Positions 1-64,000 of a DNA stretch of 64,000 nt are shown piece after piece. The position numbers were made by a program, and so were the translations under genes. The first letter of the stretch is position 1, and the number at the start of each line of letters is the position of its first letter. Origin of the DNA: Robertkochia flava. Lineage in GTDB: Bacteria > Bacteroidota > Bacteroidia > Flavobacteriales > Flavobacteriaceae. The stretch is taken from assembly GCF_020166515.1 (NCBI RefSeq), contig NZ_JAINZT010000002.1, forward strand, positions 620,001 through 684,000, given 5' to 3'. The notes below the pieces were generated by a model that saw only the letters and a list, made by a program, of their open reading frames with translations, was not told the origin of the DNA and made no database searches.

Positions 1-1
1 C

Positions 2-100
2 TTCTACGATCATACGTTCTCCCAGTTTAAAGTTTCCACAGCTTTCCCTCAAACCACGATTCGTTCTGGCTTTACCCTGCGTTATAATTTTGGAAATTAA
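2..100 (+). CDS. C-terminal end of an outer-membrane beta-barrel protein, possibly SprA (partial)
   Basis: An open frame enters from the left edge and ends at TAA 98-100. Its last 32 residues end in TLRYNFGN, an alternating aromatic/polar pattern typical of the last strand of a Bacteroidota outer-membrane barrel. In many Flavobacteria the giant type IX secretion translocon protein SprA lies directly upstream of gcvH and a VanZ-like gene, the arrangement seen here, so SprA is the best guess. That identity rests on gene order and the barrel-like tail only; another OMP cannot be excluded. Confidence 0.55.
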   Translation, partial: FYDHTFSQFKVSTAFPQTTIRSGFTLRYNFGN

Positions 101-112
101 ACAGGGTGAGCT

Positions 113-143
113 TTGAATACAATCTGAGAATCGATTACATTTG
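113..143 (+). promoter_or_regulatory. Bacteroidota-type promoter for gcvH
   Basis: TTG at 113-115, a 20-nt spacer and TACATTTG at 136-143 match the Bacteroidota sigma(ABfr) consensus (TTG, 17-23 nt, TAnnTTTG). It lies 30 bp before the gcvH ATG and implies that gcvH is not simply read through from the upstream barrel gene. Confidence 0.7.
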
Positions 144-172
144 TGCATCAAAAAATTTAATACGCTTTAGTT

Positions 173-553
173 ATGAATATTCCATCTGATTTAAAATATA
201 CCAAGGATCACGAGTGGGTAAAGATCGAAGGTGATGTGGCTACCATTGGTATAACCGATTTTGCGCAAAGTGAGCTTGGTGATATCGTCTATGTTGAGGT
301 TGAAACCGTAGATGAGGAGTTGGAAAGAGAAGAGGTGTTCGGTACCGTTGAGGCGGTTAAAACCGTATCTGATCTGTTCCTTCCCCTTTCTGGCGAGATC
401 ATCGAATTCAATGAGTCCCTCGAAGAGGAGCCAGAAAAGGTAAACACAGATCCTTATGGAGACGGGTGGATGATTAAAGTGAAAATTACAGATACCGCAG
501 AGGTGGATGACCTTCTGAGCAGCGACGACTACAAAGAGCTGGTGGGTGCTTAA
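173..553 (+). CDS. gcvH: Glycine cleavage system H protein
   Basis: This is the lipoyl carrier of the glycine cleavage system; it shuttles the aminomethyl group between the P, T and L proteins in the cytoplasm. The 126-residue length is normal for GcvH. The lipoyl-lysine motif TVEAVKTVSDL is present with the modified lysine at about K63, and the N-terminus (KYTKDHEWV) is typical. It has its own promoter, and its stop overlaps the GTG start of the next gene by 8 bp, so the two are probably translationally coupled. The P and T protein genes are not in the window, as is common in Bacteroidota. Confidence 0.97.
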   Translation: MNIPSDLKYTKDHEWVKIEGDVATIGITDFAQSELGDIVYVEVETVDEELEREEVFGTVEAVKTVSDLFLPLSGEIIEFNESLEEEPEKVNTDPYGDGWMIKVKITDTAEVDDLLSSDDYKELVGA

Positions 554-917
554 AAAACACAGGTATCTTATAGCAGGAGCCATTTGGCTGCTCTCGGTAG
601 CGGTGGCCAGTCTGATATCTGTAAGCTTTATCCCAAAAGTAGATTTGGGATTTACCTACATGGATAAGCTGGTACATGCTGCCTTTTATATGATTGCAAC
701 ATTTTTGCTTTATTTGCACTTCCGGAATTCGGAGAATAATCGTATTTTATATAAAATTGGTGCCTTTTGTTTCGTGTATGGAATGGTTATTGAAGTGCTT
801 CAATACGCGCTCCCATACCGAAGGGCATTTGAATGGGCAGATATGCTGGCCAATGCCACAGGAATCGTTTTGGCTATAGTGCTGATAAAGTTTGCTTTAG
901 CGCCTGAGCGAAGGTGA
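546..917 (+). CDS. VanZ-like family membrane protein
   Basis: A 123-residue protein with about four hydrophobic segments. The pattern YMDKLVHAAFYM, a middle GMVIEVLQ and the acidic/aromatic stretch FEWADMLANATG are the VanZ-like (PF04892) signature. The start is a GTG at 546 inside the last codons of gcvH. VanZ homologues in Bacteroidota are abundant and mostly of unknown function; the gcvH linkage is conserved in the group. Nothing here suggests glycopeptide resistance. Confidence 0.85.
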   Translation: MLKKHRYLIAGAIWLLSVAVASLISVSFIPKVDLGFTYMDKLVHAAFYMIATFLLYLHFRNSENNRILYKIGAFCFVYGMVIEVLQYALPYRRAFEWADMLANATGIVLAIVLIKFALAPERR

Positions 918-985
918 AAGGTAAATTTTAGTTGCAATTAATGTGAATAAATAATTAAATTAGCGAACATAAACACAAAGAACCT

Positions 986-1696
986 ATGGAACCGAAAAAG
1001 AATCCAAAAGCGGATCTGACGAGAAATAGCGGACTCTACTTCGCGATTGGACTTGCTGTAGTGCTGTTTGTAACTTGGCAGGCAATTGAATGGAAGACCT
1101 ACGAAAAGCAGGAGAACTTCGAATACACTATGGATGTAGAAGAACTTCTGGATGAGGAAGTGCCGATTACAGAACAGATAAACACTCCACCACCGCCACC
1201 ACCACCAGCTGCTCCCGAAGTTATCGAGGTTGTAGAGGACGAGGAAGAAGTGGAAGAGACCATTATCGAGTCAACAGAAACCGATCAGGAAGAAGAGATC
1301 GTGGAGGTTGAGGAGATCGTTGAGGTGGAAGAAGAGGTAGCTGTAGACGTTCCATTTACGGTTATTGAAGATAAACCCATGTTCCCTGCTTGTAAGGATG
1401 TGCCAAAGAATCAGCAATTCCAGTGTTTCAAGGAAAACCTTGATAAGCACGTAAGAAAAACTTTCAGGTATCCGGAGATTGCCCAGGAAATGGGAATTCA
1501 GGGTAGGGTTTATGTGAACTTCCGTATCAATAAAGATGGTACGATCACCATTCTTAATACCCGTGCTCCCGATAAGTCTCTGGACGAGGAAGCTAGAAGG
1601 ATAATCAATAAGTTGCCGCAGCTTATTCCAGGGAAACAGCGAGGAAGACCAACTCCTGTAACCTTTGCTTATCCAATCGTGTTTAAATTGAACTAA
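986..1696 (+). CDS. Energy transducer TonB-family protein
   Basis: A 236-residue inner-membrane protein with the TonB layout: a short cytoplasmic N-terminus, one membrane segment at about residues 16-33, a run of seven prolines near residue 68, a Glu/Val-rich periplasmic spacer (about 80-120), and a C-terminal TonB domain (about 140-236, with GRVYVNFRINKDG). It would couple the proton-motive force to TonB-dependent outer-membrane receptors. Bacteroidota carry many paralogues, so the receptor cannot be named. A strong terminator follows at 1719. Confidence 0.93.
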   Translation: MEPKKNPKADLTRNSGLYFAIGLAVVLFVTWQAIEWKTYEKQENFEYTMDVEELLDEEVPITEQINTPPPPPPPAAPEVIEVVEDEEEVEETIIESTETDQEEEIVEVEEIVEVEEEVAVDVPFTVIEDKPMFPACKDVPKNQQFQCFKENLDKHVRKTFRYPEIAQEMGIQGRVYVNFRINKDGTITILNTRAPDKSLDEEARRIINKLPQLIPGKQRGRPTPVTFAYPIVFKLN

Positions 1697-1718
1697 GAGA
1701 AGTTTCTATAATATATTT

Positions 1719-1746
1719 AAAGCCCGGACATTGTTCCGGGCTTTTT
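1719..1746 (+). terminator. Rho-independent terminator after the tonB-like gene
   Basis: AAAGCCCGG and CCGGGCTTTTT form a GC-rich stem with a 6-8 nt loop followed by a T-run, 23 bp after the stop codon. Confidence 0.9.
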
Positions 1747-1956
1747 CTTTTAATATAATCCGGCGTGGGGCCTCGCTGTCTTTTATTTAAAGGGATGTAT
1801 TCTTTGTTAGGCCTTTCTTTTATGAAGCCTTACAGGCAGGATTGTGGAGCCTTTGTTGTTTAAGATGAGTTTAAAGATGGATCCGCAGGATGGTGAAGTG
1901 GTCGTAACCCTTTAGTGATGTGACTTTTCAGGGATGCTGATTAAAAGCTTAAACCA
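1747..1956. other. Intergenic stretch with no recognised gene
   Basis: The gap between the tonB-like gene and cyoE is 313 bp. Apart from the terminator on its left and the promoter on its right I see no ORF, RNA fold or repeat that I can support. Confidence 0.6.
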
Positions 1957-1987
1957 TTGCATAGAAAGCTTTTGTACGTTATCTTTG
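1957..1987 (+). promoter_or_regulatory. Bacteroidota-type promoter of the cytochrome oxidase assembly operon
   Basis: TTG at 1957-1959, a 20-nt spacer and TATCTTTG at 1980-1987 fit the consensus closely. It lies 22 bp before the cyoE ATG, so the leader is very short. Confidence 0.75.
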
Positions 1988-2009
1988 CACCCCATTTTAC
2001 GAAGATTAC

Positions 2010-2912
2010 ATGAAGACCGCAATTAATACCGCAGCAAAGACCAGGAGCTTGCCTTTGGCATTTGCAGATTTTAAACAGCTAACCAAGGCAGGGCTTGCGT
2101 TTAGTGTGGTGTTTTCTTCTTTAGCGGGCTATATGCTTGGGGCCGACAGGCTGGATCTTACCGTAATTATGCTGCTTGCAGTAGGGGGGTATTTCATGGT
2201 TGGGGCTTCCAATGCTTTTAATCAGGTTATCGAAAAGGATTTGGATGCGTTGATGAAGCGAACCCGCAAAAGGCCGGTACCTTCCGGACGTATGTCTGTC
2301 TCACTGGCTCTTACGGTGGCTGTGATTTTTACAGTGCTTGGAGTGATAACACTGTATGTGGTGAATCCCAAGACTGCCATGTTTGGAGCGCTGTCCATCT
2401 TCCTGTATGTTTGTTTGTATACCCCTTTAAAGACAAAAACACCCCTGGCGGTGTTTGTGGGGGCTTTCCCCGGGGCTATTCCCTTTATGCTGGGTTGGGT
2501 TGCTGCAACGAACGATTTTGGTATAGAACCCGGAACTCTTTTCATGATCCAGTTTTTCTGGCAATTCCCGCATTTTTGGGCAATAGGCTGGATGCTCGAT
2601 GATGATTACAAAAGAGCGGGCTTTAAAATGTTGCCTACAGATAAAAAGGATACAGCTACCATTGTACAGATCATTATGTACACGTTTTGGATGATCCTTG
2701 CATCCATATTTCCTGTAACCGGGCTTACCGGTACGCTTTACCTGAGTGTGCCTGCCGCGGTGATCATCTTTATCCTTGGAGTAGGGATGCTGCTGTTTGC
2801 CTTTAAATTGTATAGTAAAAGAGATAACCGTTCTGCAAGACAACTTATGCTGGCCAGTGTGTCCTATATCACACTTATGCAGATCGTTTACGTAGCCGAT
2901 AAATTCTTATAA
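2010..2912 (+). CDS. cyoE: Protoheme IX farnesyltransferase (heme O synthase)
   Basis: This integral membrane UbiA-family prenyltransferase adds a farnesyl chain to heme B to make heme O, the precursor of the heme used by cytochrome oxidase. At 300 residues it has the usual length and about eight or nine membrane segments. The substrate motif NAFNQVIEKDLD lies at residues 68-79, followed by MKRTRKRPVPSGR; a second acidic motif (DDDYKRAGFKMLP) lies near residue 200. It opens an operon with the oxidase subunits and ends 3 bp before the next ATG. Confidence 0.96.
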   Translation: MKTAINTAAKTRSLPLAFADFKQLTKAGLAFSVVFSSLAGYMLGADRLDLTVIMLLAVGGYFMVGASNAFNQVIEKDLDALMKRTRKRPVPSGRMSVSLALTVAVIFTVLGVITLYVVNPKTAMFGALSIFLYVCLYTPLKTKTPLAVFVGAFPGAIPFMLGWVAATNDFGIEPGTLFMIQFFWQFPHFWAIGWMLDDDYKRAGFKMLPTDKKDTATIVQIIMYTFWMILASIFPVTGLTGTLYLSVPAAVIIFILGVGMLLFAFKLYSKRDNRSARQLMLASVSYITLMQIVYVADKFL

Positions 2913-2915
2913 TTA

Positions 2916-3497
2916 ATGGATCTTACTGACGGAAATTTTGAACAAAAGAATGCCAGGGCAAAGAAAATGATGCTTTGGTTTGGAATGATAAGTATTGCGA
3001 TGATGTTCGCAGGCCTCACCTCGGCCTATGTGGTGAGTAAATCCCGCCCGGACTGGCTTCAGGATTTTCAGATCCCTGTAGCATTTTATTACAGTACCGT
3101 TGCCATCCTGATGAGCAGCCTTACCTTTTATCTGGCCGGAAGCGCGATCAGGAATGAACAGCACAACAAGGCAGGTGCACTCTTGTGGGGTACCCTGGGG
3201 CTTGGTCTGGCATTCGTGTATCTCCAGTTTGCTGGATTCTCGGAGGTGATCGAGGCAGGGTATTATTTTACGGGAATGGAAAGTACAGTAACCACTTCCT
3301 TTCTCTATGCAATAGTTTTTTCACACGTGGTTCACGTGTTTGCGGGACTTATCGTCCTTCTGGTGGTAATTTATAATCATTATAAAAAGAAATACGGTCC
3401 GACTCAAATGCTTGGTTTCGAGCTGGGAGCTTCCTTCTGGCACTTCCTTGATTTTCTTTGGGTCTACCTCATTTTCTTTTTCTATTTCTTTAGATAA
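2916..3497 (+). CDS. coxC: Heme-copper oxidase subunit III, short paralogue
   Basis: A 193-residue subunit III protein with five predicted membrane segments. The family pattern is visible in FSHVVHVFAGL and in the C-terminal FWHFLDFLWVYLIFFF. It is the first of two adjacent subunit III genes. The start is 3 bp after the cyoE stop. Subunits I and II are not in the window, so this cluster supplies assembly and accessory subunits to an oxidase encoded elsewhere. Confidence 0.92.
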   Translation: MDLTDGNFEQKNARAKKMMLWFGMISIAMMFAGLTSAYVVSKSRPDWLQDFQIPVAFYYSTVAILMSSLTFYLAGSAIRNEQHNKAGALLWGTLGLGLAFVYLQFAGFSEVIEAGYYFTGMESTVTTSFLYAIVFSHVVHVFAGLIVLLVVIYNHYKKKYGPTQMLGFELGASFWHFLDFLWVYLIFFFYFFR

Positions 3498-3550
3498 ATA
3501 AAAACCGTAAATTTGACAAATTTTTTAAAACAGATTACTTAACAACGTAT

Positions 3551-4528
3551 ATGGAAGCTACTGTTACAACAGCTACTGAAGAAAAAGTTTGGAGTGGAGG
3601 GAATGAACCTCTGGGCGCGAGCTATGGGAAAATGATGATGTGGTTTTTCATCGTTTCGGATGCCCTGACCTTCTCAGGGTTTCTTGCAGCTTATGGATTC
3701 TCAAGATTTAAATTTATTGAAACCTGGCCTATTGCAGATGAGGTGTTTACTCACTTCCCATTCCTGCACGGGGTTGATGCTCCTATGTATTATGTGGCAT
3801 TGATGACCTTTATCCTTATTTTCTCCTCTGTAACCATGGTTTTGGCTGTTGATGCCGGACACCAGATGAAGAAGACCAAGGTAACCTGGTATATGCTTCT
3901 TACCATTATTGGAGGTCTTATCTTCGTTGGTTCTCAGGCCTGGGAGTGGAAAAACTTCATTAAGGGAGAGTACGGTGCTGTTGAACTTAAATCAGGAAGA
4001 ATCCTTCAATTCCTTGACGGTACTACCGGAGAAAGGGTAGCGCTTTCTGAGTTCGCTGTTCCTGTGGCTTCAGACCGTGTGGAACACGAGGAAAAAGACG
4101 GGATCTGGTTTGTTTCAGACGGAGGTCTGCCTACCTATTCCCTGGAGGAAGTAAAGGCCGGATTTGCCGCCAATAAAAACCTGGTAGTAAGAACAGAGCG
4201 TCTAACTGCAGAAGGTAAGAAAACGGTGCTTTCAAGAGCAGAATCTGAAGAAAGGCTGGAGCAGGCTGTTATGGTAGTGGAAGGTGCGAACCTGGTGAGG
4301 AATGAATATGGGAACAGATTGTTTGCAGACTTTTTCTTCTTTATTACCGGATTTCACGGTTTCCACGTATTCTCTGGTGTAGTACTTAATATCATTATTT
4401 TCTTTAATGTAATTATGGGTACCTACGAAAAAAGAGGGCATTACGAAATGGTGGAAAAAGTTGGATTGTACTGGCACTTTGTAGACCTTGTTTGGGTATT
4501 TGTATTTACATTCTTCTATCTGGTTTAA
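3551..4528 (+). CDS. coxC: Heme-copper oxidase subunit III, long paralogue with an inserted soluble domain
   Basis: A 325-residue subunit III protein. The N-terminal membrane segments (about 25-130) and the C-terminal motifs FHGFHVFSGV and YWHFVDLVWVFVFTFFYLV are standard. Between them, about residues 135-255 form a hydrophilic insert that the upstream 193-residue paralogue lacks. It sits 53 bp downstream of the short copy on the same strand. The insert probably protrudes from the membrane; its role is unknown. Confidence 0.93.
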   Translation: MEATVTTATEEKVWSGGNEPLGASYGKMMMWFFIVSDALTFSGFLAAYGFSRFKFIETWPIADEVFTHFPFLHGVDAPMYYVALMTFILIFSSVTMVLAVDAGHQMKKTKVTWYMLLTIIGGLIFVGSQAWEWKNFIKGEYGAVELKSGRILQFLDGTTGERVALSEFAVPVASDRVEHEEKDGIWFVSDGGLPTYSLEEVKAGFAANKNLVVRTERLTAEGKKTVLSRAESEERLEQAVMVVEGANLVRNEYGNRLFADFFFFITGFHGFHVFSGVVLNIIIFFNVIMGTYEKRGHYEMVEKVGLYWHFVDLVWVFVFTFFYLV

Positions 4529-4549
4529 AAACTTATTGATCGCATAAAA

Positions 4550-4897
4550 ATGGCACACGCACACGAATCGAACACATCAAGAATCTGGACAGTATTCATT
4601 ATTCTGTCTGTTGTTACTATAGTAGAAGTTGCATTAGGTATTGTGAAGCCGTCATGGTCTATGGCTCCCATCCTGGGAATGAAAATCCTGAACTGGATCT
4701 TTATCATCCTTACCATTGTTAAGGCCTATTACATTGCCTGGGCGTTCATGCACCTGGAAGGTGAAAAGGGTAGTTTCCGATGGTCTATTGTATTGCCACT
4801 TCTGATATTAATTCCTTACCTGGTATTTATACTGCTGGTGGAAGGGAATTACATCCACGATGTTTATGCAGAAGGCTTTGTTTCATGGGACTTCTAA
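4550..4897 (+). CDS. Cytochrome c oxidase subunit IV family protein
   Basis: A 115-residue protein with three membrane segments. The arrangement of an N-terminal histidine-containing tail (MAHAHESN), TRIWTVF-like first helix and the motif AYYIAWAFMHLEGE matches prokaryotic cytochrome c oxidase subunit IV. It is the last structural gene before a terminator at 4917, which splits the cluster into two transcription units. Confidence 0.9.
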   Translation: MAHAHESNTSRIWTVFIILSVVTIVEVALGIVKPSWSMAPILGMKILNWIFIILTIVKAYYIAWAFMHLEGEKGSFRWSIVLPLLILIPYLVFILLVEGNYIHDVYAEGFVSWDF

Positions 4898-4916
4898 AAC
4901 ATACAATCTCAATGTA

Positions 4917-4944
4917 AAAGGCGGTTTTTCAACCGTCTTTTTTT
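4917..4944 (+). terminator. Rho-independent terminator after cox subunit IV
   Basis: AAAGGCGGTT and AACCGTCTTT form a 10-bp stem (one G-T pair) with a TTTC loop and a T-run. Confidence 0.85.
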
Positions 4945-4951
4945 ATTTTTG
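4944..4951 (+). promoter_or_regulatory. Candidate -7 promoter element (TATTTTTG)
   Basis: TATTTTTG lies immediately after the terminator and 20 bp before the ATG at 4972. No clear TTG -33 element is visible. If real, it makes the upstream GTG at 4951 part of the promoter and favours the 4972 start. Confidence 0.45.
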
Positions 4952-4971
4952 TGCTCAGAAAAAAAGCCTCG

Positions 4972-5637
4972 ATGAAAAAGTATATTGTCCTTGGAATATT
5001 ATTTGTGCTGCCTATCGTAGTTTATATGTTCTTTGCTTCCGGGGTAAATAATTTCGGGAAGCTTCCGGTTTTACATGAGGGCGTCGTGGCTCCCTCCGGA
5101 AAAGGAGTTAGTTTTGAGAACAGCATTACCATTCTTGGCTTTCCCGGGGAAAACCTGGAGTTGAAGAAAACCAATGTGTTTAATCTTAACCAAAAGATCT
5201 ACAAGCGTTTTAATGGTTTTGAAGACCTGCAGTTCATCATGTTGCTTCCGGAAGGTACCGCAAACCAGGTGGAAGCGTTGAAGGAGGAGCTTGGCCGTAT
5301 CTCTGATGTTTCCAATTGGAATTTCATAGCATTACCCGAGGCAGAGATTCAGGCTGTGTTTAACAGTCTTGGAACTCCGCTCAGCCTGGATAAGCATATG
5401 GGTTGTGACCAGGTTTTTATTATAGACAAGAAGAACCGGTTGCGAGGCAGGGATAAGGACGATAACGATGAGCCGCTTTACGGCTATGATGCCACCTCTG
5501 TTGCGATCATTAATAATAAGATGGTTGATGATGTTAAGGTGATCCTTGCAGAATACAGGCTTTCTTTAAAAGAAAATAATGAGGGTGCTCCCAGGGGCAG
5601 AAACTCCATTCTTAAAAAAGTGAACACTAATGAATAA
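4972..5637 (+). CDS. Membrane-anchored thioredoxin-fold-like protein of the cytochrome oxidase assembly cluster
   Basis: A 221-residue protein with one N-terminal membrane segment (about 5-22) and an exported domain. The sequence VSFENSITILGFPGENLELKKTNVFNLNQKIYKRF and the later VFIIDKKNRLRGR resemble a degenerate thioredoxin/SCO fold, but the CxxxC copper motif is absent and the only cysteine seen is in HMGCDQ. A GTG at 4951 would add seven residues; I prefer the ATG at 4972 because of the -7 box at 4944. It overlaps the SCO gene by 8 bp, which suggests a shared role in oxidase maturation. I do not recognise a named family. Confidence 0.8.
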   Translation: MKKYIVLGILFVLPIVVYMFFASGVNNFGKLPVLHEGVVAPSGKGVSFENSITILGFPGENLELKKTNVFNLNQKIYKRFNGFEDLQFIMLLPEGTANQVEALKEELGRISDVSNWNFIALPEAEIQAVFNSLGTPLSLDKHMGCDQVFIIDKKNRLRGRDKDDNDEPLYGYDATSVAIINNKMVDDVKVILAEYRLSLKENNEGAPRGRNSILKKVNTNE

Positions 5638-6307
5638 GAAGTATCTCTGGTTAATCGTGGTAATTGTTGTATTCGGATTCATTTTTGTACCGGATATCCT
5701 GGACCGGCTGAAGTCCGGACAGGTAGTTGATGCCGACCGTCATAAGATCGGGGTTAAAACAATTGAGGAAAGCGACCTGGTGCAGATCGGGAAGGTGCCC
5801 GAATTTGAATTTGTCGATCAGGTTGGAGATACTATTTCCAGCAAGGATTACTCCGGGAAGGTCTATGTGGTTGAATTCTTTTTTACAACCTGCCCTACCA
5901 TATGCCCGGTGATGACAACCAATATGCTCACGCTCCAGGAGGCTTTTAAGGATCGCAAGGATTTTGGGGTAGCCTCCTTTACCATAAACCCGATGAATGA
6001 TACTCCAGAGGTCCTGCAGGACTATGCCGAGAATTATGGGATAACCCATCCTAACTGGCACCTTCTTACAGGGGAGATGGATAAGATCATGGAATTATCC
6101 AATACCGGTTTTAATATGTATGCCGGTACCAACCCAAATGTCGATGGTGGATTTGAACATTCCGGGATGTTTGCCCTCATCGATAAGAATGGCATGATCA
6201 GATCCCGTAAGGATCAGTTTGGGAACCCGATCGTTTATTATGACGGAACTACCGAAGAAGGGGTTGAGTTAATAAAGCAGGATATCAGAACCTTATTAAA
6301 GCAATAG
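5630..6307 (+). CDS. SCO1/SenC-family copper chaperone for cytochrome oxidase
   Basis: A 225-residue protein anchored by one N-terminal helix (about 4-21) with a periplasmic thioredoxin fold. It delivers copper to, or reduces, the CuA site of oxidase subunit II. The copper ligands are visible: CPTIC at 88-92 and the histidine in FEHSGMF at about 176. Length is normal. It overlaps the upstream gene by 8 bp and ends 1 bp before the DUF420 start. Confidence 0.95.
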   Translation: MNKKYLWLIVVIVVFGFIFVPDILDRLKSGQVVDADRHKIGVKTIEESDLVQIGKVPEFEFVDQVGDTISSKDYSGKVYVVEFFFTTCPTICPVMTTNMLTLQEAFKDRKDFGVASFTINPMNDTPEVLQDYAENYGITHPNWHLLTGEMDKIMELSNTGFNMYAGTNPNVDGGFEHSGMFALIDKNGMIRSRKDQFGNPIVYYDGTTEEGVELIKQDIRTLLKQ

Positions 6308-6308
6308 T

Positions 6309-6842
6309 ATGGATACAACGCAAAACAGCCTGGAAAAGAAATACAATAAATGGATCTGGATACTATCCATTGTTATTCCGCTAGCTGTGGCAGTGCTCTT
6401 CAGGGTTCGCATCCCGAATGTGGAGCCGCTGAGTTTTCTGCCTCCTATTTACGCTACCATTAACGGTATTACAGCGTTGTTGCTGGTAGCTGCGGTAGTA
6501 GCCATTAAAAAAGGCAGGAGAACCACCCACGAGCGCCTTATGAAGGTGTGTATCGGTCTGTCGCTTGCTTTTCTGGTGATGTATGTCGCGTATCATATGA
6601 CCTCAGACCCCACTCCTTTCGGAGGAGAAGGTACGGTGAGGTATATGTATTACATCCTTCTGGTGAGTCATATCATCCTCTCAGTAGGGGTGATTCCTTT
6701 GGTGCTGATCACCTTTGTAAAGGCGCTCTCTGCGCGATTTGACAAACATAGAAAAATTGCCAGGATCACTTTTCCGATCTGGTTGTATGTTGCTGTAACC
6801 GGGGTTGTGGTTTACCTTATGATTGCTCCGTATTACCAATAG
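6309..6842 (+). CDS. DUF420 membrane protein (CtaM-like)
   Basis: A 177-residue protein with five predicted membrane segments. Family features are the early PLSFLPPIYATINGITALLL, the His in AYHMTSDPTPFGG, and the HIILSV and FDKHRKIARITFPIWLYVAVTGVVVYLM blocks. DUF420 proteins accompany oxidase assembly genes; the Gram-positive homologue CtaM is needed for a functional caa3/aa3 oxidase. The role here is inferred from that and from the operon. Confidence 0.9.
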   Translation: MDTTQNSLEKKYNKWIWILSIVIPLAVAVLFRVRIPNVEPLSFLPPIYATINGITALLLVAAVVAIKKGRRTTHERLMKVCIGLSLAFLVMYVAYHMTSDPTPFGGEGTVRYMYYILLVSHIILSVGVIPLVLITFVKALSARFDKHRKIARITFPIWLYVAVTGVVVYLMIAPYYQ

Positions 6843-6858
6843 AATACTGTTAGTGAAA

Positions 6859-7068
6859 ATGAAATATATACTTCTCGTTCTGGTGCTGGTGTTCCTTTTT
6901 CTTCCGGCGGATGTCCTGGCTCAATGTGCCATGTGTCGGGCCGTTCTCGAAAGCGGAGAAGAGCAGGAGGTGGCCAAAGGTTTGAATAATGGTATCATAT
7001 ACCTGATGGCAGTTCCTTATGTTTTAATAGGGGCCCTGGGTTATATCATCTACCGGAAACTGAAGTGA
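6859..7068 (+). CDS. Small exported membrane protein with CxxC motif
   Basis: A 69-residue protein: signal peptide (about 1-20), then QCAMCRAV just after the probable cleavage site, and a second hydrophobic segment near the C-terminus (about 48-65). The frame is open back to 6823, but ATG 6859 gives a compact signal peptide and avoids overlap with DUF420; a GTG at 6853 is an alternative. It is the last gene of the oxidase cluster. The CxxC could be a thiol or metal site; function is not known. Confidence 0.75.
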   Translation: MKYILLVLVLVFLFLPADVLAQCAMCRAVLESGEEQEVAKGLNNGIIYLMAVPYVLIGALGYIIYRKLK

Positions 7069-7214
7069 TTCACCTTTATGTTGGCAGTTTTAACAATATA
7101 TTAATAATATCATTGTAACAAATGCCGGTCTCGAAAGTCTTACATGGTGGACCCTTATGGGTATGTTAATAATATTTACAGTTCAAATTGAGCTGTTAAA
7201 ATACACTAACCATC

Positions 7215-7916
7215 ATGATCGAGATTAAAGACCTGCACAAGTCTTACAAAATGGGCAGTAACAGCCTGCATGTTCTAAAGGGAATTAACTTTTCCGTAAA
7301 AGAGGGGGAGCTGGTTGCTATCATGGGGTCTTCGGGCTCTGGTAAATCTACCCTGCTGAATATTCTTGGGATGCTCGATGGGTACGATTCGGGAACCTAT
7401 CACCTGGACGGTGTCCTGATCAAGGATCTGAATGAGACCAAAGCTGCCAATTACCGCAATAAATTTCTCGGATTTATTTTCCAGTCTTTTAACCTGATCA
7501 ACTACAAATCGGCCTGGGAAAATGTGGCCCTGCCGTTGTATTATCAACGGGTAGGACGCAAGGAACGCAAAGAACGCGCGATTCATCATTTAAAAACCGT
7601 AGGTCTTGAACCCTGGGCTGAACATTTGCCCAGTGAATTATCCGGAGGTCAGAAGCAAAGGGTGGCTATAGCAAGGGCAATGGCTGCAGAGCCTAAGGTG
7701 CTCCTCGCAGATGAGCCTACCGGAGCCCTCGATAGTGTGACGTCTCATGAAGTCATGGCGCTGATCCAGCGCATCAACGACGAAGGAAGAACCATCCTGG
7801 TGGTAACCCATGAAGAAGATATTGCTCATATGTGTAAGCGTATCGTTCATTTAAAGGATGGGGTGATTGTAAGTGACTCTGTTGTTGAACAGCATAGATT
7901 AGAGGCCAATGTTTAA
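7215..7916 (+). CDS. ABC transporter ATP-binding protein, MacB/LolD type
   Basis: A 233-residue ATPase. Walker A GSSGSGKST is at 38-46, the signature LSGGQKQR at 142-149, Walker B VLLADEP at 162-168 followed by TGALD, and the H-loop in VVTHEE. The closest type is the MacB/LolD/FtsE group. It starts a five-gene unit (ATPase, two permeases, adaptor, TolC) that forms a complete tripartite exporter. The stop overlaps the next start by 8 bp. Confidence 0.95.
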   Translation: MIEIKDLHKSYKMGSNSLHVLKGINFSVKEGELVAIMGSSGSGKSTLLNILGMLDGYDSGTYHLDGVLIKDLNETKAANYRNKFLGFIFQSFNLINYKSAWENVALPLYYQRVGRKERKERAIHHLKTVGLEPWAEHLPSELSGGQKQRVAIARAMAAEPKVLLADEPTGALDSVTSHEVMALIQRINDEGRTILVVTHEEDIAHMCKRIVHLKDGVIVSDSVVEQHRLEANV

Positions 7917-9141
7917 CCGGGACCGCTGGCAGGAGATCTTTGATACGATCAAAAAGAACAAACTGAGAACCTTTCTTTCAGGGTTCACAGTGACTCTTGG
8001 AATTCTCATTTTTACCGTCCTTTTTGGAATGGGTAATGGTTTGAAGAATGCCTTTATGGAATTTTTCATGGATGATGCTACAAATACTTTCTTCATTTTT
8101 GGCGGGCGAACTACCGAGCCTTACCGGGGTTTTAAACAAGGCAGGCGTATTCAGCTACACAATGACGACGTTGAGGATATTAAAAAGGATTTTGCTTTTT
8201 ATCTGGATTATATTACCCCAAGAATCAATCGCCGAAATCTTGTTAAATACCAGGGCGAAAGCAACACCTATAGTCTAAGAGGGGTGGGGCCTGCGCACAG
8301 GTTGAATGAAAAAACGATTATGATGAAGGGTCGCTATATAAATGAGAGTGACCTAGAGAAAAGTGCTAAAACAGCTGTAATAGGCCGATTGGTGGAACGT
8401 GATCTTTTTGGAAAGGATGGAGATGCCATTGGGGCGTATATAGATATTGGAGGTATTGCCTATAAGGTAGTTGGTGTGTTCCAGGATGACGGAGGTGATA
8501 ATGAAGAGCGATACATTTATATGCCATATACCACCATGCAATTGGTAGAAAAGGGGAATGATGAAATAGACAATATCATCATCGGATATGATTTGGCCAT
8601 CGGCTATCAAGGGGCTATGGCCTTTGAGAGGTCACTTTCGAAGTATCTTAAGGATAAGCATAATGTGGCACCAGATGACCGAAGCGGAATATTTATAAGG
8701 AACCTGGCCGATATTGTACAGCAAAATATGATGTTCGCCAACGTCATTCAGTTAGTAGTATTACTTGTGGGTATAGGCACTCTGATCGCCGGGGTGATAG
8801 GAATTAGTAACATCATGGTATTTGTAGTAAAAGAACGAACCAAAGAACTAGGAGTGAGAAAGGCTCTTGGAGCTACCCCCTGGTCAGTGATCGGCCTGGT
8901 GTTACAGGAATCTGTTTTCATTACTGCTATAGCTGGTTATATAGGATTGTTTGTTGGAGTACTTATACTTCGCTCTATTGGCGATAGCCTTAAAGACTAT
9001 TTTATAGTGAATCCTTCGGTAGGCGTTGGCACCCTTGTTGGTGCAACCGTCATTCTGATATTTTTCGGGGCTCTTGCAGGTTACATTCCTGCCAGAAGAG
9101 CAGCCCGTATTAAACCAATTGTAGCATTAAGAGACGAATAA
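7909..9141 (+). CDS. MacB-like ABC transporter permease 1
   Basis: A 410-residue permease: one N-terminal membrane helix (about 22-42), a large periplasmic MacB_PCD-type domain (about 50-270), and three C-terminal helices with FtsX signature VKERTKELGVRKALGATPWSV and the ending IPARRAARIKPIVALRDE. It is the first of two tandem permeases of about 25-30% visible similarity, so the exporter is probably a heterodimer. Substrate unknown. Confidence 0.93.
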   Translation: MFNRDRWQEIFDTIKKNKLRTFLSGFTVTLGILIFTVLFGMGNGLKNAFMEFFMDDATNTFFIFGGRTTEPYRGFKQGRRIQLHNDDVEDIKKDFAFYLDYITPRINRRNLVKYQGESNTYSLRGVGPAHRLNEKTIMMKGRYINESDLEKSAKTAVIGRLVERDLFGKDGDAIGAYIDIGGIAYKVVGVFQDDGGDNEERYIYMPYTTMQLVEKGNDEIDNIIIGYDLAIGYQGAMAFERSLSKYLKDKHNVAPDDRSGIFIRNLADIVQQNMMFANVIQLVVLLVGIGTLIAGVIGISNIMVFVVKERTKELGVRKALGATPWSVIGLVLQESVFITAIAGYIGLFVGVLILRSIGDSLKDYFIVNPSVGVGTLVGATVILIFFGALAGYIPARRAARIKPIVALRDE

Positions 9142-9142
9142 G

Positions 9143-10408
9143 ATGTTCAGATTTATATTTGATAAAGACACCTGGCAGGAAATATGGGGCTCCATAAGCA
9201 AGAATAAGGTACGTACGGTAATTACGGTGATTGGAGTGCTTTGGGGAATCTTCGTCTACATTGCCTTGTCAGGAGCTGCCAAAGGCCTGGACAATGGTTT
9301 TGAAAAGGAGTTTCAGGATATTGCCAGTAACAGTATGTTCATTTGGGCACAAAGCACCAGTATGCCCTATAAAGGTTTTAAGATCGGGAGAAGTTACAAC
9401 CTTCGTACCGGTGATGTGGAGGCTTTAAAGAATAAACACCCGGAGATCCAGTTTATAGCCCCAAGAAATGTTCAGGGAGTTTTCGGGGGAGAGCCACCTC
9501 AGGTAGTTAGAGGATTTCGCACAGGGACCTATCGGGTATTTGGAGATTACCCTGTAGTTGACCGGGTAGCCAAAAAGAAAATTTATGAAGGAGGGCGTTT
9601 TCTCAATGATGATGATATTAAATACGACCGCAAGGTAGTGGTGATCGGCGAAAAAGTTCGCGACGAGCTTTTTTATAAAGATGAGGAGGCTGTTGGAGGT
9701 TTTATCAAGATAGGGAGCATTTATTTTCAAGTCATCGGAGTGTATAAGATCAACAACTTCGGATTTGAAGGTGACGACTCCATTTTGATGCCTTTTACCA
9801 CTTACAAGAGAGTATACAATATGGGCGATCTTGTGGGTTGGATGGTAGTAGCGGCATATGATGATGTGGATATTGTTGCTCTTGAGGAAAAGGTGAAAGG
9901 AACGATCAAAAAAATGCACGATATCCATCCTGATGATGAACGTGCCGTCGGCGGATTCAATCTTGGAGAGGAATTCGGTAAAATTAAGGGTTTTGCAAAA
10001 GGTATGAACCTGCTTTCTTTGGTGGTTGGTTTGGCAACCATTATTGCAGGGGTGATCGCCATTGGGAATATTCTGTTGATCTCTGTGAAAGAAAGAACAA
10101 GAGAGCTGGGTGTTCGGCGCGCACTTGGAGCTACCCCCAGAGAGGTGAAGGCGCAGATCCTGCTGGAATCAGTATTTCTTACTGTTGTAGCCGGTATCAT
10201 AGGAATCATTCTCGGTGCCGGAGTATTGGCCCTTATCCAGGCATTGTTACCGGAAGACGGAGACTTTCCTTATACCAATCCAACCGTACCTATACCTTTT
10301 GTGCTGGGTGCCCTGGTAATCATGGTGGTTCTTGGAACACTCATCGGACTAATACCGGCGCAAAGAGCAGTAAGCATTAAACCTATTGATGCATTAAGAG
10401 AAGAATAA
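9143..10408 (+). CDS. MacB-like ABC transporter permease 2
   Basis: A 421-residue paralogue of the upstream gene with the same layout: N-terminal helix, periplasmic MacB_PCD domain, then VKERTRELGVRRALGATPREV and the C-terminal IPAQRAVSIKPIDALREE. It starts one base after the previous stop. The pair with one ATPase and an adaptor suggests an asymmetric MacB-type complex that exports a small molecule, peptide or lipid. Confidence 0.93.
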   Translation: MFRFIFDKDTWQEIWGSISKNKVRTVITVIGVLWGIFVYIALSGAAKGLDNGFEKEFQDIASNSMFIWAQSTSMPYKGFKIGRSYNLRTGDVEALKNKHPEIQFIAPRNVQGVFGGEPPQVVRGFRTGTYRVFGDYPVVDRVAKKKIYEGGRFLNDDDIKYDRKVVVIGEKVRDELFYKDEEAVGGFIKIGSIYFQVIGVYKINNFGFEGDDSILMPFTTYKRVYNMGDLVGWMVVAAYDDVDIVALEEKVKGTIKKMHDIHPDDERAVGGFNLGEEFGKIKGFAKGMNLLSLVVGLATIIAGVIAIGNILLISVKERTRELGVRRALGATPREVKAQILLESVFLTVVAGIIGIILGAGVLALIQALLPEDGDFPYTNPTVPIPFVLGALVIMVVLGTLIGLIPAQRAVSIKPIDALREE

Positions 10409-10443
10409 TTTGTAACGAAAACTAAATACCTAATTCAAATAAA

Positions 10444-11565
10444 ATGAAAATTGTCAAATATTTAGGAATAGCCATATTGGTGATCGGTGCCCTGGGAGCG
10501 GCAGCATTCTTTATAAAATCGAATGCCAAATCGCCAATAACCTATGAAACGGAAACGGCCTTCAAAACCGATATAGAAGAGAAATCGGTAGCTACAGGAA
10601 AAGTGATCCCTAAAGAGGAGGTACTCATTAAACCTCAGATCTCGGGAATCATCGATAAGATTCTGGTTGAGGAAGGCGATCAGATCAACGCCGGAGACCT
10701 TATCGCCCGTATCAAGGTAGTTCCTAATGAACAGGCTTTAATGAGTGCCAGAGGTCGGGTAAGCAATGCAGAAATTGCTTTAAGAAATGCCAAAATTGAA
10801 TACGAACGAAACAAGACCCTATTTGATCGTGGGGTAGTATCAAGTCAGGACTTTCTTACCATTGAGCTGCGCTACAACCAGGCGGTTCAGGAATTGCAAA
10901 ATGCCAAGGTAGACTACCAGATCATCAGAAGCGGATCTGCCGGTGGAGAAGCCACGGCTAATACCAACATCAGGGCTACCATTTCCGGGACTATTCTTGA
11001 GATCCCTGTTGAAGAAGGATTTCAAGTGATCCAGGCTAATAACTTCAACGATGGAACTACGATAGCAACCATTGCTGATATGAGCAGAATGATCTTTGAA
11101 GGACAGGTAGATGAGGCCGAGGTTGGAAAGCTGGAGCTGGGAATGCCACTGGAGATCAGCCTGGGGGCTCTTCAGGAAGAAAAGCTTTTTGCCGATCTGA
11201 AATTCGTTGCGCCGAAAGGCGTGGAAGAGCAGGGAGCCGTTCAGTTTAAGATCGAAGGAGATATTAACCTGGACAGTATTGATGTTTTTATCCGTGCCGG
11301 CTACAGCGCCAATGCCTCTATGATCCTGGAAAAGAAGGACAATGTTCTGGCAATAAAGGAGGCTCTGCTGCAATACGACAAGGAGACCGACGATCCTTAC
11401 GTGGAAGTGCAGACCGGAGAACAGGAATTCGAACGCAGAGATGTTGAGTTGGGAATATCTGACGGAATAAACGTAGAGATTCTTTCCGGAATTGATGAAA
11501 ATGATAAGATCAAGGTGTGGAATAAAACTGAGCCTTTAAAGAGAAAAACTGACGACGACGCCTAA
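10444..11565 (+). CDS. Periplasmic adaptor (membrane fusion protein) of the MacAB-TolC-like exporter
   Basis: A 373-residue HlyD/MacA-type protein. It has an N-terminal membrane anchor (about 5-23), the lipoyl-like half EVLIKPQISGIIDKILVEEGDQI (about 58-80), an alpha-hairpin (about 95-160), the second half (ISGTILEIPVEEGFQV) and beta-barrel domains. It bridges the ABC permeases to the TolC protein encoded 18 bp downstream. Confidence 0.94.
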   Translation: MKIVKYLGIAILVIGALGAAAFFIKSNAKSPITYETETAFKTDIEEKSVATGKVIPKEEVLIKPQISGIIDKILVEEGDQINAGDLIARIKVVPNEQALMSARGRVSNAEIALRNAKIEYERNKTLFDRGVVSSQDFLTIELRYNQAVQELQNAKVDYQIIRSGSAGGEATANTNIRATISGTILEIPVEEGFQVIQANNFNDGTTIATIADMSRMIFEGQVDEAEVGKLELGMPLEISLGALQEEKLFADLKFVAPKGVEEQGAVQFKIEGDINLDSIDVFIRAGYSANASMILEKKDNVLAIKEALLQYDKETDDPYVEVQTGEQEFERRDVELGISDGINVEILSGIDENDKIKVWNKTEPLKRKTDDDA

Positions 11566-11583
11566 TACCTAAACAGGAGAACT

Positions 11584-12936
11584 ATGAAACTAAAGAATTA
11601 CCAGAGGCTGCTTTTTGCATGTATTGCCCTGGCGGGTATCAATATTACCCTGGCCCAGGAAAAGGAGTGGACCCTCAGGGAATGTGTGGAATATGCGATC
11701 GAAAACAATATTACCATTCAGCAATTTGAACTGGACCTGGAAAATGCGGATATCGACAGAAGCGATGCCATCGGGAATTTTGTTCCTTCCTTAAACGCCA
11801 ACTCCAATCTGGGGTTCAGTAAAGGTTTAACTATTGACCCGACGACTAACAATTTCGTTACCGAAAATATCACCACAGCAAGCGGAAGTATTTCCTCCCA
11901 GCTTACACTATTTGACGGGATGCGGAATTTTAACCAGGTGAACAGGGCCAAACTCAATTCCCTTTCTGCCAAATATCGTCTGGAAGGAATGAAGGATGAC
12001 ATTAGCCTGTCTGTAGCCAATGCCTACCTAAATATTCTGGCCAACCGCGAAACCCTGAATACGTTCAGGGCACAGTACAGGGCAACAGAGCAGGACCTGG
12101 CCCGTACCCGGGAACTGGTGGCCAATGGAGTGCTGCCAGAAGGAGACCTGCTGGAGATCGAATCGACCGCTGCAACCCAGGAGCAACAGATCATTAACGC
12201 CGAGAATAATGTATACATCGCGCGGATTAACCTGGCCCAGTTGCTTCAGATCACCGATTATGAGAATTTTGACGTGGTGGATGAAGGCTATATGATCCCC
12301 GATTCAAACATTCTTGAGTATAGTGCCGGTGAGATCTATGAGAAATCCCTGCAGGTACTCAATAATATCAAAGCTTCTGAAGTGTCTATGGAACTGGCCG
12401 AGAAGGATCTTCAGATCGCTAAGGGAGCAAGATATCCCACCCTTGGTGCGAGCATGAACTACAATACGCGTTACAGTGAGCTCAATGTGGATGATAACTT
12501 CAATACCATTCCGTTTGTAGACCAGCTTTGGCTGAATGATGGAATCTCGTATGGGTTCGGATTAAACATCCCTGTGCTGAACGGATTTAGCGTGAAGAAT
12601 AATATAGAACGAAGACGTATAGCGCTGGACAGGCAAAAGCTGCAATACGAAGCCGATAAGCTGGACCTGGAAGCCAATGTTAACCAGGCCTATGTAGATG
12701 TTAAAGGTTCCTTCAAGTCGTATGAGGCCGCCACCAAGACGGTCGAAGCAAGAAGGCTGGCATATGAATATGCCAAGGAGCGGTATAATGTAGGGCTTAT
12801 GAACAGCTTCGATTTCAGCCAGGCCCAGGCCCGGTTGGATAACGCGGAGGCGGAATTGATCCGCGCTAAGTACAATTACATCTTTAATCTTAAAGTATTG
12901 GAATTTTATTTTGGGGTGCCTTTGGATGAATTGTAA
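11584..12936 (+). CDS. TolC-family outer-membrane efflux protein
   Basis: A 450-residue outer-membrane channel with a signal peptide (cleavage near LAQEKEW, about residue 22) and two repeats of the TolC fold, seen in WTLRECVEYAIENN (about 29-42), the long helical segments, and the C-terminal GLMNSFDFSQAQARLDNAEAEL with YNYIFNLKVLEFYFG. It completes the tripartite exporter. Confidence 0.95.
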   Translation: MKLKNYQRLLFACIALAGINITLAQEKEWTLRECVEYAIENNITIQQFELDLENADIDRSDAIGNFVPSLNANSNLGFSKGLTIDPTTNNFVTENITTASGSISSQLTLFDGMRNFNQVNRAKLNSLSAKYRLEGMKDDISLSVANAYLNILANRETLNTFRAQYRATEQDLARTRELVANGVLPEGDLLEIESTAATQEQQIINAENNVYIARINLAQLLQITDYENFDVVDEGYMIPDSNILEYSAGEIYEKSLQVLNNIKASEVSMELAEKDLQIAKGARYPTLGASMNYNTRYSELNVDDNFNTIPFVDQLWLNDGISYGFGLNIPVLNGFSVKNNIERRRIALDRQKLQYEADKLDLEANVNQAYVDVKGSFKSYEAATKTVEARRLAYEYAKERYNVGLMNSFDFSQAQARLDNAEAELIRAKYNYIFNLKVLEFYFGVPLDEL

Positions 12937-12957
12937 TTTTGCAATTAATTTCTGAGT

Positions 12958-13632
12958 ATGGCAACCATATTAAATTTAGAAACAGCCACCACCAACTGTT
13001 CCGTAAGCATCAGCAGGAATGGGGAGGTGGCTTTTTTACGCGAAATAGCCGAGCAGGGATACTCTCATGCCGAAAACCTTCACAGGTTTATCCGGGAAGG
13101 TATGGAGGAACTTGCCATGGACTTCAGCGCGCTTGATGCTGTTTCCGTAAGCAAAGGTCCCGGATCGTATACCGGTTTAAGGATCGGGGTTTCTGCAGCC
13201 AAGGGGTTGTGCTTTTCCCTTGATAAACCGCTCATTGCCATACCAACTCTGGAGATTCTCGCCTGCCAGTTTTCTCAAACCGATGGCATCACCGTTCCTA
13301 TGCTGGACGCGAGGCGAATGGAGGTCTATGCAGCCATGTATGGTCCGGAAGGGGAAGAACTCCGGGAAACAAGAGCCGAAATTATCGATGCTGAAAGTTT
13401 CGCAGACAGCCTGTCTGCCCACAAGCTCTATTTTGTGGGGAATGCAGGTGATAAGTGCAAAGAGGTGATCCGGCATGAAAACGCACACTTTATTCAGGAA
13501 GTGAATTTACCTTCTGCTAAGGAAATGGCGATGCTTGCCGAAAAGTTCTATAACCGCCGGGAATTTGTGGATGTAGCCTATTTCGAACCCTTCTACCTTA
13601 AGGATTTTATGGCGCCAAAGAAAAGGAATTAA
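12958..13632 (+). CDS. tsaB: tRNA threonylcarbamoyladenosine biosynthesis protein TsaB
   Basis: A 224-residue ASKHA-fold protein that acts with TsaD and TsaE in t6A modification of ANN-decoding tRNAs. Motifs: ILNLETATTNCSVSI at the N-terminus, SKGPGSYTGLRIGVSAAKGL (about 63-82) and VPMLDARRMEVYAA (about 113-126). Length and start are normal. The other t6A enzyme in the window is Sua5 at 31.2 kb. It converges on, and overlaps by 4 bp, the downstream MscS gene. Confidence 0.95.
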   Translation: MATILNLETATTNCSVSISRNGEVAFLREIAEQGYSHAENLHRFIREGMEELAMDFSALDAVSVSKGPGSYTGLRIGVSAAKGLCFSLDKPLIAIPTLEILACQFSQTDGITVPMLDARRMEVYAAMYGPEGEELRETRAEIIDAESFADSLSAHKLYFVGNAGDKCKEVIRHENAHFIQEVNLPSAKEMAMLAEKFYNRREFVDVAYFEPFYLKDFMAPKKRN

Positions 13633-14447
13633 GCCTGGACCTGCTTTTGTATCTGCACCCGGTGAGGGAAGGGGATCTCGATACCCGCAGCGTCAAGAGC
13701 ATCCTTGCAGCGTTCCAGGCATCCAAACCGTACATCCCAGTAATCTCCGGAATCTGCCCATGGCCTCACTACAAAATTCACCGAGGAATCGGCCAGTTCC
13801 GATACCGCAACGGTGGGGGCAGGCTCTTTGAGGGTTTTTGGATGTGAATTGATGGCCTCCAGGAGTACCTCTCTGGTTCTTTGCAGATCGGAACCGTAAT
13901 CTACCCCGATAACAAGGTCTACCCTGAGCTTTCCTTTTTTAGTGTAATTCACAATATTTCCATTGGATAATGCCCCATTGGGGATAACAATGGTTTTGTT
14001 CTCAGGCGAATTCAGAATGGTGTTAAAGATCTGGATCTCCTCGACAACCCCCAGCTCCCCCTGAGCTTCAATAAGATCACCAACCCTTACCGGTTTAAAG
14101 ATCATCAACAGGATACCGCCTGCAAAATTAGAAAGCGACCCCTGCAGGGCGAGTCCGATGGCCAAACCTGCAGCGGCGATAACCGCAGCAAAGGACGCTG
14201 TGCTTACTCCCAGGGTTCCAAGTACAACAATTACAAGAAAGATCCTGAGTCCGTATTTCAGGAAATTCAGCAAAAATTTGGAGAGGCTGATCTCGTAATC
14301 GCGTTTCTCCATGATGCGTTTGGCCACTCTTACCAGTCGCGCGATGAGCCAGGATCCTATGATCCATATGAGAATGGCCCCGATGATCTTGGGGCCGTAA
14401 ATAATTACGGCATCCATGCCTTTGTCAATCCACTTGTCTAATTCCAT
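13629..14447 (-). CDS. Small mechanosensitive channel (MscS family)
   Basis: A 272-residue MscS-type channel: three N-terminal membrane helices, with the pore helix ASFAAVIAAAGLAIGLALQGSLSNFAGGILL (about 86-116), then the beta domain (VRVGDLIEAQGELGVVEEI) and a C-terminal alpha/beta domain. It would release solutes on hypo-osmotic shock. A close paralogue lies 73 bp upstream on the same strand, so this is a tandem pair. Confidence 0.94.
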   Translation of the reverse strand: MELDKWIDKGMDAVIIYGPKIIGAILIWIIGSWLIARLVRVAKRIMEKRDYEISLSKFLLNFLKYGLRIFLVIVVLGTLGVSTASFAAVIAAAGLAIGLALQGSLSNFAGGILLMIFKPVRVGDLIEAQGELGVVEEIQIFNTILNSPENKTIVIPNGALSNGNIVNYTKKGKLRVDLVIGVDYGSDLQRTREVLLEAINSHPKTLKEPAPTVAVSELADSSVNFVVRPWADSGDYWDVRFGCLERCKDALDAAGIEIPFPHRVQIQKQVQA

Positions 14448-14520
14448 GTTTTACGGTGTTAAGGTTAAAAAATGACCTTAGCAAAAGAAGCAGGAAAAGA
14501 CAGGGTGGGAGCGGAAATTG

Positions 14521-15360
14521 TTATCCTTTTTTCTGGATCTCTACCTGATGTGGATAAGGGATTTCGATACCTTCAGCGTCGAATCGCATTTTCAGCTCTT
14601 CCAGTACATGCCAGCGACACGCCCAGAAATTGGCATTGGTGGCCCAGTAGCGCAGGGAAAGGTTTACGGAACTGTCTGCCAGCTCGGCAACCATGACCTC
14701 AGGCTGGGGGTCCTTTTCCACCTTTTCGAAAGTATTCACGATATCCAGCAGGATGGTTTTGGCTTTTTTAATGTCTGAATCGTAGCTGATTCCTACAATT
14801 AAGTTTTCTCTTCTTGTATTTTCGGCACTGAAGTTTACAATGTTGTCGTTCGCTAGTTTTCCGTTAGGGATAATGGCCATCTGGTTTCCGAAGGTGCTTA
14901 GTTTCGTGTTGATGATGCCGATTTCCTTAACTGTACCGGAAATGCCCTGGGCTTCAATAAAGTCACCGACCCTGAAGGGCTTAAAGATCAGAATAAGAAC
15001 TCCGCCGGCGAAATTGGAGAGGGAGCCCTGAAGGGCCATCCCGACCGCCAGACCGGCTGCCGCTATGATCGCAGCAAAAGATGTGGTTTCAATACCCAGG
15101 GTGCCAAGAATAGCAAGGATGAGTAGGATCTTTAAAGACCACGAGAGCAGGTTTTTCAGGAAAAAACGCAAACTGGGCTCATACTCGCGTTTCTCCATAA
15201 TAAAGTCGACGGCCTTTACCAGTCTTTTAATCAGCCAGAATCCAACGATCCATAAGAGCAGTGCGCCAAGCACACTTAAAATAATAGAAGTCAGGTCCAG
15301 GCTGGCAATATAATCAAGAGAAGATTGCAGCAGTTCTGCAGTTTGGTACGTTTTTTCCAT
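14521..15360 (-). CDS. Small mechanosensitive channel (MscS family), paralogue
   Basis: A 279-residue MscS channel closely similar to the neighbouring one: pore helix TSFAAIIAAAGLAVGMALQGSLSNFAGGVL, then FRVGDFIEAQGISGTVKEIGI. The N-terminal part is slightly longer. The pair probably arose by tandem duplication and is likely co-transcribed leftward. Confidence 0.94.
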   Translation of the reverse strand: MEKTYQTAELLQSSLDYIASLDLTSIILSVLGALLLWIVGFWLIKRLVKAVDFIMEKREYEPSLRFFLKNLLSWSLKILLILAILGTLGIETTSFAAIIAAAGLAVGMALQGSLSNFAGGVLILIFKPFRVGDFIEAQGISGTVKEIGIINTKLSTFGNQMAIIPNGKLANDNIVNFSAENTRRENLIVGISYDSDIKKAKTILLDIVNTFEKVEKDPQPEVMVAELADSSVNLSLRYWATNANFWACRWHVLEELKMRFDAEGIEIPYPHQVEIQKKG

Positions 15361-15440
15361 AGTAGCACTTTTTTATAAAATTAAGAAAAGTGCTATAAAA
15401 GGTCAGAACTTAACCTGTTAAAAGACGATTATGGTCGTTA

Positions 15441-17471
15441 TTACGTAGCTGCTTCCAGTTGTTTAATACACTCTTCAAGAGTGTGTACAGGCAGATCACA
15501 TTGCTGATTTTTACAAATGAAGAATTGCAAACGATCGCTATTATACCGGTTTTTCAGGATGGCTATGGAAGAGCTCGTTTCTGAAGGTATCACCAGGGTA
15601 TTGGACAGGTAGCGCTCCTGTAATCTTAAAGAAGCTGCTATGGCCCCTGGTCCGGTTACAGCGACCTCCCGGAAGGGCATCTCATAATTCAGGGCCAGAT
15701 CCAGCCAATTTGCGTGGCTGTATGGGTACGCCATAAAATCTTCCCGCATTTGGCCCAGCATTTGGGTGGCCAGGGTGTTGTATGCCTCATTGCCGAAGAT
15801 AGCCCCGAGGGTAAAGAGATTTTTAGCCATTACAGAATTAGATGCAGGAATTACATTATCACTCTTTTCCACAGGATTACTGATAAGTGCACAGTCGTTA
15901 TGGGCAGAGAAAAGAAACATCTTTTGTTTTTCGTCAAAGAAATTATCCAGTACATGATTACATAAATACCGGGCCCGAAGAATGTATTGATGGCCGCATC
16001 CGGCCTGGAACAAGGTGATGCAGGCTTCTATAAGGAACGCGTAATCTTCCAGGAATCCGATATCTCCGGTCCTGCCTTTTCGGTAGGTATGGGAAAGCTG
16101 TATGTCTTCACGGATCATGACCTCTTCGAGGAATTTCATATTTCTGAGAGCGAGCTCCAGGTATTTTTCTTCTCCTGAGGCCAGGTAGGCATGGGTAAGT
16201 CCGGTAATGGTAAGGGCATTCCAGGAGGTGATGCATTTATCGTCCAGGGAAGGTCGCGGTCTTTTACTGCGTTGCTTTAAAAGTTTGACCCGGCAGGATT
16301 CAAGCGTCTCCCTTAGCTGTGGTTCCGGAATTTCGAGGGCTAGCGATAGATTTTCCAGGCGGTCTTCCCGGAACAGGACATAGTTCCCGTGTTCCCAATA
16401 CCCTTTTGCGTTAATGTTGAATACTTTACTGAAAACCTCAAAATCCTCTTTGAGAATGTCCTCCAGCTCCTCCTTTGTCCAGGTGTAATAGGCTCCTTCT
16501 TGCAGTTGTTCTTTTGCATTTATGCTGTCTGCATCAAGACTCGAATAAAATTCGCCATTTTCTCCAAGTAAGTCCCTGATTAGAAAACTAAATATACCTT
16601 CCATGATCTCGAGGTAGAAGGGATCCCGGAATTTACGGTAAGCCAGTGCATACGTTTTAAGCAACTGGGCATTGTCATACAACATCATTTCAAAATGGGG
16701 GATATGCCATTTCTCATCTGTTGAATACCTGGCAAAACCGCCCCCGAGATGATCCCAAAGTCCTCCTGACGGCATTTTTAACAAGGTGTTTTTAAGGTAA
16801 GTATCTACTTGGCTGTCCTTTTCCAGGTCACTGTATTTCAACAGGAAATTCAGGTTTACCGGCATCATAAATTTTGGGGCACCCTTCCGACCTCCATGGG
16901 TCATGTCCATATATGGGATCCAACCGGCAATTGCATTTCTTATATCGGCAAGCGTGGGGAGGGGCTGTTGTGACGAAGGTGGGTTTGTATTTATCAGGGA
17001 GATCCCTTCGGTTAGTTTCCCGGCGTACTCCTCTATTTTTGGTAGGTCGCTCTTGTAGAGCTCCCCTAATTGCTTTAGGATAGCCATCCATTGCTCTTTT
17101 TTAAAATAGGTGCCGCCCCAGAAAGGTCGCCCGTCCGGAAGCGCCACCACATGCATAGGCCAGCCTCCGCTTCCTGTCATGATCTGCACAGCCGTCATGT
17201 ACAGCTGGTCCACATCCGGACGCTCCTCCCGGTCAACCTTTATGTTCACGAAATACCGGTTCATAATGCCGGCTACTTCGGGATCTTCAAAACTCTCTGC
17301 TTCCATAACGTGACACCAGTGGCAGGCAGCATAACCTACGCTTATTAAAATCGGTTTATTGGCAGACCGGGCCAGGGAAAGGGTTTCCTGACTCCACGCT
17401 TTCCAGTGAACGGGGTTGTTTGCATGCTGGAGCAGGTAGGGACTGTTCTCTTTGTGTAGTTCGTTTGCCAT
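15441..17471 (-). CDS. Thioredoxin-domain protein of the YyaL/SPATA20 family
   Basis: A 676-residue protein with an N-terminal thioredoxin-like domain (NELHKENSPYLLQHANNPV, then CHWCHVM with cysteines at about 50 and 53) followed by a large six-hairpin alpha/alpha-barrel typical of glycoside-hydrolase-like folds. The catalytic role of the family is not established. The frame extends four codons further to 17483, but that ATG abuts the T-run of the dodecin terminator, so the ATG at 17471 (MANELHK) is the better start. Confidence 0.92.
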   Translation of the reverse strand: MANELHKENSPYLLQHANNPVHWKAWSQETLSLARSANKPILISVGYAACHWCHVMEAESFEDPEVAGIMNRYFVNIKVDREERPDVDQLYMTAVQIMTGSGGWPMHVVALPDGRPFWGGTYFKKEQWMAILKQLGELYKSDLPKIEEYAGKLTEGISLINTNPPSSQQPLPTLADIRNAIAGWIPYMDMTHGGRKGAPKFMMPVNLNFLLKYSDLEKDSQVDTYLKNTLLKMPSGGLWDHLGGGFARYSTDEKWHIPHFEMMLYDNAQLLKTYALAYRKFRDPFYLEIMEGIFSFLIRDLLGENGEFYSSLDADSINAKEQLQEGAYYTWTKEELEDILKEDFEVFSKVFNINAKGYWEHGNYVLFREDRLENLSLALEIPEPQLRETLESCRVKLLKQRSKRPRPSLDDKCITSWNALTITGLTHAYLASGEEKYLELALRNMKFLEEVMIREDIQLSHTYRKGRTGDIGFLEDYAFLIEACITLFQAGCGHQYILRARYLCNHVLDNFFDEKQKMFLFSAHNDCALISNPVEKSDNVIPASNSVMAKNLFTLGAIFGNEAYNTLATQMLGQMREDFMAYPYSHANWLDLALNYEMPFREVAVTGPGAIAASLRLQERYLSNTLVIPSETSSSIAILKNRYNSDRLQFFICKNQQCDLPVHTLEECIKQLEAAT

Positions 17472-17483
17472 GGATGGGTACAT

Positions 17484-17507
17484 AAAAAACGCCCTTCGCA
17501 GGACGTT
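17484..17507 (-). terminator. Rho-independent terminator of the dodecin gene
   Basis: Read leftward, AACGTCCT, GCGA loop and AGGGCGTT form an 8-bp stem followed by TTTTTT. It ends at the first candidate start of the downstream gene and helps decide that start. Confidence 0.85.
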
Positions 17508-17534
17508 TGTTGAAATTTACTGGTGGTTATTAAC

Positions 17535-17735
17535 TTATTTCAGGCCAAAGGTTATTTTAGCATTCACCCTGTAAGAGGAGATCTTTCCATCTTTAATGGT
17601 GGCACTGTGCTCTGCAATATAAACAGATTTAATATTTTGTACGGTGGCCGAAGCTTTTTCAACAGCCTGATGGGCTGCATCTTCCCAGCTTTTGTCTGAG
17701 TCGGCCAGTACTTCAATTACTTTTAATACGGACAT
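17535..17735 (-). CDS. Dodecin family protein
   Basis: A 66-residue protein of typical dodecin length. The family pattern is clear: VIEVLADSDKSWEDAAHQAVEKA followed by the beta strand region SVYIAEHSATIKDGKISSYRVNAKITF. Dodecins form dodecameric shells that bind and buffer flavins such as riboflavin or FMN. It is monocistronic, with its own terminator. Confidence 0.94.
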   Translation of the reverse strand: MSVLKVIEVLADSDKSWEDAAHQAVEKASATVQNIKSVYIAEHSATIKDGKISSYRVNAKITFGLK

Positions 17736-17830
17736 AGGTTTACATTTTAAATTTTACTTAACTTTAGTATTTAAAGATAAGGATTTTAAAAGCATTAAAG
17801 GTGTAAATAACTGTAAATCAACCCTGTAAA

Positions 17831-17866
17831 AAGATCAATCGCTAATTGAAATTGATCTTTTTTTAA
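17831..17866. other. Inverted repeat between dodecin and the phosphate transporter
   Basis: GATCAAT and ATTGATC arms (7 bp) are separated by about 11 nt and flanked by A- and T-runs. It lies between divergent genes, so it is not an obvious terminator; it could be an operator for the phosphate transporter. Confidence 0.35.
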
Positions 17867-17925
17867 TGTTTATGTAACAGGATGTTATCACAGGTTTAGC
17901 ACTTTTGAAGTTAGCTGTTTACATT

Positions 17926-20190
17926 ATGGAGCAATTATATATTTTCATGTTGATCGCCTTGTTCTTCCTGGCTGTCACCGATCTGGTGGTAGGAGTTAGC
18001 AATGATGCGGTTAACTTTTTGAATTCTGCGGTGGGTTCAAACGCCGCCACCCTGAGAACCATACTGGTTATTGCCAGTATCGGAGTGGCGGTTGGAGCGA
18101 TATTTTCAAGTGGATTGATGGAAGTGGCCAGGAAGGGTATTTTTGACCCTGGTCAGTTCTTTTTTGATGAGATCATGATCATATTTATCGCGGTCATGAT
18201 CACCGACATCCTTCTGCTTGACCTTTTTAACTCCCTTGCCCTGCCAACCTCTACAACGGTTTCCATAGTTTTTGAACTGCTCGGTGCTGCTGTGGCTGTA
18301 TCGACCATCAAGATCATCCAGGCCAATGGGAGTTTTGCAGATATTGGAAATTATATTAATGGAGCTAAAGCCACCGAGATCATCCTGGGCATCCTGCTCT
18401 CTGTGGGGATTGCCTTTACCGTGGGGGCCGTGGTACAGTGGTTCTCGAGATTGCTTTTTTCCTTTCAGTTCGAAAAACGAATGAAATGGGTAGGCGGCCT
18501 TTTCGGGGGCCTTGCCATAAGTGCGATCACTTTCTTTATCCTGATAAAGGGCATTAAAGGCATCAGTGTAATTCCCGATTCCTTTCTTACCGTGGTCAAT
18601 GAAAATCAGTGGCTGATACTGCTGGGGAGTTTTATCATTTTCGGACTGATGTCTCAGATCATTGTTAGCATGACACCTTTTAGTCTTTTCAAGATCATTA
18701 TCCTGATCGGAACCTTTGCCCTTGCCCTTGCTTTTGCAGGTAACGACCTCGTGAATTTCATAGGGGTGCCTATTGCGGCATATCAGTCTTATGAGCTGTG
18801 GCACGCTTCTTATGAGGCTACCGGAGTTCTACCCTCAGAATTTGCTATGGATTCTCTGGCCGGAAAGGTCGAGACTCCCGCCTATCTCCTGGTAGTTGCA
18901 GGTATCGTTATGGTAGTTACCCTTTGGCTTTCCAAGAAAGCCAGGTCGGTTATGTATACAGAGATCAACCTGGCCAGAAGCGGGGAGGGAAGTGAAAAAT
19001 TCGAACCGAACTTTCTTTCGCGCATTATTGTAAGGGCATCGGTTAATCTCAACGGGGCCCTTAAAATGATAGTGCCCAGTAAAATGCAGGAGGTCATTGC
19101 CGATAATTTCAGCAAACCTGTAGAGAAAAGGGCTAAAAGTTCTGAAGAGCCTGCCTTTGATATGGTTCGGGCTGCTGTAAATCTCATGGTGGCCAGTATC
19201 CTGATCTCTATTGCCACCAATATGAAACTTCCCCTCTCTACAACCTATGTGTCGTTTATGGTGGCCATGGGAACCTCCCTGGCAGATAAGGCCTGGGGCA
19301 GGGAAAGTGCTGTCTACAGGGTGGCTGGGGTTTTTAATGTGATAGGAGGATGGTTCGTAACTGCCATTGTAGCCTTTACTGCGGCTGCGATCTTCGCAAC
19401 GATGATCTATTTTGGAAAGGTATATGCACTTGTAGCGCTCCTGCTTTTGGCGGCCGTTCTGATCATTCGGAGTTTTGTCGTGTATCGCAAGGCAGAAAAA
19501 GAAAAAAAGGCCATCGCGAAAATAGACCGATCTTCCCTTATTACCATAAATGAGCTCATTTCCGAAAGCTCCGATAATATCTCAAAGGTGATCGGTGGAG
19601 TAAATAATATTTATACAGGTACCATTGACAATTTGGGTCTGCAGGACCTGAAAAAGCTTAAAAAGTACAAGAAAAAACTGTCTGTGCTGGAAGAGGATGT
19701 GGATGAGCTCAAGGGTGATATTTTTTATTTTATTAAATCCCTTGATGAAAGCTCGGTAGCTGCAAGTAAGTTTTATATCCTCATCCTTGATTATCTCCAG
19801 GATATGGTTCAGTCTATTGGGTATATCAGTAAGAATAGTTATTCCCATGTCAATAACAATCACCGGAATTTAAAATTTAACCAGATCAGAGATCTCAAGC
19901 GCATAGATAAACGCCTGCAGGAACTCTTTGACAGGATCAAGGCAGATTTTGAACAGAAGAGTTTTGAGAATATCCAGGACATTATTGACGAACATAATAC
20001 CTTGCTGGACGAGGTTTCAGCTTTAATTGAAAAGCAGGTGGCCAGGATACGCAGTACCGAAACCAGTCCTAAGAACACTAAATTGTATTTCAGTCTGCTT
20101 TTAGAAACCAAAGACCTGATCCGGGGCACGGTGAACCTGTTGAGTTTGTTTAGTGAGTTCCACACGAATTACTCCAGGATCAGTAAATAA
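17926..20190 (+). CDS. Inorganic phosphate transporter (PiT family) with C-terminal PhoU-like domain
   Basis: A 754-residue protein. The PiT half has about 12 membrane segments and both signature repeats: SNDAVNFLNSAVGSNAA (N-terminal) and GNDLVNFIGVPIAAYQSY (middle), plus LPLSTTYVSFMVAMGTSLAD later. About residues 540-754 form a soluble helical region (ITINELISESSDNISKV, long amphipathic helices) resembling PhoU. The upstream TTG at 17905 is less likely than the ATG at 17926. The fusion suggests phosphate uptake with built-in regulation. A shared terminator follows. Confidence 0.92.
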   Translation: MEQLYIFMLIALFFLAVTDLVVGVSNDAVNFLNSAVGSNAATLRTILVIASIGVAVGAIFSSGLMEVARKGIFDPGQFFFDEIMIIFIAVMITDILLLDLFNSLALPTSTTVSIVFELLGAAVAVSTIKIIQANGSFADIGNYINGAKATEIILGILLSVGIAFTVGAVVQWFSRLLFSFQFEKRMKWVGGLFGGLAISAITFFILIKGIKGISVIPDSFLTVVNENQWLILLGSFIIFGLMSQIIVSMTPFSLFKIIILIGTFALALAFAGNDLVNFIGVPIAAYQSYELWHASYEATGVLPSEFAMDSLAGKVETPAYLLVVAGIVMVVTLWLSKKARSVMYTEINLARSGEGSEKFEPNFLSRIIVRASVNLNGALKMIVPSKMQEVIADNFSKPVEKRAKSSEEPAFDMVRAAVNLMVASILISIATNMKLPLSTTYVSFMVAMGTSLADKAWGRESAVYRVAGVFNVIGGWFVTAIVAFTAAAIFATMIYFGKVYALVALLLLAAVLIIRSFVVYRKAEKEKKAIAKIDRSSLITINELISESSDNISKVIGGVNNIYTGTIDNLGLQDLKKLKKYKKKLSVLEEDVDELKGDIFYFIKSLDESSVAASKFYILILDYLQDMVQSIGYISKNSYSHVNNNHRNLKFNQIRDLKRIDKRLQELFDRIKADFEQKSFENIQDIIDEHNTLLDEVSALIEKQVARIRSTETSPKNTKLYFSLLLETKDLIRGTVNLLSLFSEFHTNYSRISK

Positions 20191-20216
20191 AAAACCGCGC
20201 TAAATGCGCGGTTTTT
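20191..20216. terminator. Bidirectional terminator between PiT and Nfu genes
   Basis: AAAACCGCGC, TAAAT loop and GCGCGGTTTTT form a strong stem with A/T runs on both sides between convergent genes. Confidence 0.9.
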
Positions 20217-20235
20217 AAAGGTATGTTTTCAGTGC

Positions 20236-21162
20236 TTAGCCGTTAATTGCCACGACCTCATTCACTTTGTCATGAAGCATATTCTTGAGCATGGTTTCAA
20301 TACCGTTCTTAAGGGTAAATGTGGAGGAAGGACAGCCACTGCATGCTCCCTGTAAAATCACCTTAACCGTGCCTGAGGCCTCATCGTAGGATTCAAACAT
20401 GATATTTCCTCCGTCACTGGCAACAGCGGGTTTTACATATTCTTCCAGGATGGCTACGATTTGCTGGCTGGTGTCATCCAGGTGAGAAAGGTCGGGTTGT
20501 GCAGGTCGTGCCGTTCCGTTCTCCTGTGATGTTTGTCCGGGTTGTTTGCTGATCGCCTCATCGCTTACAATCTCTTTACCTTCTTCGAGGTAGGCTCTGA
20601 GATATTCCCGGAGTTCCATGGCCACATCGTTCCATTCGGCGATATCGTATTTGAGTACAGAGACGTAATTTTCGTCAATAAATACCTCCTTGACAAATGG
20701 AAAATGAAATAAGCCGGTGGCCAGGGGTGAAGGTTTAGCCTCTTCGATGTTTTTGAATTCGTAAGGAGCCAGAACCAGTTTCTTATTCACGACGAATTTC
20801 ATTGCTGCCGGATTAGGCGTGCTTTCGGCATAGACAGTAACGGGGACTTTTTTGTTTGGGTCTTCATTCTCGAGAATAACGGGTTCTCCGGAGTTCAGGT
20901 AATTCTCGATTTGTTCCGCGACTTCGTCCTGAACCTCCGGCCACTGTACAATGTCGAATCGCTCAATAGCAATAAAATTCCCTGAGATGTAAACCGTTTT
21001 GGTAAATGGCAGATAAAATAATTGTTTTGCCAATGGACTGCTGGCTGCCTCATCCACGTTTCGGAACTCGTAATTCTTATCCCTTGAGATGAATTTATTC
21101 GCTTCGAACTTGACAATGGCAGGCCTGTTCGTTGGCCTTATTGTGATCTCTACCTTTTTCAT
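20236..21162 (-). CDS. Nfu-type iron-sulfur scaffold protein with duplicated N-terminal domain
   Basis: A 308-residue protein. Two Nfu N-terminal domains occur in tandem (about 1-100 and 110-195; compare SSPLAKQLFYLPFTKTVYISGNFI with PSPLATGLFHFPFVKEVFIDENYV), then a linker and a C-terminal NifU domain with the cluster-binding motif GACSGCPSS (about 275-283). It would assemble or carry Fe-S clusters for transfer to apoproteins. The domain duplication is usual in Bacteroidota. Confidence 0.93.
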   Translation of the reverse strand: MKKVEITIRPTNRPAIVKFEANKFISRDKNYEFRNVDEAASSPLAKQLFYLPFTKTVYISGNFIAIERFDIVQWPEVQDEVAEQIENYLNSGEPVILENEDPNKKVPVTVYAESTPNPAAMKFVVNKKLVLAPYEFKNIEEAKPSPLATGLFHFPFVKEVFIDENYVSVLKYDIAEWNDVAMELREYLRAYLEEGKEIVSDEAISKQPGQTSQENGTARPAQPDLSHLDDTSQQIVAILEEYVKPAVASDGGNIMFESYDEASGTVKVILQGACSGCPSSTFTLKNGIETMLKNMLHDKVNEVVAING

Positions 21163-21249
21163 AGACTTTATTTTAGCGCAAAATTACAAAATCACTTTAG
21201 ATTTATTTTATATTTGATAGGTTTCCTAATGACGTAACCTCTTAAATCC

Positions 21250-22248
21250 ATGTCCTTTTATTTCCGGATCACTTTCCTTTTGTTCTTCCTGAACTTTTTC
21301 TTTCTCAGGGCGCAACAGGGACTTCCGGTCTATCACGATTATCTAACAGACAACTGGTATTTGATCCATCCGGCAATGGCCGGAGCGGGGGAGGGAGGAA
21401 AAATTCGCCTTACAGCCCGTAAACAATGGTTTGACGTTGACCGGGCCCCAAACTTACAAACATTGAATGCCCATATGAGAATAGGCCGTAGCAGTGGTCT
21501 TGGGGTCGTATTTTTTAACGATGAGAACGGATACCATGCCCAAAGTGGATTAAAGGTTACCTATGCCCACCATCTCAGGTTCTCACGTGATATGAGGGAC
21601 CTGAATCAGCTCTCCTTCGGATTGAGTCTTGGGATGATACAAAGCCAGTTGGATGAGTCAGAATTTATATCACTGGTGCCGGATCCTGCTGTAGGTGCGA
21701 GTGCAGGGCAAAGCAGTTATTTTAATGTCGATGTGGGGTTGTCCTATCACTTTCTTGAGTTTTTTGCGCATCTCACCATCCGTAACCTTTTAGGGAGTGG
21801 CAGGGATCTTTTTACGGTAGAGGAGTTCGATAATGTTCGGAGGTACCTGGTCTCTGCGGGGTATCTTTTCGGGCAGGGCGACTGGCGTGCAGAACCCTCA
21901 TTCCTCTTTCAGTATGCCGAATTCACGAGGGAACTTACGGGAGACCTTAATTTTAAGGTTTACCGGAGTATCAATGAGTTCACACTTTGGGGAGGTATCT
22001 CATACCGGGGGAGTTTCGAATCGGGAAGTGCCACCCAGCCCGATGCTTCAAACTATAATGCGGGCCTTGATCTTCTTACGGTACTGGCTGGATTCAACTA
22101 TAAAAACTTCATGTTTGGCTATACTTATTCCCATCAGTTTGGAAATGCTGTTTTCGATAATGGCGGATTTCATCAGCTAACTTTGGGATATGATTTTCTA
22201 AAGGGCAGCCAGCCTTATGATTGCAAATGTCCTGCAGTGAATTATTGA
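21250..22248 (+). CDS. PorP/SprF family type IX secretion outer-membrane protein
   Basis: A 332-residue outer-membrane protein with a signal peptide (about 1-21, ending FLRAQQG) and the family landmarks PVYHDYLTDNWYLIHPAMAGAG, RKQWFDVDRAPNLQTLNAH and the C-terminal YNAGLDLLTVLAGFNYKNFMFGYTY. PorP/SprF proteins associate with the type IX machinery and often serve a neighbouring secreted adhesin such as SprB. No adhesin gene is adjacent here, so it is an orphan copy. Confidence 0.93.
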   Translation: MSFYFRITFLLFFLNFFFLRAQQGLPVYHDYLTDNWYLIHPAMAGAGEGGKIRLTARKQWFDVDRAPNLQTLNAHMRIGRSSGLGVVFFNDENGYHAQSGLKVTYAHHLRFSRDMRDLNQLSFGLSLGMIQSQLDESEFISLVPDPAVGASAGQSSYFNVDVGLSYHFLEFFAHLTIRNLLGSGRDLFTVEEFDNVRRYLVSAGYLFGQGDWRAEPSFLFQYAEFTRELTGDLNFKVYRSINEFTLWGGISYRGSFESGSATQPDASNYNAGLDLLTVLAGFNYKNFMFGYTYSHQFGNAVFDNGGFHQLTLGYDFLKGSQPYDCKCPAVNY

Positions 22249-22352
22249 AATGTGCTCTGATGGATGGCTCGCAGGTTTATGTACCATTTTTTTAAAAGAT
22301 GATTTGACACGGCCAAATGATAAATACACGAAATTTGAATAAAAATCTTAAT

Positions 22353-22877
22353 ATGCATTGTATAGAAGTAAGAGGGAAGAAGCCCGTATACGGGAAGAAT
22401 TGTTTTTTTGCGCAGACCGCTACTATCATCGGGGAAGTCAGTATGGGGGACGAGTGCAGTATATGGTTTAATGCCGTGGTCCGGGGGGATGTTCATTATA
22501 TAAAAATGGGTCACCGGGTGAATGTGCAGGATGGAGCCGTAATACATTGCACCTTCGAGAAAAGTCCTGTCAATATCGGAGACAGGGTGTCTATAGGGCA
22601 TAATGCGATCGTTCACGGATGTACCATCGGGGATAATGTATTAGTAGGTATGGGGAGTATTATTATGGATGATTGTGTGGTGGAGTCTAACGCCATCATA
22701 GCGGCAGGAGCTGTGGTTACCAAAGGAACCGTGGTCTCCTCGGGAAGTATTTATGCCGGGGTACCGGCCCGCAGGATCGGGGAGGTTAGTGCGGATCTCA
22801 GCAAAGGCGAAATCGAAAGGATCGCAAATAATTATGTGAGGTATGCCTCCTGGTTTAAAGATACTGGGGAGGTTTGA
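22353..22877 (+). CDS. Gamma carbonic anhydrase family protein
   Basis: A 174-residue left-handed beta-helix protein of the gamma-CA/YrdA/PaaY family, with hexapeptide repeats (GVSM-like IIGEVSMGDECSIWFNAVVRGD) and the zinc-ligand region VIHCTF plus GHNAIVHGCTIGDNVLVGMG. It may hydrate CO2 or act as an acyl-thioesterase-like enzyme; activity cannot be told from sequence. The frame is open from 22317, but the ATG at 22353 (MHCIEVRGKKP) fits the family start. Confidence 0.92.
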   Translation: MHCIEVRGKKPVYGKNCFFAQTATIIGEVSMGDECSIWFNAVVRGDVHYIKMGHRVNVQDGAVIHCTFEKSPVNIGDRVSIGHNAIVHGCTIGDNVLVGMGSIIMDDCVVESNAIIAAGAVVTKGTVVSSGSIYAGVPARRIGEVSADLSKGEIERIANNYVRYASWFKDTGEV

Positions 22878-22887
22878 ATTTATTGGC

Positions 22888-22895
22888 TACTTTTG
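22888..22895 (+). promoter_or_regulatory. Candidate -7 element upstream of fabD
   Basis: TACTTTTG at 22888-22895 lies 25 bp before the fabD ATG. No well-spaced TTG is found upstream, so this is a partial match. Confidence 0.4.
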
Positions 22896-22920
22896 CATAT
22901 AAATTCTCAAAACACTTATA

Positions 22921-23814
22921 ATGAAAGCATATATTTTCCCCGGACAAGGGGCGCAACATACAGGAATGGGGCTGGACTTATACGAGAAGTCGGCCGAAGC
23001 TCAGCGACTTTTTGAACAAGCCAATGAGATCCTGGGATTCTCTATAACCGATATTATGTTTGAAGGCTCTTCCGAAGACCTTAAGCAAACCAGGGTGACT
23101 CAGCCGGCGATCTTTCTGCATTCGGTAATTCTAAGTAAGATGATGGGAGATAGTTTTACCCCTGATATGGTAGCCGGGCATTCCCTTGGAGAATTTTCTG
23201 CCCTGGTGGCTAATGGTACCCTGAGATTTGAAGACGGGCTGCAGCTGGTTTCAAGACGGGCACAGGCCATGCAAAAAGCCTGTGAACTGGAAGAAAGTAC
23301 CATGGCTGCAGTTTTAGGACTTTCAGATGCTGATGTGGAAGAAGTATGTAAAAATATGCAAGGGGTGGTAGTACCGGCAAATTACAATTGTCCCGGACAA
23401 TTGGTGATCTCCGGGGAACTGCACGCTGTTGAAAAAGCCTGCGAAGCTATGAAAGAGCGAGGTGCTAAAAGAGCACTTTTACTACCCGTGGGCGGGGCCT
23501 TCCATTCTCCCCTGATGGAGCCTGCAAGAGAAGAGCTCGCTGCCGCTATAGAACAAACCAAATTTTCTGCACCTCTTTGTCCGGTGTATCAGAATGTAAC
23601 CACCACTGCAGTGACCGATCCGGATGAAATTAAGAAAAACCTGATCGCTCAGCTTACCGCTCCGGTAAAATGGACACAGAGTGTTCGTCACATGATCGCA
23701 GACGGTGCTACATTGTTTACAGAGGTAGGTCCCGGAAAAGTGCTTCAGGGATTGGTGAAGAAAATCGACCGCAATGCTGAAGTCGCCTCCGGCCTTTTCA
23801 TTGCCGGAGAATAA
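22921..23814 (+). CDS. fabD: Malonyl-CoA:acyl carrier protein transacylase
   Basis: A 297-residue enzyme that loads malonyl units onto ACP for fatty-acid synthesis. It shows FPGQGAQ at 6-12, the nucleophile elbow GHSLGE with Ser at about 88, the catalytic histidine region GGAFHSPLM at about 193-201, and the C-terminal EVGPGKVLQGLVKKI. Standard length and start. Confidence 0.97.
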   Translation: MKAYIFPGQGAQHTGMGLDLYEKSAEAQRLFEQANEILGFSITDIMFEGSSEDLKQTRVTQPAIFLHSVILSKMMGDSFTPDMVAGHSLGEFSALVANGTLRFEDGLQLVSRRAQAMQKACELEESTMAAVLGLSDADVEEVCKNMQGVVVPANYNCPGQLVISGELHAVEKACEAMKERGAKRALLLPVGGAFHSPLMEPAREELAAAIEQTKFSAPLCPVYQNVTTTAVTDPDEIKKNLIAQLTAPVKWTQSVRHMIADGATLFTEVGPGKVLQGLVKKIDRNAEVASGLFIAGE

Positions 23815-23847
23815 CCCCCTTAACTTAACCTGATTATATACTATACT

Positions 23848-24087
23848 ATGAAAAGAAATGTAATGTTGATGGTACTGGCCATGGGAGTAGCGTTTACCAC
23901 CTTGTCCTGCCGGGAAAAAACGACCGCAGAAAAGATTGAAGACTCCCTCAGGAGTGCAGGCGAAAAACTGGAAGAAGCCGGGGAAGAACTTGAAGATGCA
24001 GCCGGCGAAGCCGGGAAAGCGCTGGAAGATGAGGCCGAGAAAGTAAAATCGGACTTGAAAAAGAAACTCGATAAAATTAAAGGATAA
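23848..24087 (+). CDS. Small predicted lipoprotein with amphipathic helix
   Basis: A 79-residue protein. The signal peptide ends in a lipobox (TTLSC, Cys at about 21). The rest is a charged helix with repeated E-K-L-E-E-A/G-E heptad-like units (SAGEKLEEAGEELEDAAGEAGKAL), resembling small coiled-coil or YtxH-like envelope proteins. Function unknown. It ends at a strong terminator shared with the converging gene. Confidence 0.8.
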   Translation: MKRNVMLMVLAMGVAFTTLSCREKTTAEKIEDSLRSAGEKLEEAGEELEDAAGEAGKALEDEAEKVKSDLKKKLDKIKG

Positions 24088-24091
24088 AAAA

Positions 24092-24121
24092 AATCCCCGG
24101 TGAAAGCCGGGGATTTTTTTT
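24092..24121. terminator. Bidirectional terminator
   Basis: AATCCCCGG and CCGGGGATT arms around TGAAAG with T-run to the right and A-run to the left. The stop codon of the leftward gene (24120-24122) overlaps its edge. Confidence 0.88.
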
Positions 24122-24314
24122 AAGCTGTGATCACACAGTCTTTACAGTCTTTTACAGTACCGTAATAGGTCTCACGATACTTGTGCAGCGTTCCCAACGG
24201 GATCAAACCTAAAAGCATCTTCCTGATATAAGTTACCTTTACGCTTACACTTCCCATTTTTCTGCTGTACCTTTTCTCTACTCTGGTCTTTCGTTTAATT
24301 CGTATCAAAGCCAT
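24120..24314 (-). CDS. Small basic protein of unknown function
   Basis: A 64-residue protein, strongly basic at the N-terminus (ALIRIKRKTRVEKRYSRKMG) with a C-terminal DCKDCVITA that has a CxxC pair. It sits between a bidirectional terminator and an AT-rich upstream region, and its codon use is like that of the neighbours, which supports it being real. I do not recognise a family; the CxxC could bind zinc. Confidence 0.6.
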   Translation of the reverse strand: MALIRIKRKTRVEKRYSRKMGSVSVKVTYIRKMLLGLIPLGTLHKYRETYYGTVKDCKDCVITA

Positions 24315-24716
24315 GATTTAAGATTATAAAGTCAAATAACGCGATTACAGGCGTTTAAGTCAAATAGTTATATTTTATGTAAAATAGAAAATGTTCAGAT
24401 TCAGGGAGTGTTTCCCTCCTGTTTGGGGTTCGGGGAAGAGGGGGCATATCACCTTATCTGGCCCTGGCTTTAAACCGCTGCTATCGCTTACCTCGTGGGG
24501 TTTAAGGTTATTTTTCGTACAAGTAATAATGAAGGAGCTGCGAAATCTTTTTCGGTATCAGAATTTTGCCATAGATAAAAACTATAGTGCGGTGTGATTC
24601 GGGCCTGTAAAAGATTTTTTTAACGTTTCGGTTTGTGATTGTCCCATATTATGTTAGGTAATTAATCTTCGGGAAATGCAAATTAATGGGTACTTTTATT
24701 AGAAATAATTCAGGCC
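24315..24716. other. 402-bp region with no supported gene
   Basis: The left part is the AT-rich upstream region of the small leftward gene. The only plus-strand ORF (24391-24597) has no recognisable features. Near 24691 there is a TACTTTTA that resembles a weak -7 box for the gene at 24717. Nothing else was found. Confidence 0.5.
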
Positions 24717-25103
24717 ATGAAATTAAGGATCAAAGAGAATACCCTCCGGTTTCGATTAAGTCAGGGAGAGGTAACTGAGTTCAAAGAGCAGGGAACTGTG
24801 CGTTCGATCACCTCTTTTAACCTCTCGGGAGCCCAGCAATTGATCTATGTGCTTCAACGATGTGAAAGTTGTGACCTGTTGCAGGCTACTTTTTCCCAGA
24901 ATATGATCGTGGTTAACGTACCCGCTGCCACGGCAGATGAATGGACCGATACCAACCTTGTCGGATTCAATAATGAAGTCGATGCGAAGGATCCGTCTGA
25001 TCTTTTCATTCTTGTGGAAAAGGATTTCCAATGCCTGCACAAACGGCCGAATGAAGATGAGTCGGATAATTTCCCAAACCCTTTGGCCGATCTTAAAACC
25101 TGA
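24717..25103 (+). CDS. Conserved hypothetical protein (DUF7009-like)
   Basis: A 128-residue soluble protein starting MKLRIKENTLRFRLSQGEV, a pattern I associate with a Bacteroidota family of unknown function (tentatively DUF7009). It is rich in beta-strand-like segments and has a pair of cysteines (RCESCD). No signal peptide. Monocistronic. Confidence 0.75.
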   Translation: MKLRIKENTLRFRLSQGEVTEFKEQGTVRSITSFNLSGAQQLIYVLQRCESCDLLQATFSQNMIVVNVPAATADEWTDTNLVGFNNEVDAKDPSDLFILVEKDFQCLHKRPNEDESDNFPNPLADLKT

Positions 25104-25158
25104 ACTGTCTCCGGAAAGATTGCAGATCATAATTTGTAAAAGCAATCCCGGAGCGCGT

Positions 25159-25782
25159 TTATTTCACCAGGTCTTCTATGGAATTTCCCGTAAGGTGTTG
25201 AATGTTGCGGGTGATCTTATCGATATCCCAATCCCACCATCTGATCTCCAGAAGCTTTCTGATCTTTTCTTCAGGAAATCGTTTCCTTATTTCCTGTGCG
25301 GGGTTGCCACCAACAACGGTGTAGGGAGGTACATCTTTGGTAACATTAGAATTGGCTGCAATAATAGCTCCGTCTCCAATGGTTACACCCGGCATGATGG
25401 TGGTGTTAAACCCGATCCAGACGTCATTGCCTATTACTGTATCTCCTTTGATCGGATAGGATTTTCCCTCCATGGCCTTTTCCCATCCATTCCCAAAGAT
25501 GGCAAAGGGATAGGCGCTGACGGATTCGGTTAGATGATTCGCACCATTCATAATGAATCGGACCCCGGAAGCGATCATGCAAAACTTTCCGATACTCAGT
25601 TTATCCCCGATAAAATCAAAATGATACCTCACATTTTTCTCGAAATTTTTAACATCTTCAAAATCGTCGTAATAGGTGTAATCGCCCACGGTGATATTCG
25701 CACTTTTAACAACGTTCTTTAAAAAGCAGAGCCTGTCGTGATGCTCAAGGGGGAAGGTTTTATCTTTATCGGGTCCTTTCAT
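25159..25782 (-). CDS. Vat/CatB-type xenobiotic acetyltransferase
   Basis: A 207-residue left-handed beta-helix acetyltransferase. The N-terminal loop region (VGDYTYYDD, VRYHFDFIGDKLSIGKFCMIASGVRFIMNGANH) and the hexapeptide part (IGNDVWIGFNTTIMPGVTIGDGAIIAANSNVTKDVPPYTVVGGNPA) are those of the streptogramin (Vat) and chloramphenicol (CatB) acetyltransferases; the catalytic His is probably that of GANH. Family members use acetyl-CoA. Chromosomal homologues are common, and the real substrate is unknown. Confidence 0.9.
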   Translation of the reverse strand: MKGPDKDKTFPLEHHDRLCFLKNVVKSANITVGDYTYYDDFEDVKNFEKNVRYHFDFIGDKLSIGKFCMIASGVRFIMNGANHLTESVSAYPFAIFGNGWEKAMEGKSYPIKGDTVIGNDVWIGFNTTIMPGVTIGDGAIIAANSNVTKDVPPYTVVGGNPAQEIRKRFPEEKIRKLLEIRWWDWDIDKITRNIQHLTGNSIEDLVK

Positions 25783-25850
25783 TTCTTTCTGATCGGGAAG
25801 ATCGTAAATAGAATTCGTATGTTGAGTTCAGCGGTTCACCCTGCTCCTCC

Positions 25851-26336
25851 TTATTCTTCTGATTCAAGAACAAACCGGGCCAGAGGCGCCATCCTGGCCT
25901 TATTAAGGGAAAGCGTATCTCCATGTATGGTATAATTGTCTGCCCGCTCCAATACTTTCATAAAATCAGATTCAACGGAGTTCATACAGGCCCTCTGGGT
26001 AGAGATCATTTGTGTAAAGCTTAGTTGCTGGCCCTCTCCGAGAGTATAACCGCCGGAAATGCTATTGCAGCCGTTATAGCCCGACATGCGTTGTTCTTCT
26101 GCATTAAAAATGAGGAAGGCATCTTTCTCTCCCTCCTGTGTTTGTACTTCCTGTCCTAAGAGGGTAATAAGTTTCCATCGTCCATCTGTAATGCTCGCAT
26201 TCTGAGCCTTTTTTTCGGAATCAGCAGCAATCGATTGTGAAGAAGTATCCACATTATTGTTTTTTCCTTTTATCCCGCATCCGAAAGAGAAGAAGAGGGC
26301 GAAGAGGAGGATGGCAGGCAGAGCTGAAGTTTTCAT
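25851..26336 (-). CDS. META domain-containing lipoprotein (HslJ-like)
   Basis: A 161-residue lipoprotein with lipobox FSFGC (Cys at about 20). About residues 50-161 are a META domain: GRWKLITLLGQ, SGYNGCNSISGGYTL, and FTQMISTQRACMNSVESDFMKVL. META/HslJ proteins occur in the envelope and have been linked to stress or antibiotic tolerance in enterics; the role here is not known. Confidence 0.9.
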   Translation of the reverse strand: MKTSALPAILLFALFFSFGCGIKGKNNNVDTSSQSIAADSEKKAQNASITDGRWKLITLLGQEVQTQEGEKDAFLIFNAEEQRMSGYNGCNSISGGYTLGEGQQLSFTQMISTQRACMNSVESDFMKVLERADNYTIHGDTLSLNKARMAPLARFVLESEE

Positions 26337-26514
26337 GCGCTAAAGATTTAAAAGATTAAATATAGTTTTTAATTAACTGGTAGTCAATAATGTGTATCTG
26401 ATTCGTGAAACGTTTTACCCACAGGGTATAACGAGTTCTGAACTGAGAAGGCTAACAGCCAATAATCGTACCATTTTTTTTCAAGGCTCAGAATAAGGTT
26501 GTACCTTAAAGGGT

Positions 26515-27090
26515 ATGAAATCCGGGGTATTAAATAGTGTTATAACCGTATTGCTGGTAGTATTGTTTTCGGGCTGTGGATCCGGGAAGGGAACATTCTC
26601 TCCCGAACAGCTGGAAACGTCCAGAAAGCTCATTATGAATAAGGCATTTGAATTTGATGCCCAGTGGGCCATTCCGATCTCTTCTCAGGATATGACGGTT
26701 TTGATGAATGCAGGCCTTCTGCGTCCCGGCGATGCTCCCAACAGGATCAATTTAATGGGCAACCGGAACTTCCTCAGTATACATGGAGATACTGTGCGTG
26801 CCTATCTTCCCTTTTACGGAGAACAACAGATGCATGTTTCCTTAAATCCACAGGATCAGGCCATTCAGTTTGATGAAGTGGTTAACGACCTTCAGGTTAA
26901 TTTTAGTGAAGAGAAGAATCAATACGAGATCCGTTTTAGTGCCTCCCAGGGGATCCAGGGGTACGTGGTGTTCTTAACGGTCTTTCCAAACTTACAGGCC
27001 AATCTAAGGGTGAATAGTTCAAGCAGGGACTTTATTGCTTACCAGGGTGAAATTAAACCCTTGGAGCCCAGCCCGGAAAAGAAGCAATGA
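26515..27090 (+). CDS. DUF4251 domain-containing lipoprotein
   Basis: A 191-residue lipoprotein with lipobox FSGCGSG (Cys at about 21) and a DUF4251 domain (FEFDAQWAIPISSQDMTVL to the C-terminus, including YLPFYGEQQ). DUF4251 is a Bacteroidota family of exported proteins of unknown function. Confidence 0.88.
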   Translation: MKSGVLNSVITVLLVVLFSGCGSGKGTFSPEQLETSRKLIMNKAFEFDAQWAIPISSQDMTVLMNAGLLRPGDAPNRINLMGNRNFLSIHGDTVRAYLPFYGEQQMHVSLNPQDQAIQFDEVVNDLQVNFSEEKNQYEIRFSASQGIQGYVVFLTVFPNLQANLRVNSSSRDFIAYQGEIKPLEPSPEKKQ

Positions 27091-27265
27091 TATCCTTTTT
27101 TGCCGCTGTAGATCTGCTGTCTTAATCCTTTATCCTTTTTACCTTATTGTATCAAATGTGGTCTTCAACCTGATTCACAGGCATATTTCATTATTTCTTT
27201 TTTCCTTAGTGGAGAATCCGGAAGCAGATGCTTATTTTTAAATCGTCTTTTTATCATATCTGCAG

Positions 27266-28417
27266 ATGGGAGATTCAAATGCCCCGGGCCGCGCCGGACT
27301 TCGGGAAGTCTTTTTCGTATTCTTTAAATTAGGATGGATCGCCTTTGGCGGACCGGCAGCTCATATCGCTATTATGGAAAAGGAGGTGGTGGAAAGGCGG
27401 CAATGGATTACCCGTGAGCATTTCCTTGACCTGGTGGGTGCCACCAACCTGATTCCCGGCCCGAATTCTACGGAAATGACGATGCACTGTGGCTATGAAC
27501 GGGCCGGTTGGAAAGGGCTTTTCACAGCCGGAATTGCATTTATTTTTCCTTCCGTTGTCCTTACAGGGATCCTGGCCTGGTTTTATGTGGAATATGGCAC
27601 GGTTCCGGCCGTGGCACCCTTCTTATACGGGATCAAACCCGCAGTGATGGCTATTATTCTTAGTGCATTGTATAAACTGGGAAAGAAAGCCCTGAAAAGT
27701 TGGGTGCTCGGAATCATAGGGGTGCTTGTTATCATCGCTTCCCTGTCTGGACTTGGTGAAATCTATGCCATACTTCTGGCCGGATTGGCAGGGCTGCTAT
27801 GGAGTGGTGGCGGAATTCTGAAAAACAGGGGGAGTATAAAGGGTTTCTATCCTTTCGTATTTGCCTTTGCGGGAAAGGTTGCAGGTGCTGCCGTGTCTTC
27901 ATGGAAGGTATTTCTGGTGTTTCTTAAAATCGGGGCGGTTTTGTTCGGGAGTGGTTATGTTCTGGTGGCATACCTGGATGGAGAACTGGTGGAAAAGCTG
28001 GAATGGTTAACCCGACAGGAGTTACTCGATGCGATCGCTATAGGGCAATTTACCCCGGGTCCGGTACTTTCAACGGCCACCTTTATAGGCTACCAGCTTC
28101 ACGGAGTTCCGGGAGCCCTGGCTGCCACTGCAGGTATCTTTTTGCCGTCTTTCTTTTTTGTACTTCTTCTGAATCCGGTGGTGCCTGAACTCCGCAGATC
28201 AAAGCTTGCTTCCGGTTTTCTGGATGCTGTAAACATAGGGGCGGTGGGTATAATGGTAGCGGTGACCTTTACCCTGGGGAAATCAATTTTAACAGACTGG
28301 CAGGCCTGGGTCATAGCACTGTTAAGCTGCCTTGTGGTATTCCGTTTTAAAAAGATCAGTGCCCTCTGGATCGTGGTCGGGGGTGCCATCCTCGGCTATG
28401 TCTTACTAAAGGTATAA
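27266..28417 (+). CDS. chrA: Chromate transporter (CHR family, two-domain)
   Basis: A 383-residue protein with two homologous CHR domains, each starting with the family motif: FKLGWIAFGGPAAHIAIME and FLKIGAVLFGSGYVLVAYL. The paired downstream motifs LVGATNLIPGPNSTEM and AIAIGQFTPGPVLSTATFIGY are also present. About ten membrane segments. The family exports chromate by proton or sulfate antiport. No regulator or reductase is adjacent. Confidence 0.95.
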   Translation: MGDSNAPGRAGLREVFFVFFKLGWIAFGGPAAHIAIMEKEVVERRQWITREHFLDLVGATNLIPGPNSTEMTMHCGYERAGWKGLFTAGIAFIFPSVVLTGILAWFYVEYGTVPAVAPFLYGIKPAVMAIILSALYKLGKKALKSWVLGIIGVLVIIASLSGLGEIYAILLAGLAGLLWSGGGILKNRGSIKGFYPFVFAFAGKVAGAAVSSWKVFLVFLKIGAVLFGSGYVLVAYLDGELVEKLEWLTRQELLDAIAIGQFTPGPVLSTATFIGYQLHGVPGALAATAGIFLPSFFFVLLLNPVVPELRRSKLASGFLDAVNIGAVGIMVAVTFTLGKSILTDWQAWVIALLSCLVVFRFKKISALWIVVGGAILGYVLLKV

Positions 28418-28447
28418 GGGTTTGCGTGGGTATTAATCCTCAGGTGT

Positions 28448-28900
28448 TCAGTATTTGTCATTGAGTTCCACCCAATATCCGTCGGGATCCTGCAAAAAAG
28501 TTTGCCGTACCCCGTCGGGTCGCGTTTGCACCAGCCATGGTTCTCCATCGGCACCAAGTCCTCCGTATTGTACCCCTTTTGCCTTCAGGTAACTCAGGAA
28601 AGCGTCCAGATCCTCCACGGCGATGGCAAAATGGTTATATCCGTTTGGGGCAATTTCGATGCCTTCGATCTCCCCGATATGCAATTCCCCGGCATCGCCC
28701 AGAGAAAGGAACATATAGGGGTCGTCCTCACCCCACCAGGGGGTTTCTATAGCTTCCAGCTGAAGAATACCTATATAAAACGCCTTGCTCTCTTCAAGGT
28801 TGCTCACCACGAGGGTTACGTGGTTGAGATGAGATTTCTTTTCTTGTGCAAGACCCGGGAGGGGGATAAGCAGGAGAAAAAGAAAAAGGATATTTTTCAT
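28448..28900 (-). CDS. Secreted VOC-superfamily (glyoxalase-like) protein
   Basis: A 150-residue protein with a signal peptide (MKNILFLFLLLIPLPGLA) and one vicinal-oxygen-chelate domain: HLNHVTLVVSNLEESKAFYIGIL, NHFAIAVEDLDAFLSYL and the end RQTFLQDPDGYWVELNDKY. Metal ligands are probably His in LNHVT, His in YNHFAI and Glu in WVEL. The upstream ATG at 28927 would bury the signal peptide; 28900 is chosen. A 22-codon remnant of a close relative lies at 39.8 kb. Confidence 0.9.
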   Translation of the reverse strand: MKNILFLFLLLIPLPGLAQEKKSHLNHVTLVVSNLEESKAFYIGILQLEAIETPWWGEDDPYMFLSLGDAGELHIGEIEGIEIAPNGYNHFAIAVEDLDAFLSYLKAKGVQYGGLGADGEPWLVQTRPDGVRQTFLQDPDGYWVELNDKY

Positions 28901-28959
28901 TTTAAAGGAATTTAAAAGTATATACAAAACAACTGAAATACTTCAGAAGGCTTTTTGAA

Positions 28960-29478
28960 TCAGGGGTCATAGTTATTGCTCCGGGGTGGTTCTTTTTCTT
29001 TGCGATCCGGTATTAAGACCATGGATTTCCGAAATTCCTCCCATGCCACCTGATCACCATTAATTGTGAAAGATGCTTTTTTCTTGACTAACCAGTAAAT
29101 GGAACCTATCATGACTCCGGTTATGGCCCCGGCTGCCATCCCGGCAGCCGCCCAGGAGGCATCATCCCCCAGGAAGGGCGTATTGCCTTTGGAGAAAACT
29201 CCCGGAAGTGACGGGGCGGCCAAAATAATGGCCGGCACCACAATATTGTTTCCATAACTCCTTTTGGTGCGAATTTCCCCTATTTCCCGATAGGTGAAAA
29301 TAAGGGTGTCTTTTCTTAATTTGGTATAAAGCAAGTTGTCTGAGGTCTTCACCAGGCGACCTTTGCCTATTTTTTTACCATGGAGGTCATAGATTCGTAT
29401 AAATGGGAGATCCTGGGAGTGTACTTTAAGGTTGAAGATCAGAATGGGGATGAGCTGTAATAAAAAGACATATCTCAT
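28960..29478 (-). CDS. Exported protein with glycine-zipper segment, unknown function
   Basis: A 172-residue protein with a signal peptide (about 1-21), an extracytoplasmic stretch (IRIYDLHGKKIGKGRLV), and a Gly/Ala-rich membrane segment (AAGMAAGAITGVMIGSIYWLV, about 112-132). I recognise no family. It converges with nothing and sits just downstream of the VOC gene's upstream region. Confidence 0.7.
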   Translation of the reverse strand: MRYVFLLQLIPILIFNLKVHSQDLPFIRIYDLHGKKIGKGRLVKTSDNLLYTKLRKDTLIFTYREIGEIRTKRSYGNNIVVPAIILAAPSLPGVFSKGNTPFLGDDASWAAAGMAAGAITGVMIGSIYWLVKKKASFTINGDQVAWEEFRKSMVLIPDRKEKEPPRSNNYDP

Positions 29479-29717
29479 CTTAAGGGTTGTTTCAGTCAGG
29501 TATTATGAAGATACGAAAATAACCTAATGTGTTGCAAGCCATATTTCTACGCTGTTCGTAGCTTCTTTCTGAATTCAGGGCAGGGATATTTGGTAAAGCC
29601 GGATAAGAGAGATCGGTGACGGAAAGTTGACTTTGGGATCAGGTAAATAAAGGTGGCTCAGGAATCAAATCGGAATGAAAGATTTTCATTAAGTAGGAAT
29701 TTGATTAACTTTTAAGG

Positions 29718-30980
29718 ATGTATGCAAATACAGGACAAAACCTATTCAGGATGAGTACTTTTTTTCAAAATTGGGCGGAAGCCGCGTATACCAGTCTCGG
29801 ATTTTTCTGGATGGCTCTTTGGGCTTTTATCCTCGGATATGTGATCAGTAGTATGATACAGGTGTTCGTTACCGAAAAACGCATGCAGAGGGTCATGGGG
29901 AAGGGGAAAACCAGTGGCGTACTTCTGGGCGCCTTTTTCGGGTTTATCAGTAGTTCCTGTAGTTTTTCTGCCCTGGCTTCTGCAAAATCCATCTTTAAAA
30001 AGGGAGCCAGCTTTGTCGCTTCCATTTCATTTTTACTCGCCTCGACCAACCTGGTGATCGAACTGGGAATCATCATCTCCATATTTCTCGGGTGGCAATT
30101 CGTTGTCGGGGAATACATTGGGGGTGTCTTGCTGATCCTGATAAGCTGGGTCCTCATTCGGTTGATCAATCCGGAGCAATTGATAAGTCAGGCCAGGGAG
30201 CGCCTTGGAAAGGAAAAAAAGGATCAGGGACAAAAGGAGAATAGTAACTGGCAGGATAAACTGCAAAACGAAACCCAATGGGCCCGGGTGGGTAAAAAAT
30301 ACAAAATGGAGTGGCAAATGGTATGGAAGGATGTTACGGTGGGTTTTACCATCGCCGGAATCGTTGCCGCTTTTGTGCCGGATGAATTTTTCAGAACACT
30401 TTTTATAAACAGTGGGAAGGCCCAGGCCGATTTTACCTTTTTTGAAATTCTTCAGCATGTGATCGTAGGACCGGTAGCCGCGTTTTTAACCTTTATAGGC
30501 TCTATGGGGAATATCCCACTTGCTGCCCTGCTCTTTAGTAAAAAGGTGAGTTTTGCCGGGGTCATGGCTTTTATCTTCAGTGATCTGGTGGTGTTTCCCG
30601 TATTGCGGATCAATGCCCGTTATTACGGTTGGAAGATGTCTTTGTTTATCCTTTTCCTCTTATTCACCTCCCTTATCGGTACATCGCTTTTATTACACTA
30701 TGGTTTTGATCTGTTCGGAAAGCTTCCGGATCCATCCCTGGTGAAGATTCAGAACCGGGAATTCTTTAAACTGGATTATACCTTTTTTCTGAACCTGGCT
30801 TTCCTGGCCATTTCGGCCTACCTGGTCTATCTCGGTTTTTTTAAGAGAAAGGATGTGGGGCACAGCATGGGAGAGATGGCTCCAAAAAGCGAGGTGTTGG
30901 AACAGGTCCTGAAATACCTGTCTTTTGTTTGCTATCTGTGGCTGGGAGTGGGAATCGTACTCAGGTATATTATCCTGTAA
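29718..30980 (+). CDS. Permease of the SO_0444/DUF318 family (putative metal efflux)
   Basis: A 420-residue membrane protein with eight or more helices. The motif GAFFGFISSSCSFSALASAKSIFKKG followed by SISFLLASTNLVIELG, and its second-half counterpart FIGSMGNIPLAALLFSKKVSFAGVMAFIFSDLVVFPVLRI, are typical of PF03773 permeases, some of which export copper or zinc. The cysteine in SSSCSF is conserved. ATG 29751 (MSTFFQNW) is an alternative start. Confidence 0.88.
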   Translation: MYANTGQNLFRMSTFFQNWAEAAYTSLGFFWMALWAFILGYVISSMIQVFVTEKRMQRVMGKGKTSGVLLGAFFGFISSSCSFSALASAKSIFKKGASFVASISFLLASTNLVIELGIIISIFLGWQFVVGEYIGGVLLILISWVLIRLINPEQLISQARERLGKEKKDQGQKENSNWQDKLQNETQWARVGKKYKMEWQMVWKDVTVGFTIAGIVAAFVPDEFFRTLFINSGKAQADFTFFEILQHVIVGPVAAFLTFIGSMGNIPLAALLFSKKVSFAGVMAFIFSDLVVFPVLRINARYYGWKMSLFILFLLFTSLIGTSLLLHYGFDLFGKLPDPSLVKIQNREFFKLDYTFFLNLAFLAISAYLVYLGFFKRKDVGHSMGEMAPKSEVLEQVLKYLSFVCYLWLGVGIVLRYIIL

Positions 30981-31121
30981 GCTTTGCCCGGAACGTGGTA
31001 GTTAAGAGTAGTTTTAAACCCTCGATTTTTACAACCGAATCAGGCAGAGAGCGTGGGAGATCTGGATTATATTCCGGGACAGGAATTTTGCCTTGACTTA
31101 GAAACGGAACATCTTAACCCT

Positions 31122-31173
31122 CGTACCTCCGTACCTCCGTACCTCCGTACCCCGTACCCCGTACCCCGTACCC
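31122..31173. repeat. Tandem repeat: three CGTACCTC units then four CGTACCC units
   Basis: Seven consecutive units with no interruption, 52 bp in all, between convergent genes. The last C is the first base of the complement of the sua5 stop codon. The unit length changes from 8 to 7 bp after the third copy. Confidence 0.97.
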
Positions 31174-32132
31174 TACTTTGAAGACGCCCTTTTTAAACGA
31201 TCGTTCACGGAGGCCCCAACGCCTTCATCCGGCAGCAGTTCTGCAATGATAAGCTCAAGATCAATACCATCCAGTTCATGCATGACTCCGTACAAATTGG
31301 CTGCGGCCTCCAGGAAGTCACCCTGAAGAGAGAGCGTCCTGTATTGGAAACGCGTATCATCACCCGGAGGACTGCTGAAATAGATAATGCCAAGTTTTTT
31401 TTCAGCGTGCGCTTCCATAGCCTTTGCCACGTTATTCGTGGCCAGGAACGGCGTTGTGGGCGAATAATGTTTTTTAAACATTCCGGGGGTGATCACTGAA
31501 GTATCTTTTGCTTTAATCACCTCCACCGGGCACTGCAATACATCTTCGATCTCTTTTTTGGAGATGGTGCCCATTCTGTAGATCCTCGGTTTCCCGTCTT
31601 CAAATCCCAGGATGGTCGATTCAATACCCTTGGAACAAGGACCGCCATCAAGAATGAAGGGCGTTTTATCGCCCAGGGAATTCTGTACGTGTTCCGGGCG
31701 GGTAGGACTGATATGATTCGAACGGTTGGCACTGGGGGCTACCAGGGGGAAATCCAGTTTTCGCAGCAGGGTTAAGGTGAGTTCGTGATTGGGCATTCTA
31801 ACCGCTACGGTTTCCTTTCCGGCTGTGATCTTGTCTGAAATATGCGGGGCCTTTTCAAGTACCAGGGTAAGGGGGCCCGGCCAGAAATGATCTGCCAGTT
31901 TAAAGGCCATTTCCGGAATGTTGATGGCCAGGGTTGCTAACTGCTCTTTCGAGGCAATATGGACGATGAGTGGATTGTTGGCGGGTCGGTTCTTGGTTTG
32001 ATAGATCTTCTCTACCGCGGTATCAGAAAATGCATTTGCAGCCAGCCCGTAGACTGTTTCCGTAGGAATTGCCACCAGCTGATCTTGCTTCAACAACGTG
32101 ATTGCCTGTTCTATAGACGAAGTATGGGCCAT
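31173..32132 (-). CDS. Threonylcarbamoyl-AMP synthase (Sua5/YrdC type)
   Basis: A 319-residue enzyme that makes threonylcarbamoyl-AMP from threonine, bicarbonate and ATP for t6A. The N-terminal YrdC domain (about 1-200) has AIPTETVYGLAANAF, KNRPANNPLIVHI and PLVAPSANRSNHISPTRPEHV. The Sua5 C-terminal domain follows after the TPGMFKKHYSPTTP linker. It works with TsaB (13.0 kb) plus TsaD and TsaE encoded elsewhere. Confidence 0.95.
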   Translation of the reverse strand: MAHTSSIEQAITLLKQDQLVAIPTETVYGLAANAFSDTAVEKIYQTKNRPANNPLIVHIASKEQLATLAINIPEMAFKLADHFWPGPLTLVLEKAPHISDKITAGKETVAVRMPNHELTLTLLRKLDFPLVAPSANRSNHISPTRPEHVQNSLGDKTPFILDGGPCSKGIESTILGFEDGKPRIYRMGTISKKEIEDVLQCPVEVIKAKDTSVITPGMFKKHYSPTTPFLATNNVAKAMEAHAEKKLGIIYFSSPPGDDTRFQYRTLSLQGDFLEAAANLYGVMHELDGIDLELIIAELLPDEGVGASVNDRLKRASSK

Positions 32133-32257
32133 CGAATTAAGAATTTCTGCAAATATAAGGCGCCCCGGATTAAGTCTGACTCAGGATCTGCAGAAAGGGA
32201 GCCCCCTTGGGTATGGTCATATGGAATTGATCTAAACGCTGCCGGACCCGAAGCGGA

Positions 32258-33160
32258 TTATTTCCCGATCATATACTCATAAAAGGATCTGGAAATGCCT
32301 GCCAATTGCTGTGTGCCCTTATCAAAGTCTTTTAAGTTCTTTGATAGCAATACCAGAACATAGGCTCTGCCATCCGGTAAATACACGATCCCCGCATCGT
32401 GGTGCACCCCGGTGATCGAACCCGTCTTATGGGCTACTTGAACCTCCCGGGGGAGGTCATGAGGAATGATGTCATTAAATTTTTGGTCTTTCAGAATAGA
32501 TCGCATAGCCTCACAATCTGCCCCGGTTCCAGCCTTATTGGTAGCTATGGCATCCATGATGACCAGTAGATCTTTTGCCGTGGTCGAGTTGCTAAGGCCC
32601 TGTTCATAAGCCTTTATGTCTTCCACCCCACGGAGCACCTCGATTTTACCGGCCCCCAGATCGCGCATGGTGGCCGTTACCTTTTTCGCATCCACCAGCT
32701 CTATCAGGACGTTGGTGGCCAGGTTGCTGCTTACAGTGATCATGCTGTACATCAGGTCACGTAAGGCTACCTTGGTATTGATCTTATTGTAGATGATATC
32801 GTCACTGTCATCATTGATATCCATTCGGTATGGACTGCCGTCGACGATACTTTTAAACTCATTCACCAGAAGTATGGAATCGTTAAGGTCGATCTTTCCG
32901 GCTTCTTCCTGTTTGAAAAGCTCGATCATAACAGGGACCTTCATGGTGCTGGCTGCGTGAAACTCCGTCTCCCCGTTGATGAAAAGACTGTCGGCCCGAT
33001 CGGAAAGATCGAGGAAGGCAACAGCAATATCCCCTTCAACAGAATCGATCTGGGCGCGCACTTTTTGTTCTAAAGCTTCTTTATTGGTGAGCTTAGGCTG
33101 GCAGGCTATCATACAACAAAAGAGTAGGATGGCTGAGGTAATTCTTAGGGATGCGGTCAT
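32258..33160 (-). CDS. Class A beta-lactamase-related serine hydrolase (lipoprotein)
   Basis: A 300-residue protein with a lipoprotein-like signal (CMIAC, Cys at about 20). Class A motifs are present: S71-TMK, the SxN-type SSN at about 144-146, an acidic residue in RGVEDIKAYEQG as Glu166 candidate, and KTG at about 245-247. Length fits class A enzymes of the CGA/CIA kind found in Bacteroidota. It may be a beta-lactamase or a related hydrolase; resistance is not proven. Confidence 0.88.
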   Translation of the reverse strand: MTASLRITSAILLFCCMIACQPKLTNKEALEQKVRAQIDSVEGDIAVAFLDLSDRADSLFINGETEFHAASTMKVPVMIELFKQEEAGKIDLNDSILLVNEFKSIVDGSPYRMDINDDSDDIIYNKINTKVALRDLMYSMITVSSNLATNVLIELVDAKKVTATMRDLGAGKIEVLRGVEDIKAYEQGLSNSTTAKDLLVIMDAIATNKAGTGADCEAMRSILKDQKFNDIIPHDLPREVQVAHKTGSITGVHHDAGIVYLPDGRAYVLVLLSKNLKDFDKGTQQLAGISRSFYEYMIGK

Positions 33161-33220
33161 GTTTTTCAGATATATGCTTTAAATGTACTAAGAGCAGAAA
33201 ACAAAACCAATATTGTCAAT

Positions 33221-33250
33221 AAAAAGCCACCGGAATTTCGGTGGCTTTTT
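33221..33250 (-). terminator. Terminator of nrdBA
   Basis: AAAAAGCCACCG and CGGTGGCTTTTT arms around GAATTT; it lies 28 bp past the nrdA stop on the minus strand. Confidence 0.88.
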
Positions 33251-33277
33251 ATTTTTATGACAGGAGCTTTGGACGTT

Positions 33278-34972
33278 TTAACCCTCGCAGCTGGAACAGC
33301 TTACGATATTGGAGACAAATTCCTTGGAAACGCTCTGGCTCCTCTGGTAATACAGCGTTTTGACCCCAAGCTTCCAGGCTTCGATCATTAATTTATTCAC
33401 TTCGCGAACCGGTAAACTCGCCGGAATGTTCAGGTTCAGGCTCTGTGCCTGATCTATGAATTTCTGTCGGATCGATGCCTGTTGAACGATCTCCAGCTGA
33501 CTGATCTCCTTAAAGGTTTTAAACACATCCTTTTCTTCCCGCGTCAGTGCTTCGAGGTGTTGTACACTGCCGTGGTTGAGCATAATACTTCTCCAGGTGT
33601 CTTCATTGTCAAGACCTTTTTCGGCCAGCAATGCTTTCAGGTACTTGTTCTTTCGCATAAAGTTCCCTTTGGCAAGTCCGGCCTTGTAATAATTGCTGCT
33701 GAAGGGTTCTATCCCGGGAGAGGTTTGCCCGAGGATGGCTGAGGATGAGGTGGTGGGTGCGATCGCCATTAAGGTTGTATTTCTAAGTCCATACCCCTTA
33801 AGGATTTCCGGTTCTCCATAGATCGCAGCTAATTCTTTACTCGCTTTGGTGGCCTTCGCCTGTATCTCTTCAAAGATCTTATGGGTTAGCCCTTTGGCCC
33901 GCATCCCTTCAAACGGGATCCTGTTCTTTTGCAGGTAGGAGTGCCAGCCCATAACTCCCAGCCCCAGGGCCCGGTGATTTTTTGCGAATCGGTTGGCCGA
34001 GGCCAGGTAGTGATTACCTTCCGTTTTGGCGATGAATTCCTGGAGGACTCCATCCAGGAAATAAATGGCTAATTTCACCGCTTCCGTATCCTTCCATTCG
34101 TCATAGAGTTCCAGATTCATGGAAGAGAGGCAACAGATGAAGGATTCTTCTTCGTTGGATGGTAAAGCGATCTCAGAACACAGGTTACTCGAGTGAATGG
34201 TCTTGTTCTTGTCTTTATAGACCTGGGGCTTAAACCGGTTGATATTGTCTTTGAACAGAATATAAGGGAGCCCTTTTTGTTGTCGGCTTTCCAGGACCTT
34301 AGCCCAAACCTCCCGTTTTTCCAGATCTCCATCGATCATTTCCTGCATCCAGTAATCGGGTACACAGACCCCGTAAAACAGGTTCTGAATAGGGTTTCCA
34401 ATATTTTTAATTTCCAGAAACTCCCTGATATCCGGGTGATCTATATCCAGGTAAGCGGCAAAAGCCCCGCGGCGAACCCCTCCCTGGGAAATGGTGTCCA
34501 TGGCGGTGTCAAAGAGTTTCATAAAACTCGTAGCTCCGCTGCTCTTTCCGTTGTCGGTTACAGCGCTGCCCCTTCCTCTTAATTCCCCGAAATAACCGGA
34601 GGTTCCCCCTCCGATCTTGGTTTGCATGATCACCTCTCCCAGTTTGTGGGTGATGCCCTCAATGTAATCGGGGACATAGACATTGAAGCAGGAAATTGGC
34701 AATCCGCGTTCGGTGCCCATATTGGCCCATATGGGGGAGCTCAGGCTCATCCAGCCGCGTTCGATCATTTCGATGAAGGCTTCGGCCAGCTCAGGTTTGT
34801 AAAGTCGGCCGGCCGCCGCGGTGGCCACGCGCTCGATGGCAGATTTTACAGTTTCTCCTTTTAAGAGGTATCCTCGATTCAGGATCTGCTGACTTTCTTC
34901 ATTCAGCCACCATAAACGTTCATTCTCTGGCTTATTTGTTATCAGGGGTTGGGTCTGGACAGTAGTTGTCAT
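33278..34972 (-). CDS. nrdA: Class I ribonucleoside-diphosphate reductase, catalytic subunit without ATP-cone
   Basis: A 564-residue alpha subunit that reduces NDPs to dNDPs. All catalytic residues can be seen: Cys in LPISCFNV, the N-C-E triad in SSNLCSEIA, the partner Cys in SFICCLSS, the tyrosine pair in LYYQRSQS and the C-terminal CSSC. It is about 200 residues shorter than E. coli NrdA; the N-terminal ATP-cone is absent. It lies 43 bp downstream of nrdB on the same strand, the reverse of the E. coli order. Confidence 0.95.
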   Translation of the reverse strand: MTTTVQTQPLITNKPENERLWWLNEESQQILNRGYLLKGETVKSAIERVATAAAGRLYKPELAEAFIEMIERGWMSLSSPIWANMGTERGLPISCFNVYVPDYIEGITHKLGEVIMQTKIGGGTSGYFGELRGRGSAVTDNGKSSGATSFMKLFDTAMDTISQGGVRRGAFAAYLDIDHPDIREFLEIKNIGNPIQNLFYGVCVPDYWMQEMIDGDLEKREVWAKVLESRQQKGLPYILFKDNINRFKPQVYKDKNKTIHSSNLCSEIALPSNEEESFICCLSSMNLELYDEWKDTEAVKLAIYFLDGVLQEFIAKTEGNHYLASANRFAKNHRALGLGVMGWHSYLQKNRIPFEGMRAKGLTHKIFEEIQAKATKASKELAAIYGEPEILKGYGLRNTTLMAIAPTTSSSAILGQTSPGIEPFSSNYYKAGLAKGNFMRKNKYLKALLAEKGLDNEDTWRSIMLNHGSVQHLEALTREEKDVFKTFKEISQLEIVQQASIRQKFIDQAQSLNLNIPASLPVREVNKLMIEAWKLGVKTLYYQRSQSVSKEFVSNIVSCSSCEG

Positions 34973-35015
34973 AAGCGATATTTTTTAGTGTTCCGAAAAG
35001 GAATGATGGGTTAGA

Positions 35016-35990
35016 TTAGAAAAGGTCTGCGGCGGTAATGCTCTTGTCGTGCTTGGTGTAGTCTACCGGCCTCCGGGCAAAGAAATCGTCAAGGCTGTTG
35101 GCAAACACTTCCTCTTCGAACCACAGCATGGGCTGGTATTCCTTCTGTGAGATCTCATAGAGCTTTGGGAGCCCGATCTTTTCCAGGCTCTCATCCAGCC
35201 TGAATTTCATGAAATCCATCAGGTTCTTTTTGCTGATCTGTTCTAAAGATCCGTTCTCAAATATCCAGTTGAGGATCTCCTCTTCTGCCGCTATGGATTT
35301 TTTAACGATCCGGGTGAGCTTTGCAGTGAGCTCTTCGTTAAAGTATTCGGGAAATTCTTCACGTATCCGGTTGATGATGTAAATACCTGCATTGGCATGG
35401 ATCTGTTCATCAACCGAGGTCCAGGCAATAATATTACTCACATTTTTCATGACCCCTTTAAACCGGTTAAAGGATAGTACGATGGCGAACTGGCTGAAAA
35501 GCGAGACGTTTTCTATAAGGATGGAGAACAGGATCAGGGAGGTGGCATAATCCTTAGGGTCCCGGGCCCTGGTGTGCTCCAGCGCTTCAGAGAGATAGGC
35601 AATCCTGTTCTTTATGGCAGGGGTTTCGATCACTTTTGAGAATTCGTCATTATAGCCCAGTACCTCCAGTAACCTGGAATACGCCTGGGAATGCCTGAAT
35701 TCACACTCAGCAAAAGTGCTGCCCAAACCGTTGAATTCCGGTTTTGGAAGATGTTTGTAAAGATCTCCCCAGAAAGACTTGACAGCCACCTCAATTTGCG
35801 CTATGGCAAGCAGGCTTTTCTTTACGATGTCCTTTTCTCCTTCCGACAGATAGGCGTGGAAGTCCTGAACGTCTGCTGTAAAATCGACTTCAGAATGTAC
35901 CCAGAAGGACCTGTTGATGGCGTCAGTGAAATCGAGAATTCCGGGATACTCAAAAGGCTTGTAATTAAGCCGTTTGTCAAAAATACTCAT
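35016..35990 (-). CDS. nrdB: Class I ribonucleoside-diphosphate reductase, radical subunit
   Basis: A 324-residue ferritin-like subunit. The first metal/radical block AECEFRHSQAYSRL has Glu and His three apart and Tyr four residues on, the standard E-x2-H-x3-Y spacing, so a tyrosyl radical is possible. The second block has ENVSLFSQF and DEQIHA. A stop codon lies in frame five codons before the ATG, so no ATP-cone is fused here, unlike the NrdB of Leeuwenhoekiella blandensis. Confidence 0.95.
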   Translation of the reverse strand: MSIFDKRLNYKPFEYPGILDFTDAINRSFWVHSEVDFTADVQDFHAYLSEGEKDIVKKSLLAIAQIEVAVKSFWGDLYKHLPKPEFNGLGSTFAECEFRHSQAYSRLLEVLGYNDEFSKVIETPAIKNRIAYLSEALEHTRARDPKDYATSLILFSILIENVSLFSQFAIVLSFNRFKGVMKNVSNIIAWTSVDEQIHANAGIYIINRIREEFPEYFNEELTAKLTRIVKKSIAAEEEILNWIFENGSLEQISKKNLMDFMKFRLDESLEKIGLPKLYEISQKEYQPMLWFEEEVFANSLDDFFARRPVDYTKHDKSITAADLF

Positions 35991-36592
35991 ACTACTTTTG
36001 TTTTATAGGTTAAAAATCAAAAGCATAAAATTTGATGGAAGGGACTTGACAGATGCGCATGGATAGCAGCGCTGTTGAAGAATCCTTGACCATTACTTTT
36101 TATGCGAAAGTAAAAGTCGTTGTTTCCGAAAGGTGATCTGGCTTGTTAGAAATCTAACTTACAGTTGCGCAACAGCTCATGATTCTCACATGATTCCCCT
36201 TTTTGTTCCAATGAGGTCCGGAACAACTCTTTGATTCGAAATTAACAATTTAGAATGCCGGTACCCGGATGTAAACTATTTCTTATTCACATAGTTATCC
36301 ACATCAGATGGTTTCTTCTGAAATCCAGGCACCCGGATGTTCACCCAACCAGAAAGCGGACGTTTGATGTTCGATGGTTTGCTCCCCATCCCGTTAAAAG
36401 AAATTAGTCGGATCAGACCTTTTCCGGGGTTTCTGGAAATATAGTTTTAGCGCCCTGGAAATGAAAAGAAAACATCACCCGTGGTTGTCAATTTCCGACT
36501 GGTTTTATCATATTTAATTTAACTGTAAATTGTATTTGATTGTAACAAGCCCGGCTGTGATTCGTCGAAACCCTGACCAATACATATAAACA
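35991..36592. promoter_or_regulatory. 602-bp divergent upstream region of nrdBA, rich in palindromes
   Basis: No gene is seen here. It separates the leftward nrdBA operon from rightward genes. Contents: palindromes GTTAGAaaTCTAAC (36145-36158) and GTTGCGCAAC (36164-36173); arms GTTCC/GGAAC around 36206-36224; direct repeats GGYACCCGGATGT at 36260-36272 and 36328-36340; two tandem DnaA boxes between those repeats; and an AT-rich tract at about 36505-36545. Confidence 0.7.
36283..36303 (+). promoter_or_regulatory. Two tandem DnaA boxes
   Basis: TTATTCACA (36283-36291) and TTATCCACA (36295-36303) are both perfect matches to TTWTNCACA, in the same orientation, with 3 bp between them (12 bp centre to centre). 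Confidence 0.75.
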
Positions 36593-37033
36593 ATGCGTGA
36601 AAATAAGCCCGAGGGCAAAGCATTGGCCGATTACCCGGTCAATACAAAAATTAAACTGGCAGCACTTTGGACCTCTTTGATGTTCCTGTACATCTATGCC
36701 GACTATTTCAGGCTGATGACCCCGGAAAAGCTTGAGCATATGATACAACTCAAAACCCCCATGGGGCCAACCACGCCTGAAATATTAATGATATTTTCTG
36801 TGATTTTGATCATTCCGGCACTGATGATCTTTCTATCCATTTTCCTGAAACCCCGGCTCAACAGGTGGTTAAACATGATCGTCGCATTTTTGTATACCTG
36901 TATTTCCGTACTTATCGTAATATCCGGGATTGGAGATCCATGGCAAAAATTCTTCGTGCTGTTCAACCTTATTGAGATCGTGGTTTTTGTCCTGATCATC
37001 GTGCAAGCATGGAACTGGCCTAAGACTGAATAA
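36593..37033 (+). CDS. DUF6326 family membrane protein
   Basis: A 146-residue protein with four membrane segments, in the order cytoplasmic tail, LAALWTSLMFLYIYADYF, ILMIFSVILIIPALMIFL, two further helices and a charged C-terminus. The YADYFRLMTPEKL motif is what I associate with DUF6326. Function unknown. A DUF4386 gene follows 90 bp downstream. Confidence 0.8.
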   Translation: MRENKPEGKALADYPVNTKIKLAALWTSLMFLYIYADYFRLMTPEKLEHMIQLKTPMGPTTPEILMIFSVILIIPALMIFLSIFLKPRLNRWLNMIVAFLYTCISVLIVISGIGDPWQKFFVLFNLIEIVVFVLIIVQAWNWPKTE

Positions 37034-37123
37034 ACCTGATTCTTTAAGCATATAAAACCTTTGGATGCTGGTTGTCCTTCAGTGGGAAGATGTTCATCAG
37101 CATGCTAAACTAAATCAACCATC

Positions 37124-37813
37124 ATGAAAGAAACGCAAGAACAATTGTTAAGAACAGCCCGATGGGCAGGGGTATGGTACCTGCTTATGGCTATTTCGGG
37201 TATCGTAGGATTTTTAATTCTTCATTCCAAGGTCTACAATGCCGACCCGCAGCAAACCCTGAATAATCTGGTAGAGGCGACTTCAATGGCACGCCTGCGC
37301 CTGATTATGGAATTTGCTATTGTCGTATCTCAGGCGCTCACTGCCGTATGGTTCTATAAGCTGTTCAAAGACATCAACAATGGGGCTGCCTGGGCTACCG
37401 GAGTCTGGGGTACGGTCAATGCTGTGATCATTATGGTAAGCGCTGTCGCAATGGCTGCGGCCATTAAAACAGGCTTGTCGGATCATTCTGCAGATGATAA
37501 GCTCTTGCTGATTGACCTGCTCACCAATCTGATCAGGGGTGCCTGGGGGGTTGGCGGACTTTTCTTCGGGCTCTGGCTTCTTCCCCTGGGATATATTATT
37601 ACCAGCTCGGGGAGAATGCCCGTTTGGTTGGGCAGAACCCTCATCCTTGGAGGTATAGGTTACCTGGTGAGTACCATTATCGCCTACGCCGGGGTTTCTG
37701 GATCCTGGGTGAGCGCTCTTACCCTCCCGGCCACCATAGGGGAATTCTGGATGATCGGCTATCTGTTGATCTTTGGGATAAGGCCGGAAAATGATTTCCA
37801 AAACCAGGAATGA
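37124..37813 (+). CDS. DUF4386 domain-containing membrane protein
   Basis: A 229-residue protein with six membrane helices. RTARWAGVWYLLMAISGIVGFLIL at the start and IRGAWGVGGLFFGLWLLPLGYII (about 145-167) match DUF4386. The family is common in Bacteroidota and Actinobacteria accessory regions and has no known function. Confidence 0.88.
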   Translation: MKETQEQLLRTARWAGVWYLLMAISGIVGFLILHSKVYNADPQQTLNNLVEATSMARLRLIMEFAIVVSQALTAVWFYKLFKDINNGAAWATGVWGTVNAVIIMVSAVAMAAAIKTGLSDHSADDKLLLIDLLTNLIRGAWGVGGLFFGLWLLPLGYIITSSGRMPVWLGRTLILGGIGYLVSTIIAYAGVSGSWVSALTLPATIGEFWMIGYLLIFGIRPENDFQNQE

Positions 37814-37959
37814 TAAACAAATAGTAGTTCACCAAAGTGTGCAAGTTATTAAGAATGTACCTTGGTGATTCGCGATATGAGAAACTTGTTGCTGTTGACT
37901 GAAGATCATTGCAAAATACTCCTGTTAAAAGGATTTCACCATCTATAAAACCATCCATC

Positions 37960-39624
37960 ATGAATGATATAAAAAGGTATTTATATCTCTTGCTTTTGGC
38001 TATTGTAACTTGTGGTTACGGCCAAGATAATACCTCAGAAGCCACCAGGATACTGTTCATAGGAAACAGTTACACCTATTTTAACAGCACTCCGCAATTG
38101 GTGGAAGCCTTTGTCAGAGAACGATCTCCGGAACAGGCTGTAGAAACCAAACTAATCAGTAATGGAGGGATGACCCTTGCTCGTCACTGGCAGGAAGAAA
38201 GTACACTGGAGACCATCAGGGAAGGAGATTGGGATTATGTTGTACTTCAGGAACAAAGTAAACTGGGTATGCCGGTAGTTATTGATGGTCATACCTACTT
38301 CGGAAATACCACCCTGTTTTTTGAACACGCCAGGAAATTTAATGCAGAAATTAAGAAGTCCGGTGCGAAAACCGTGTTCCTGATGACCTGGTCCGAACGG
38401 GATCGGCCGACAGAACAGGCCATTCTATCTCATGCCTACACAGCCATAGCAAAAGAGCTCAAGGCTATTGTAGTTCCTGTAGGGTTGGCCTGGGACACCG
38501 TGCGAACCCATCCCGAACTCGACCTGTACAGTCCCGATGGCTCTCATCCTTCTCCTGTGGGATCTTATTTGTATGCAGCTACTCTTTTTGCTACCCTTTT
38601 CGACACTACTCCGCTAGGGGTGTCAGGAACCATTTCCGGCCATCGATTATCAAACAGGGGAGTTCCTTCAGCAGATCAAAACGTCCTGGTGCGGATCCCG
38701 GAAGACAAAGCGCAACAAATACAGCAGGCGAGTTGGGATGTTGTAGAAGCGATGAATACCTCTGAAAATTATCTGAATTTTGAGGCACCAGAGCCCGGTT
38801 ATACTATTCCGGTGTTAGCAGATGGGGAAACTTTCAGTCTCAAAGATATTACCGGAAGTTGGTATGGTACAGGAACCTATGGCTTTAATTATCTCGGGCA
38901 GGTTCTGGATTTCAAAGAGGAGGAGGGAAAAACCGTAGTCTGTCTTTCATTTTTATCGCCACACACCAGGGATGTAATGAAAATTGAAAAGGTGGATCAC
39001 AAAGATGATCGATTGACCCTGACACTCTTCGATCCGGTCAGAGACCGAAATGCTACCTTGGAAATTTCGCTTGCAGAAGGTAAACTGAAAGGATTGATGA
39101 CTTCTCCGGGGAATGTATGCTGGTATAATCATCTGAATTTTACCAGATCTGCAATTCATCAGGGTGTTGACCTATCTGCCATGGAAGCTTTAATGGATAA
39201 TTTCGAATCAAAAACGACTGAGGAAGGATATGTAAAATCCGCCGTACAGCATTATGAAGCCTACAGTAAGCTCCTGGGTAGGAAATATATTCCTGAAGAG
39301 TTTTATTTGAATGCTGAGGGTTATAATTTATTAACGGAGGAAAAAATAGAAGATGCCCTCAATGTATTCGCACTGGCCATTAATTATTATCCACACTCGG
39401 TGAATGTTTATGATAGCTATGCAGAAGCTTTGGTTGTAGCAGGGAGGAAAGAAAAAGCCATAGCGATGTACACCAAAGCCTTTGAAATGGCAAAGAAAAC
39501 GGGTTATGAAAACCTTGGGCGTATTGAGAATACCCTTCAACGATTAATAAATAATGAGGATATAGATGCTCCCGGACCGGCATTTCCTCCGCCACCTCCA
39601 CCACCCTCCGGAGGGCGAAAATAG
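37960..39624 (+). CDS. Exported SGNH/GDSL-like hydrolase with C-terminal TPR region and proline tail
   Basis: A 554-residue secreted protein. After the signal peptide (MNDIKRYLYLLLLAIVTCGYGQ) comes an SGNH-type domain (about 30-220): block I ILFIGNSYTYF with Ser nucleophile, block V-like SPDGSHPSPVGSYLYA with Asp and His. A beta-rich middle domain (about 285-395) follows, then TPR-like helices (about 430-535) and a tail with seven prolines. It may be a carbohydrate or lipid esterase. The frame is open back to 37909; the ATG at 37960 starts a proper signal peptide. Confidence 0.82.
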   Translation: MNDIKRYLYLLLLAIVTCGYGQDNTSEATRILFIGNSYTYFNSTPQLVEAFVRERSPEQAVETKLISNGGMTLARHWQEESTLETIREGDWDYVVLQEQSKLGMPVVIDGHTYFGNTTLFFEHARKFNAEIKKSGAKTVFLMTWSERDRPTEQAILSHAYTAIAKELKAIVVPVGLAWDTVRTHPELDLYSPDGSHPSPVGSYLYAATLFATLFDTTPLGVSGTISGHRLSNRGVPSADQNVLVRIPEDKAQQIQQASWDVVEAMNTSENYLNFEAPEPGYTIPVLADGETFSLKDITGSWYGTGTYGFNYLGQVLDFKEEEGKTVVCLSFLSPHTRDVMKIEKVDHKDDRLTLTLFDPVRDRNATLEISLAEGKLKGLMTSPGNVCWYNHLNFTRSAIHQGVDLSAMEALMDNFESKTTEEGYVKSAVQHYEAYSKLLGRKYIPEEFYLNAEGYNLLTEEKIEDALNVFALAINYYPHSVNVYDSYAEALVVAGRKEKAIAMYTKAFEMAKKTGYENLGRIENTLQRLINNEDIDAPGPAFPPPPPPPSGGRK

Positions 39625-39965
39625 CAGTTGTCCTTTTACAGTTGAAAGTAGGTGATCGCTAAGGAGGTAATAGAGTTGGTGGTTAGCGTCTTCGAATATT
39701 CTAATAATTTGGATTTTGAAACCTGACAGGATCATTATTTCTCTTGTCAAAATTCCTTTTATATTTCAAGTCGGGTCAGGCTAACCTTTATCCAGGATCC
39801 TGAAGGCTATTGGGTGGAGATCGATGATAAACATTGAAACTTTCAAGAATTTTTAACTGCTTAACTTCTGGTAATTTTGGAGTTGAATACAGAGATACTA
39901 CTTTTATAGCATGGTAATCATTAATGCGATATGATCCAATAATCCTTTATTAGTACCGGCGAACC
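39625..39965. other. 341-bp intergenic region with one gene remnant
   Basis: Apart from the VOC remnant at 39772-39837 I see no gene, terminator or promoter that I can support. Confidence 0.6.
39772..39837 (+). pseudogene. C-terminal remnant of a VOC-family gene
   Basis: The frame reads RVRLTFIQDPEGYWVEIDD, then KH and a stop at 39835-39837. This closely matches the end of the secreted VOC protein at 28.5 kb (RQTFLQDPDGYWVELNDKY). No matching sequence was found upstream, so only about 22 codons of a deleted gene remain. The parent was probably a paralogue rather than a copy, because several positions differ. Confidence 0.85.
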
Positions 39966-41018
39966 ATGAAATTTGACCATCAACTGCTTTTCTTTTTTAG
40001 TGCTTTGGGCGCCTTTAACGGCTCGATCCTGTCGCTGTACTTTTTCCTTTTTGCCAAACCAAAACACCTGTCCAATTATTTTTTAGGGGGCATGTTGCTG
40101 ATGTTGAGTATTCGCATCTGGAAGTCGGTATTTTTTTATTTTAATCCCGATCTTTCCCGGGTCTATCTGCAGATCGGACTGTCGGCTTGCTTTTTTATTG
40201 GTCCTTTTCTATATGCTTATGTAAAGACCAGATTGGATAAGTCGTTCAAAAGAAAACTCATTTTTGGCCAGATCCTGTTGCTTTTGCTGGTTACCCTTAT
40301 CACCGGAATTATATATCCCTATGAGGTGTATCCCGAACTTTGGGGTGATGTGTTCTATAAGATCATTAATTACCAATGGTTGCTCTACATCCTGCTCTCT
40401 GCCTATGCCATGAAAAATACGTTCAGTAAAATGATAAACAGATCAAGGAAAATATCTCCGCGCGAGTTCTGGGCCTTAAGTGTCTTTACCGGCGTATTCA
40501 TTATATGGGCAGCCTATTTCTTTGCTTCATATACCTCCTACATTATGGGCGGACTCTCATTTACACTGGTATTGTATTTATCCATACTGGTGATCTATCA
40601 GCAGCGAGAAAAATCAGCACCGGAGACGGTAAAAAGGGACAAGTATGAGGGAAATAAGATTGATGCTTCAGACGCAGAGGAATTGTTGGGTTCTATTGAC
40701 CATATCTTGAGGGATCAACAACTGTTCAAAGACCCTAATTTAACCTTGCCGCAATTGGCAGAGAAAGTGAAGGTCAGACCGCACCTCATATCACAGCTGC
40801 TCAACGATAACCTGAATAAGAACTTTTCGTTATTCATCAATGAATACCGTATCTCTGAAGCCCGGAGAATTTTAGGTTCAGACAGCAACCTAAAAATGGA
40901 AGTGGTGGCCGAAATGTGTGGTTTCAATTCCAAAAGTACCTTCTACACCGCGTTTAAAAAGATCACCCAAACAACCCCCGCCAAATACGCCAATTCCTGG
41001 GATATTTTGAATTCCTGA
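39966..41018 (+). CDS. Membrane-bound AraC-family transcriptional regulator
   Basis: A 350-residue protein with about seven N-terminal membrane helices (1-220) and a C-terminal AraC DNA-binding domain (about 245-345: LTLPQLAEKVKVRPHLISQLLNDNLNKNFSLFINEYRI, then VAEMCGFNSKSTFYTAFKKITQTTPAKYA). This is a Bacteroidota-type one-component sensor that presumably reads a membrane or extracellular signal. Its stop codon lies in a 26-bp palindrome, and the DJ-1 genes follow downstream, so it may control them. Confidence 0.92.
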   Translation: MKFDHQLLFFFSALGAFNGSILSLYFFLFAKPKHLSNYFLGGMLLMLSIRIWKSVFFYFNPDLSRVYLQIGLSACFFIGPFLYAYVKTRLDKSFKRKLIFGQILLLLLVTLITGIIYPYEVYPELWGDVFYKIINYQWLLYILLSAYAMKNTFSKMINRSRKISPREFWALSVFTGVFIIWAAYFFASYTSYIMGGLSFTLVLYLSILVIYQQREKSAPETVKRDKYEGNKIDASDAEELLGSIDHILRDQQLFKDPNLTLPQLAEKVKVRPHLISQLLNDNLNKNFSLFINEYRISEARRILGSDSNLKMEVVAEMCGFNSKSTFYTAFKKITQTTPAKYANSWDILNS

Positions 41019-41035
41019 TGTATACATCAGGAATT
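41010..41035. promoter_or_regulatory. Perfect 26-bp palindrome at the araC-djrA-like boundary
   Basis: The half-site AATTCCTGATGTA is followed directly by its exact reverse complement. It includes the stop codon of the AraC-type gene. A second GTATAC sits at 41041-41046. There is no loop and only four T after it, so an operator seems more likely than a terminator. Confidence 0.6.
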
Positions 41036-41114
41036 TTGACGTATACAATTGTACCGATCGTACTGTCTGCATGATGTAGTATTGCTGAAAATTCAGTAAT
41101 TAAAACCTATTCAG

Positions 41115-42272
41115 ATGCAACGTATTACATTCGTATTCCTTTTTATCATCTTTGGTCTAAATGCATTTTCACAGCATGATGAAGAGCAGATCAGAACTTC
41201 CTTGATAAAATACATCAATGGAACTTCCTTTAATGATTCAGCACTCATAGACCAGGCCTTCTATTCGGAAGCCAATCTCTATTTGAGTAAGAATGATACT
41301 TCACTCTGGACCGTTCCGGTAGCGGAATATATGGGATGGTTTAAGAAGGGAGAGCAGGGACAATTCAACGGAAGATTTGGTAAGATCTTATCGATAGATC
41401 ATTTTAGAAACATTGCCCTGGCCAAGGCCGAAATCCATATTCCTAAAAGCGATCAGACCTTTATAGATATGTTTTTACTCAAGAAGTTGGATGGGCAGTG
41501 GAAGATCATCAGTAAAACTGCATATAGTGAGGAGAGCAATGCCAATGGCGACCGGATCTTATTTATCGTTTCCAATGCTCATTTTTATGGGAATTCTGAA
41601 TTACCCACCGGAAACAGTTATTCGGAGATCGTCAATGCCTACCATGCTTTTAAAACGGCGGGGTATACGGTGGACTTTCTGAGTCCGCAGGGGGGAAGTA
41701 TTCCGCTGGCTTATATCAATACTTCCGACCCTTTGCAAAAGCAGTACCTGTACGATCCCGATTTTATGTACGCTTTAAAGCATACCAAAAGCCCGGAACA
41801 AGTAAGCCCCGAAATGTACAAGGCAGTTCATTACATTGGTGGTGGTGGCGCCATGTTCGGGGTGCCGGAAAATAAGGAGATACAGCAGATCGTGATGACC
41901 ATTTATGAGGAACAGCACGGGATCATTTCTTCCGTATGCCATGGTACAGCGGGCATCGTGCACCTAAAAACCAAAGACGGGAAATACCTTGTTGACGGTA
42001 AAACAGTAAATGGCTATCCTGATGCTTTTGAGCGCGAAGGGGCGGAATACTTTAGTCATTTCCCTTTTTTGATCACTAAAACCATTGAAGAACACGGTGG
42101 GACATTTAATTACTCCCCAAGAAACTCTGTGCATGTTGAGGAAGATGGCAACCTGATCACAGGTCAGAATTACCTCTCTTCAGCACACGTGGCCCGGCGA
42201 ATCATTGAAAGGCTAAAGAGGGCAGAAAGCGAGACCGGATCGTTATCGATCATTAAAAATCAGGTCAATTAA
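41115..42272 (+). CDS. Exported NTF2-like/DJ-1 (PfpI) fusion protein
   Basis: A 385-residue protein with a signal peptide (about 1-20, ending NAFSQ). About residues 22-140 look like the lumazine-binding/SnoaL-type NTF2-like fold (DSALIDQAFYSEANLYL, KLDGQWKIISKTAYSEES). The rest is a DJ-1/PfpI domain with the nucleophile elbow ISSVCHGTAGIV. It may be a chaperone, glyoxalase or hydrolase acting outside the cytoplasm. It is the first of three exported DJ-1 proteins in 8.5 kb. Confidence 0.86.
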   Translation: MQRITFVFLFIIFGLNAFSQHDEEQIRTSLIKYINGTSFNDSALIDQAFYSEANLYLSKNDTSLWTVPVAEYMGWFKKGEQGQFNGRFGKILSIDHFRNIALAKAEIHIPKSDQTFIDMFLLKKLDGQWKIISKTAYSEESNANGDRILFIVSNAHFYGNSELPTGNSYSEIVNAYHAFKTAGYTVDFLSPQGGSIPLAYINTSDPLQKQYLYDPDFMYALKHTKSPEQVSPEMYKAVHYIGGGGAMFGVPENKEIQQIVMTIYEEQHGIISSVCHGTAGIVHLKTKDGKYLVDGKTVNGYPDAFEREGAEYFSHFPFLITKTIEEHGGTFNYSPRNSVHVEEDGNLITGQNYLSSAHVARRIIERLKRAESETGSLSIIKNQVN

Positions 42273-42344
42273 TTATTAATTCATGGTAACAAACAGATTG
42301 GAGACTCGTCAGTTATATAAATCATCAAAAAACATTAGAACAGT

Positions 42345-43469
42345 ATGAAAAAAGCAATGATATGTCTGGTCCTTATATTTCCTTTTATGCTTTTGGCTCA
42401 GGCAAAGGATGACACTAAAAAGATCCTTATGGTGGTAAGCAGCTATGGAAAGGACTTAGGGGAGACCCGTCCGGGCTATGAATTTGATGAATTTACCCAG
42501 GCCTATTTGATATTTAAGAATAATAATCTGGTCGTAGATGTCGCCAGTCCCAAAGGAGGAAAGGTGGAAGCAGATCAGTTCAATAAAGACAAGGCCTATA
42601 ACCAGGCTGTGTTAAGCGATCAAAAGATCCTGGATGTGTTAGAGAATACTATGGCTACCTCCGACGTAGACCCAACGGATTATGATGCCGTGTATGTTGT
42701 TGGCGGGAAAGGGGCCATGTTTGACCTGCCTTTTGATCCTTCCCTCCAGGATATTGTATTGAATTTGTACAAAAGGGAAGGTACAGTGATCTCTTCCGTG
42801 TGTCATGGGCCGGCCGCTTTTGTCAACGTGAAGGATGGGGACGAATACATCATCAAGGACGTTGAGGTTACCGGATTTTGTAACCTGGAAGAAGATCTTT
42901 TTGGAAAAAAATGGGTTCAGGAATTTCCATTTAAACTGGAAGATAAGTTAAGATCAAGGGGTGCGGGTTTTAGTCAGGCCGATTTCATGCTTTCCCATGT
43001 GTCGGTATCCGGAAAATTCATCACCGGACAGAATCCGTTTTCCACAACCAAGTCGGCTGAGGAAGTGGTAAAAGCCCTGGGAATCGAGCCTGTTGCGAGA
43101 GACCTGTACCAGGATGAAAGGAGTATCAACCTGGTTCTGGATGTTTTGGAAAACAAAAGATCTGTGGCCCAGGCAGGACAGGAGTTGGAAAATAACCAAA
43201 ACTCCTTTGACATGCCGTTGATCGCTGTTTGGGGGTATTACAAGATCCTGGCCTCGGGTGAAGATCAAAATGAAATGAAGAAGGGCGTTACCATGGTCGA
43301 ATTGAGTGCGCCTTATTTTTTCGATGAAAACCTGCAAATGGTCATGGCACAGACCTATCGTTCTTTAGGTGACAAAGAAAAAGCAAAGAACGTATTAGAA
43401 GATCTCGTTGCCAAAGATTTGTTGAAGGAAAAAGCGCAAGCACTGCTTGAAGAGCTGGGGGAGGAATAA
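42345..43469 (+). CDS. Exported DJ-1/PfpI family protein with helical C-terminal extension
   Basis: A 374-residue protein with a signal peptide (about 1-20). Residues about 25-245 are a DJ-1/PfpI domain with ISSVCHGPAAFV as nucleophile elbow and GFCNLEEDLFGKKWVQEFPF typical of Hsp31-like members. About 255-374 form amphipathic helices with a TPR-like repeat (MVMAQTYRSLGDKEKAKNVLEDL). It lies 72 bp after the first DJ-1 gene and 18 bp before a lipoprotein gene, so the three probably form an operon. Confidence 0.87.
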   Translation: MKKAMICLVLIFPFMLLAQAKDDTKKILMVVSSYGKDLGETRPGYEFDEFTQAYLIFKNNNLVVDVASPKGGKVEADQFNKDKAYNQAVLSDQKILDVLENTMATSDVDPTDYDAVYVVGGKGAMFDLPFDPSLQDIVLNLYKREGTVISSVCHGPAAFVNVKDGDEYIIKDVEVTGFCNLEEDLFGKKWVQEFPFKLEDKLRSRGAGFSQADFMLSHVSVSGKFITGQNPFSTTKSAEEVVKALGIEPVARDLYQDERSINLVLDVLENKRSVAQAGQELENNQNSFDMPLIAVWGYYKILASGEDQNEMKKGVTMVELSAPYFFDENLQMVMAQTYRSLGDKEKAKNVLEDLVAKDLLKEKAQALLEELGEE

Positions 43470-43486
43470 ATTAAATATATTTAAAG

Positions 43487-44080
43487 ATGAAAAGTAAGAT
43501 TGTAGTATTGTTAGGCCTGATCATATTCAGTGCCTGCAGCGGTCCAACAGACTCGGGGATCACTCAACAACCCGTCTTGGCCGATTACCAGGTTGGTGAA
43601 AAATGGGTTTGGAAGTATAAAGGCGTTAGCGCCGAAGGAGAAGTCCGCTCGGAAGGAGAGGATACAAGAGAAATAGTAAGTTATGATGGCGTCTTAGGGA
43701 TGACCATCGGAAATGATACAATTTCCGTTACGGACATTGTGAAGCCGGATGAAAGTAAAACCCCTAAGTACGACTGGCCTCTGGAAGTGGGTAAAAAGTG
43801 GAAATTCGAGAACAGCTGGACAAGTCAGGATGGAACAACAGGTGAACAGAGTCAGGATGCTGAGGTCCTTTCCTACCGGGAAGAAACGGTGGCAGCCGGA
43901 ACATTCATGGCCTATACCATAAAATACACCGGAAATATCTCGAATTCCAGGGGGTATAGCGCGAATGAAGAGGAGGTTTGGTTGTATGCGCCGGCAGTAA
44001 AGAATTTCATTAAGCTTACCCAGACGCAAGGTGATTTTTTATACGTGGAGGAATTGATCGAGTATTCCAAGCCGGAGTAA
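43487..44080 (+). CDS. Lipoprotein of unknown function in the DJ-1 operon
   Basis: A 197-residue lipoprotein (lipobox FSACSG, Cys at about 18). The body is beta-rich (VGEKWVWKYKG, VGKKWKFENSW, EEVWLYAPAVKNFIKL), resembling exported domains of the DUF3108 type. No family is firmly recognised. It ends before a terminator at 44099. Confidence 0.78.
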   Translation: MKSKIVVLLGLIIFSACSGPTDSGITQQPVLADYQVGEKWVWKYKGVSAEGEVRSEGEDTREIVSYDGVLGMTIGNDTISVTDIVKPDESKTPKYDWPLEVGKKWKFENSWTSQDGTTGEQSQDAEVLSYREETVAAGTFMAYTIKYTGNISNSRGYSANEEEVWLYAPAVKNFIKLTQTQGDFLYVEELIEYSKPE

Positions 44081-44098
44081 ACCACTCCCTGGCACGCT

Positions 44099-44124
44099 AA
44101 AAAGGTCTTCAGGACCTTTTTTTT
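44099..44124 (+). terminator. Terminator of the DJ-1 operon
   Basis: AAAAAGGTC, TTCAG loop region and GACCTTTTTTTT. The terminator plus about 30 bp on its right recurs in degenerate form at 57002-57060. Confidence 0.85.
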
Positions 44125-44245
44125 GTGTTCGGTTCTTCCGAAAGCGTCATGCTGCGAATGTAGATTCCTGATATTCTTGGAATTACTCTTGGCGGAAGAT
44201 CCTGGTACTTCCCTCCCGGTTGCATTTTGTTATATTTAGGGCCTT

Positions 44246-45193
44246 ATGAGAGAATTTTTAAGATCGGTCATTCTGCAAAAAACCGGGGCTTCTTCCTGCT
44301 ATGAGAAAGAGGTGATCCAGGAATTGTGGAGTGGGTACGGGAAAATTATGCGGGTGGGTCTGGAGAATGCTTCTGTGGCCAGTGTAGTGGTGAAGCATGT
44401 GCAGATTCCCATTGATAAGAAACACCCTCGCGGATGGAACACCGATATCGGCCATCAACGCAAGCTGAAGTCGTACCGGGTAGAAACTACCTGGTATGAC
44501 CGCTATAGTAAAATCAGTACGGCCCGTCTGCCGCATTGTCTGGCCATAGAGACCAAAGATGATGAGGTGCTTATGATTTTGGAAGATCTGGATGAAGCAG
44601 GCTATCCCTTGCGTAAGAATACTGTTTCATGGAAGGAAATAGACAGGTGTTTGGAATGGTTGGCAAAATTCCACGCCAGTTACCTGGGGAAAAAGCCGGA
44701 AGTCCTTTGGGAAGTTGGCACGTATTGGCATTTGGAAACCAGGCCCCAGGAATTGGAAGTATTGGATGATCTCAGGCTGAAAGAAGCCGCATCTCTCATT
44801 GATAAAAAACTAAATGCCTGTCAGTTCAAAACCTTTGTTCACGGCGATGCCAAACTCGCCAACTTCTGTTTTGCAAAGGACGGACAGGTTAGTGGGGTCG
44901 ATTTTCAGTATGTCGGTGGCGGATGCGGGATGAAAGATGTCGCTTATTTTATAGGAAGCTGTCTGAACGAAAGGGATTGTGAGCGTTTGGAAGCCCAGAT
45001 CCTGGACACCTATTTTGAATATTTGCAAGGAGCATTGAAAGAGCGGACTGATGCCCTGGAAACGGAATGGCGGTCTTTATACCGGGTAGCATGGGCCGAT
45101 TTTCATCGCTTTCTCAAAGGATGGAGTCCAGGACACTGGAAGATCAATAGTTATAGTGAACGTATCACCGCGGAAGTGATCGATAATTTATAG
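44246..45193 (+). CDS. EcK-like (ecdysteroid kinase-like/DUF1679) phosphotransferase
   Basis: A 315-residue aminoglycoside-phosphotransferase-fold kinase. It shows [10 protein letters not shown] with the ATP-binding lysine, the long insert [29 protein letters not shown] characteristic of this group, [14 protein letters not shown], the catalytic loop [11 protein letters not shown] and the metal-binding [19 protein letters not shown]. The substrate is a small hydroxyl or amino compound of unknown identity. It ends 2 bp before the phosphatase gene, which suggests a linked phosphorylation/dephosphorylation role. Confidence 0.88.
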
Positions 45194-45195
45194 CC

Positions 45196-46017
45196 ATGGA
45201 CTTTTCGAAACTTACCGATATCGCCATCGAGGCTGCCATAGCTGCCGGAAAGATCATTCAGCAGCACATGAAGGGTGACATTAAAACCATAAAAAAGGAG
45301 GGAGGTTCAAGCCTTGCTTCCCAGGTGGTCACTGCAGTCGATATGGCCTGTGAAAAGGAAATTCTTTCACATCTGCTCCCCACCTGTGCGGCATTCGGGT
45401 TAGGGCTTTTATCGGAAGAGATAGAAGATGACGGGAGTCGATTCGAAGCCGATTATTTTTGGTGTATCGATCCTATGGACGGCACCCTTCCATTTATCAA
45501 TAAGCAGCCTGGTTTCTCTGTATCCATAGCGTTGATCGCAAAAGATGGAACCCCGTACATCGGAGTTGTATTTGACCCCTCAACAGATGCATTGTATCAT
45601 GCTGTTAAAGGGAAAGGTGCTTTTAAGAATGGGGAGCCCTGGAAAATTACCCGTACAAACAACTATCTCACCTATGTGACCGATCGAAGATTAAAGGATA
45701 CGCCACGTGCCTCCGAAATAGAAAGTTTACTGTCGGGGTATGTAAAAGAATTGAATTTGAAGGGGGTAAAAGAACTTGCCGGAGCAGGTTCGGTAATGAA
45801 TGGCATCCTTGTGCTGGAAAATGGTCCGGCATGCATGCTAAAGTTTCCGAAAAGGGAAGCTGGTGGCGGGAGTATCTGGGACTTCGCCGCTACGGCCTGT
45901 ATATTTAACGAACTGGGCTTGCCGGCAACCAATTTTACGGGAGGCAGGTTAGATCTGAACAAAAAGGATGGGACGTTTATGAACCGTGAAGGCATCTTTT
46001 ATGGGAATTTGATGTAA
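45196..46017 (+). CDS. Inositol monophosphatase-superfamily phosphatase (CysQ-like)
   Basis: A 273-residue Mg-dependent phosphatase. Metal ligands: GLLSEEIED (about 75-83), CIDPMDGTLPFI (about 95-106) and WDFAATACI (about 227-235). The pattern fits the 3'(2'),5'-bisphosphate nucleotidase/IMPase group; the exact substrate cannot be assigned. Paired with the upstream kinase-like gene. Confidence 0.9.
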   Translation: MDFSKLTDIAIEAAIAAGKIIQQHMKGDIKTIKKEGGSSLASQVVTAVDMACEKEILSHLLPTCAAFGLGLLSEEIEDDGSRFEADYFWCIDPMDGTLPFINKQPGFSVSIALIAKDGTPYIGVVFDPSTDALYHAVKGKGAFKNGEPWKITRTNNYLTYVTDRRLKDTPRASEIESLLSGYVKELNLKGVKELAGAGSVMNGILVLENGPACMLKFPKREAGGGSIWDFAATACIFNELGLPATNFTGGRLDLNKKDGTFMNREGIFYGNLM

Positions 46018-46211
46018 GCTTTTTTGAAAACCATATGAAACTCCCTCTTCTAAAGAGGAGTGACAGGGACACCACCGTATCACTCATAAACGGACTCAAA
46101 GGGGGCAGGTATGTTCAGATGCTCCAACCAAAACGCCTGATATCCATAATGTTAGCTACTGGTTTTAGGGCCTTTTAAGTTCAAGACATATCTTAAAGCT
46201 TTGATAAAAAA

Positions 46212-46223
46212 GAATGAACATTC
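46212..46223. promoter_or_regulatory. Candidate TetR operator
   Basis: GAATG-AA-CATTC is a perfect inverted repeat within AATGAACATTCATT, a pattern often seen for TetR-family operators. It lies just upstream of the -7 box, where a bound repressor would block transcription. Confidence 0.55.
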
Positions 46224-46234
46224 ATTTTTATTTC

Positions 46235-46242
46235 TATCTTTG
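46235..46242 (+). promoter_or_regulatory. -7 promoter element of the tetR operon
   Basis: TATCTTTG matches TAnnTTTG exactly, 20 bp before the ATG. The -33 TTG is not clear. Confidence 0.6.
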
Positions 46243-46261
46243 AGGCATCAAACAAGACTTC

Positions 46262-46840
46262 ATGGCTAAACTTCAAAAAAGCATAGATAAACGTAATGCG
46301 CTTATAAAGGCTACCATCGAATTAGTGAACAACAGTGGTTTCCATGCAACTCCTATGAGTAAAATTGCGAAAATGGCCAATGTCTCTCCTGCCACGATTT
46401 ATTTATATTTTGAAAATAAGCAAGACTTGGTAAACCAAGCTTATTTAGAAGTAAAAACGAAATACACAGATTTTGTTTTTAAGACGTATAATGAGCGTGC
46501 CTCAGTTAAAACTGGCTTTGAACTGATATGGAAACGTATTGCAGAGTTTAATATTAATGAATGTGAATACTCTTTTTTCTTAAACCAATGTAATAATACC
46601 CCAATAATCGATGAGCCTAGCAGAAAAGAAGGAATAAGACATCTGCAACCCCTCCTTGACCTATGGGAGCGTGGGAAGAAGGAAGGGGTTATCAAGCCCA
46701 TTTCAGATTACATTTTATATGCCTATTCGATAAATCCTATATCCTATTTGATGATAGCTCAAAAGCAGGGCGAATTTGAATTAACTAAAGTACATGTCGA
46801 AGAAGCATTTCTAACAGCTTGGGATAGTATTAAACGCTAA
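46262..46840 (+). CDS. TetR/AcrR family transcriptional regulator
   Basis: A 192-residue regulator. The N-terminal helix-turn-helix is clear: ALIKATIELVNNSGFHATPMSKIAKMANVSPATIYLYFENKQDLVNQAY. The C-terminal ligand domain is unlike any named group. It heads an AT-rich operon (nitroreductase, alcohol dehydrogenase, DJ-1), and an inverted repeat at its promoter suggests autoregulation. Confidence 0.95.
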   Translation: MAKLQKSIDKRNALIKATIELVNNSGFHATPMSKIAKMANVSPATIYLYFENKQDLVNQAYLEVKTKYTDFVFKTYNERASVKTGFELIWKRIAEFNINECEYSFFLNQCNNTPIIDEPSRKEGIRHLQPLLDLWERGKKEGVIKPISDYILYAYSINPISYLMIAQKQGEFELTKVHVEEAFLTAWDSIKR

Positions 46841-46874
46841 ACGAAAAGGATTACAATAAATAAAAATTCAAAAA

Positions 46875-47507
46875 ATGGAATTATTAGACAAATTAAACTG
46901 GAGATATGCTGCAAAAGCAATGAATGGAGAAATAGTACCTCAAAATAAGATAGACAATATTATCGAGGCTGCTCGTTTGGCTCCTACATCAAGTGGTTTA
47001 CAACCTTTCGAAATAATTGTAGTTAAAAATCAGGAAATTAAAGAACAAATCAGATCCATAGCATGGAATCAATCTGTAATAACAGACTGCTCTCACCTGC
47101 TCGTTTTTGCTGCCTGGGACACCTATACAGAAGACAGAATTAACTATATGTTCGATCTAACAAACGAGATCAGGGGATTCAAAAACGAAGGGTGGGAAAA
47201 CTACCGTCAAAAGTTGTTGCAATTGTATCCGTCACAGGATGAAGAAGTAAACTTTAATCATGCTGCCAAACAAGCTTACATTGCATTTTCACAAGCTATT
47301 ACAGCTGCCGCATACGAAGGTGTAGATGCAACACCTGTGGAGGGTTTTGATCCTGAAAAGTTAGATGAAATACTGGACTTAAGAGCGAAAGGTTTACGCA
47401 GTGCAGTCATGTTACCCATTGGTTACAGAGATGCCGATAACGATTGGTTGGTAAATCTTGTGAAGGTTAGAAAAAGCACAGAAGATTTAGTAACCGTAAT
47501 TGAATAA
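46875..47507 (+). CDS. Nitroreductase-family NAD(P)H oxidoreductase
   Basis: A 210-residue flavoprotein. NWRYAAKAMNGE at the start, AARLAPTSSGLQPFEIIVVKN (FMN-binding) and the C-terminal MLPIGYRDADNDWLVNLVKVR are those of the NfsB/YdgI-like group. It would reduce quinones, nitro compounds or aldehyde-derived electrophiles with NAD(P)H. It lies 34 bp after tetR. Confidence 0.93.
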   Translation: MELLDKLNWRYAAKAMNGEIVPQNKIDNIIEAARLAPTSSGLQPFEIIVVKNQEIKEQIRSIAWNQSVITDCSHLLVFAAWDTYTEDRINYMFDLTNEIRGFKNEGWENYRQKLLQLYPSQDEEVNFNHAAKQAYIAFSQAITAAAYEGVDATPVEGFDPEKLDEILDLRAKGLRSAVMLPIGYRDADNDWLVNLVKVRKSTEDLVTVIE

Positions 47508-47542
47508 TGCATTTACTAAAAAAAAAAATTAGCTGGAAGTAG

Positions 47543-48703
47543 ATGAACAATTTTGAATTTAAAAACCCAACCAAAATTATTTTTGGTAAGGATACTATAG
47601 AAAAACTAAAGGACGAAATTCCTGCAAATGCTAACGTACTATTTCTTTATGGTGGAGGAAGTATTAAAGAGAATGGTATTTACGACCAGGTAAAAGCGGC
47701 ATTAGCAAATGTCGATTTCACGGAGTTTGGAGGTATTCCTGCAAATCCGGAATATGAAATATTAATGGACGCTTTAAAAGTGATTGAAGCGAAAAATATC
47801 ACCTATTTATTAGCTGTCGGTGGGGGATCTGTAATTGACGGCACTAAATTTTTATCTGCCGCAGCGGTATACGAAGGCGACACGCCTTGGGATATTTTAA
47901 CTAAAAACATTAGAACCGAAAACGGAATGCCTTTTGGAACGGTGCTCACCTTGCCGGCAACAGGCTCTGAAATGAATTCCGGAGCTGTAATTACCCGCAA
48001 GGAAACCAGGGAAAAGCTCGCTATGGGCGGGCCGGGTTTATTTCCGAAATTTTCAATTCTGGATCCGGAAGTCATAAAGTCAATTCCTAAACGTCAGATA
48101 GCAAATGGTCTGGCAGATGCGTTTACCCATGTATTAGAACAATACATGACCTATTCGGTAGATGCTAAACTACAAGATCGTTTTGCAGAAAGCATCTTAC
48201 TAACGTTGGTTGAAATTGCACCACCAATGTTGAAAGAGGAGTTTGACTATAAAGCAGCTTCTAGTTTTATGTGGAGTTGTACCATGGCATTGAACGGATT
48301 AATTCAGAAAGGAGTACCTACAGACTGGGCTATTCATGCAATGGGACATGAATTGACGGCTTTATATGGTATAGATCATGCAAGAACATTGGCGATCATA
48401 ACAGAAAGTCATTACAAATATAATTTTGAAGCTAAAAAGGAAAAATTAGCCCAATATGGTGAACGCGTCTGGAATATTAATGAAGGAAGTATCGACGATA
48501 AAGCCTATGCCGCTATCGAAAAAACAACTGCATTTTTCAAATCTTTGGGAATCGACACGAAACTGTCTGATTATACCAACGAATACGACGGAACAGCGGA
48601 AGAAATTGCAAAACGTTTTACAGACCGTGGTTGGTTAGGCTTAGGAGAACATCAGTCATTATCACCAAAAAAAGTTGAGAAAATTGTAAAAATGGCTTAC
48701 TAA
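47543..48703 (+). CDS. Iron-containing alcohol dehydrogenase (YqhD/BdhA type)
   Basis: A 386-residue enzyme that interconverts aldehydes and alcohols with NAD(P)H. It has FKNPTKIIFGKDTIEKL at the N-terminus, the cofactor motif GGGSVIDGTKF (about 93-103), and metal ligands in ANGLADAFTHVLEQY and HAMGHELTALYGIDHARTL. YqhD homologues detoxify short aldehydes. It sits in the tetR operon with a nitroreductase and a DJ-1 protein, which suggests an electrophile or aldehyde stress response. Confidence 0.93.
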   Translation: MNNFEFKNPTKIIFGKDTIEKLKDEIPANANVLFLYGGGSIKENGIYDQVKAALANVDFTEFGGIPANPEYEILMDALKVIEAKNITYLLAVGGGSVIDGTKFLSAAAVYEGDTPWDILTKNIRTENGMPFGTVLTLPATGSEMNSGAVITRKETREKLAMGGPGLFPKFSILDPEVIKSIPKRQIANGLADAFTHVLEQYMTYSVDAKLQDRFAESILLTLVEIAPPMLKEEFDYKAASSFMWSCTMALNGLIQKGVPTDWAIHAMGHELTALYGIDHARTLAIITESHYKYNFEAKKEKLAQYGERVWNINEGSIDDKAYAAIEKTTAFFKSLGIDTKLSDYTNEYDGTAEEIAKRFTDRGWLGLGEHQSLSPKKVEKIVKMAY

Positions 48704-48711
48704 CGGTACCT

Positions 48712-49530
48712 ATTAAAAGACTGAAAACAGTAGTATTACTACTAATTGGTATTACAGCATTAAGTTGTAATAACACAAAAAAAGAAATGCCTTCTGAAAG
48801 AGTTTCAGAAGAAAAAAATGAATCTCAAAAAGCAAAACAAATGAAAGTATTATTCGTATTAACGTCTCATGATAAATTAGGAGATACAGGAAAAAAGACA
48901 GGATTTTGGGTGGAAGAATTTGCGAATCCTTATTACACATTACTAGACAAAGGAGCAGATATTACGATTGCAACACCAAAAGGAGGCGCTGCCCCAATAG
49001 ATCCGAGCAGTGATTCGCCGGATGCGGCCACAGAAGATACAGAACGTTTTAATAACGACGCCGAAGCAAAAGAAAGAATTGCAAATACAAAAGTGTTGGC
49101 AGATATGAATCCGGACGATTTTGATGCTGTCTTTTATCCGGGAGGACATGGTCCGTTATGGGATTTAGCAAACGATAAGAATTCTATTGCTTTGATTGAA
49201 AAATTTAATAGTCAGGAAAAGCCTATTGCCTTTGTATGTCATGCACCGGCAGCGTTAAAGGAGGTTAAAGGCGTCAATGGGGACCCATTAGTAAAAGGTA
49301 AAAAAGTAACAGGATTTACAAATTCTGAAGAAGCAGCAGTGGGACTAACTGATATTGTACCTTTTTTAGTAGAAGATATGTTGAAAAAGAACGGTGGTAA
49401 CTACTCTAAAAAGGACGATTGGGCATCTTATGCTATTGAAGATGGAAATTTAATTACTGGTCAAAACCCGGCTTCATCAGAATTGGTGGCAGAATTACTA
49501 CTAAAGAAAATGGACCATACTACTGAATAA
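48712..49530 (+). CDS. DJ-1/PfpI family lipoprotein with probable ATT start
   Basis: A DJ-1/PfpI (Hsp31-like) protein with nucleophile elbow IAFVCHAPAALK. The first in-frame ATG is at 48787 (247 residues), but the 25 codons before it encode a full lipoprotein signal: basic KRLK, hydrophobic VVLLLIGIT and lipobox ALSC followed by NNTKK. This stretch begins with ATT at 48712 (CTG at 48721 is another option), just 9 bp after the alcohol dehydrogenase stop. Either ATT is used, or an ATG was mutated and the protein is now cytoplasmic from 48787. Confidence 0.8.
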   Translation: MKRLKTVVLLLIGITALSCNNTKKEMPSERVSEEKNESQKAKQMKVLFVLTSHDKLGDTGKKTGFWVEEFANPYYTLLDKGADITIATPKGGAAPIDPSSDSPDAATEDTERFNNDAEAKERIANTKVLADMNPDDFDAVFYPGGHGPLWDLANDKNSIALIEKFNSQEKPIAFVCHAPAALKEVKGVNGDPLVKGKKVTGFTNSEEAAVGLTDIVPFLVEDMLKKNGGNYSKKDDWASYAIEDGNLITGQNPASSELVAELLLKKMDHTTE

Positions 49531-49587
49531 CTATTCCAGCATACCGTAGCTAAATACGGTGTATAAACCATAAATAAAAATTCCTTC

Positions 49588-49635
49588 AGCTCGTTTACAG
49601 GCACTCACATCAGGCCGGGTAAACGAGCTTTTTTA
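49588..49635 (+). terminator. Terminator of the tetR operon
   Basis: AGCTCGTTTAC and GTAAACGAGCT arms (11 bp) with a 20-nt loop and a run of six T. Confidence 0.85.
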
Positions 49636-49641
49636 TGGCGT

Positions 49642-49745
49642 CAACTCATAGAGCATGGCGGGAGTTAGCTCGCCTTGGTAAAAAATAAACCTACGACGGT
49701 GAAAAATGGAATTTTATTTTTAAGGAATTACCATCGCACCACCTG
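49642..49745. repeat. Degenerate intergenic repeat, copy 1
   Basis: A segment of about 100 bp starting GGGAGTTAGCTCGCC and containing TGAAAAATGGAA resembles 56890-57000 (copy 2). Copies share the start, the middle block and the end, with many substitutions. It has no ORF. Confidence 0.6.
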
Positions 49746-49830
49746 GCCCCCCGGTCTGCCGCCAGTCAGGGCGGTTTGATCGTTCAAAGGTGTAGCACGG
49801 AATAATTTGGCAAAAGGATGAAATAGATGA

Positions 49831-50883
49831 TCAATCCCCGGATTGATTTTTCATTTTGTCAATGAATTCCTGACGGTTACCCACTTCTAATTTCGCGTAA
49901 ATATTTCGGATATGCGTTTTTACCGTATTCAGGGAGATGAAGAGTTCGGTGGCTATTTCCTTATTCGTTTTATCCAGAGCGATAAGTTCGGCAATGCGTT
50001 CTTCCTGGGAGGTTAAGTTGATACTCTCCTCTGGTAGGTCTGCCTTTTTTCTTCGTTTTAGTTTTATCAACAAAAAGATCACACCTATTCCTAAAATAAA
50101 ACTAACAGCCCCCAGGAGGTAAGTCATTCGTTGGTAATAGTCCAATTTTTGATCCCTTTCCTCCCTGGTAAGCGAATTGAGCAACTCTTTGAATTGTTGG
50201 GCATACCCGGTGTTATTGTAATAGCCATTAAGGCGCTCCTGAAGCTCCTTATAAAATCCGGGATTATTTTTAAGGTCCTCCTTGATAATGCTGGTCTCAA
50301 CATCAGAAAGTAAGATCAGGGTGACTAAGGGGTGGACTTCTTTGTTGATGGCATAGGCCTTCAATTCTGATAACAGCTGGGTAGTGGATTGTTTGTTTTG
50401 ATTGAACTCGCTTACCGATAAGAGCTCTCTCTTTAATTGATTCGCATAGCTGTGGTATTCCTGCCATTGCTTGTCAACAGGGTTCGTATTGGTGTTGCTG
50501 GAAAACCAATATTTGTTGTTTTTTTCAAAAACGATGGTATCCTGGTTAGAAAACACAAAATTGTGCAAGTTCTTTAGCTCCTCATGATTGGCCATTTGTA
50601 AGGCCCCTTCATTCTCATCAACCCTGGAATGGATGCGATATAAGGCATGCTTGTCGGAAAGTAATTGGCCTTCAAAAGAAAAATAACCCAGGCTGTCGGT
50701 GAGCGTAGACATTAAGATTTGTTCTGTAGCGATCGTACTTTGCTCATTGTATTTCAGCAAACTGAGGTACACTCTCTTATTCCTGGTCGGGGTATCCAGG
50801 TATCCTGAAATGGAATATTGCCCAAAGCAAAAATACCCTGAGATTAAAAAGAAAAATCCAATAAAGAATAAGGAGCGCTTCAT
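49831..50883 (-). CDS. LuxR-type HTH regulator with membrane segments
   Basis: A 350-residue protein: signal/anchor helix at the start (about 1-22), an exported domain (about 25-240), one membrane helix (LLGAVSFILGIGVIFLLIKL, about 252-271) and a C-terminal LuxR helix-turn-helix (LTSQEERIAELIALDKTNKEIATELFISLNTVKTHIRNIYAKLEV). This is a transmembrane one-component regulator type found in Bacteroidota. The ATG at 50883 gives a cleaner signal segment than 50910. It may control the esterase gene upstream. Confidence 0.9.
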   Translation of the reverse strand: MKRSLFFIGFFFLISGYFCFGQYSISGYLDTPTRNKRVYLSLLKYNEQSTIATEQILMSTLTDSLGYFSFEGQLLSDKHALYRIHSRVDENEGALQMANHEELKNLHNFVFSNQDTIVFEKNNKYWFSSNTNTNPVDKQWQEYHSYANQLKRELLSVSEFNQNKQSTTQLLSELKAYAINKEVHPLVTLILLSDVETSIIKEDLKNNPGFYKELQERLNGYYNNTGYAQQFKELLNSLTREERDQKLDYYQRMTYLLGAVSFILGIGVIFLLIKLKRRKKADLPEESINLTSQEERIAELIALDKTNKEIATELFISLNTVKTHIRNIYAKLEVGNRQEFIDKMKNQSGD

Positions 50884-51039
50884 ATAACGAATAAAAGTAA
50901 AGATTTTCAATGATTATAAAAATCAATTGAAAACTTTAACCCCCGTAATTATGAAGCTTTGTGCGTCGTGATGAAGGGAATGCAACACAGGACATCTATG
51001 TGCCCCCTGATATATTCCCGGAAAAGGATAAAATGAAAT

Positions 51040-51067
51040 GTGGCTAACAACAACTGTTATTAGCCAC
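51040..51067 (-). terminator. Terminator of the esterase gene
   Basis: GTGGCTAA and TTAGCCAC arms around 12 nt, about 60 bp past the stop on the minus strand; the T-run is imperfect. Confidence 0.65.
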
Positions 51068-51125
51068 ACTCTTATAGAACCCTGGTATCATCAATCGGTC
51101 TAAATCAAGTTTAGAAAGTTGAGTT

Positions 51126-52829
51126 CTATTGTAAAGCTTCAAGCTCTTCCATGGTGAATATTTTATTCTTCTTATAGTTTTCAGCGCAATAGGTCAGTGC
51201 TGCTTCACCTTCTTTTGGCTGCACTCCTTGTTCATTCGCCAGTTTCGCAATGTGATAATTGAAATACAATTGGTAGTATTTTATACTCTTAGGTTCGAGA
51301 TCTGCAGTGGTATTTAAATAGGCTTTGGTCTTCAGCATAAGGTCCATCAAGCCATCATAATCTTGAATTTTATTGAATGCTGTGATCGCTTTGTCAAAGT
51401 TGGCCAAATAAATTACCGGAGGCAGGAACGTATGGATCTGATCGAATGCCAATGTGTAACTTTCTGCACTTTTCTTATAATCTTCTACGATATAGTAGAA
51501 ATTCCCTTTGTTGGCCCCGTCAAAACCTCCGGCTTCTTTCATTTTTGGAAATTTCCATAATTTTTCATCTTCAACAAACTTTAAGAGTACCTCCAGCTCA
51601 TCCTTTTTCTTGCCCTTCATGATATCCGTAAAAACAGGATCCATATCGGTAATAGAATACGCTTCTTTTATGCCGTAGTTAGCCCGCATGTCTTCCAGAT
51701 AATGATCTTTGTACGCCGCAAGGTTGGCATAGTTCTTAAGGTTTCTATAGTCTTTAAAAATAAATTGAATACCATCGATTAACGCAAGGGGCACTACCGA
51801 ATTGTGATTGGCCTCGTAGGTATTCTTTTTGAAGTGGAAGTTCGGATTCGTATTCCCCTCGTATAGTTTTTCATAGTCATTTCCTGCTTCAATGCGGTCT
51901 GGTGAATCTGAGGTAGCATTGGCAACAAAGTAGTTCAGGTTTTTGCCTGTGTAGTTGTTCATAAGGTCACCTATTTCCTTTCTGACATCCCTGGCGTAGA
52001 AATTGGTGGATAACGATATAAATCCTCTGAATGGGTTTTCTTCCTCGAGTAACAGGAAGTGATTATACTCAGCTCCGTTGGAATGTCCGATCATGACATT
52101 GAAGTCAGAGGTACTATACGTCGTGTTGATATAGGGAACAAGTTCCTTAAATACAAAGTCCTTGAATTTTTTGCCGCTTTCCTGGTAATAAACATCCAGG
52201 TCGTCATTTCTGTTGGAGCGGTCATTTGTGCTTCCGTGAACAATTCCAACCAAAATAGATTCCGGCATGAGTTTATATTCTTCAAGGGCCAGGTTGGCCA
52301 TATAATTTTTCACTACAGAAAAGATATTCCATCCGGCATCTGTGGTATAAAAAACAGGATACTTTTTGGCTGGGTCATAATTCTTTGGCAGCACAATTTT
52401 GATCATACGCTCGGCCTCCAGGTACTCGGATTTGAAATTCTTTATAGTATAGTCCAGCCCTAATGCCCCGGCATTGGAATCGTTCGCCCAACCCTTGATG
52501 AAAAATATGTTTCTTGAATCGCTGTTTTCCAGCTTTTGGTTCGGATTGTTTTCAAGATCATTAACGATCCCTTCATTGTCCCATTTACCTTTTGTGAATT
52601 TGAATTCCACCGGATAGGAAATGTCCAGAACAACTTCTCTTTCGAAATCCGATATTCTATTCATTTTCACAGCACCCGGATCCCAGTTCCCGAGAGCGTC
52701 CTGGTTGCCGGTGATATAAACCTCGTCAGATTGATCAGGCACGATCACCTTAATAGTCCTTTTTTCCTGAGCAATAACGTTTGCTATAAAAAGCAAAGCC
52801 AGTGCGAATACGATTGTTTTTTGATTCAT
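51126..52829 (-). CDS. Secreted CBM20-like/esterase D-type alpha/beta hydrolase
   Basis: A 567-residue secreted protein: signal peptide (about 1-20, ending NVIAQ), an N-terminal starch-binding-like beta domain (VYITGNQDALGNWDPGAVKMNRI, about 30-110) and an esterase domain of the Fes/esterase D type (about 125-380) with nucleophile motif GHSNGAEY and a histidine in NHNSVVPLALI. The last 170 residues are helical, TPR-like. The start at 52829 is chosen because the -7 box at 52853 lies inside the longer frame. Confidence 0.85.
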   Translation of the reverse strand: MNQKTIVFALALLFIANVIAQEKRTIKVIVPDQSDEVYITGNQDALGNWDPGAVKMNRISDFEREVVLDISYPVEFKFTKGKWDNEGIVNDLENNPNQKLENSDSRNIFFIKGWANDSNAGALGLDYTIKNFKSEYLEAERMIKIVLPKNYDPAKKYPVFYTTDAGWNIFSVVKNYMANLALEEYKLMPESILVGIVHGSTNDRSNRNDDLDVYYQESGKKFKDFVFKELVPYINTTYSTSDFNVMIGHSNGAEYNHFLLLEEENPFRGFISLSTNFYARDVRKEIGDLMNNYTGKNLNYFVANATSDSPDRIEAGNDYEKLYEGNTNPNFHFKKNTYEANHNSVVPLALIDGIQFIFKDYRNLKNYANLAAYKDHYLEDMRANYGIKEAYSITDMDPVFTDIMKGKKKDELEVLLKFVEDEKLWKFPKMKEAGGFDGANKGNFYYIVEDYKKSAESYTLAFDQIHTFLPPVIYLANFDKAITAFNKIQDYDGLMDLMLKTKAYLNTTADLEPKSIKYYQLYFNYHIAKLANEQGVQPKEGEAALTYCAENYKKNKIFTMEELEALQ

Positions 52830-52852
52830 GATGTTCAGTGTTTGATTTTGAA

Positions 52853-52860
52853 CAAATGTA
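52853..52860 (-). promoter_or_regulatory. -7 promoter element of the esterase gene
   Basis: TACATTTG on the minus strand, 23 bp before the chosen ATG at 52829. Confidence 0.55.
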
Positions 52861-52868
52861 CCCTGCAA

Positions 52869-53229
52869 TTGAGGTAAACCCAGTAAATACGGGGGATGAT
52901 ATTGGGATTAGTCCCCCGGGTGATTTTAATCCAGCACATGTATAAGCCCGTTTTTGAGGCCGGATCAGTAGGGTGTTATGCTGTAAAAGGTCAAATACTA
53001 AAAGGGTAAAAAATAAAAGGAGGAAAGAGTTGTTTGGTAGCGGAGGTGATTTGGTCCGATTGCTTCAATTATTCTTTCAACAGGCCAATAGCCTTTCCCG
53101 ACTATTGGTCAATGATCTTAGCCTACCAAAAACTTTTTTGGAAATCCAACAATCCCCACCTTTCTAAGTAGGAGTGCTCCTCAGACGTGGAGTGCTTCTG
53201 CAGGATGAAGTGTCGGAAGCCTATGTGGA
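52869..53229. other. 361-bp intergenic region without gene
   Basis: I see no ORF with recognisable features, RNA or strong hairpin between the esterase promoter and the helicase stop. Confidence 0.5.
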
Positions 53230-54585
53230 CTATTTCTTTTTTTTACGATTGTTAAATCTTTTATCACCTCTCGTTTTAGGCTTTTTATATTTCTGTTTGA
53301 TGGTCCTGCGATAGGAACCACCTTGGTTGGTCTTCTGATTCTTTTCCTTTTTTTCATGGAATGCCGGTCCGGGGGCATCGCTATCGGAATAGGTCAATGG
53401 ATTGTGGGCTTCCTTTTTATGTGGCCGTTCATCGGGGCTGAGCTCCGTTGCGATCGTGATGTTTTCGGGCATCGAAATTTCCGGGATTTTGAAATCCATA
53501 AGGGTTTCTATTGCGTCTTTCAGGGGTTGTTCTTTTTCAGTGAACAATAATATAGAAGAACCCATTTCTTTGGCCCTACCGGTGCGGCCTATACGATGAA
53601 TGTAGTTTTCCGGGTAATGCGGTGTGTCAAAATTGATCACATGTGAGATCTTATCTAGATCGAGTCCGCGGGAACTCACATCAGTGGTAACCAATATGCG
53701 CTGCTGGCCATTTTCAAATTGATCCAGGGACCGCAAGCGGTAATTCTGGGTTTTATTCGAGTGAATAACGCCAAGCGATTCTCCAAAGGGATCTTCCAGG
53801 GTTCCAGCCAGCAGGTCGGCACTTTTTTTATTGGAAACAAACACCAGGACCTTGCGATACTCTTCCTCATCTGCAAGGAGATCACGCAGCAGATTTACTT
53901 TGGTGTAAAAGTTAGGGACTGCATAGGCTGTTTGGGTAATGTTCTCCAGGGGGGTACCGCTAAGCGCTACGGAAACCTTAGTCACATTGGTAAAGAAATT
54001 CAATATAAAGGCTTCAATATCTTCGGTCATGGTAGCAGAAAACATAATGTTTTGTCTGCGTTCGGGAAGCAGGTCAAAAATATTAGTCAGCTGAAATCGG
54101 AAACCCAGGTCCAGCATGATATCTACTTCATCGAGTATAAATTTATCCACAGCACGTAGTTGCACAGCCCTGGAAAGGACCAGGTCGTATAGCCTTCCGG
54201 GGGTAGCTACCAGGATATCACAGCCGAAGCTTAGCATATCTTTTTGGCGGTTGATATTCGTTCCTCCATATACCCCAAGAACCCGGAGGTTTAGATCCCT
54301 GCAAAGGGTCTCAGCAGTATCGGCAACCTGAACGACCAACTCTCTTGTGGGGACTACGATCAGCACCCTGGGATGCGGATCTTTGGAATATTTCAGTTGA
54401 TCTAATACCGGTAACAGGTAGGCAAGGGTCTTTCCGGTACCTGTTTGTGCTATTCCGAGCATGTCAGACCCGGACTTAATAACCGAAAATGATTTTTCCT
54501 GAATAGGTGTAGGTTGGGTAATCCCAAGTTCGCTCAGGCTTTGCTGTAATCGTTTGGAAATGTTGAATTCTTGAAAAGATGACAT
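53230..54585 (-). CDS. DEAD-box RNA helicase (DEVD variant)
   Basis: A 451-residue helicase of the RhlE type: Q motif (FNISKRLQQSLSELGITQPTPIQ), motif I AQTGTGKT (46-53), Ia PTRELVVQ, motif II read as DEVD instead of DEAD, motif III SAT, and VI HRIGRTGRAKE. The C-terminus (about 375-451) is a basic Lys/Arg/Asn-rich tail that probably binds RNA. It likely acts in ribosome assembly or mRNA decay in the cold. Confidence 0.95.
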   Translation of the reverse strand: MSSFQEFNISKRLQQSLSELGITQPTPIQEKSFSVIKSGSDMLGIAQTGTGKTLAYLLPVLDQLKYSKDPHPRVLIVVPTRELVVQVADTAETLCRDLNLRVLGVYGGTNINRQKDMLSFGCDILVATPGRLYDLVLSRAVQLRAVDKFILDEVDIMLDLGFRFQLTNIFDLLPERRQNIMFSATMTEDIEAFILNFFTNVTKVSVALSGTPLENITQTAYAVPNFYTKVNLLRDLLADEEEYRKVLVFVSNKKSADLLAGTLEDPFGESLGVIHSNKTQNYRLRSLDQFENGQQRILVTTDVSSRGLDLDKISHVINFDTPHYPENYIHRIGRTGRAKEMGSSILLFTEKEQPLKDAIETLMDFKIPEISMPENITIATELSPDERPHKKEAHNPLTYSDSDAPGPAFHEKKEKNQKTNQGGSYRRTIKQKYKKPKTRGDKRFNNRKKKK

Positions 54586-54746
54586 GTATTTGCTTTTTAA
54601 TGGGAAGAATAAACGCAGTCCTCCGAAATGCAGGGCAAAGATAGTGAGACATTTAAAGCGACAGGCAGTAGGAGGTCTTTTTTGATACAGAATGCTCTAT
54701 ATTCAAGAGATCTGCGATTTATATTGAATAAAAACCAAGCGCTCTA

Positions 54747-54815
54747 CGTCATCTGAAAAGAAGAAAGCCAGGACATTCGTCCTGGCTTTGTGTTCATCTC
54801 GGCTCGAGGTGACCC
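54747..54815. repeat. Direct repeat left of the GH13 gene, copy A
   Basis: It shares TCTGAAAA, a terminator hairpin built on AAGCCAGGACA, then CATCT and CTCGAGGTG with copy B at 57372-57438, in the same order and spacing. The two copies flank the GH13 gene and 600 bp of non-coding DNA. Confidence 0.75.
54764..54789 (-). terminator. Terminator hairpin after the GH13 gene
   Basis: AAAGCCAGGAC and GTCCTGGCTTT arms around ATTC. It is symmetric and lies about 190 bp past the GH13 stop. Confidence 0.7.
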
Positions 54816-54875
54816 GGAAGCGTCGGGGAAACCCACACTCCCGAAAGTACTGGATTTTGAATCCGGTGCTACAGA
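54803..54875 (-). pseudogene. Remnant of the 3' half of a tRNA-Leu(CAA) gene
   Basis: On the minus strand the sequence has an anticodon arm CCGGA-TTCAAAA-TCCAG (one mismatch), followed by a Leu-type long variable arm (CTTTCGGGAG) and GTGTGGGTT of the T-arm. The other half of the T-arm is replaced by about 18 unrelated bases before CACCTCGAG. No 5' acceptor or D-arm is seen. It is not a functional tRNA. Confidence 0.6.
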
Positions 54876-54979
54876 GGTCTTCTGCCGGGGTTTACCATTA
54901 CTTATGATCTTTATGTGTTATCAGCCAATGCCGTATTTCATCCTTTTTCTAAAAGGATGAAGAACACAGTGTATCCGTT

Positions 54980-56755
54980 TTATGGTAAACGATAAATGGC
55001 AATTCCAAATCCACCCAAGGTCAAATTCTTACCGTCTGATTGTGCTCTTCGGGCATACAGCGTTTCGGAAGGTAAATTCAGGCGCTGCGCATCGATCAAT
55101 GCTTCCTTTTCTGAAAAATTTAATAAAATGAGCAACTTTTCTTCCGGAGATTGACGATGGTAGGCAAGAATATTATCAGGCAATGCGTCTTCCGTGATCA
55201 ATTCCAGGTCTCCGGTCTGCAGGGCCGGATGGGAGTTACGCAGGTGAATGATGTCACGGTAAAGATGTAACAGCGAGCTCCTGTCGGCCTCCGATTTCGC
55301 TACATTGATCTCTTTGTAGTGTTTTTCTACCGGTAACCAGGTATCTGGCCCTGTGGTAAAGCCGGCATTTGCCTCACTGTTCCACTGCATGGGTGTGCGG
55401 CAATTATCGCGGTTGAATATGGGGGAGTTTTCACGAATCAACTCAGGTAGATCCACCCAGTAGCTTGCCAGAGGGTCCTGTGCCTCTTCGAATGGTATAT
55501 CACCGGAATGCATGCCGATCTCTTCTCCCATATAGGTAAAGGGTACGCCACGTGCAGTGTATTGAAAGGTAGCCAACACTTCATGTTTTTCGGGGTCATT
55601 ATTCACTCTTGAAAGTATCCGGGGTTGGTCGTGGTTACCGAAAACATAGGTTGGTGCCAGGGGTTTCGGATAGGCTGCTTCGAACTCACTCAATTTACTT
55701 CGAAAGAAATCGGCTGAAAACTCGAATTCTTCCACGATATCAAACAGAAAAACCAGGTTTAACCCATCATGTGACTCCATGCCCAGCAATTCCCGCATGT
55801 GGTGATGTGATCCAAAAACTTCGCCCACCATAAACTTCTCTTCCTGGTAATCTTCCAGTACTTTACGAAGCTCTTTGGCATAGGCGATCACTTCGGGTTG
55901 GTGAAAATTGTAGAGATGATTTCTGAAGAGCCATTTGCGATTGTCAAAATCGGGTAGGTAGCGAAAAGTAAACGGATTATCCCGTAATTGCTCGTCTTCA
56001 AAAATGAAGTTAAAAATATCCAGCCGGAATCCATCTACCCCACGATCCAGCCAAAAGCGCGCCATATCAAAAACAGCCGCTTTTACCTCCGGATTGCGCA
56101 TGTTAAGATCGGGCTGAAAGGGTAAAAAAGCTGCATAGTACCATTGATCGCGGGCTTCATTATATTTCCAGGCGCTTTCCTGTCCGACTATATTTTTCCA
56201 GTTGTTAGGGGGAGCGTCCTTTTTTCCATCCCGCCATACATACCAATCACTTTTCGGATTGTCACGTGAGCTTTTTGATTCCAGAAACCACTCATGCTGA
56301 TCAGAGGTATGGTTAAGAACCATGTCAAAAACAATCCTCATGTCACGACGGTGAACCTCTGCAATAAGACTGTCTGCCAGTTCGAGATCGCCGTATTCCG
56401 GGTCTATTTCACGAAAGTTCGCGATATCATAACCGTGATCCTCCTGCGGACTCTGAAAAAAGGGTGAGATCCAGATGGTTTCAAACCCGATGGAATCTAT
56501 GTAGTCGAGTTTTTGAATGATACCAGCCAGGTCACCGATACCATCGCCATCAGAATCATAATAGGAGCGGGGGTAGATCTGGTATACTGTTGTGGATTTC
56601 CACCAATCGTCTGAACTATCGTATTTGGGTTGAACGTCAGAAGGTAGTTCTGTGATGACAGTCATTGGGTCGTCACTTTTGAGATTGTACCATGTGAACC
56701 AGCTTATAAAAACTAAAATGATAACCACCAGGCTAAGAAGAAGTTTCTTGATCAT
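54980..56755 (-). CDS. GH13 alpha-glucosidase/alpha-amylase, membrane-anchored
   Basis: A 591-residue enzyme with an N-terminal signal anchor (KLLLSLVVIILVFISWFTW). The GH13 barrel is complete: STTVYQIYPRSYYDSDGDGIGDLAGI, region I DMVLNHTS, region II GFRLDIFNF with the nucleophile Asp, region III VGEVFG with the acid/base Glu, and region IV VFGNHDQPR. The pattern fits oligo-1,6- or alpha-1,4-glucosidases. It probably acts on maltodextrins in the periplasm. It is flanked by direct repeats and has no SusCD neighbours. Confidence 0.94.
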   Translation of the reverse strand: MIKKLLLSLVVIILVFISWFTWYNLKSDDPMTVITELPSDVQPKYDSSDDWWKSTTVYQIYPRSYYDSDGDGIGDLAGIIQKLDYIDSIGFETIWISPFFQSPQEDHGYDIANFREIDPEYGDLELADSLIAEVHRRDMRIVFDMVLNHTSDQHEWFLESKSSRDNPKSDWYVWRDGKKDAPPNNWKNIVGQESAWKYNEARDQWYYAAFLPFQPDLNMRNPEVKAAVFDMARFWLDRGVDGFRLDIFNFIFEDEQLRDNPFTFRYLPDFDNRKWLFRNHLYNFHQPEVIAYAKELRKVLEDYQEEKFMVGEVFGSHHHMRELLGMESHDGLNLVFLFDIVEEFEFSADFFRSKLSEFEAAYPKPLAPTYVFGNHDQPRILSRVNNDPEKHEVLATFQYTARGVPFTYMGEEIGMHSGDIPFEEAQDPLASYWVDLPELIRENSPIFNRDNCRTPMQWNSEANAGFTTGPDTWLPVEKHYKEINVAKSEADRSSLLHLYRDIIHLRNSHPALQTGDLELITEDALPDNILAYHRQSPEEKLLILLNFSEKEALIDAQRLNLPSETLYARRAQSDGKNLTLGGFGIAIYRLP

Positions 56756-56861
56756 TTTTCTTACTTTATAGCGTATAAAATACAGCTTTTAATTTTAAAA
56801 CTTGATTCGGTTCTCCGGGTACTCCGGGTACCGGTGAAGCCATTCCTGTTTTACCCAATAA

Positions 56862-56884
56862 AAAACCAGCTGAACGCTGGTTTT
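56862..56884. terminator. Orphan terminator hairpin upstream of the GH13 gene
   Basis: AAAACCAGC and GCTGGTTTT arms around TGAAC with T and A runs. It does not follow any gene in the window, so it may be a relic of a lost gene. Confidence 0.7.
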
Positions 56885-56889
56885 AAAAG

Positions 56890-57000
56890 TGTCGAAGGTG
56901 GGAGTTAGCTCGCTTTGTTAGTAAATATGCCTAATGCGTTGAAAAATGGAACAGGGGCCTTATTATTTTAGGAAATGCCAGCGCGCCTTCTGGCTCCATC
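56890..57000. repeat. Degenerate intergenic repeat, copy 2
   Basis: It matches 49642-49745 in the start GGGAGTTAGCTCGC, the block GAAAAATGGAA and a final CTGGC(T/C)CC. A third, very short trace GGTGGGAGTTAGCTCC lies at 57256-57271. Confidence 0.6.
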
Positions 57001-57049
57001 GCTAAAAAGGTCCACGGGATCTTTTTTTTTCGCTCGGCCCTCCGGGAAC

Positions 57050-57100
57050 GTCATGTTGAGCATAAAAAGCCAAGCCCTTTCGGGTCTTGCTTTTTTCCTG
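57050..57100. repeat. 50-bp hairpin repeat, copy 1
   Basis: GTCATGTTGAGCATAAAAAG followed by a terminator-like hairpin (GCCC, TTTC, GGGTCTTGC and six T). It is nearly identical to 57294-57343. Confidence 0.85.
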
Positions 57101-57293
57101 AAATGTTAGTTGATGAACGTTCTCCTTCCCCTCTCAAGGGGAAGGTGTCAGTGCTGAAAGCACTGACGGAAGGGGTATTCGAAGTTAGCTGGCTGACTAA
57201 AAGAAAGCAAGCCTATGGGGATCACTTTATAACCTCATAACCTCGTAACTGCATGGTGGGAGTTAGCTCCCTCCGGTCGCTGGATTCCCATAA

Positions 57294-57343
57294 CGTCATG
57301 TTGAGCATAAAAAGCCGAGCCCCTTCGGGTCTTGCTTTTTTGT
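57294..57343. repeat. 50-bp hairpin repeat, copy 2
   Basis: The same unit as 57050-57100 with two substitutions, 244 bp to the right and in the same orientation. Confidence 0.85.
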
Positions 57344-57371
57344 TTCCATCCGCCCTTACAAAAACGAGTTT

Positions 57372-57438
57372 TTGACGGCCGTCTGAAAACAAAAAAGCCA
57401 GGACAATTGTCCTGGCTTTTTATGCATCTGTACTCGAG
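57372..57438. repeat. Direct repeat right of the GH13 gene, copy B
   Basis: Second copy of the 54747-54815 repeat. Its central hairpin is a perfect 30-bp palindrome (57392-57421). It ends CTCGAGGTGGGAGT, which is the 3' end expected of the minus-strand tRNA-Leu whose remnant adjoins copy A. Confidence 0.75.
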
Positions 57439-57737
57439 GTGGGAGTGTTTTAATAGTAGATCTCCCCAGTATTTAAAGGCCCTCCGAAAGGTGTGTTTAG
57501 GAGTGCCACCGAATGCGAAACTTTTAACAAAGTTTAACTTCCTGACGCTTGAATCTTGATGTCATTTGTGGGGATTTCTACAGAATACAACTATATACGG
57601 GCTCCCCGCCCTGGGCATGGGGGACCGAGCGTTAATAAAACAGCCAGTGGCTGTTTTTAGCGAAGGGGCCAGCTGGCGCGTCGGCAAATTAAGTCTATCC
57701 TTTTAGGTGATTAAATTCCAATTTTCACACAACTTCC

Positions 57738-57940
57738 AGCCCCTATATCTTCCATAACTAACCTATGTAATGTTTGGGATAAAATTGTGGTAAAAACGCT
57801 ATTTCGCATGTTTAAGATGCAACATGCGATTTCTTCAGTAATGATAGGGGCTAAGGGGAATTATGGATAAAAGCAACGAGCTTCAGCGCGTTGCCCTCTT
57901 GCTATTCCCCTTTCCAATTATGAATAAGTTGGATATTCAA
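57738..57940. other. Cluster of nested inverted repeats left of the cassette array
   Basis: AGCCCCTAT (57738-57746) pairs exactly with ATAGGGGCT (57844-57852). Between them TCGCATGTT and AACATGCGA form a 9-bp hairpin (about 57804-57829). To the right AAGGGGAAT and ATTCCCCTT arms enclose GCAACG...CGTTGC. A direct repeat AATTATGRATAA occurs at about 57859 and 57917. Possible remains of a recombination site or regulatory region. Confidence 0.45.
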
Positions 57941-58149
57941 TGTTTTTGGGTTTTTATATTCATCGACTTTATAAAAGCCAATCAAAACTCAAAATGTTGT
58001 CCACTTCAAAACGTAGGAATTAGATCACGATACAATATGGTTTTCTTTGAACATTAAGATTTATAGGCTATATTCGACAATATTGAAAAATTATGAGTTT
58101 ACCATCTAATAATGGGGTGTATAAGCCATAAATCAATCTATATAAGAGA

Positions 58150-58157
58150 GTTGTGGG
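58150..58157 (+). other. Left boundary of the cassette array (attI-like or deleted site)
   Basis: G at 58150 followed by TTGTGGGTA. The bases from 58151 are complementary to TACCCACAA at the end of the first unit (58679-58687), so this is the crossover point of unit 1. No attC lies to its left; therefore it is either attI or a deletion end. Confidence 0.65.
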
Positions 58158-58171
58158 TAATTTTAGAAAAA

Positions 58172-58663
58172 ATGAAAAACGTAATTCTTCTTCTAATAAC
58201 TTCAATTTCCTTTTTTGGAAACTCCCAAGCTATAGACTTGAATACAATAAAAGTTAATGGGGAAATTAAGGCTATAACAACCTTAAAAGAACTAAAATCC
58301 AAAATTGAAATTGACAGCATAATATCTGTTCCAGAATTGATGGACATGTCTACCGCCGACTCTTTAATTTATATTGGAAATAGTTATTTTGAGTATACAA
58401 CAAAAGACAACAAATGCATTTCAGCATCCATTGATTTTGATGAAAAAATAAACTCACTCATTATTGGGAGGATTAAACTTGATAAAAGTACTTCATACGA
58501 AAGCTTAAAAGACAATTACCCTATAAGTTGCTCTGAATTAAAACCAATGAAAGTTTATAATGATTCAAAAAATTACAATGTATGTAGTATCCCAATAAAA
58601 GACTCGGAAAAGAATCTCCTTTGTTTTTTCAATAAGGAGAAACTTATTAGGATCGAATTATGA
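58172..58663 (+). CDS. Cassette 1: secreted protein of unknown function
   Basis: A 163-residue protein with a signal peptide (MKNVILLLITSISFFGNSQA). The body has short beta-like and charged segments and three cysteines (KCISA, ISCSEL, NVCSI, LLCFF region) but no family I recognise. The frame is open back to 58112, but that lies left of the cassette boundary at 58150/58151, so the ATG at 58172 is correct. Confidence 0.8.
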   Translation: MKNVILLLITSISFFGNSQAIDLNTIKVNGEIKAITTLKELKSKIEIDSIISVPELMDMSTADSLIYIGNSYFEYTTKDNKCISASIDFDEKINSLIIGRIKLDKSTSYESLKDNYPISCSELKPMKVYNDSKNYNVCSIPIKDSEKNLLCFFNKEKLIRIEL

Positions 58664-58681
58664 GAACAAAGCTAAAACTAC

Positions 58682-58817
58682 CCACAACACTGGCTATATC
58701 TCATGGCTAGTTTCGTACTCCAAAAAATAATAAATTCATGAACGCAACCAGGCCTTCCGTCGTTGTCGGATCCAGCATTAAAACCGCCTGCCACGAGCCA
58801 TAGCCTTACCGTTATGT
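58682..58817 (+). other. attC-like site 1 (short family, 136 bp)
   Basis: R'' CCACAAC (58682-58688), 3-nt spacer, L arm GGCTATATCTCATGGC, AT-rich centre, returning arm GCCACGAGCCATAGCC, 5-nt spacer TTACC and core GTTATGT (58811-58817). The 3/5 spacer asymmetry and imperfect L stem fit the unpaired central spacer and extrahelical bases of attC. Confidence 0.85.
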
Positions 58818-59413
58818 CTTATTTTATGGAACAACCTAAAAACAATAAATTCATCCAAAAATTTGAAAGGAAAGAAATTGATGAATTATTGGATTACGTA
58901 GAAAACCCAAATAGATATCAACCAGAAGCTATTGAAGCAGCCAAATGGCTCTTAGAAATAAAAACTGAGGAAGGTGCAAAAATTGAATCTGAAGAGAAAA
59001 AAATTGAACCTAAAATCATTGAGCCTAAACTAATAGAAAAGGCATTTTTCAAGAGCAAGTGGTTATATTATTGCTCCTGTATTTTGTTATTTGTTTATGC
59101 CTCAATACTAATTTTAGCTTCATTCATCTCCCCTTCCGTTTACACATACATTTGGGCTGTGATTTTTTCAGTCAGTTTAATAGTCGTTATTTCAAAACAC
59201 AAAAGCACAGTCATTTACTTAAAAGTCTTATCAGGATTAGCTTTAAGCGCTTTATTGGCTCAATACGTCATATACTTTTCAAACAATTATTATTTCAGCT
59301 TTGCGGAAGAATTAATTACCCTGCTAAAAGAAGATTTCAAAACGATCTTGCTCTCATTGATAATAATATTCTTCAGTGATCAATTTATAGAAAACAGAAT
59401 GGTGAAAAAATAA
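58814..59413 (+). CDS. Cassette 2: membrane protein of unknown function
   Basis: A 199-residue protein. A soluble N-terminal part (about 1-85) includes a Glu/Lys/Ile repeat EEKKIEPKIIEPKLIEK and is followed by four membrane helices (about 90-195). The start ATG at 58814 is inside the core GTTATGT itself; MEQPKNN at 58826 is an alternative. The longer frame to 58763 runs into the attC site and is rejected. Confidence 0.78.
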   Translation: MSYFMEQPKNNKFIQKFERKEIDELLDYVENPNRYQPEAIEAAKWLLEIKTEEGAKIESEEKKIEPKIIEPKLIEKAFFKSKWLYYCSCILLFVYASILILASFISPSVYTYIWAVIFSVSLIVVISKHKSTVIYLKVLSGLALSALLAQYVIYFSNNYYFSFAEELITLLKEDFKTILLSLIIIFFSDQFIENRMVKK

Positions 59414-59419
59414 AACAAG

Positions 59420-59604
59420 ACATAACTTGAGGCTATACCCCAGTGCTAGATCCTACAAGAATTAGACTATTTTCTTTATATTAATCTCCTGAACAAAAAA
59501 GAAAAAATGCACCTCGTCAAGGTTGCTGGTCTCCTCCAACGCCAAAGGCCAAAAGGTCGCCCAGCTGCCCTATACCGCACCGGTGCATAGCCCGACCGTT
59601 ACCT
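59420..59604 (+). other. attC-like site 2 (long family, 185 bp)
   Basis: R'' ACATAAC, 4-nt spacer TTGA, L arm GGCTATACCCCAGTGC, long centre with a GC-rich half (CCAACGCCAAAGGCCAAAAG), returning arm CACCGGTGCATAGCC, spacer CGACC and core GTTACCT. Same end logic as the short family, but the centre is unrelated. Confidence 0.85.
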
Positions 59605-59610
59605 ACAATT

Positions 59611-60099
59611 ATGAGATTTCGTCTTTTAATAATAGTATTACTCCTTTTTGAAGTTTCTAGTGCTCAGGAAAAATCTTCAGAATTAATATTGGGGAATTGG
59701 AAATATATAAAAACAATAGATTTAAGATCAACGAATGAAAAAAGTAAATATGAAGATATTCCTTGGGACCCTATTGAAACTGATGATCGAACTGGATATC
59801 CAATTAGGACCTTCATTGAAAACGGAGAATTTACTAATTACTACACAAATGATCTTACCGAACAGGGTAAATGGGAAATCCAGGATAGCATTTTAATTTT
59901 AACACACAGAATATCTCCTAAAACAGTTCTCTCCAATAAAGAAAGAAGTGAGAAATTTGTTCAAAAAGGAGCAATAACTAAAGGCTCTGATGGATTAATA
60001 TATCAACAGCCTATTGAAATCAAAATCAAACTTTTAACTAAAGAAAAACTTGAATTAGGGAATGAAAAAACATACTCTATTCATGAAAAAATAAAATAA
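59611..60099 (+). CDS. Cassette 3: secreted lipocalin-like protein
   Basis: A 162-residue protein with a signal peptide (about 1-18, ending SSAQ). SELILGNWKYIKTIDL at the start of the mature protein, then ENGEFTNYYTNDLTEQGKWEIQDSILIL, resemble the strand pattern of lipocalin-like (DUF4923/lipocalin_5-type) domains of Bacteroidota. The start is 11 bp after the core. Confidence 0.75.
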   Translation: MRFRLLIIVLLLFEVSSAQEKSSELILGNWKYIKTIDLRSTNEKSKYEDIPWDPIETDDRTGYPIRTFIENGEFTNYYTNDLTEQGKWEIQDSILILTHRISPKTVLSNKERSEKFVQKGAITKGSDGLIYQQPIEIKIKLLTKEKLELGNEKTYSIHEKIK

Positions 60100-60103
60100 C
60101 TGT

Positions 60104-60242
60104 AGGTAACACTGGCTATATCTCATGGCTAGTGTAGTACTTCTAAAAAAGAAAAAATATTCATGAACCCAACCAGGCTATTCGTTTCCATCGGACGCAG
60201 CATACAACCAGTCCGCCACGAGCCATAGCCTTACCGTTATGC
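60104..60242 (+). other. attC-like site 3 (short family, variant b, 139 bp)
   Basis: R'' AGGTAAC, spacer ACT, L arm GGCTATATCTCATGGC, centre AGTGTAGTACTTCTAAAAAAG (first 20 bases shared with site 8), returning arm CCACGAGCCATAGCC, spacer TTACC, core GTTATGC. Confidence 0.85.
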
Positions 60243-60252
60243 AATAGTTTAA

Positions 60253-61119
60253 ATGAGTACACCTAGAAATCATCATTTTGTCTCGCAAATCCATTTGAAG
60301 CAATTTTTCAATGAAAATGAAGGATGTATTTTCGTTTACGACAAAAATTTAGACAATCATTATAAAAAGACAACAACGAAATCACTTTTTAGCGAAAAGG
60401 ACTTAAATACCAGAAATATTGACAATGAAAAAGATTTCAACTCTTTAGAAAGTGATCTAAATAAATATTTTGAGAAGGACTTTCAAGATAATCTAATTGT
60501 ATTAAAACGTTTTATTACAGATTTAAAACTTACGTCAGAGGTAAATAATGCTCTCAATTATTTTTCAAAATATGGCGTAATAGGTGACTTCAGAACACCT
60601 CGGCATAAACAGCTAATGGCTAATGAATTTAAGGAAGCCATGCTTCAAATTTTTGGTAATAACACATCAGAGTTTAAAGAAAAAATCGGGGACATGCTTG
60701 CCTATAAGAAGGGTGGTCAATTCAGTAATTTAATTGATTACTCCGAATTGTCAGATAAAATATTACAGTTAATGGGTAAATTAATTTTTAATGTCGTAAT
60801 TCCTAAAAATCAAAACGATTATTTTGTTTTGCCAGACTGTTCTTCAGTAACAGAAAGAGCTAAAATTAACACCTATTTTAATCCCGATATTAGGGAAATT
60901 GCCTATATCGGTATACCACTAACTAGCAAAATTTATATTCATGTTTTTTCCGAAAAGATTTTTAAAGAGAAAATACATGTGCCCGCAATTACTTTTGCAA
61001 ATTCAAATGAAGTTAGGAGACTTAACATCATTAGCTATAATATTTGCGAGAGTAAAATTGCTTCCAAAAACCAAAATTACCTTGTAAATTTCATTAAGGG
61101 AATAAAAACCATTGCATAA
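60253..61119 (+). CDS. Cassette 4: DUF4238 domain-containing protein
   Basis: A 288-residue cytoplasmic protein. The N-terminus NHHFVSQIHLKQFFNENEGCIFVYDKN with KKTTTKSLFSEKDLNT is the DUF4238 signature; the middle and C-terminus (FRTPRHKQLMANEF, IAYIGIPLTSKIYIHVF) fit the family. DUF4238 proteins are sporadically distributed and unlinked to a known pathway. It is the largest gene of the array. Confidence 0.88.
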   Translation: MSTPRNHHFVSQIHLKQFFNENEGCIFVYDKNLDNHYKKTTTKSLFSEKDLNTRNIDNEKDFNSLESDLNKYFEKDFQDNLIVLKRFITDLKLTSEVNNALNYFSKYGVIGDFRTPRHKQLMANEFKEAMLQIFGNNTSEFKEKIGDMLAYKKGGQFSNLIDYSELSDKILQLMGKLIFNVVIPKNQNDYFVLPDCSSVTERAKINTYFNPDIREIAYIGIPLTSKIYIHVFSEKIFKEKIHVPAITFANSNEVRRLNIISYNICESKIASKNQNYLVNFIKGIKTIA

Positions 61120-61249
61120 CACTGGCTATATCTCATGGCTAGGTTCTTACTCCAAAAAATAATAAATTCATGAACTCAACCAGGCTTTCCATCTCCGTCG
61201 GACACAGCATTAAAACCACCCGCCACGAGCCATAGCCTGACCGTTGTGC
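61114..61249 (+). other. attC-like site 4 (short family, variant a, 136 bp)
   Basis: R'' GCATAAC, spacer ACT, L arm GGCTATATCTCATGGC, centre with CCAAAAAATAATAAATTCAT, returning arm GCCACGAGCCATAGCC, spacer TGACC, core GTTGTGC. The R'' box overlaps the last codons and stop of the cassette 4 gene (stop at 61117-61119). Confidence 0.86.
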
Positions 61250-61254
61250 GTAAT

Positions 61255-61650
61255 ATGAAAAAACTCATGACCTTAAATAAAATCATCCTATTAGGGGTGC
61301 TAATTACAACATTAATCTCCTGTTCAAAGTCTAGTAAAAACAAATCGAGTTTTCTATATGAAAATGGTGAGAGTAGTGTAGAATTAGTAATCTTGAATGG
61401 AAATGATTTCTTGATCTATGACGTTCCGATCCTTGCCGATTTTAAATGGAAAAAGATCGATCCAAAAACGGGTTCAATTTTAGGAACTGGAATAAAAATG
61501 CTCGGAACTGATAATGGAATCACAAAAACAGAAATAACTGTTCCAAGTAACTATTTGGACTCTGATACTCTAAATATAAAACTGCGTTTTGAAATAAATG
61601 GAGAAAAAACTGGAACGGAATTTAATGTTCCTATTAAAAGCGAAAAATAA
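61255..61650 (+). CDS. Cassette 5: lipoprotein of unknown function
   Basis: A 131-residue lipoprotein with lipobox TTLISCSKSS (Cys at about 25). The rest is beta-rich and may be a small immunoglobulin-like fold (VELVILNGNDFLIYDVPI, FKWKKIDPKTGSI). A GTG inside the core at 61246 would add three residues; ATG 61255 is preferred. Confidence 0.78.
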   Translation: MKKLMTLNKIILLGVLITTLISCSKSSKNKSSFLYENGESSVELVILNGNDFLIYDVPILADFKWKKIDPKTGSILGTGIKMLGTDNGITKTEITVPSNYLDSDTLNIKLRFEINGEKTGTEFNVPIKSEK

Positions 61651-61658
61651 CATACTAC

Positions 61659-61842
61659 GCACAACATCGGCTATACCCCAGCGCTAGACCCTACAAGAAT
61701 TAGACTATTTTCTGTATCTTAATCTCCAGAACCAAAAAAGAAAGAATACACCTCGTCCAGGCTGCTGGTCTCCGCCAACGCCAAAGGCCAAAAGGTCGCC
61801 CAGCAACCCAGACCGCGCCGGTGCATAGCCCGACCGTTGTAA
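61659..61842 (+). other. attC-like site 5 (long family, 184 bp)
   Basis: R'' GCACAAC, spacer ATC, L arm GGCTATACCCCAGCGC, long centre like sites 2 and 7, returning arm GCGCCGGTGCATAGCC, spacer CGACC, core GTTGTAA. Confidence 0.86.
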
Positions 61843-61873
61843 GTAATTTTAAGAAATCAAAAAACAATGAAAA

Positions 61874-62146
61874 ATGGCTGATGGAAGTTTAGCTCAATTT
61901 AAAGCCACCTTAGCCAGGAAAATGGCTAGAAAGGAAAAAGCCCAAGGTAAGTTCGATCGTAAAAAGATGGGCTTTAAAAATTCAGGCGAAAAAGAAGAGT
62001 TTGATTTCCCAAAACTTTCTGAATCTGAATTAGAAAAAGTCAAAAGTGAAATAAGAGAAAAATTCAAGGTAGAAAGGAGAAATAATCTGATTTTACTAGG
62101 ATTAATCGTCATAATAGCAATCGGCATTTTACTCTATATTATTTAA
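61874..62146 (+). CDS. Cassette 6: small single-span membrane protein
   Basis: A 90-residue protein: a basic N-terminal half (KATLARKMARKEKAQGKFDRKKMGF), an acidic patch, and one C-terminal membrane helix (LILLGLIVIIAIGILLYII) ending the protein, so it is probably tail-anchored with the N-terminus in the cytoplasm. No family recognised. Confidence 0.75.
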   Translation: MADGSLAQFKATLARKMARKEKAQGKFDRKKMGFKNSGEKEEFDFPKLSESELEKVKSEIREKFKVERRNNLILLGLIVIIAIGILLYII

Positions 62147-62152
62147 AACTAC

Positions 62153-62288
62153 TTACAACATTGGCTATAGCTCATGGCTAGGCTCCTACTCCAAAAAATA
62201 ATAAATTCATGAACCCAACCAGGCTTTCCATCGCTGTCGGAAACAGCTTTAAAACCGCCCGCCACGAGCCATAGCCTGACCGTTGTGT
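62153..62288 (+). other. attC-like site 6 (short family, variant a, 136 bp)
   Basis: R'' TTACAAC, spacer ATT, L arm GGCTATAGCTCATGGC, the same AT-rich centre as sites 1 and 4, returning arm GCCACGAGCCATAGCC, spacer TGACC, core GTTGTGT. Its L arms pair better than those of the other short sites. Confidence 0.86.
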
Positions 62289-62291
62289 GTA

Positions 62292-62630
62292 ATGTCAATA
62301 ACAATGATAGATCCTAAGAAACTTCTAAAAGAATTAAAAGCAATAAAAGTAAGCCTCCAAATTTATACAGTTCTTTCTCTCGGTTATTTAGTTTTGATAA
62401 TTTTTTATAGCCCTTTTATTCTACTTTTTACAATTTCTATAGTAAGAATGATTCACTTAATCTACATCGGATTCATTCTTTGGTACATTTGGAGTAGATA
62501 CCCTATTGAAAAGAAGGAAAAATGGGATAATACTTGGAAGATCATATTTCTTGGTATAATTGGGCTTTGGCTATGGTTTCCTAATAATGAGGAAAAACAA
62601 AAATTAATCAAAACACTACACACAACATGA
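62292..62630 (+). CDS. Cassette 7: small membrane protein
   Basis: A 112-residue protein with two or three membrane helices (LQIYTVLSLGYLVLIIFYSPFILLF, MIHLIYIGFILWYIWSRYP, IIFLGIIGLWLWF). ATG 62304 is an alternative start. The stop TGA (62628-62630) lies beyond the R'' box, so the last codons are part of the recombination site. No family recognised. Confidence 0.75.
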   Translation: MSITMIDPKKLLKELKAIKVSLQIYTVLSLGYLVLIIFYSPFILLFTISIVRMIHLIYIGFILWYIWSRYPIEKKEKWDNTWKIIFLGIIGLWLWFPNNEEKQKLIKTLHTT

Positions 62631-62803
62631 GGCTATACCCCAGTGCTAGATCCTACAAGAATTAGACTATTTTCTTTATCTTAATCTCCTGAACAAAAAG
62701 AAAAAATGCACCTCGTCAAGGTTGCTGGTCTCCGCCAACGCCAAAGGCCAAAAGGTCGCCCAGCTGCCCCATACCGCACCGGTGCATAGCCCGACCGTTG
62801 TAG
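62620..62803 (+). other. attC-like site 7 (long family, 184 bp)
   Basis: R'' ACACAAC, spacer ATGA, L arm GGCTATACCCCAGTGC, centre almost identical to site 2, returning arm CACCGGTGCATAGCC, spacer CGACC, core GTTGTAG. Confidence 0.86.
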
Positions 62804-62821
62804 CTAATCTTAAAAAAACAC

Positions 62822-63250
62822 ATGAAAAACATCCTACTTACTTTCATTGTCTTGATTCTTTGCCAAAATATTTCAGCACAGATAGACCCTCAAAAAACAT
62901 CTCAGTTAATAGAAGAAAATACAGATTACGATAAAATTGACAGTATCGCTAAAGTTCTAAATCTTAAAGGAGGTGATAAAATTAGAGTCTACACTAATTT
63001 CCAAATAGATAGTACTGGTAAATTGAAAGTACTTAAGGTTAGGGCACCACATAAAGCCTTTGAAGAAGAAGCAATAAAACTATTAAATATGGTTCCTACA
63101 TTAGACCCACCGAAAAGTAAAAGTGGTGAGTTTATAGGTCCAGTAACCTTCTCCATGCCTATTGTCTTTGTAATTGAGACTGAAAAACAAAAAAAGAAAA
63201 GATTAAAAAGGGAAGCACTTAAAACAGAAAAGGAAGTAAAAAAAGACTAG
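62822..63250 (+). CDS. Cassette 8: secreted TonB C-terminal-domain protein
   Basis: A 142-residue protein with a signal peptide (about 1-19, ending NISAQ). About residues 50-115 match a TonB_C domain (RVYTNFQIDSTGKLKVLKVRAPHKAFEEEAIKLLNMVPTL), the same pattern as the chromosomal TonB at 1 kb (GRVYVNFRINKDG...RAPDKSLDEEARRII). It lacks the membrane helix and proline spacer, so it cannot act as a normal TonB; it may mimic or compete with one. The C-terminus is Lys-rich. Confidence 0.82.
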   Translation: MKNILLTFIVLILCQNISAQIDPQKTSQLIEENTDYDKIDSIAKVLNLKGGDKIRVYTNFQIDSTGKLKVLKVRAPHKAFEEEAIKLLNMVPTLDPPKSKSGEFIGPVTFSMPIVFVIETEKQKKKRLKREALKTEKEVKKD

Positions 63251-63390
63251 CTACAACATCGGCTATATCTCATGGCTAGTGTAGTACTTCTAAAAAAGAA
63301 AAAAATATTCATGAACCCAACCAGGCTATTCGTTTCCATTGGACGCATTAATCAACCCGCCCGCCACGAGCAATAGCCTGACCGTTGTGC
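63251..63390 (+). other. attC-like site 8 (short family, variant b, 140 bp)
   Basis: R'' CTACAAC directly after the stop of cassette 8, spacer ATC, L arm GGCTATATCTCATGGC, centre as in site 3, returning arm GCCACGAGCAATAGCC (one A replaces C), spacer TGACC, core GTTGTGC. Confidence 0.85.
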
Positions 63391-63396
63391 TCCATT

Positions 63397-63966
63397 ATGA
63401 AAAAACAGATTCTCATACTTTTTGTAATGCTTAATTCCCTAAACGGACTTGCTTGTACTTGTGAATGGGGAGGGAATTTTATTCGAACTGGTAAAAATGC
63501 GGAATTAGTAATTCTAGTAAAAGTTATTGAAGAAAATTTCCATCTTGACAATGGTAAAACGTTTCCTTCGCTTAAAGAATCAATTAATGAAACATTGAAA
63601 TTAGATTATAAGGGATCTGCAGAAATTTGGAAATCTGTAGATTTAGAAATTTTATCTGTTATTAAAGGTGTCCTGAAAAAGAAAAAAATACGACTATTTG
63701 GTTCATTCGGAGGTGCTGTTTGCAGATCAGGAATTGAACACTTTGAAAAGGGTAACAGTTATTTGATTGCACCAACATTATCTAAGTACTCTTTTGACAG
63801 ATTTTCAAATGAAAAAGAAGATGATTTCTTTATGTGGGGATGCTCAGAAACTTCGATAGAATACAAACCGGAATCCAACACAGTTTACGGGCTAATCAAA
63901 GGGAAGGCTATTAATAGAGAGGAAATTGAATATGAATATGATAAGCTTATAAAAAAAATAACGTAG
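63397..63966 (+). CDS. Cassette 9: secreted TIMP/NTR-like protein
   Basis: A 189-residue protein with a signal peptide (about 1-18). The mature protein would start near CTCEWGGNFIRTGKNAELVILVKV, a CxC start followed by a beta strand as in tissue inhibitors of metalloproteinases and bacterial TIMP-like domains. Later features: GSFGGAVCRSGIEHFEKGNSYLIA and WGCSETSIEY. It may inhibit or bind a protease, but the function is inferred from fold resemblance only. Its stop overlaps the start of site 9. Confidence 0.78.
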   Translation: MKKQILILFVMLNSLNGLACTCEWGGNFIRTGKNAELVILVKVIEENFHLDNGKTFPSLKESINETLKLDYKGSAEIWKSVDLEILSVIKGVLKKKKIRLFGSFGGAVCRSGIEHFEKGNSYLIAPTLSKYSFDRFSNEKEDDFFMWGCSETSIEYKPESNTVYGLIKGKAINREEIEYEYDKLIKKIT

Positions 63967-64000
63967 CACAACACTGGCTATATCTCATGGCTAGTTTCTT
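63966..64000 (+). other. attC-like site 9 (short family, truncated by window end)
   Basis: R'' GCACAAC (63966-63972), spacer ACT and L arm GGCTATATCTCATGGC are visible. R'' pairs with TTGTGCT at the start of cassette 9. The array therefore continues beyond the window. Confidence 0.8.

Follow-up and report, generated by a model that had tools for sequence, protein, structure and literature searches.

An integron-like cassette array in Robertkochia flava with mismatched attC-like sites and a probable integrase other than IntI

The window analysed here, a 64,000-nucleotide stretch of the Robertkochia flava genome, ends in a tandem array of genes and palindromes resembling integron cassettes. The question raised by this locus is whether the array is a remnant of a classical integron, and which enzyme could have assembled it. 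The initial annotation had seen no integrase in the window, and indeed no tyrosine recombinase was found there; it had read the array as an integrase-less cassette cluster (CALIN) or as the distal end of an integron with its integrase elsewhere. Our preferred reading, to which we assign a probability of about 0.82, is that the genome carries three platforms of an integron-like system, each headed by an attI-like site (C6, which is the window array, C8, and C11), and that an integrase encoded on contig C11 acts on them in trans.

Units and head of the window array

Nine units, each consisting of one gene and one site and bounded by GTT, start in the window at positions 58150, 58811, 59598, 60236, 61243, 61836, 62282, 62797, and 63384, with all genes on the + strand, which bears out the nine co-oriented units first proposed. 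A tenth start lies at 64095, just past the window edge, and cassette 10 ends at approximately 64490, so that the array as a whole reaches beyond position 64000. Sites were located with a stem caller and with R1, a covariance model built from 27 sites, mostly of the short subtype. The stem caller recognised all nine window sites, each without a bulge, whereas R1 found seven, including the one that the window edge truncates, and missed those at 61663 and 62624. The parts of the array, with signal-peptide-like and lipoprotein-like N termini judged by eye, are:

58065..58149, +, head of the array; attI-like site whose last bases, CTATATAAGAGA, directly precede GTT; alignable with its attI-like counterpart downstream of the C11 integrase
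58172..58663, +, cassette 1 gene; signal-peptide-like N terminus; no Pfam match; start codon set by eye
58686..58813, +, attC-like site 1, from AAC to GTT; R1 51.7 bits
58814..59413, +, cassette 2 gene; no Pfam match; start codon set by eye
59424..59600, +, attC-like site 2, long subtype; R1 25.5 bits; stem caller
59611..60099, +, cassette 3 gene; signal-peptide-like; no Pfam match
60108..60238, +, attC-like site 3; R1 51.3 bits
60253..61119, +, cassette 4 gene, DUF4238; Pfam PF14022, 68.4 bits, E 8.8e-19
61118..61245, +, attC-like site 4; R1 56.0 bits
61255..61650, +, cassette 5 gene; lipoprotein-like; no Pfam match; start codon set by eye
61663..61838, +, attC-like site 5, long subtype; missed by R1; pattern, stem caller, end pairing
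61874..62146, +, cassette 6 gene; no Pfam match
62157..62284, +, attC-like site 6; R1 59.0 bits, itself among the 27 sites of R1
62292..62630, +, cassette 7 gene; no Pfam match; start codon set by eye
62624..62799, +, attC-like site 7, long subtype; missed by R1; pattern, stem caller, end pairing
62822..63250, +, cassette 8 gene; weak TonB_C similarity, under the curated cut-off
63255..63386, +, attC-like site 8; R1 41.1 bits
63397..63966, +, cassette 9 gene; signal-peptide-like; no Pfam match; start codon set by eye
63970..64000, +, attC-like site 9, truncated by the window edge; whole in L008:7971-8098

PADLOC returned a single weak match for ten cassette proteins (DUF4238 model, E 0.00093, 16.7 bits), and no defence role is claimed.

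The attI-like site reached a local score of 41, while none of the other 2546 window stretches exceeded 28. Since the array begins with such a site, it is apparently a further platform and not simply a CALIN; of the earlier interpretation, the integrase located elsewhere in the genome thus stands, whereas a plain CALIN or distal end does not agree with the array having an attI-like head of its own. Six attI-like stretches were aligned. Among 22 integrase loci read, of which L069, L167, and L171 have an insecure first cassette, the stretch behind the integrase stop ended in ATATAAACAA followed by GTT in seven and in CCAATT followed by GTT in three, the rest being different. At nine secondary arrays of G281, G018, G175, and G036, a set that leaves out the G253 loci L202 to L205, a clear attI copy was seen in four (L197, L198, L206, and L208) and no clear copy in five (L199, L200, L201, L207, and L209). 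Judged by sequence, these stretches probably work as attI.

A 411-residue phage-type recombinase (L008:8646-9881) was set aside as a candidate integrase because it belongs to a different family and lies past the distal end of the array. A second phage-type recombinase is encoded approximately 5 kb from the C8 array. The presence of such enzymes near two of the three arrays of this genome (C6 and C8) counts against the preferred reading, and some link of theirs to the arrays is conceivable.

Structure of the sites and movement of the cassettes

In the window array, the opening 14 bases of each of the ten cassettes can pair with the end segment of the same cassette that precedes the palindrome; 13 of the 14 positions pair in nine cassettes and 12 in one, and all ten share the mismatch at position 11, A against C. 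Across 111 distinct cassettes from this genome and other loci (124 before removal of duplicates), the six bases after GTT matched the cassette's own end at 5.26 positions on average, compared with 2.04 after permutation; the units are therefore no product of chance. At least five of the six bases matched in 94 of the 111, compared with 4.4% after permutation. For attC, R''/R' pairing has been described as extending to 9-11 bases (PMC2727003). A search for cassette chains by end complementarity alone proved too permissive, as shuffled sequences also formed chains, and its opposite-strand control was void, the pattern being its own reverse complement; the stem caller and covariance model were used instead.

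Pairing of the L arms as a hairpin is supported by R1 and by covariation over the 27 sites, with a score of 0.627 for the site arms compared with 0.123 ± 0.019 for shuffled and at most 0.111 for slid alignments, and with two-sided changes in 14 of 16 stem pairs. For site statistics, 141 distinct sites out of 168 were taken from chosen length bands at a score of at least 11.5; the control rate of the caller is known for a loose threshold only, at which Markov controls gave one to six sites per locus and the real sequence was no richer than these at several loci, e.g., L052, L058, L060, L067, L078, L080, and L086. The central spacer is unpaired: positions 1 to 3 after AAC are paired in 1, 46, and 20 of the 141 sites, compared with 131 to 141 for positions 5 to 9. 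An A·C combination occupies stem position 10 in 107 and stem position 15 in 118 of the 141 sites, and the converse C·A occurs at neither. Top-strand A·C mismatches correspond to G·T wobbles on the bottom strand, and the one-sidedness of these positions therefore means fewer interruptions in bottom-strand pairing. Consistently, the bottom strand folds at lower energy in 128 of the 141 sites, by a mean of -3.9 kcal/mol (control, 126 of 282), so that the predicted folds favour the bottom strand, as anticipated for attC. No extrahelical bases were seen in the L'' arm of the 141 sites, where their place holds an A·C pair, with the qualification that the caller admits no bulge and bulged sites would fall outside this set. 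In the classical attCs at three IntI loci of the phylum (L178, L180, and L181) the bulge is present; position 10 after AAC is a bulge in the classical attCs read and A·C in sites of the window type.

Cassette boundaries were also traced by comparison. In all 17 pairs of similar cassettes the sequence following the site was unlike (0.22-0.48), and at the ends of copied cassettes that were read, six left and six right, neighbours switch at GTT in every case. Cassettes thus appear to move as units, with a probable crossover between G and TT, and the comparison favours the GTT crossover points suggested at the outset, direct strain comparison being partial. If the repeats were instead terminators or REP-like hairpins within an ordinary operon and had spread by some other route, their tandem position between genes of one orientation and their good folding would also be explained; that reading offers no role for cassette-specific end pairing, GTT boundaries of copied units, conserved mismatches, or attI-like heads, and we regard this explanation as highly improbable.

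The integrase and its distribution

Contig C11, distinct from the contig of the window array, encodes a 378-residue tyrosine recombinase followed on the same strand by at least 16 sites of the window type; it is the sole member of its family found in the genome. A genome search for a patch-bearing IntI had been suggested; it gave no match above the curated cut-off and led instead to this patchless enzyme. The protein scores 204.6 bits against TIGR02249, for which the cut-off is 265; the alignment is split around positions 181-245, and the IntI patch of approximately 42 residues is missing. The distance from K..KDR to H..RH is 57-59 residues in the patchless rows except two (44 and 63; four rows not measurable), compared with 100 in 20 of the 22 measurable IntI-labelled rows. 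The core exceeds the cut-off of NF040815 (232.9 vs 220 bits) and is preceded by an extension of about 105 residues.

In the tree, 22 of 23 IntI-labelled rows and one unlabelled row form a clade free of patchless rows (SH-aLRT 100). The odd IntI-labelled row outside it, L183, may be a wrong gene. Lacking the patch, lying outside the IntI clade, and carrying an extra N-terminal domain, the C11 recombinase is not IntI. Accordingly, the array and its sites retain their description as integron-like and attC-like, whereas an identity with classical attC and IntI does not hold in view of the A·C mismatches and the patchless recombinase. The integrase could still be a derived IntI that lost its patch in a degenerating integron, the sites having changed afterwards. 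A clade of IntI plus patchless rows is not rejected (AU p 0.591), and the classical bulge and the A·C pair share position 10 after AAC; against this, the IntI clade excludes all patchless rows, which fall among recombinases of other phyla in a quick tree, and we consider such a derivation unlikely.

For the N-terminal extension, Pfam showed nothing above cut-off (DUF5710 in 3 of 22 members, best E 0.02). In the model of an Algibacter homologue, this domain loosely resembles the damage-recognition domain of XPB: XPB chains lead the list with Z 7.1 and an rmsd of 2.2 over 60 residues, with other, unrelated folds at Z 6.7, while Foldseek placed YciH first (E 0.07) and the best XPB rows at E 0.2-0.5; the SMARCAL1 HARP profile matched weakly (E 0.63). 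A published paper credits mismatch binding by XPB to a different part of that protein than the domain matched. For the whole homologue model, IntI4 (2a3v) was the top match, with XerA (5hxy) nearly tied by E-value. Integrase frames of approximately 280 residues, too short for the N-terminal domain, occur in the site-bearing genomes G005, G020, and G033, a point against the preferred reading.

Of the 247 genomes sampled from the phylum, 129 had R1 sites (E <= 0.001), compared with 1 of 114 in a gammaproteobacterial control. Arrays of this kind, little described in Bacteroidota according to the initial annotation, are not rare, and the system appears common across the phylum. With the integrase threshold at E <= 1e-60, sites occurred in 74 of 84 genomes with a patchless integrase, the other ten having none at the site threshold, and in 55 of the 163 genomes where no such integrase was found; one relative, G023, has 33 sites and no integrase found at E <= 1e-40. 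For IntI, the proportions were 32 of 70 genomes with and 97 of 177 without. Among genomes, the sites track the patchless integrase, not IntI; the genomes that have only sites or only the integrase count against the preferred reading. Short repeats follow the integrase at 14 of the 21 loci examined (of the remaining loci, some are truncated at a contig end), and site sequences were read at six integrase loci; in Algibacter, Winogradskyella, Seonamhaeicola, Rufibacter, and other loci, the sites come from the stem caller or repeats only, not from R1. The 13 repeats of Rufibacter are at most candidate sites of this type.

These counts also bear on a classical CALIN, in which an ordinary IntI, now lost or encoded elsewhere, would have collected a cluster of divergent attCs. 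Cassettes and sites are arranged as in integrons, and IntI exceeds the curated cut-off in 70 of the 247 genomes; yet this genome has no such match and its patchless integrase adjoins the same sites, R1 sites do not track IntI, R1 matches only one (L179) of ten loci retrieved around IntI genes from the phylum, and the attCs of L178, L180, and L181 are classically bulged. We therefore judge a classical CALIN to be improbable.

According to reviews, some integrons occur in Bacteroidota (PMC8618304), and a survey from 2022 mentions one complete example in the phylum, that of Salinibacter (PMC9024848). No description of a system combining a patchless integrase with A·C sites was found in the open-access literature, searched without bioRxiv and with few subscription papers; a description elsewhere is possible.

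Proposed mechanism and comparison with known systems

According to the preferred reading, the integrase gene heads the C11 platform, and its product would serve C6, C8, and C11 in trans. A cassette would be excised as a circle, in which its start and end pair as the R stem; the bottom strand of the circle would fold into a hairpin whose shape the integrase recognises, and the hairpin would be joined between G and TT to attI or another site. Recombination itself is inferred. The choice of strand would follow from the A·C/G·T asymmetry, whereas classical attC uses extrahelical bases. In the weakest step, the extra N-terminal domain, where present, might read the folded site in place of the IntI patch.

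A broader view, held tentatively and at somewhat less than even odds, is that cassette capture by folded single strands arose again, or split off very early, with a patchless Xer-type recombinase joined to a repair-type structure-sensing domain, G·T strand marking, and one enzyme serving several attI-headed platforms in trans; the system would be phylum-wide in Bacteroidota and overlooked because searches look for the IntI patch and use classical models of attC. If it works as envisaged, Bacteroidota, among the largest phyla, have their own widespread means of exchanging cassettes, in which the enzyme and the marking of the strand are different, and both the real need for the IntI patch and extrahelical bases and the origin of integrons become testable.

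Integrons are known as IntI systems, mostly of Proteobacteria. The present system shares with them one-gene cassettes in a single orientation, cassette-specific R''/R' pairing, the hairpin with its unpaired central spacer, the GTT boundary, an attI-like stretch beside the integrase, and IntI4 as first structural match, XerA being nearly tied. It differs in an integrase that lacks the IntI patch and, in this genome and in many relatives, carries an additional domain at the N terminus, in A·C/G·T positions where attC has extrahelical bases, in an integrase co-directional with the cassettes and followed at its 3' end by the attI-like stretch (in this genome and the array loci of relatives that were read), and in several attI-headed platforms per genome. 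The window contains no integrase belonging to the array, a CALIN-like trait; unlike a CALIN, the array has an attI-like head, and a matching integrase is encoded in the same genome. Xer proteins resolve dif sites; the integrase core resembles XerA/Xer in scoring above the cut-off of NF040815 (NCBI name, site-specific tyrosine recombinase/integron integrase), whereas the C11 enzyme has the additional N-terminal residues and heads a cassette array. Co-direction of the C11 integrase with its cassettes is shared with the reverse-orientation integrons of Treponema and some Planctomycetes, which use IntI proteins.

Cassette arrays and their attC-like sites

The genome (3.45 Mb, 13 contigs) contains three clusters of attC-like sites, with 22 matches to R1, a covariance model built from 27 sites of this kind: 6 on contig C6, to which the window belongs (C6:620001-684000), 4 on C8, and 12 on C11. 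The main features are as follows.

Window 58150 to 63384: nine cassette starts, each at a GTT; the tenth start lies at 64095
C8:294000-309224 (locus L162): third array of the genome, with four R1 sites; a 424-aa phage-type recombinase lies approximately 5 kb from it
C11 167075-168199, minus strand: recombinase of 378 aa from the first ATG, the best IntI-like protein of the genome

The starts of the nine one-gene units described in the initial annotation were confirmed, and the first 14 bases of each cassette pair with its own end at 12 or 13 positions (13 in nine of the ten cassettes compared, 12 in one). Position 11 of the cassette start is a mismatch common to all ten, with A at the start opposite C at the end. 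The site of the tenth cassette is broken off after AACACCGTATATAA, immediately before a 411-aa phage-type integrase. Pfam searches (E ≤ 0.01) gave no match for seven of the nine cassette proteins of the window (58172 to 63966); by eye, five of the nine N termini are signal-peptide- or lipoprotein-like. To the right of the window on C6, a GIY-YIG-like open reading frame, named by eye (L008:10205-10450, within L008:10126-10510), adjoins a tRNA-Leu-like sequence, part of whose end is repeated on the far side of the frame.

A stem-based site finder, followed by selection on length (bands 117 to 130, 163 to 198, and 210) and place (downstream of an integrase, or in the window array), produced 168 sites, 141 of them distinct with a score of at least 11.5. 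In an alignment of 27 diverse sites (A2), covariation of the 16-pair stem was 0.627, compared with 0.123 ± 0.019 for shuffled and at most 0.111 for slid controls, and 14 of the 16 pairs showed changes on both sides. Column pair 18-116 is a standard pair in none of the 27 sites and pair 13-121 is nonstandard in 24, both being mostly A opposite C. Among the 141 distinct sites, this A/C mismatch occupies position 10 in 107 and position 15 in 118, and the reverse, C/A, was found at neither; the one-sidedness was not created by the site finder, since A/C, C/A, G/T, and T/G received equal small credit. Sites with the mismatch one position further along (position 11 in 32, position 16 in 21) are probably sites with other spacer lengths. 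Within the cassette start, a third A/C occupies position 11, where complementarity is 3%, versus 62 to 89% at positions 4 to 10 and 12 to 14; all three A/C mismatches become G·T on the bottom strand. The predicted attC-type bottom-strand folding was borne out: the bottom strand was the more stable DNA fold in 128 of the 141 sites (mean difference, -3.9 kcal/mol), compared with 126 of 282 random stretches of the same loci (mean difference, 0.02), and folding both strands of four sites showed this preference as well. Some hairpin tips hold palindromes of the CCTGCCTG..CAGGCAGG kind (L051 sites 5626 and 14268; C11:160644), as if small repeats inserted there.

Integrase and attI-like platforms

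No protein of the genome exceeded the cutoff of the IntI profile TIGR02249. The integrase proposed to lie elsewhere in the genome is probably the C11 recombinase, which heads a second array carrying these sites, downstream and on the same strand (16 sites by pattern, with three more added by R1). A 375-aa stretch of this protein scores 204.6 bits with TIGR02249 (cutoff, 265), the IntI patch region 181 to 245 remaining unaligned; with NF040815 it scores 232.9 bits (cutoff, 220). The closest named loci of this patchless integrase are from Bacteroidota, which, together with the initial annotation, is the basis for taking Bacteroidota as the phylum sampled below. The two catalytic motifs are 57 to 59 residues apart in all measurable patchless rows but two, and 100 residues apart in 20 of the 22 measurable IntI-labelled rows. 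A tree from a quick search without bootstrap placed 22 of 23 IntI-labelled rows, one unlabelled row (L137), and no patchless row in a single clade (SH-aLRT 100); for the odd IntI-labelled row outside it, L183, a neighbouring integrase gene may have been chosen instead. A joint clade of IntI and patchless integrases was not rejected (AU test, p = 0.591). In this genome and its relatives the patchless integrase is codirectional with the array, unlike in L163, L164, and L165 (genomes G096, G112, and G215), where it faces away, as in the classical arrangement.

The AlphaFold model of an Algibacter homologue (pLDDT 82) matched IntI4 first (2a3v; E = 7e-18; TM 0.56 on the query), with XerA almost equal by E value (5hxy; E = 9e-18; TM 0.42). 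Folded alone (pLDDT 82), the N-terminal 79 residues matched N-terminal parts of XPB first, at a Z score of 7.1 (2.2 Å over 60 residues) that is not decisive, with YciH/eIF1-like folds close behind. XPB prefers DNA containing small mismatched bubbles over plain duplex in its binding, which PMC7672443 credits to the ThM motif; since this is another part of XPB, a role of the N-terminal integrase domain in reading the folded site is a guess. The N termini of integrases from Spirochaetota and Undinarchaeota (L100, L105) appear similar by eye, and R1 found no sites in their genomes.

In the 22 loci read, 33 to about 180 bases separate the stop codon of the integrase from the first cassette; this stretch ends in ATATAAACAA before the GTT in seven (C11 of this genome, G002, G003, G004, G030, G010, and Algibacter) and in CCAATT before the GTT in three, and the remaining loci differ. 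The left end of the window array aligns with the C11 attI-like stretch at a local score of 41 (next best of 2,546 stretches, 28), and the head of the C8 array, with tRNA genes alongside, at 45. The earlier reading of the window array as a CALIN or the distal end of an integron whose integrase lies elsewhere holds for the probable location of the integrase, but the attI-like left end speaks against a plain CALIN or a distal end. Four of nine secondary arrays searched start with a copy of their own genome's attI-like sequence (in three of four other genomes), so that, judging from sequence, one genome can apparently carry several platforms for one integrase.

Probable cassette movement and the distribution of the system

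A comparison of 131 cassettes yielded 17 pairs of near copies (91.6 to 99.8% identity). Identity past the site is 0.22 to 0.48 in all 17, and before the cassette start it is 0.38 to 0.97, since an adjoining site of this type lies there. In six left ends read, identity starts at GTT, save for 1 to 15 conserved site letters, and in six right ends it stops at GTT; copied units change neighbours at the GTT points where crossover was predicted. In a partial comparison of strains, a cassette on C11 shares 98% identity with one in G003, of the same genus. The matching place in the congeneric G004 (flanks approximately 90% identical on the left, 74% on the right) has no site, and the locus is rearranged, so that a clean empty site cannot be shown there.

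R1 sites occur in 42 of 60 genomes (relatives, own included), 129 of 247 genomes of the phylum, 1 of 114 genomes from the class of an Endozoicomonas genome, and none of 5 others. The patchless integrase was found in 39 of the 60 (E ≤ 1e-40) and 84 of the 247 (E ≤ 1e-60). In the searches of the 247, misses are possible because few candidates were scored per genome (14 for R1 sites, 7 for the integrase). IntI exceeded its curated cutoff in 70 of the 247, more than expected from the published surveys consulted. Among the 60 genomes, sites accompany the patchless integrase in 37 of 39 and occur in 5 of the 21 others, one of which, G023, has 33. Across the phylum, uncorrected for kinship, sites occur in 74 of the 84 genomes that have the patchless integrase versus 55 of the 163 in which it was not found (Fisher p = 6e-17), and in 32 of 70 with IntI versus 97 of 177 without (p = 0.21); three or more sites occur in 42 of 62 patchless-only, 4 of 48 IntI-only, and 21 of 115 genomes with neither. 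G253, a genome with many scattered sites, matches the patchless-integrase alignment seven times at E ≤ 1e-60.

Relation to classical integrons

All ten loci representing the new system (the C8 cluster and nine that carry a patchless integrase) gave R1 matches, which is no test, because the loci were chosen partly for listed R1 matches. Of ten loci chosen by IntI, R1 matched one, L179, whose genome (G064) also encodes a patchless integrase elsewhere. Searches of an open-access library, one of them on the N-terminal domain, gave no description of the patchless-integrase cassette system. The long cassette-end pairing is not new, since R'/R'' pairing of attC extends over 9 to 11 bases according to PMC2727003, which also treats the bulged base and its part in strand choice. 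At IntI loci L178, L180, and L181 the attCs have the form AAC-AAG-GCGTTT-C-AAGCGG or a variant of it, and at about position 10 after AAC a base is bulged; in the attC-like sites this is the place of the A/C. Having neither the IntI patch nor the extrahelical bases, both of which were tested for, the system is outside the integron family as now defined; it is integron-like in anatomy and very likely so in its working.
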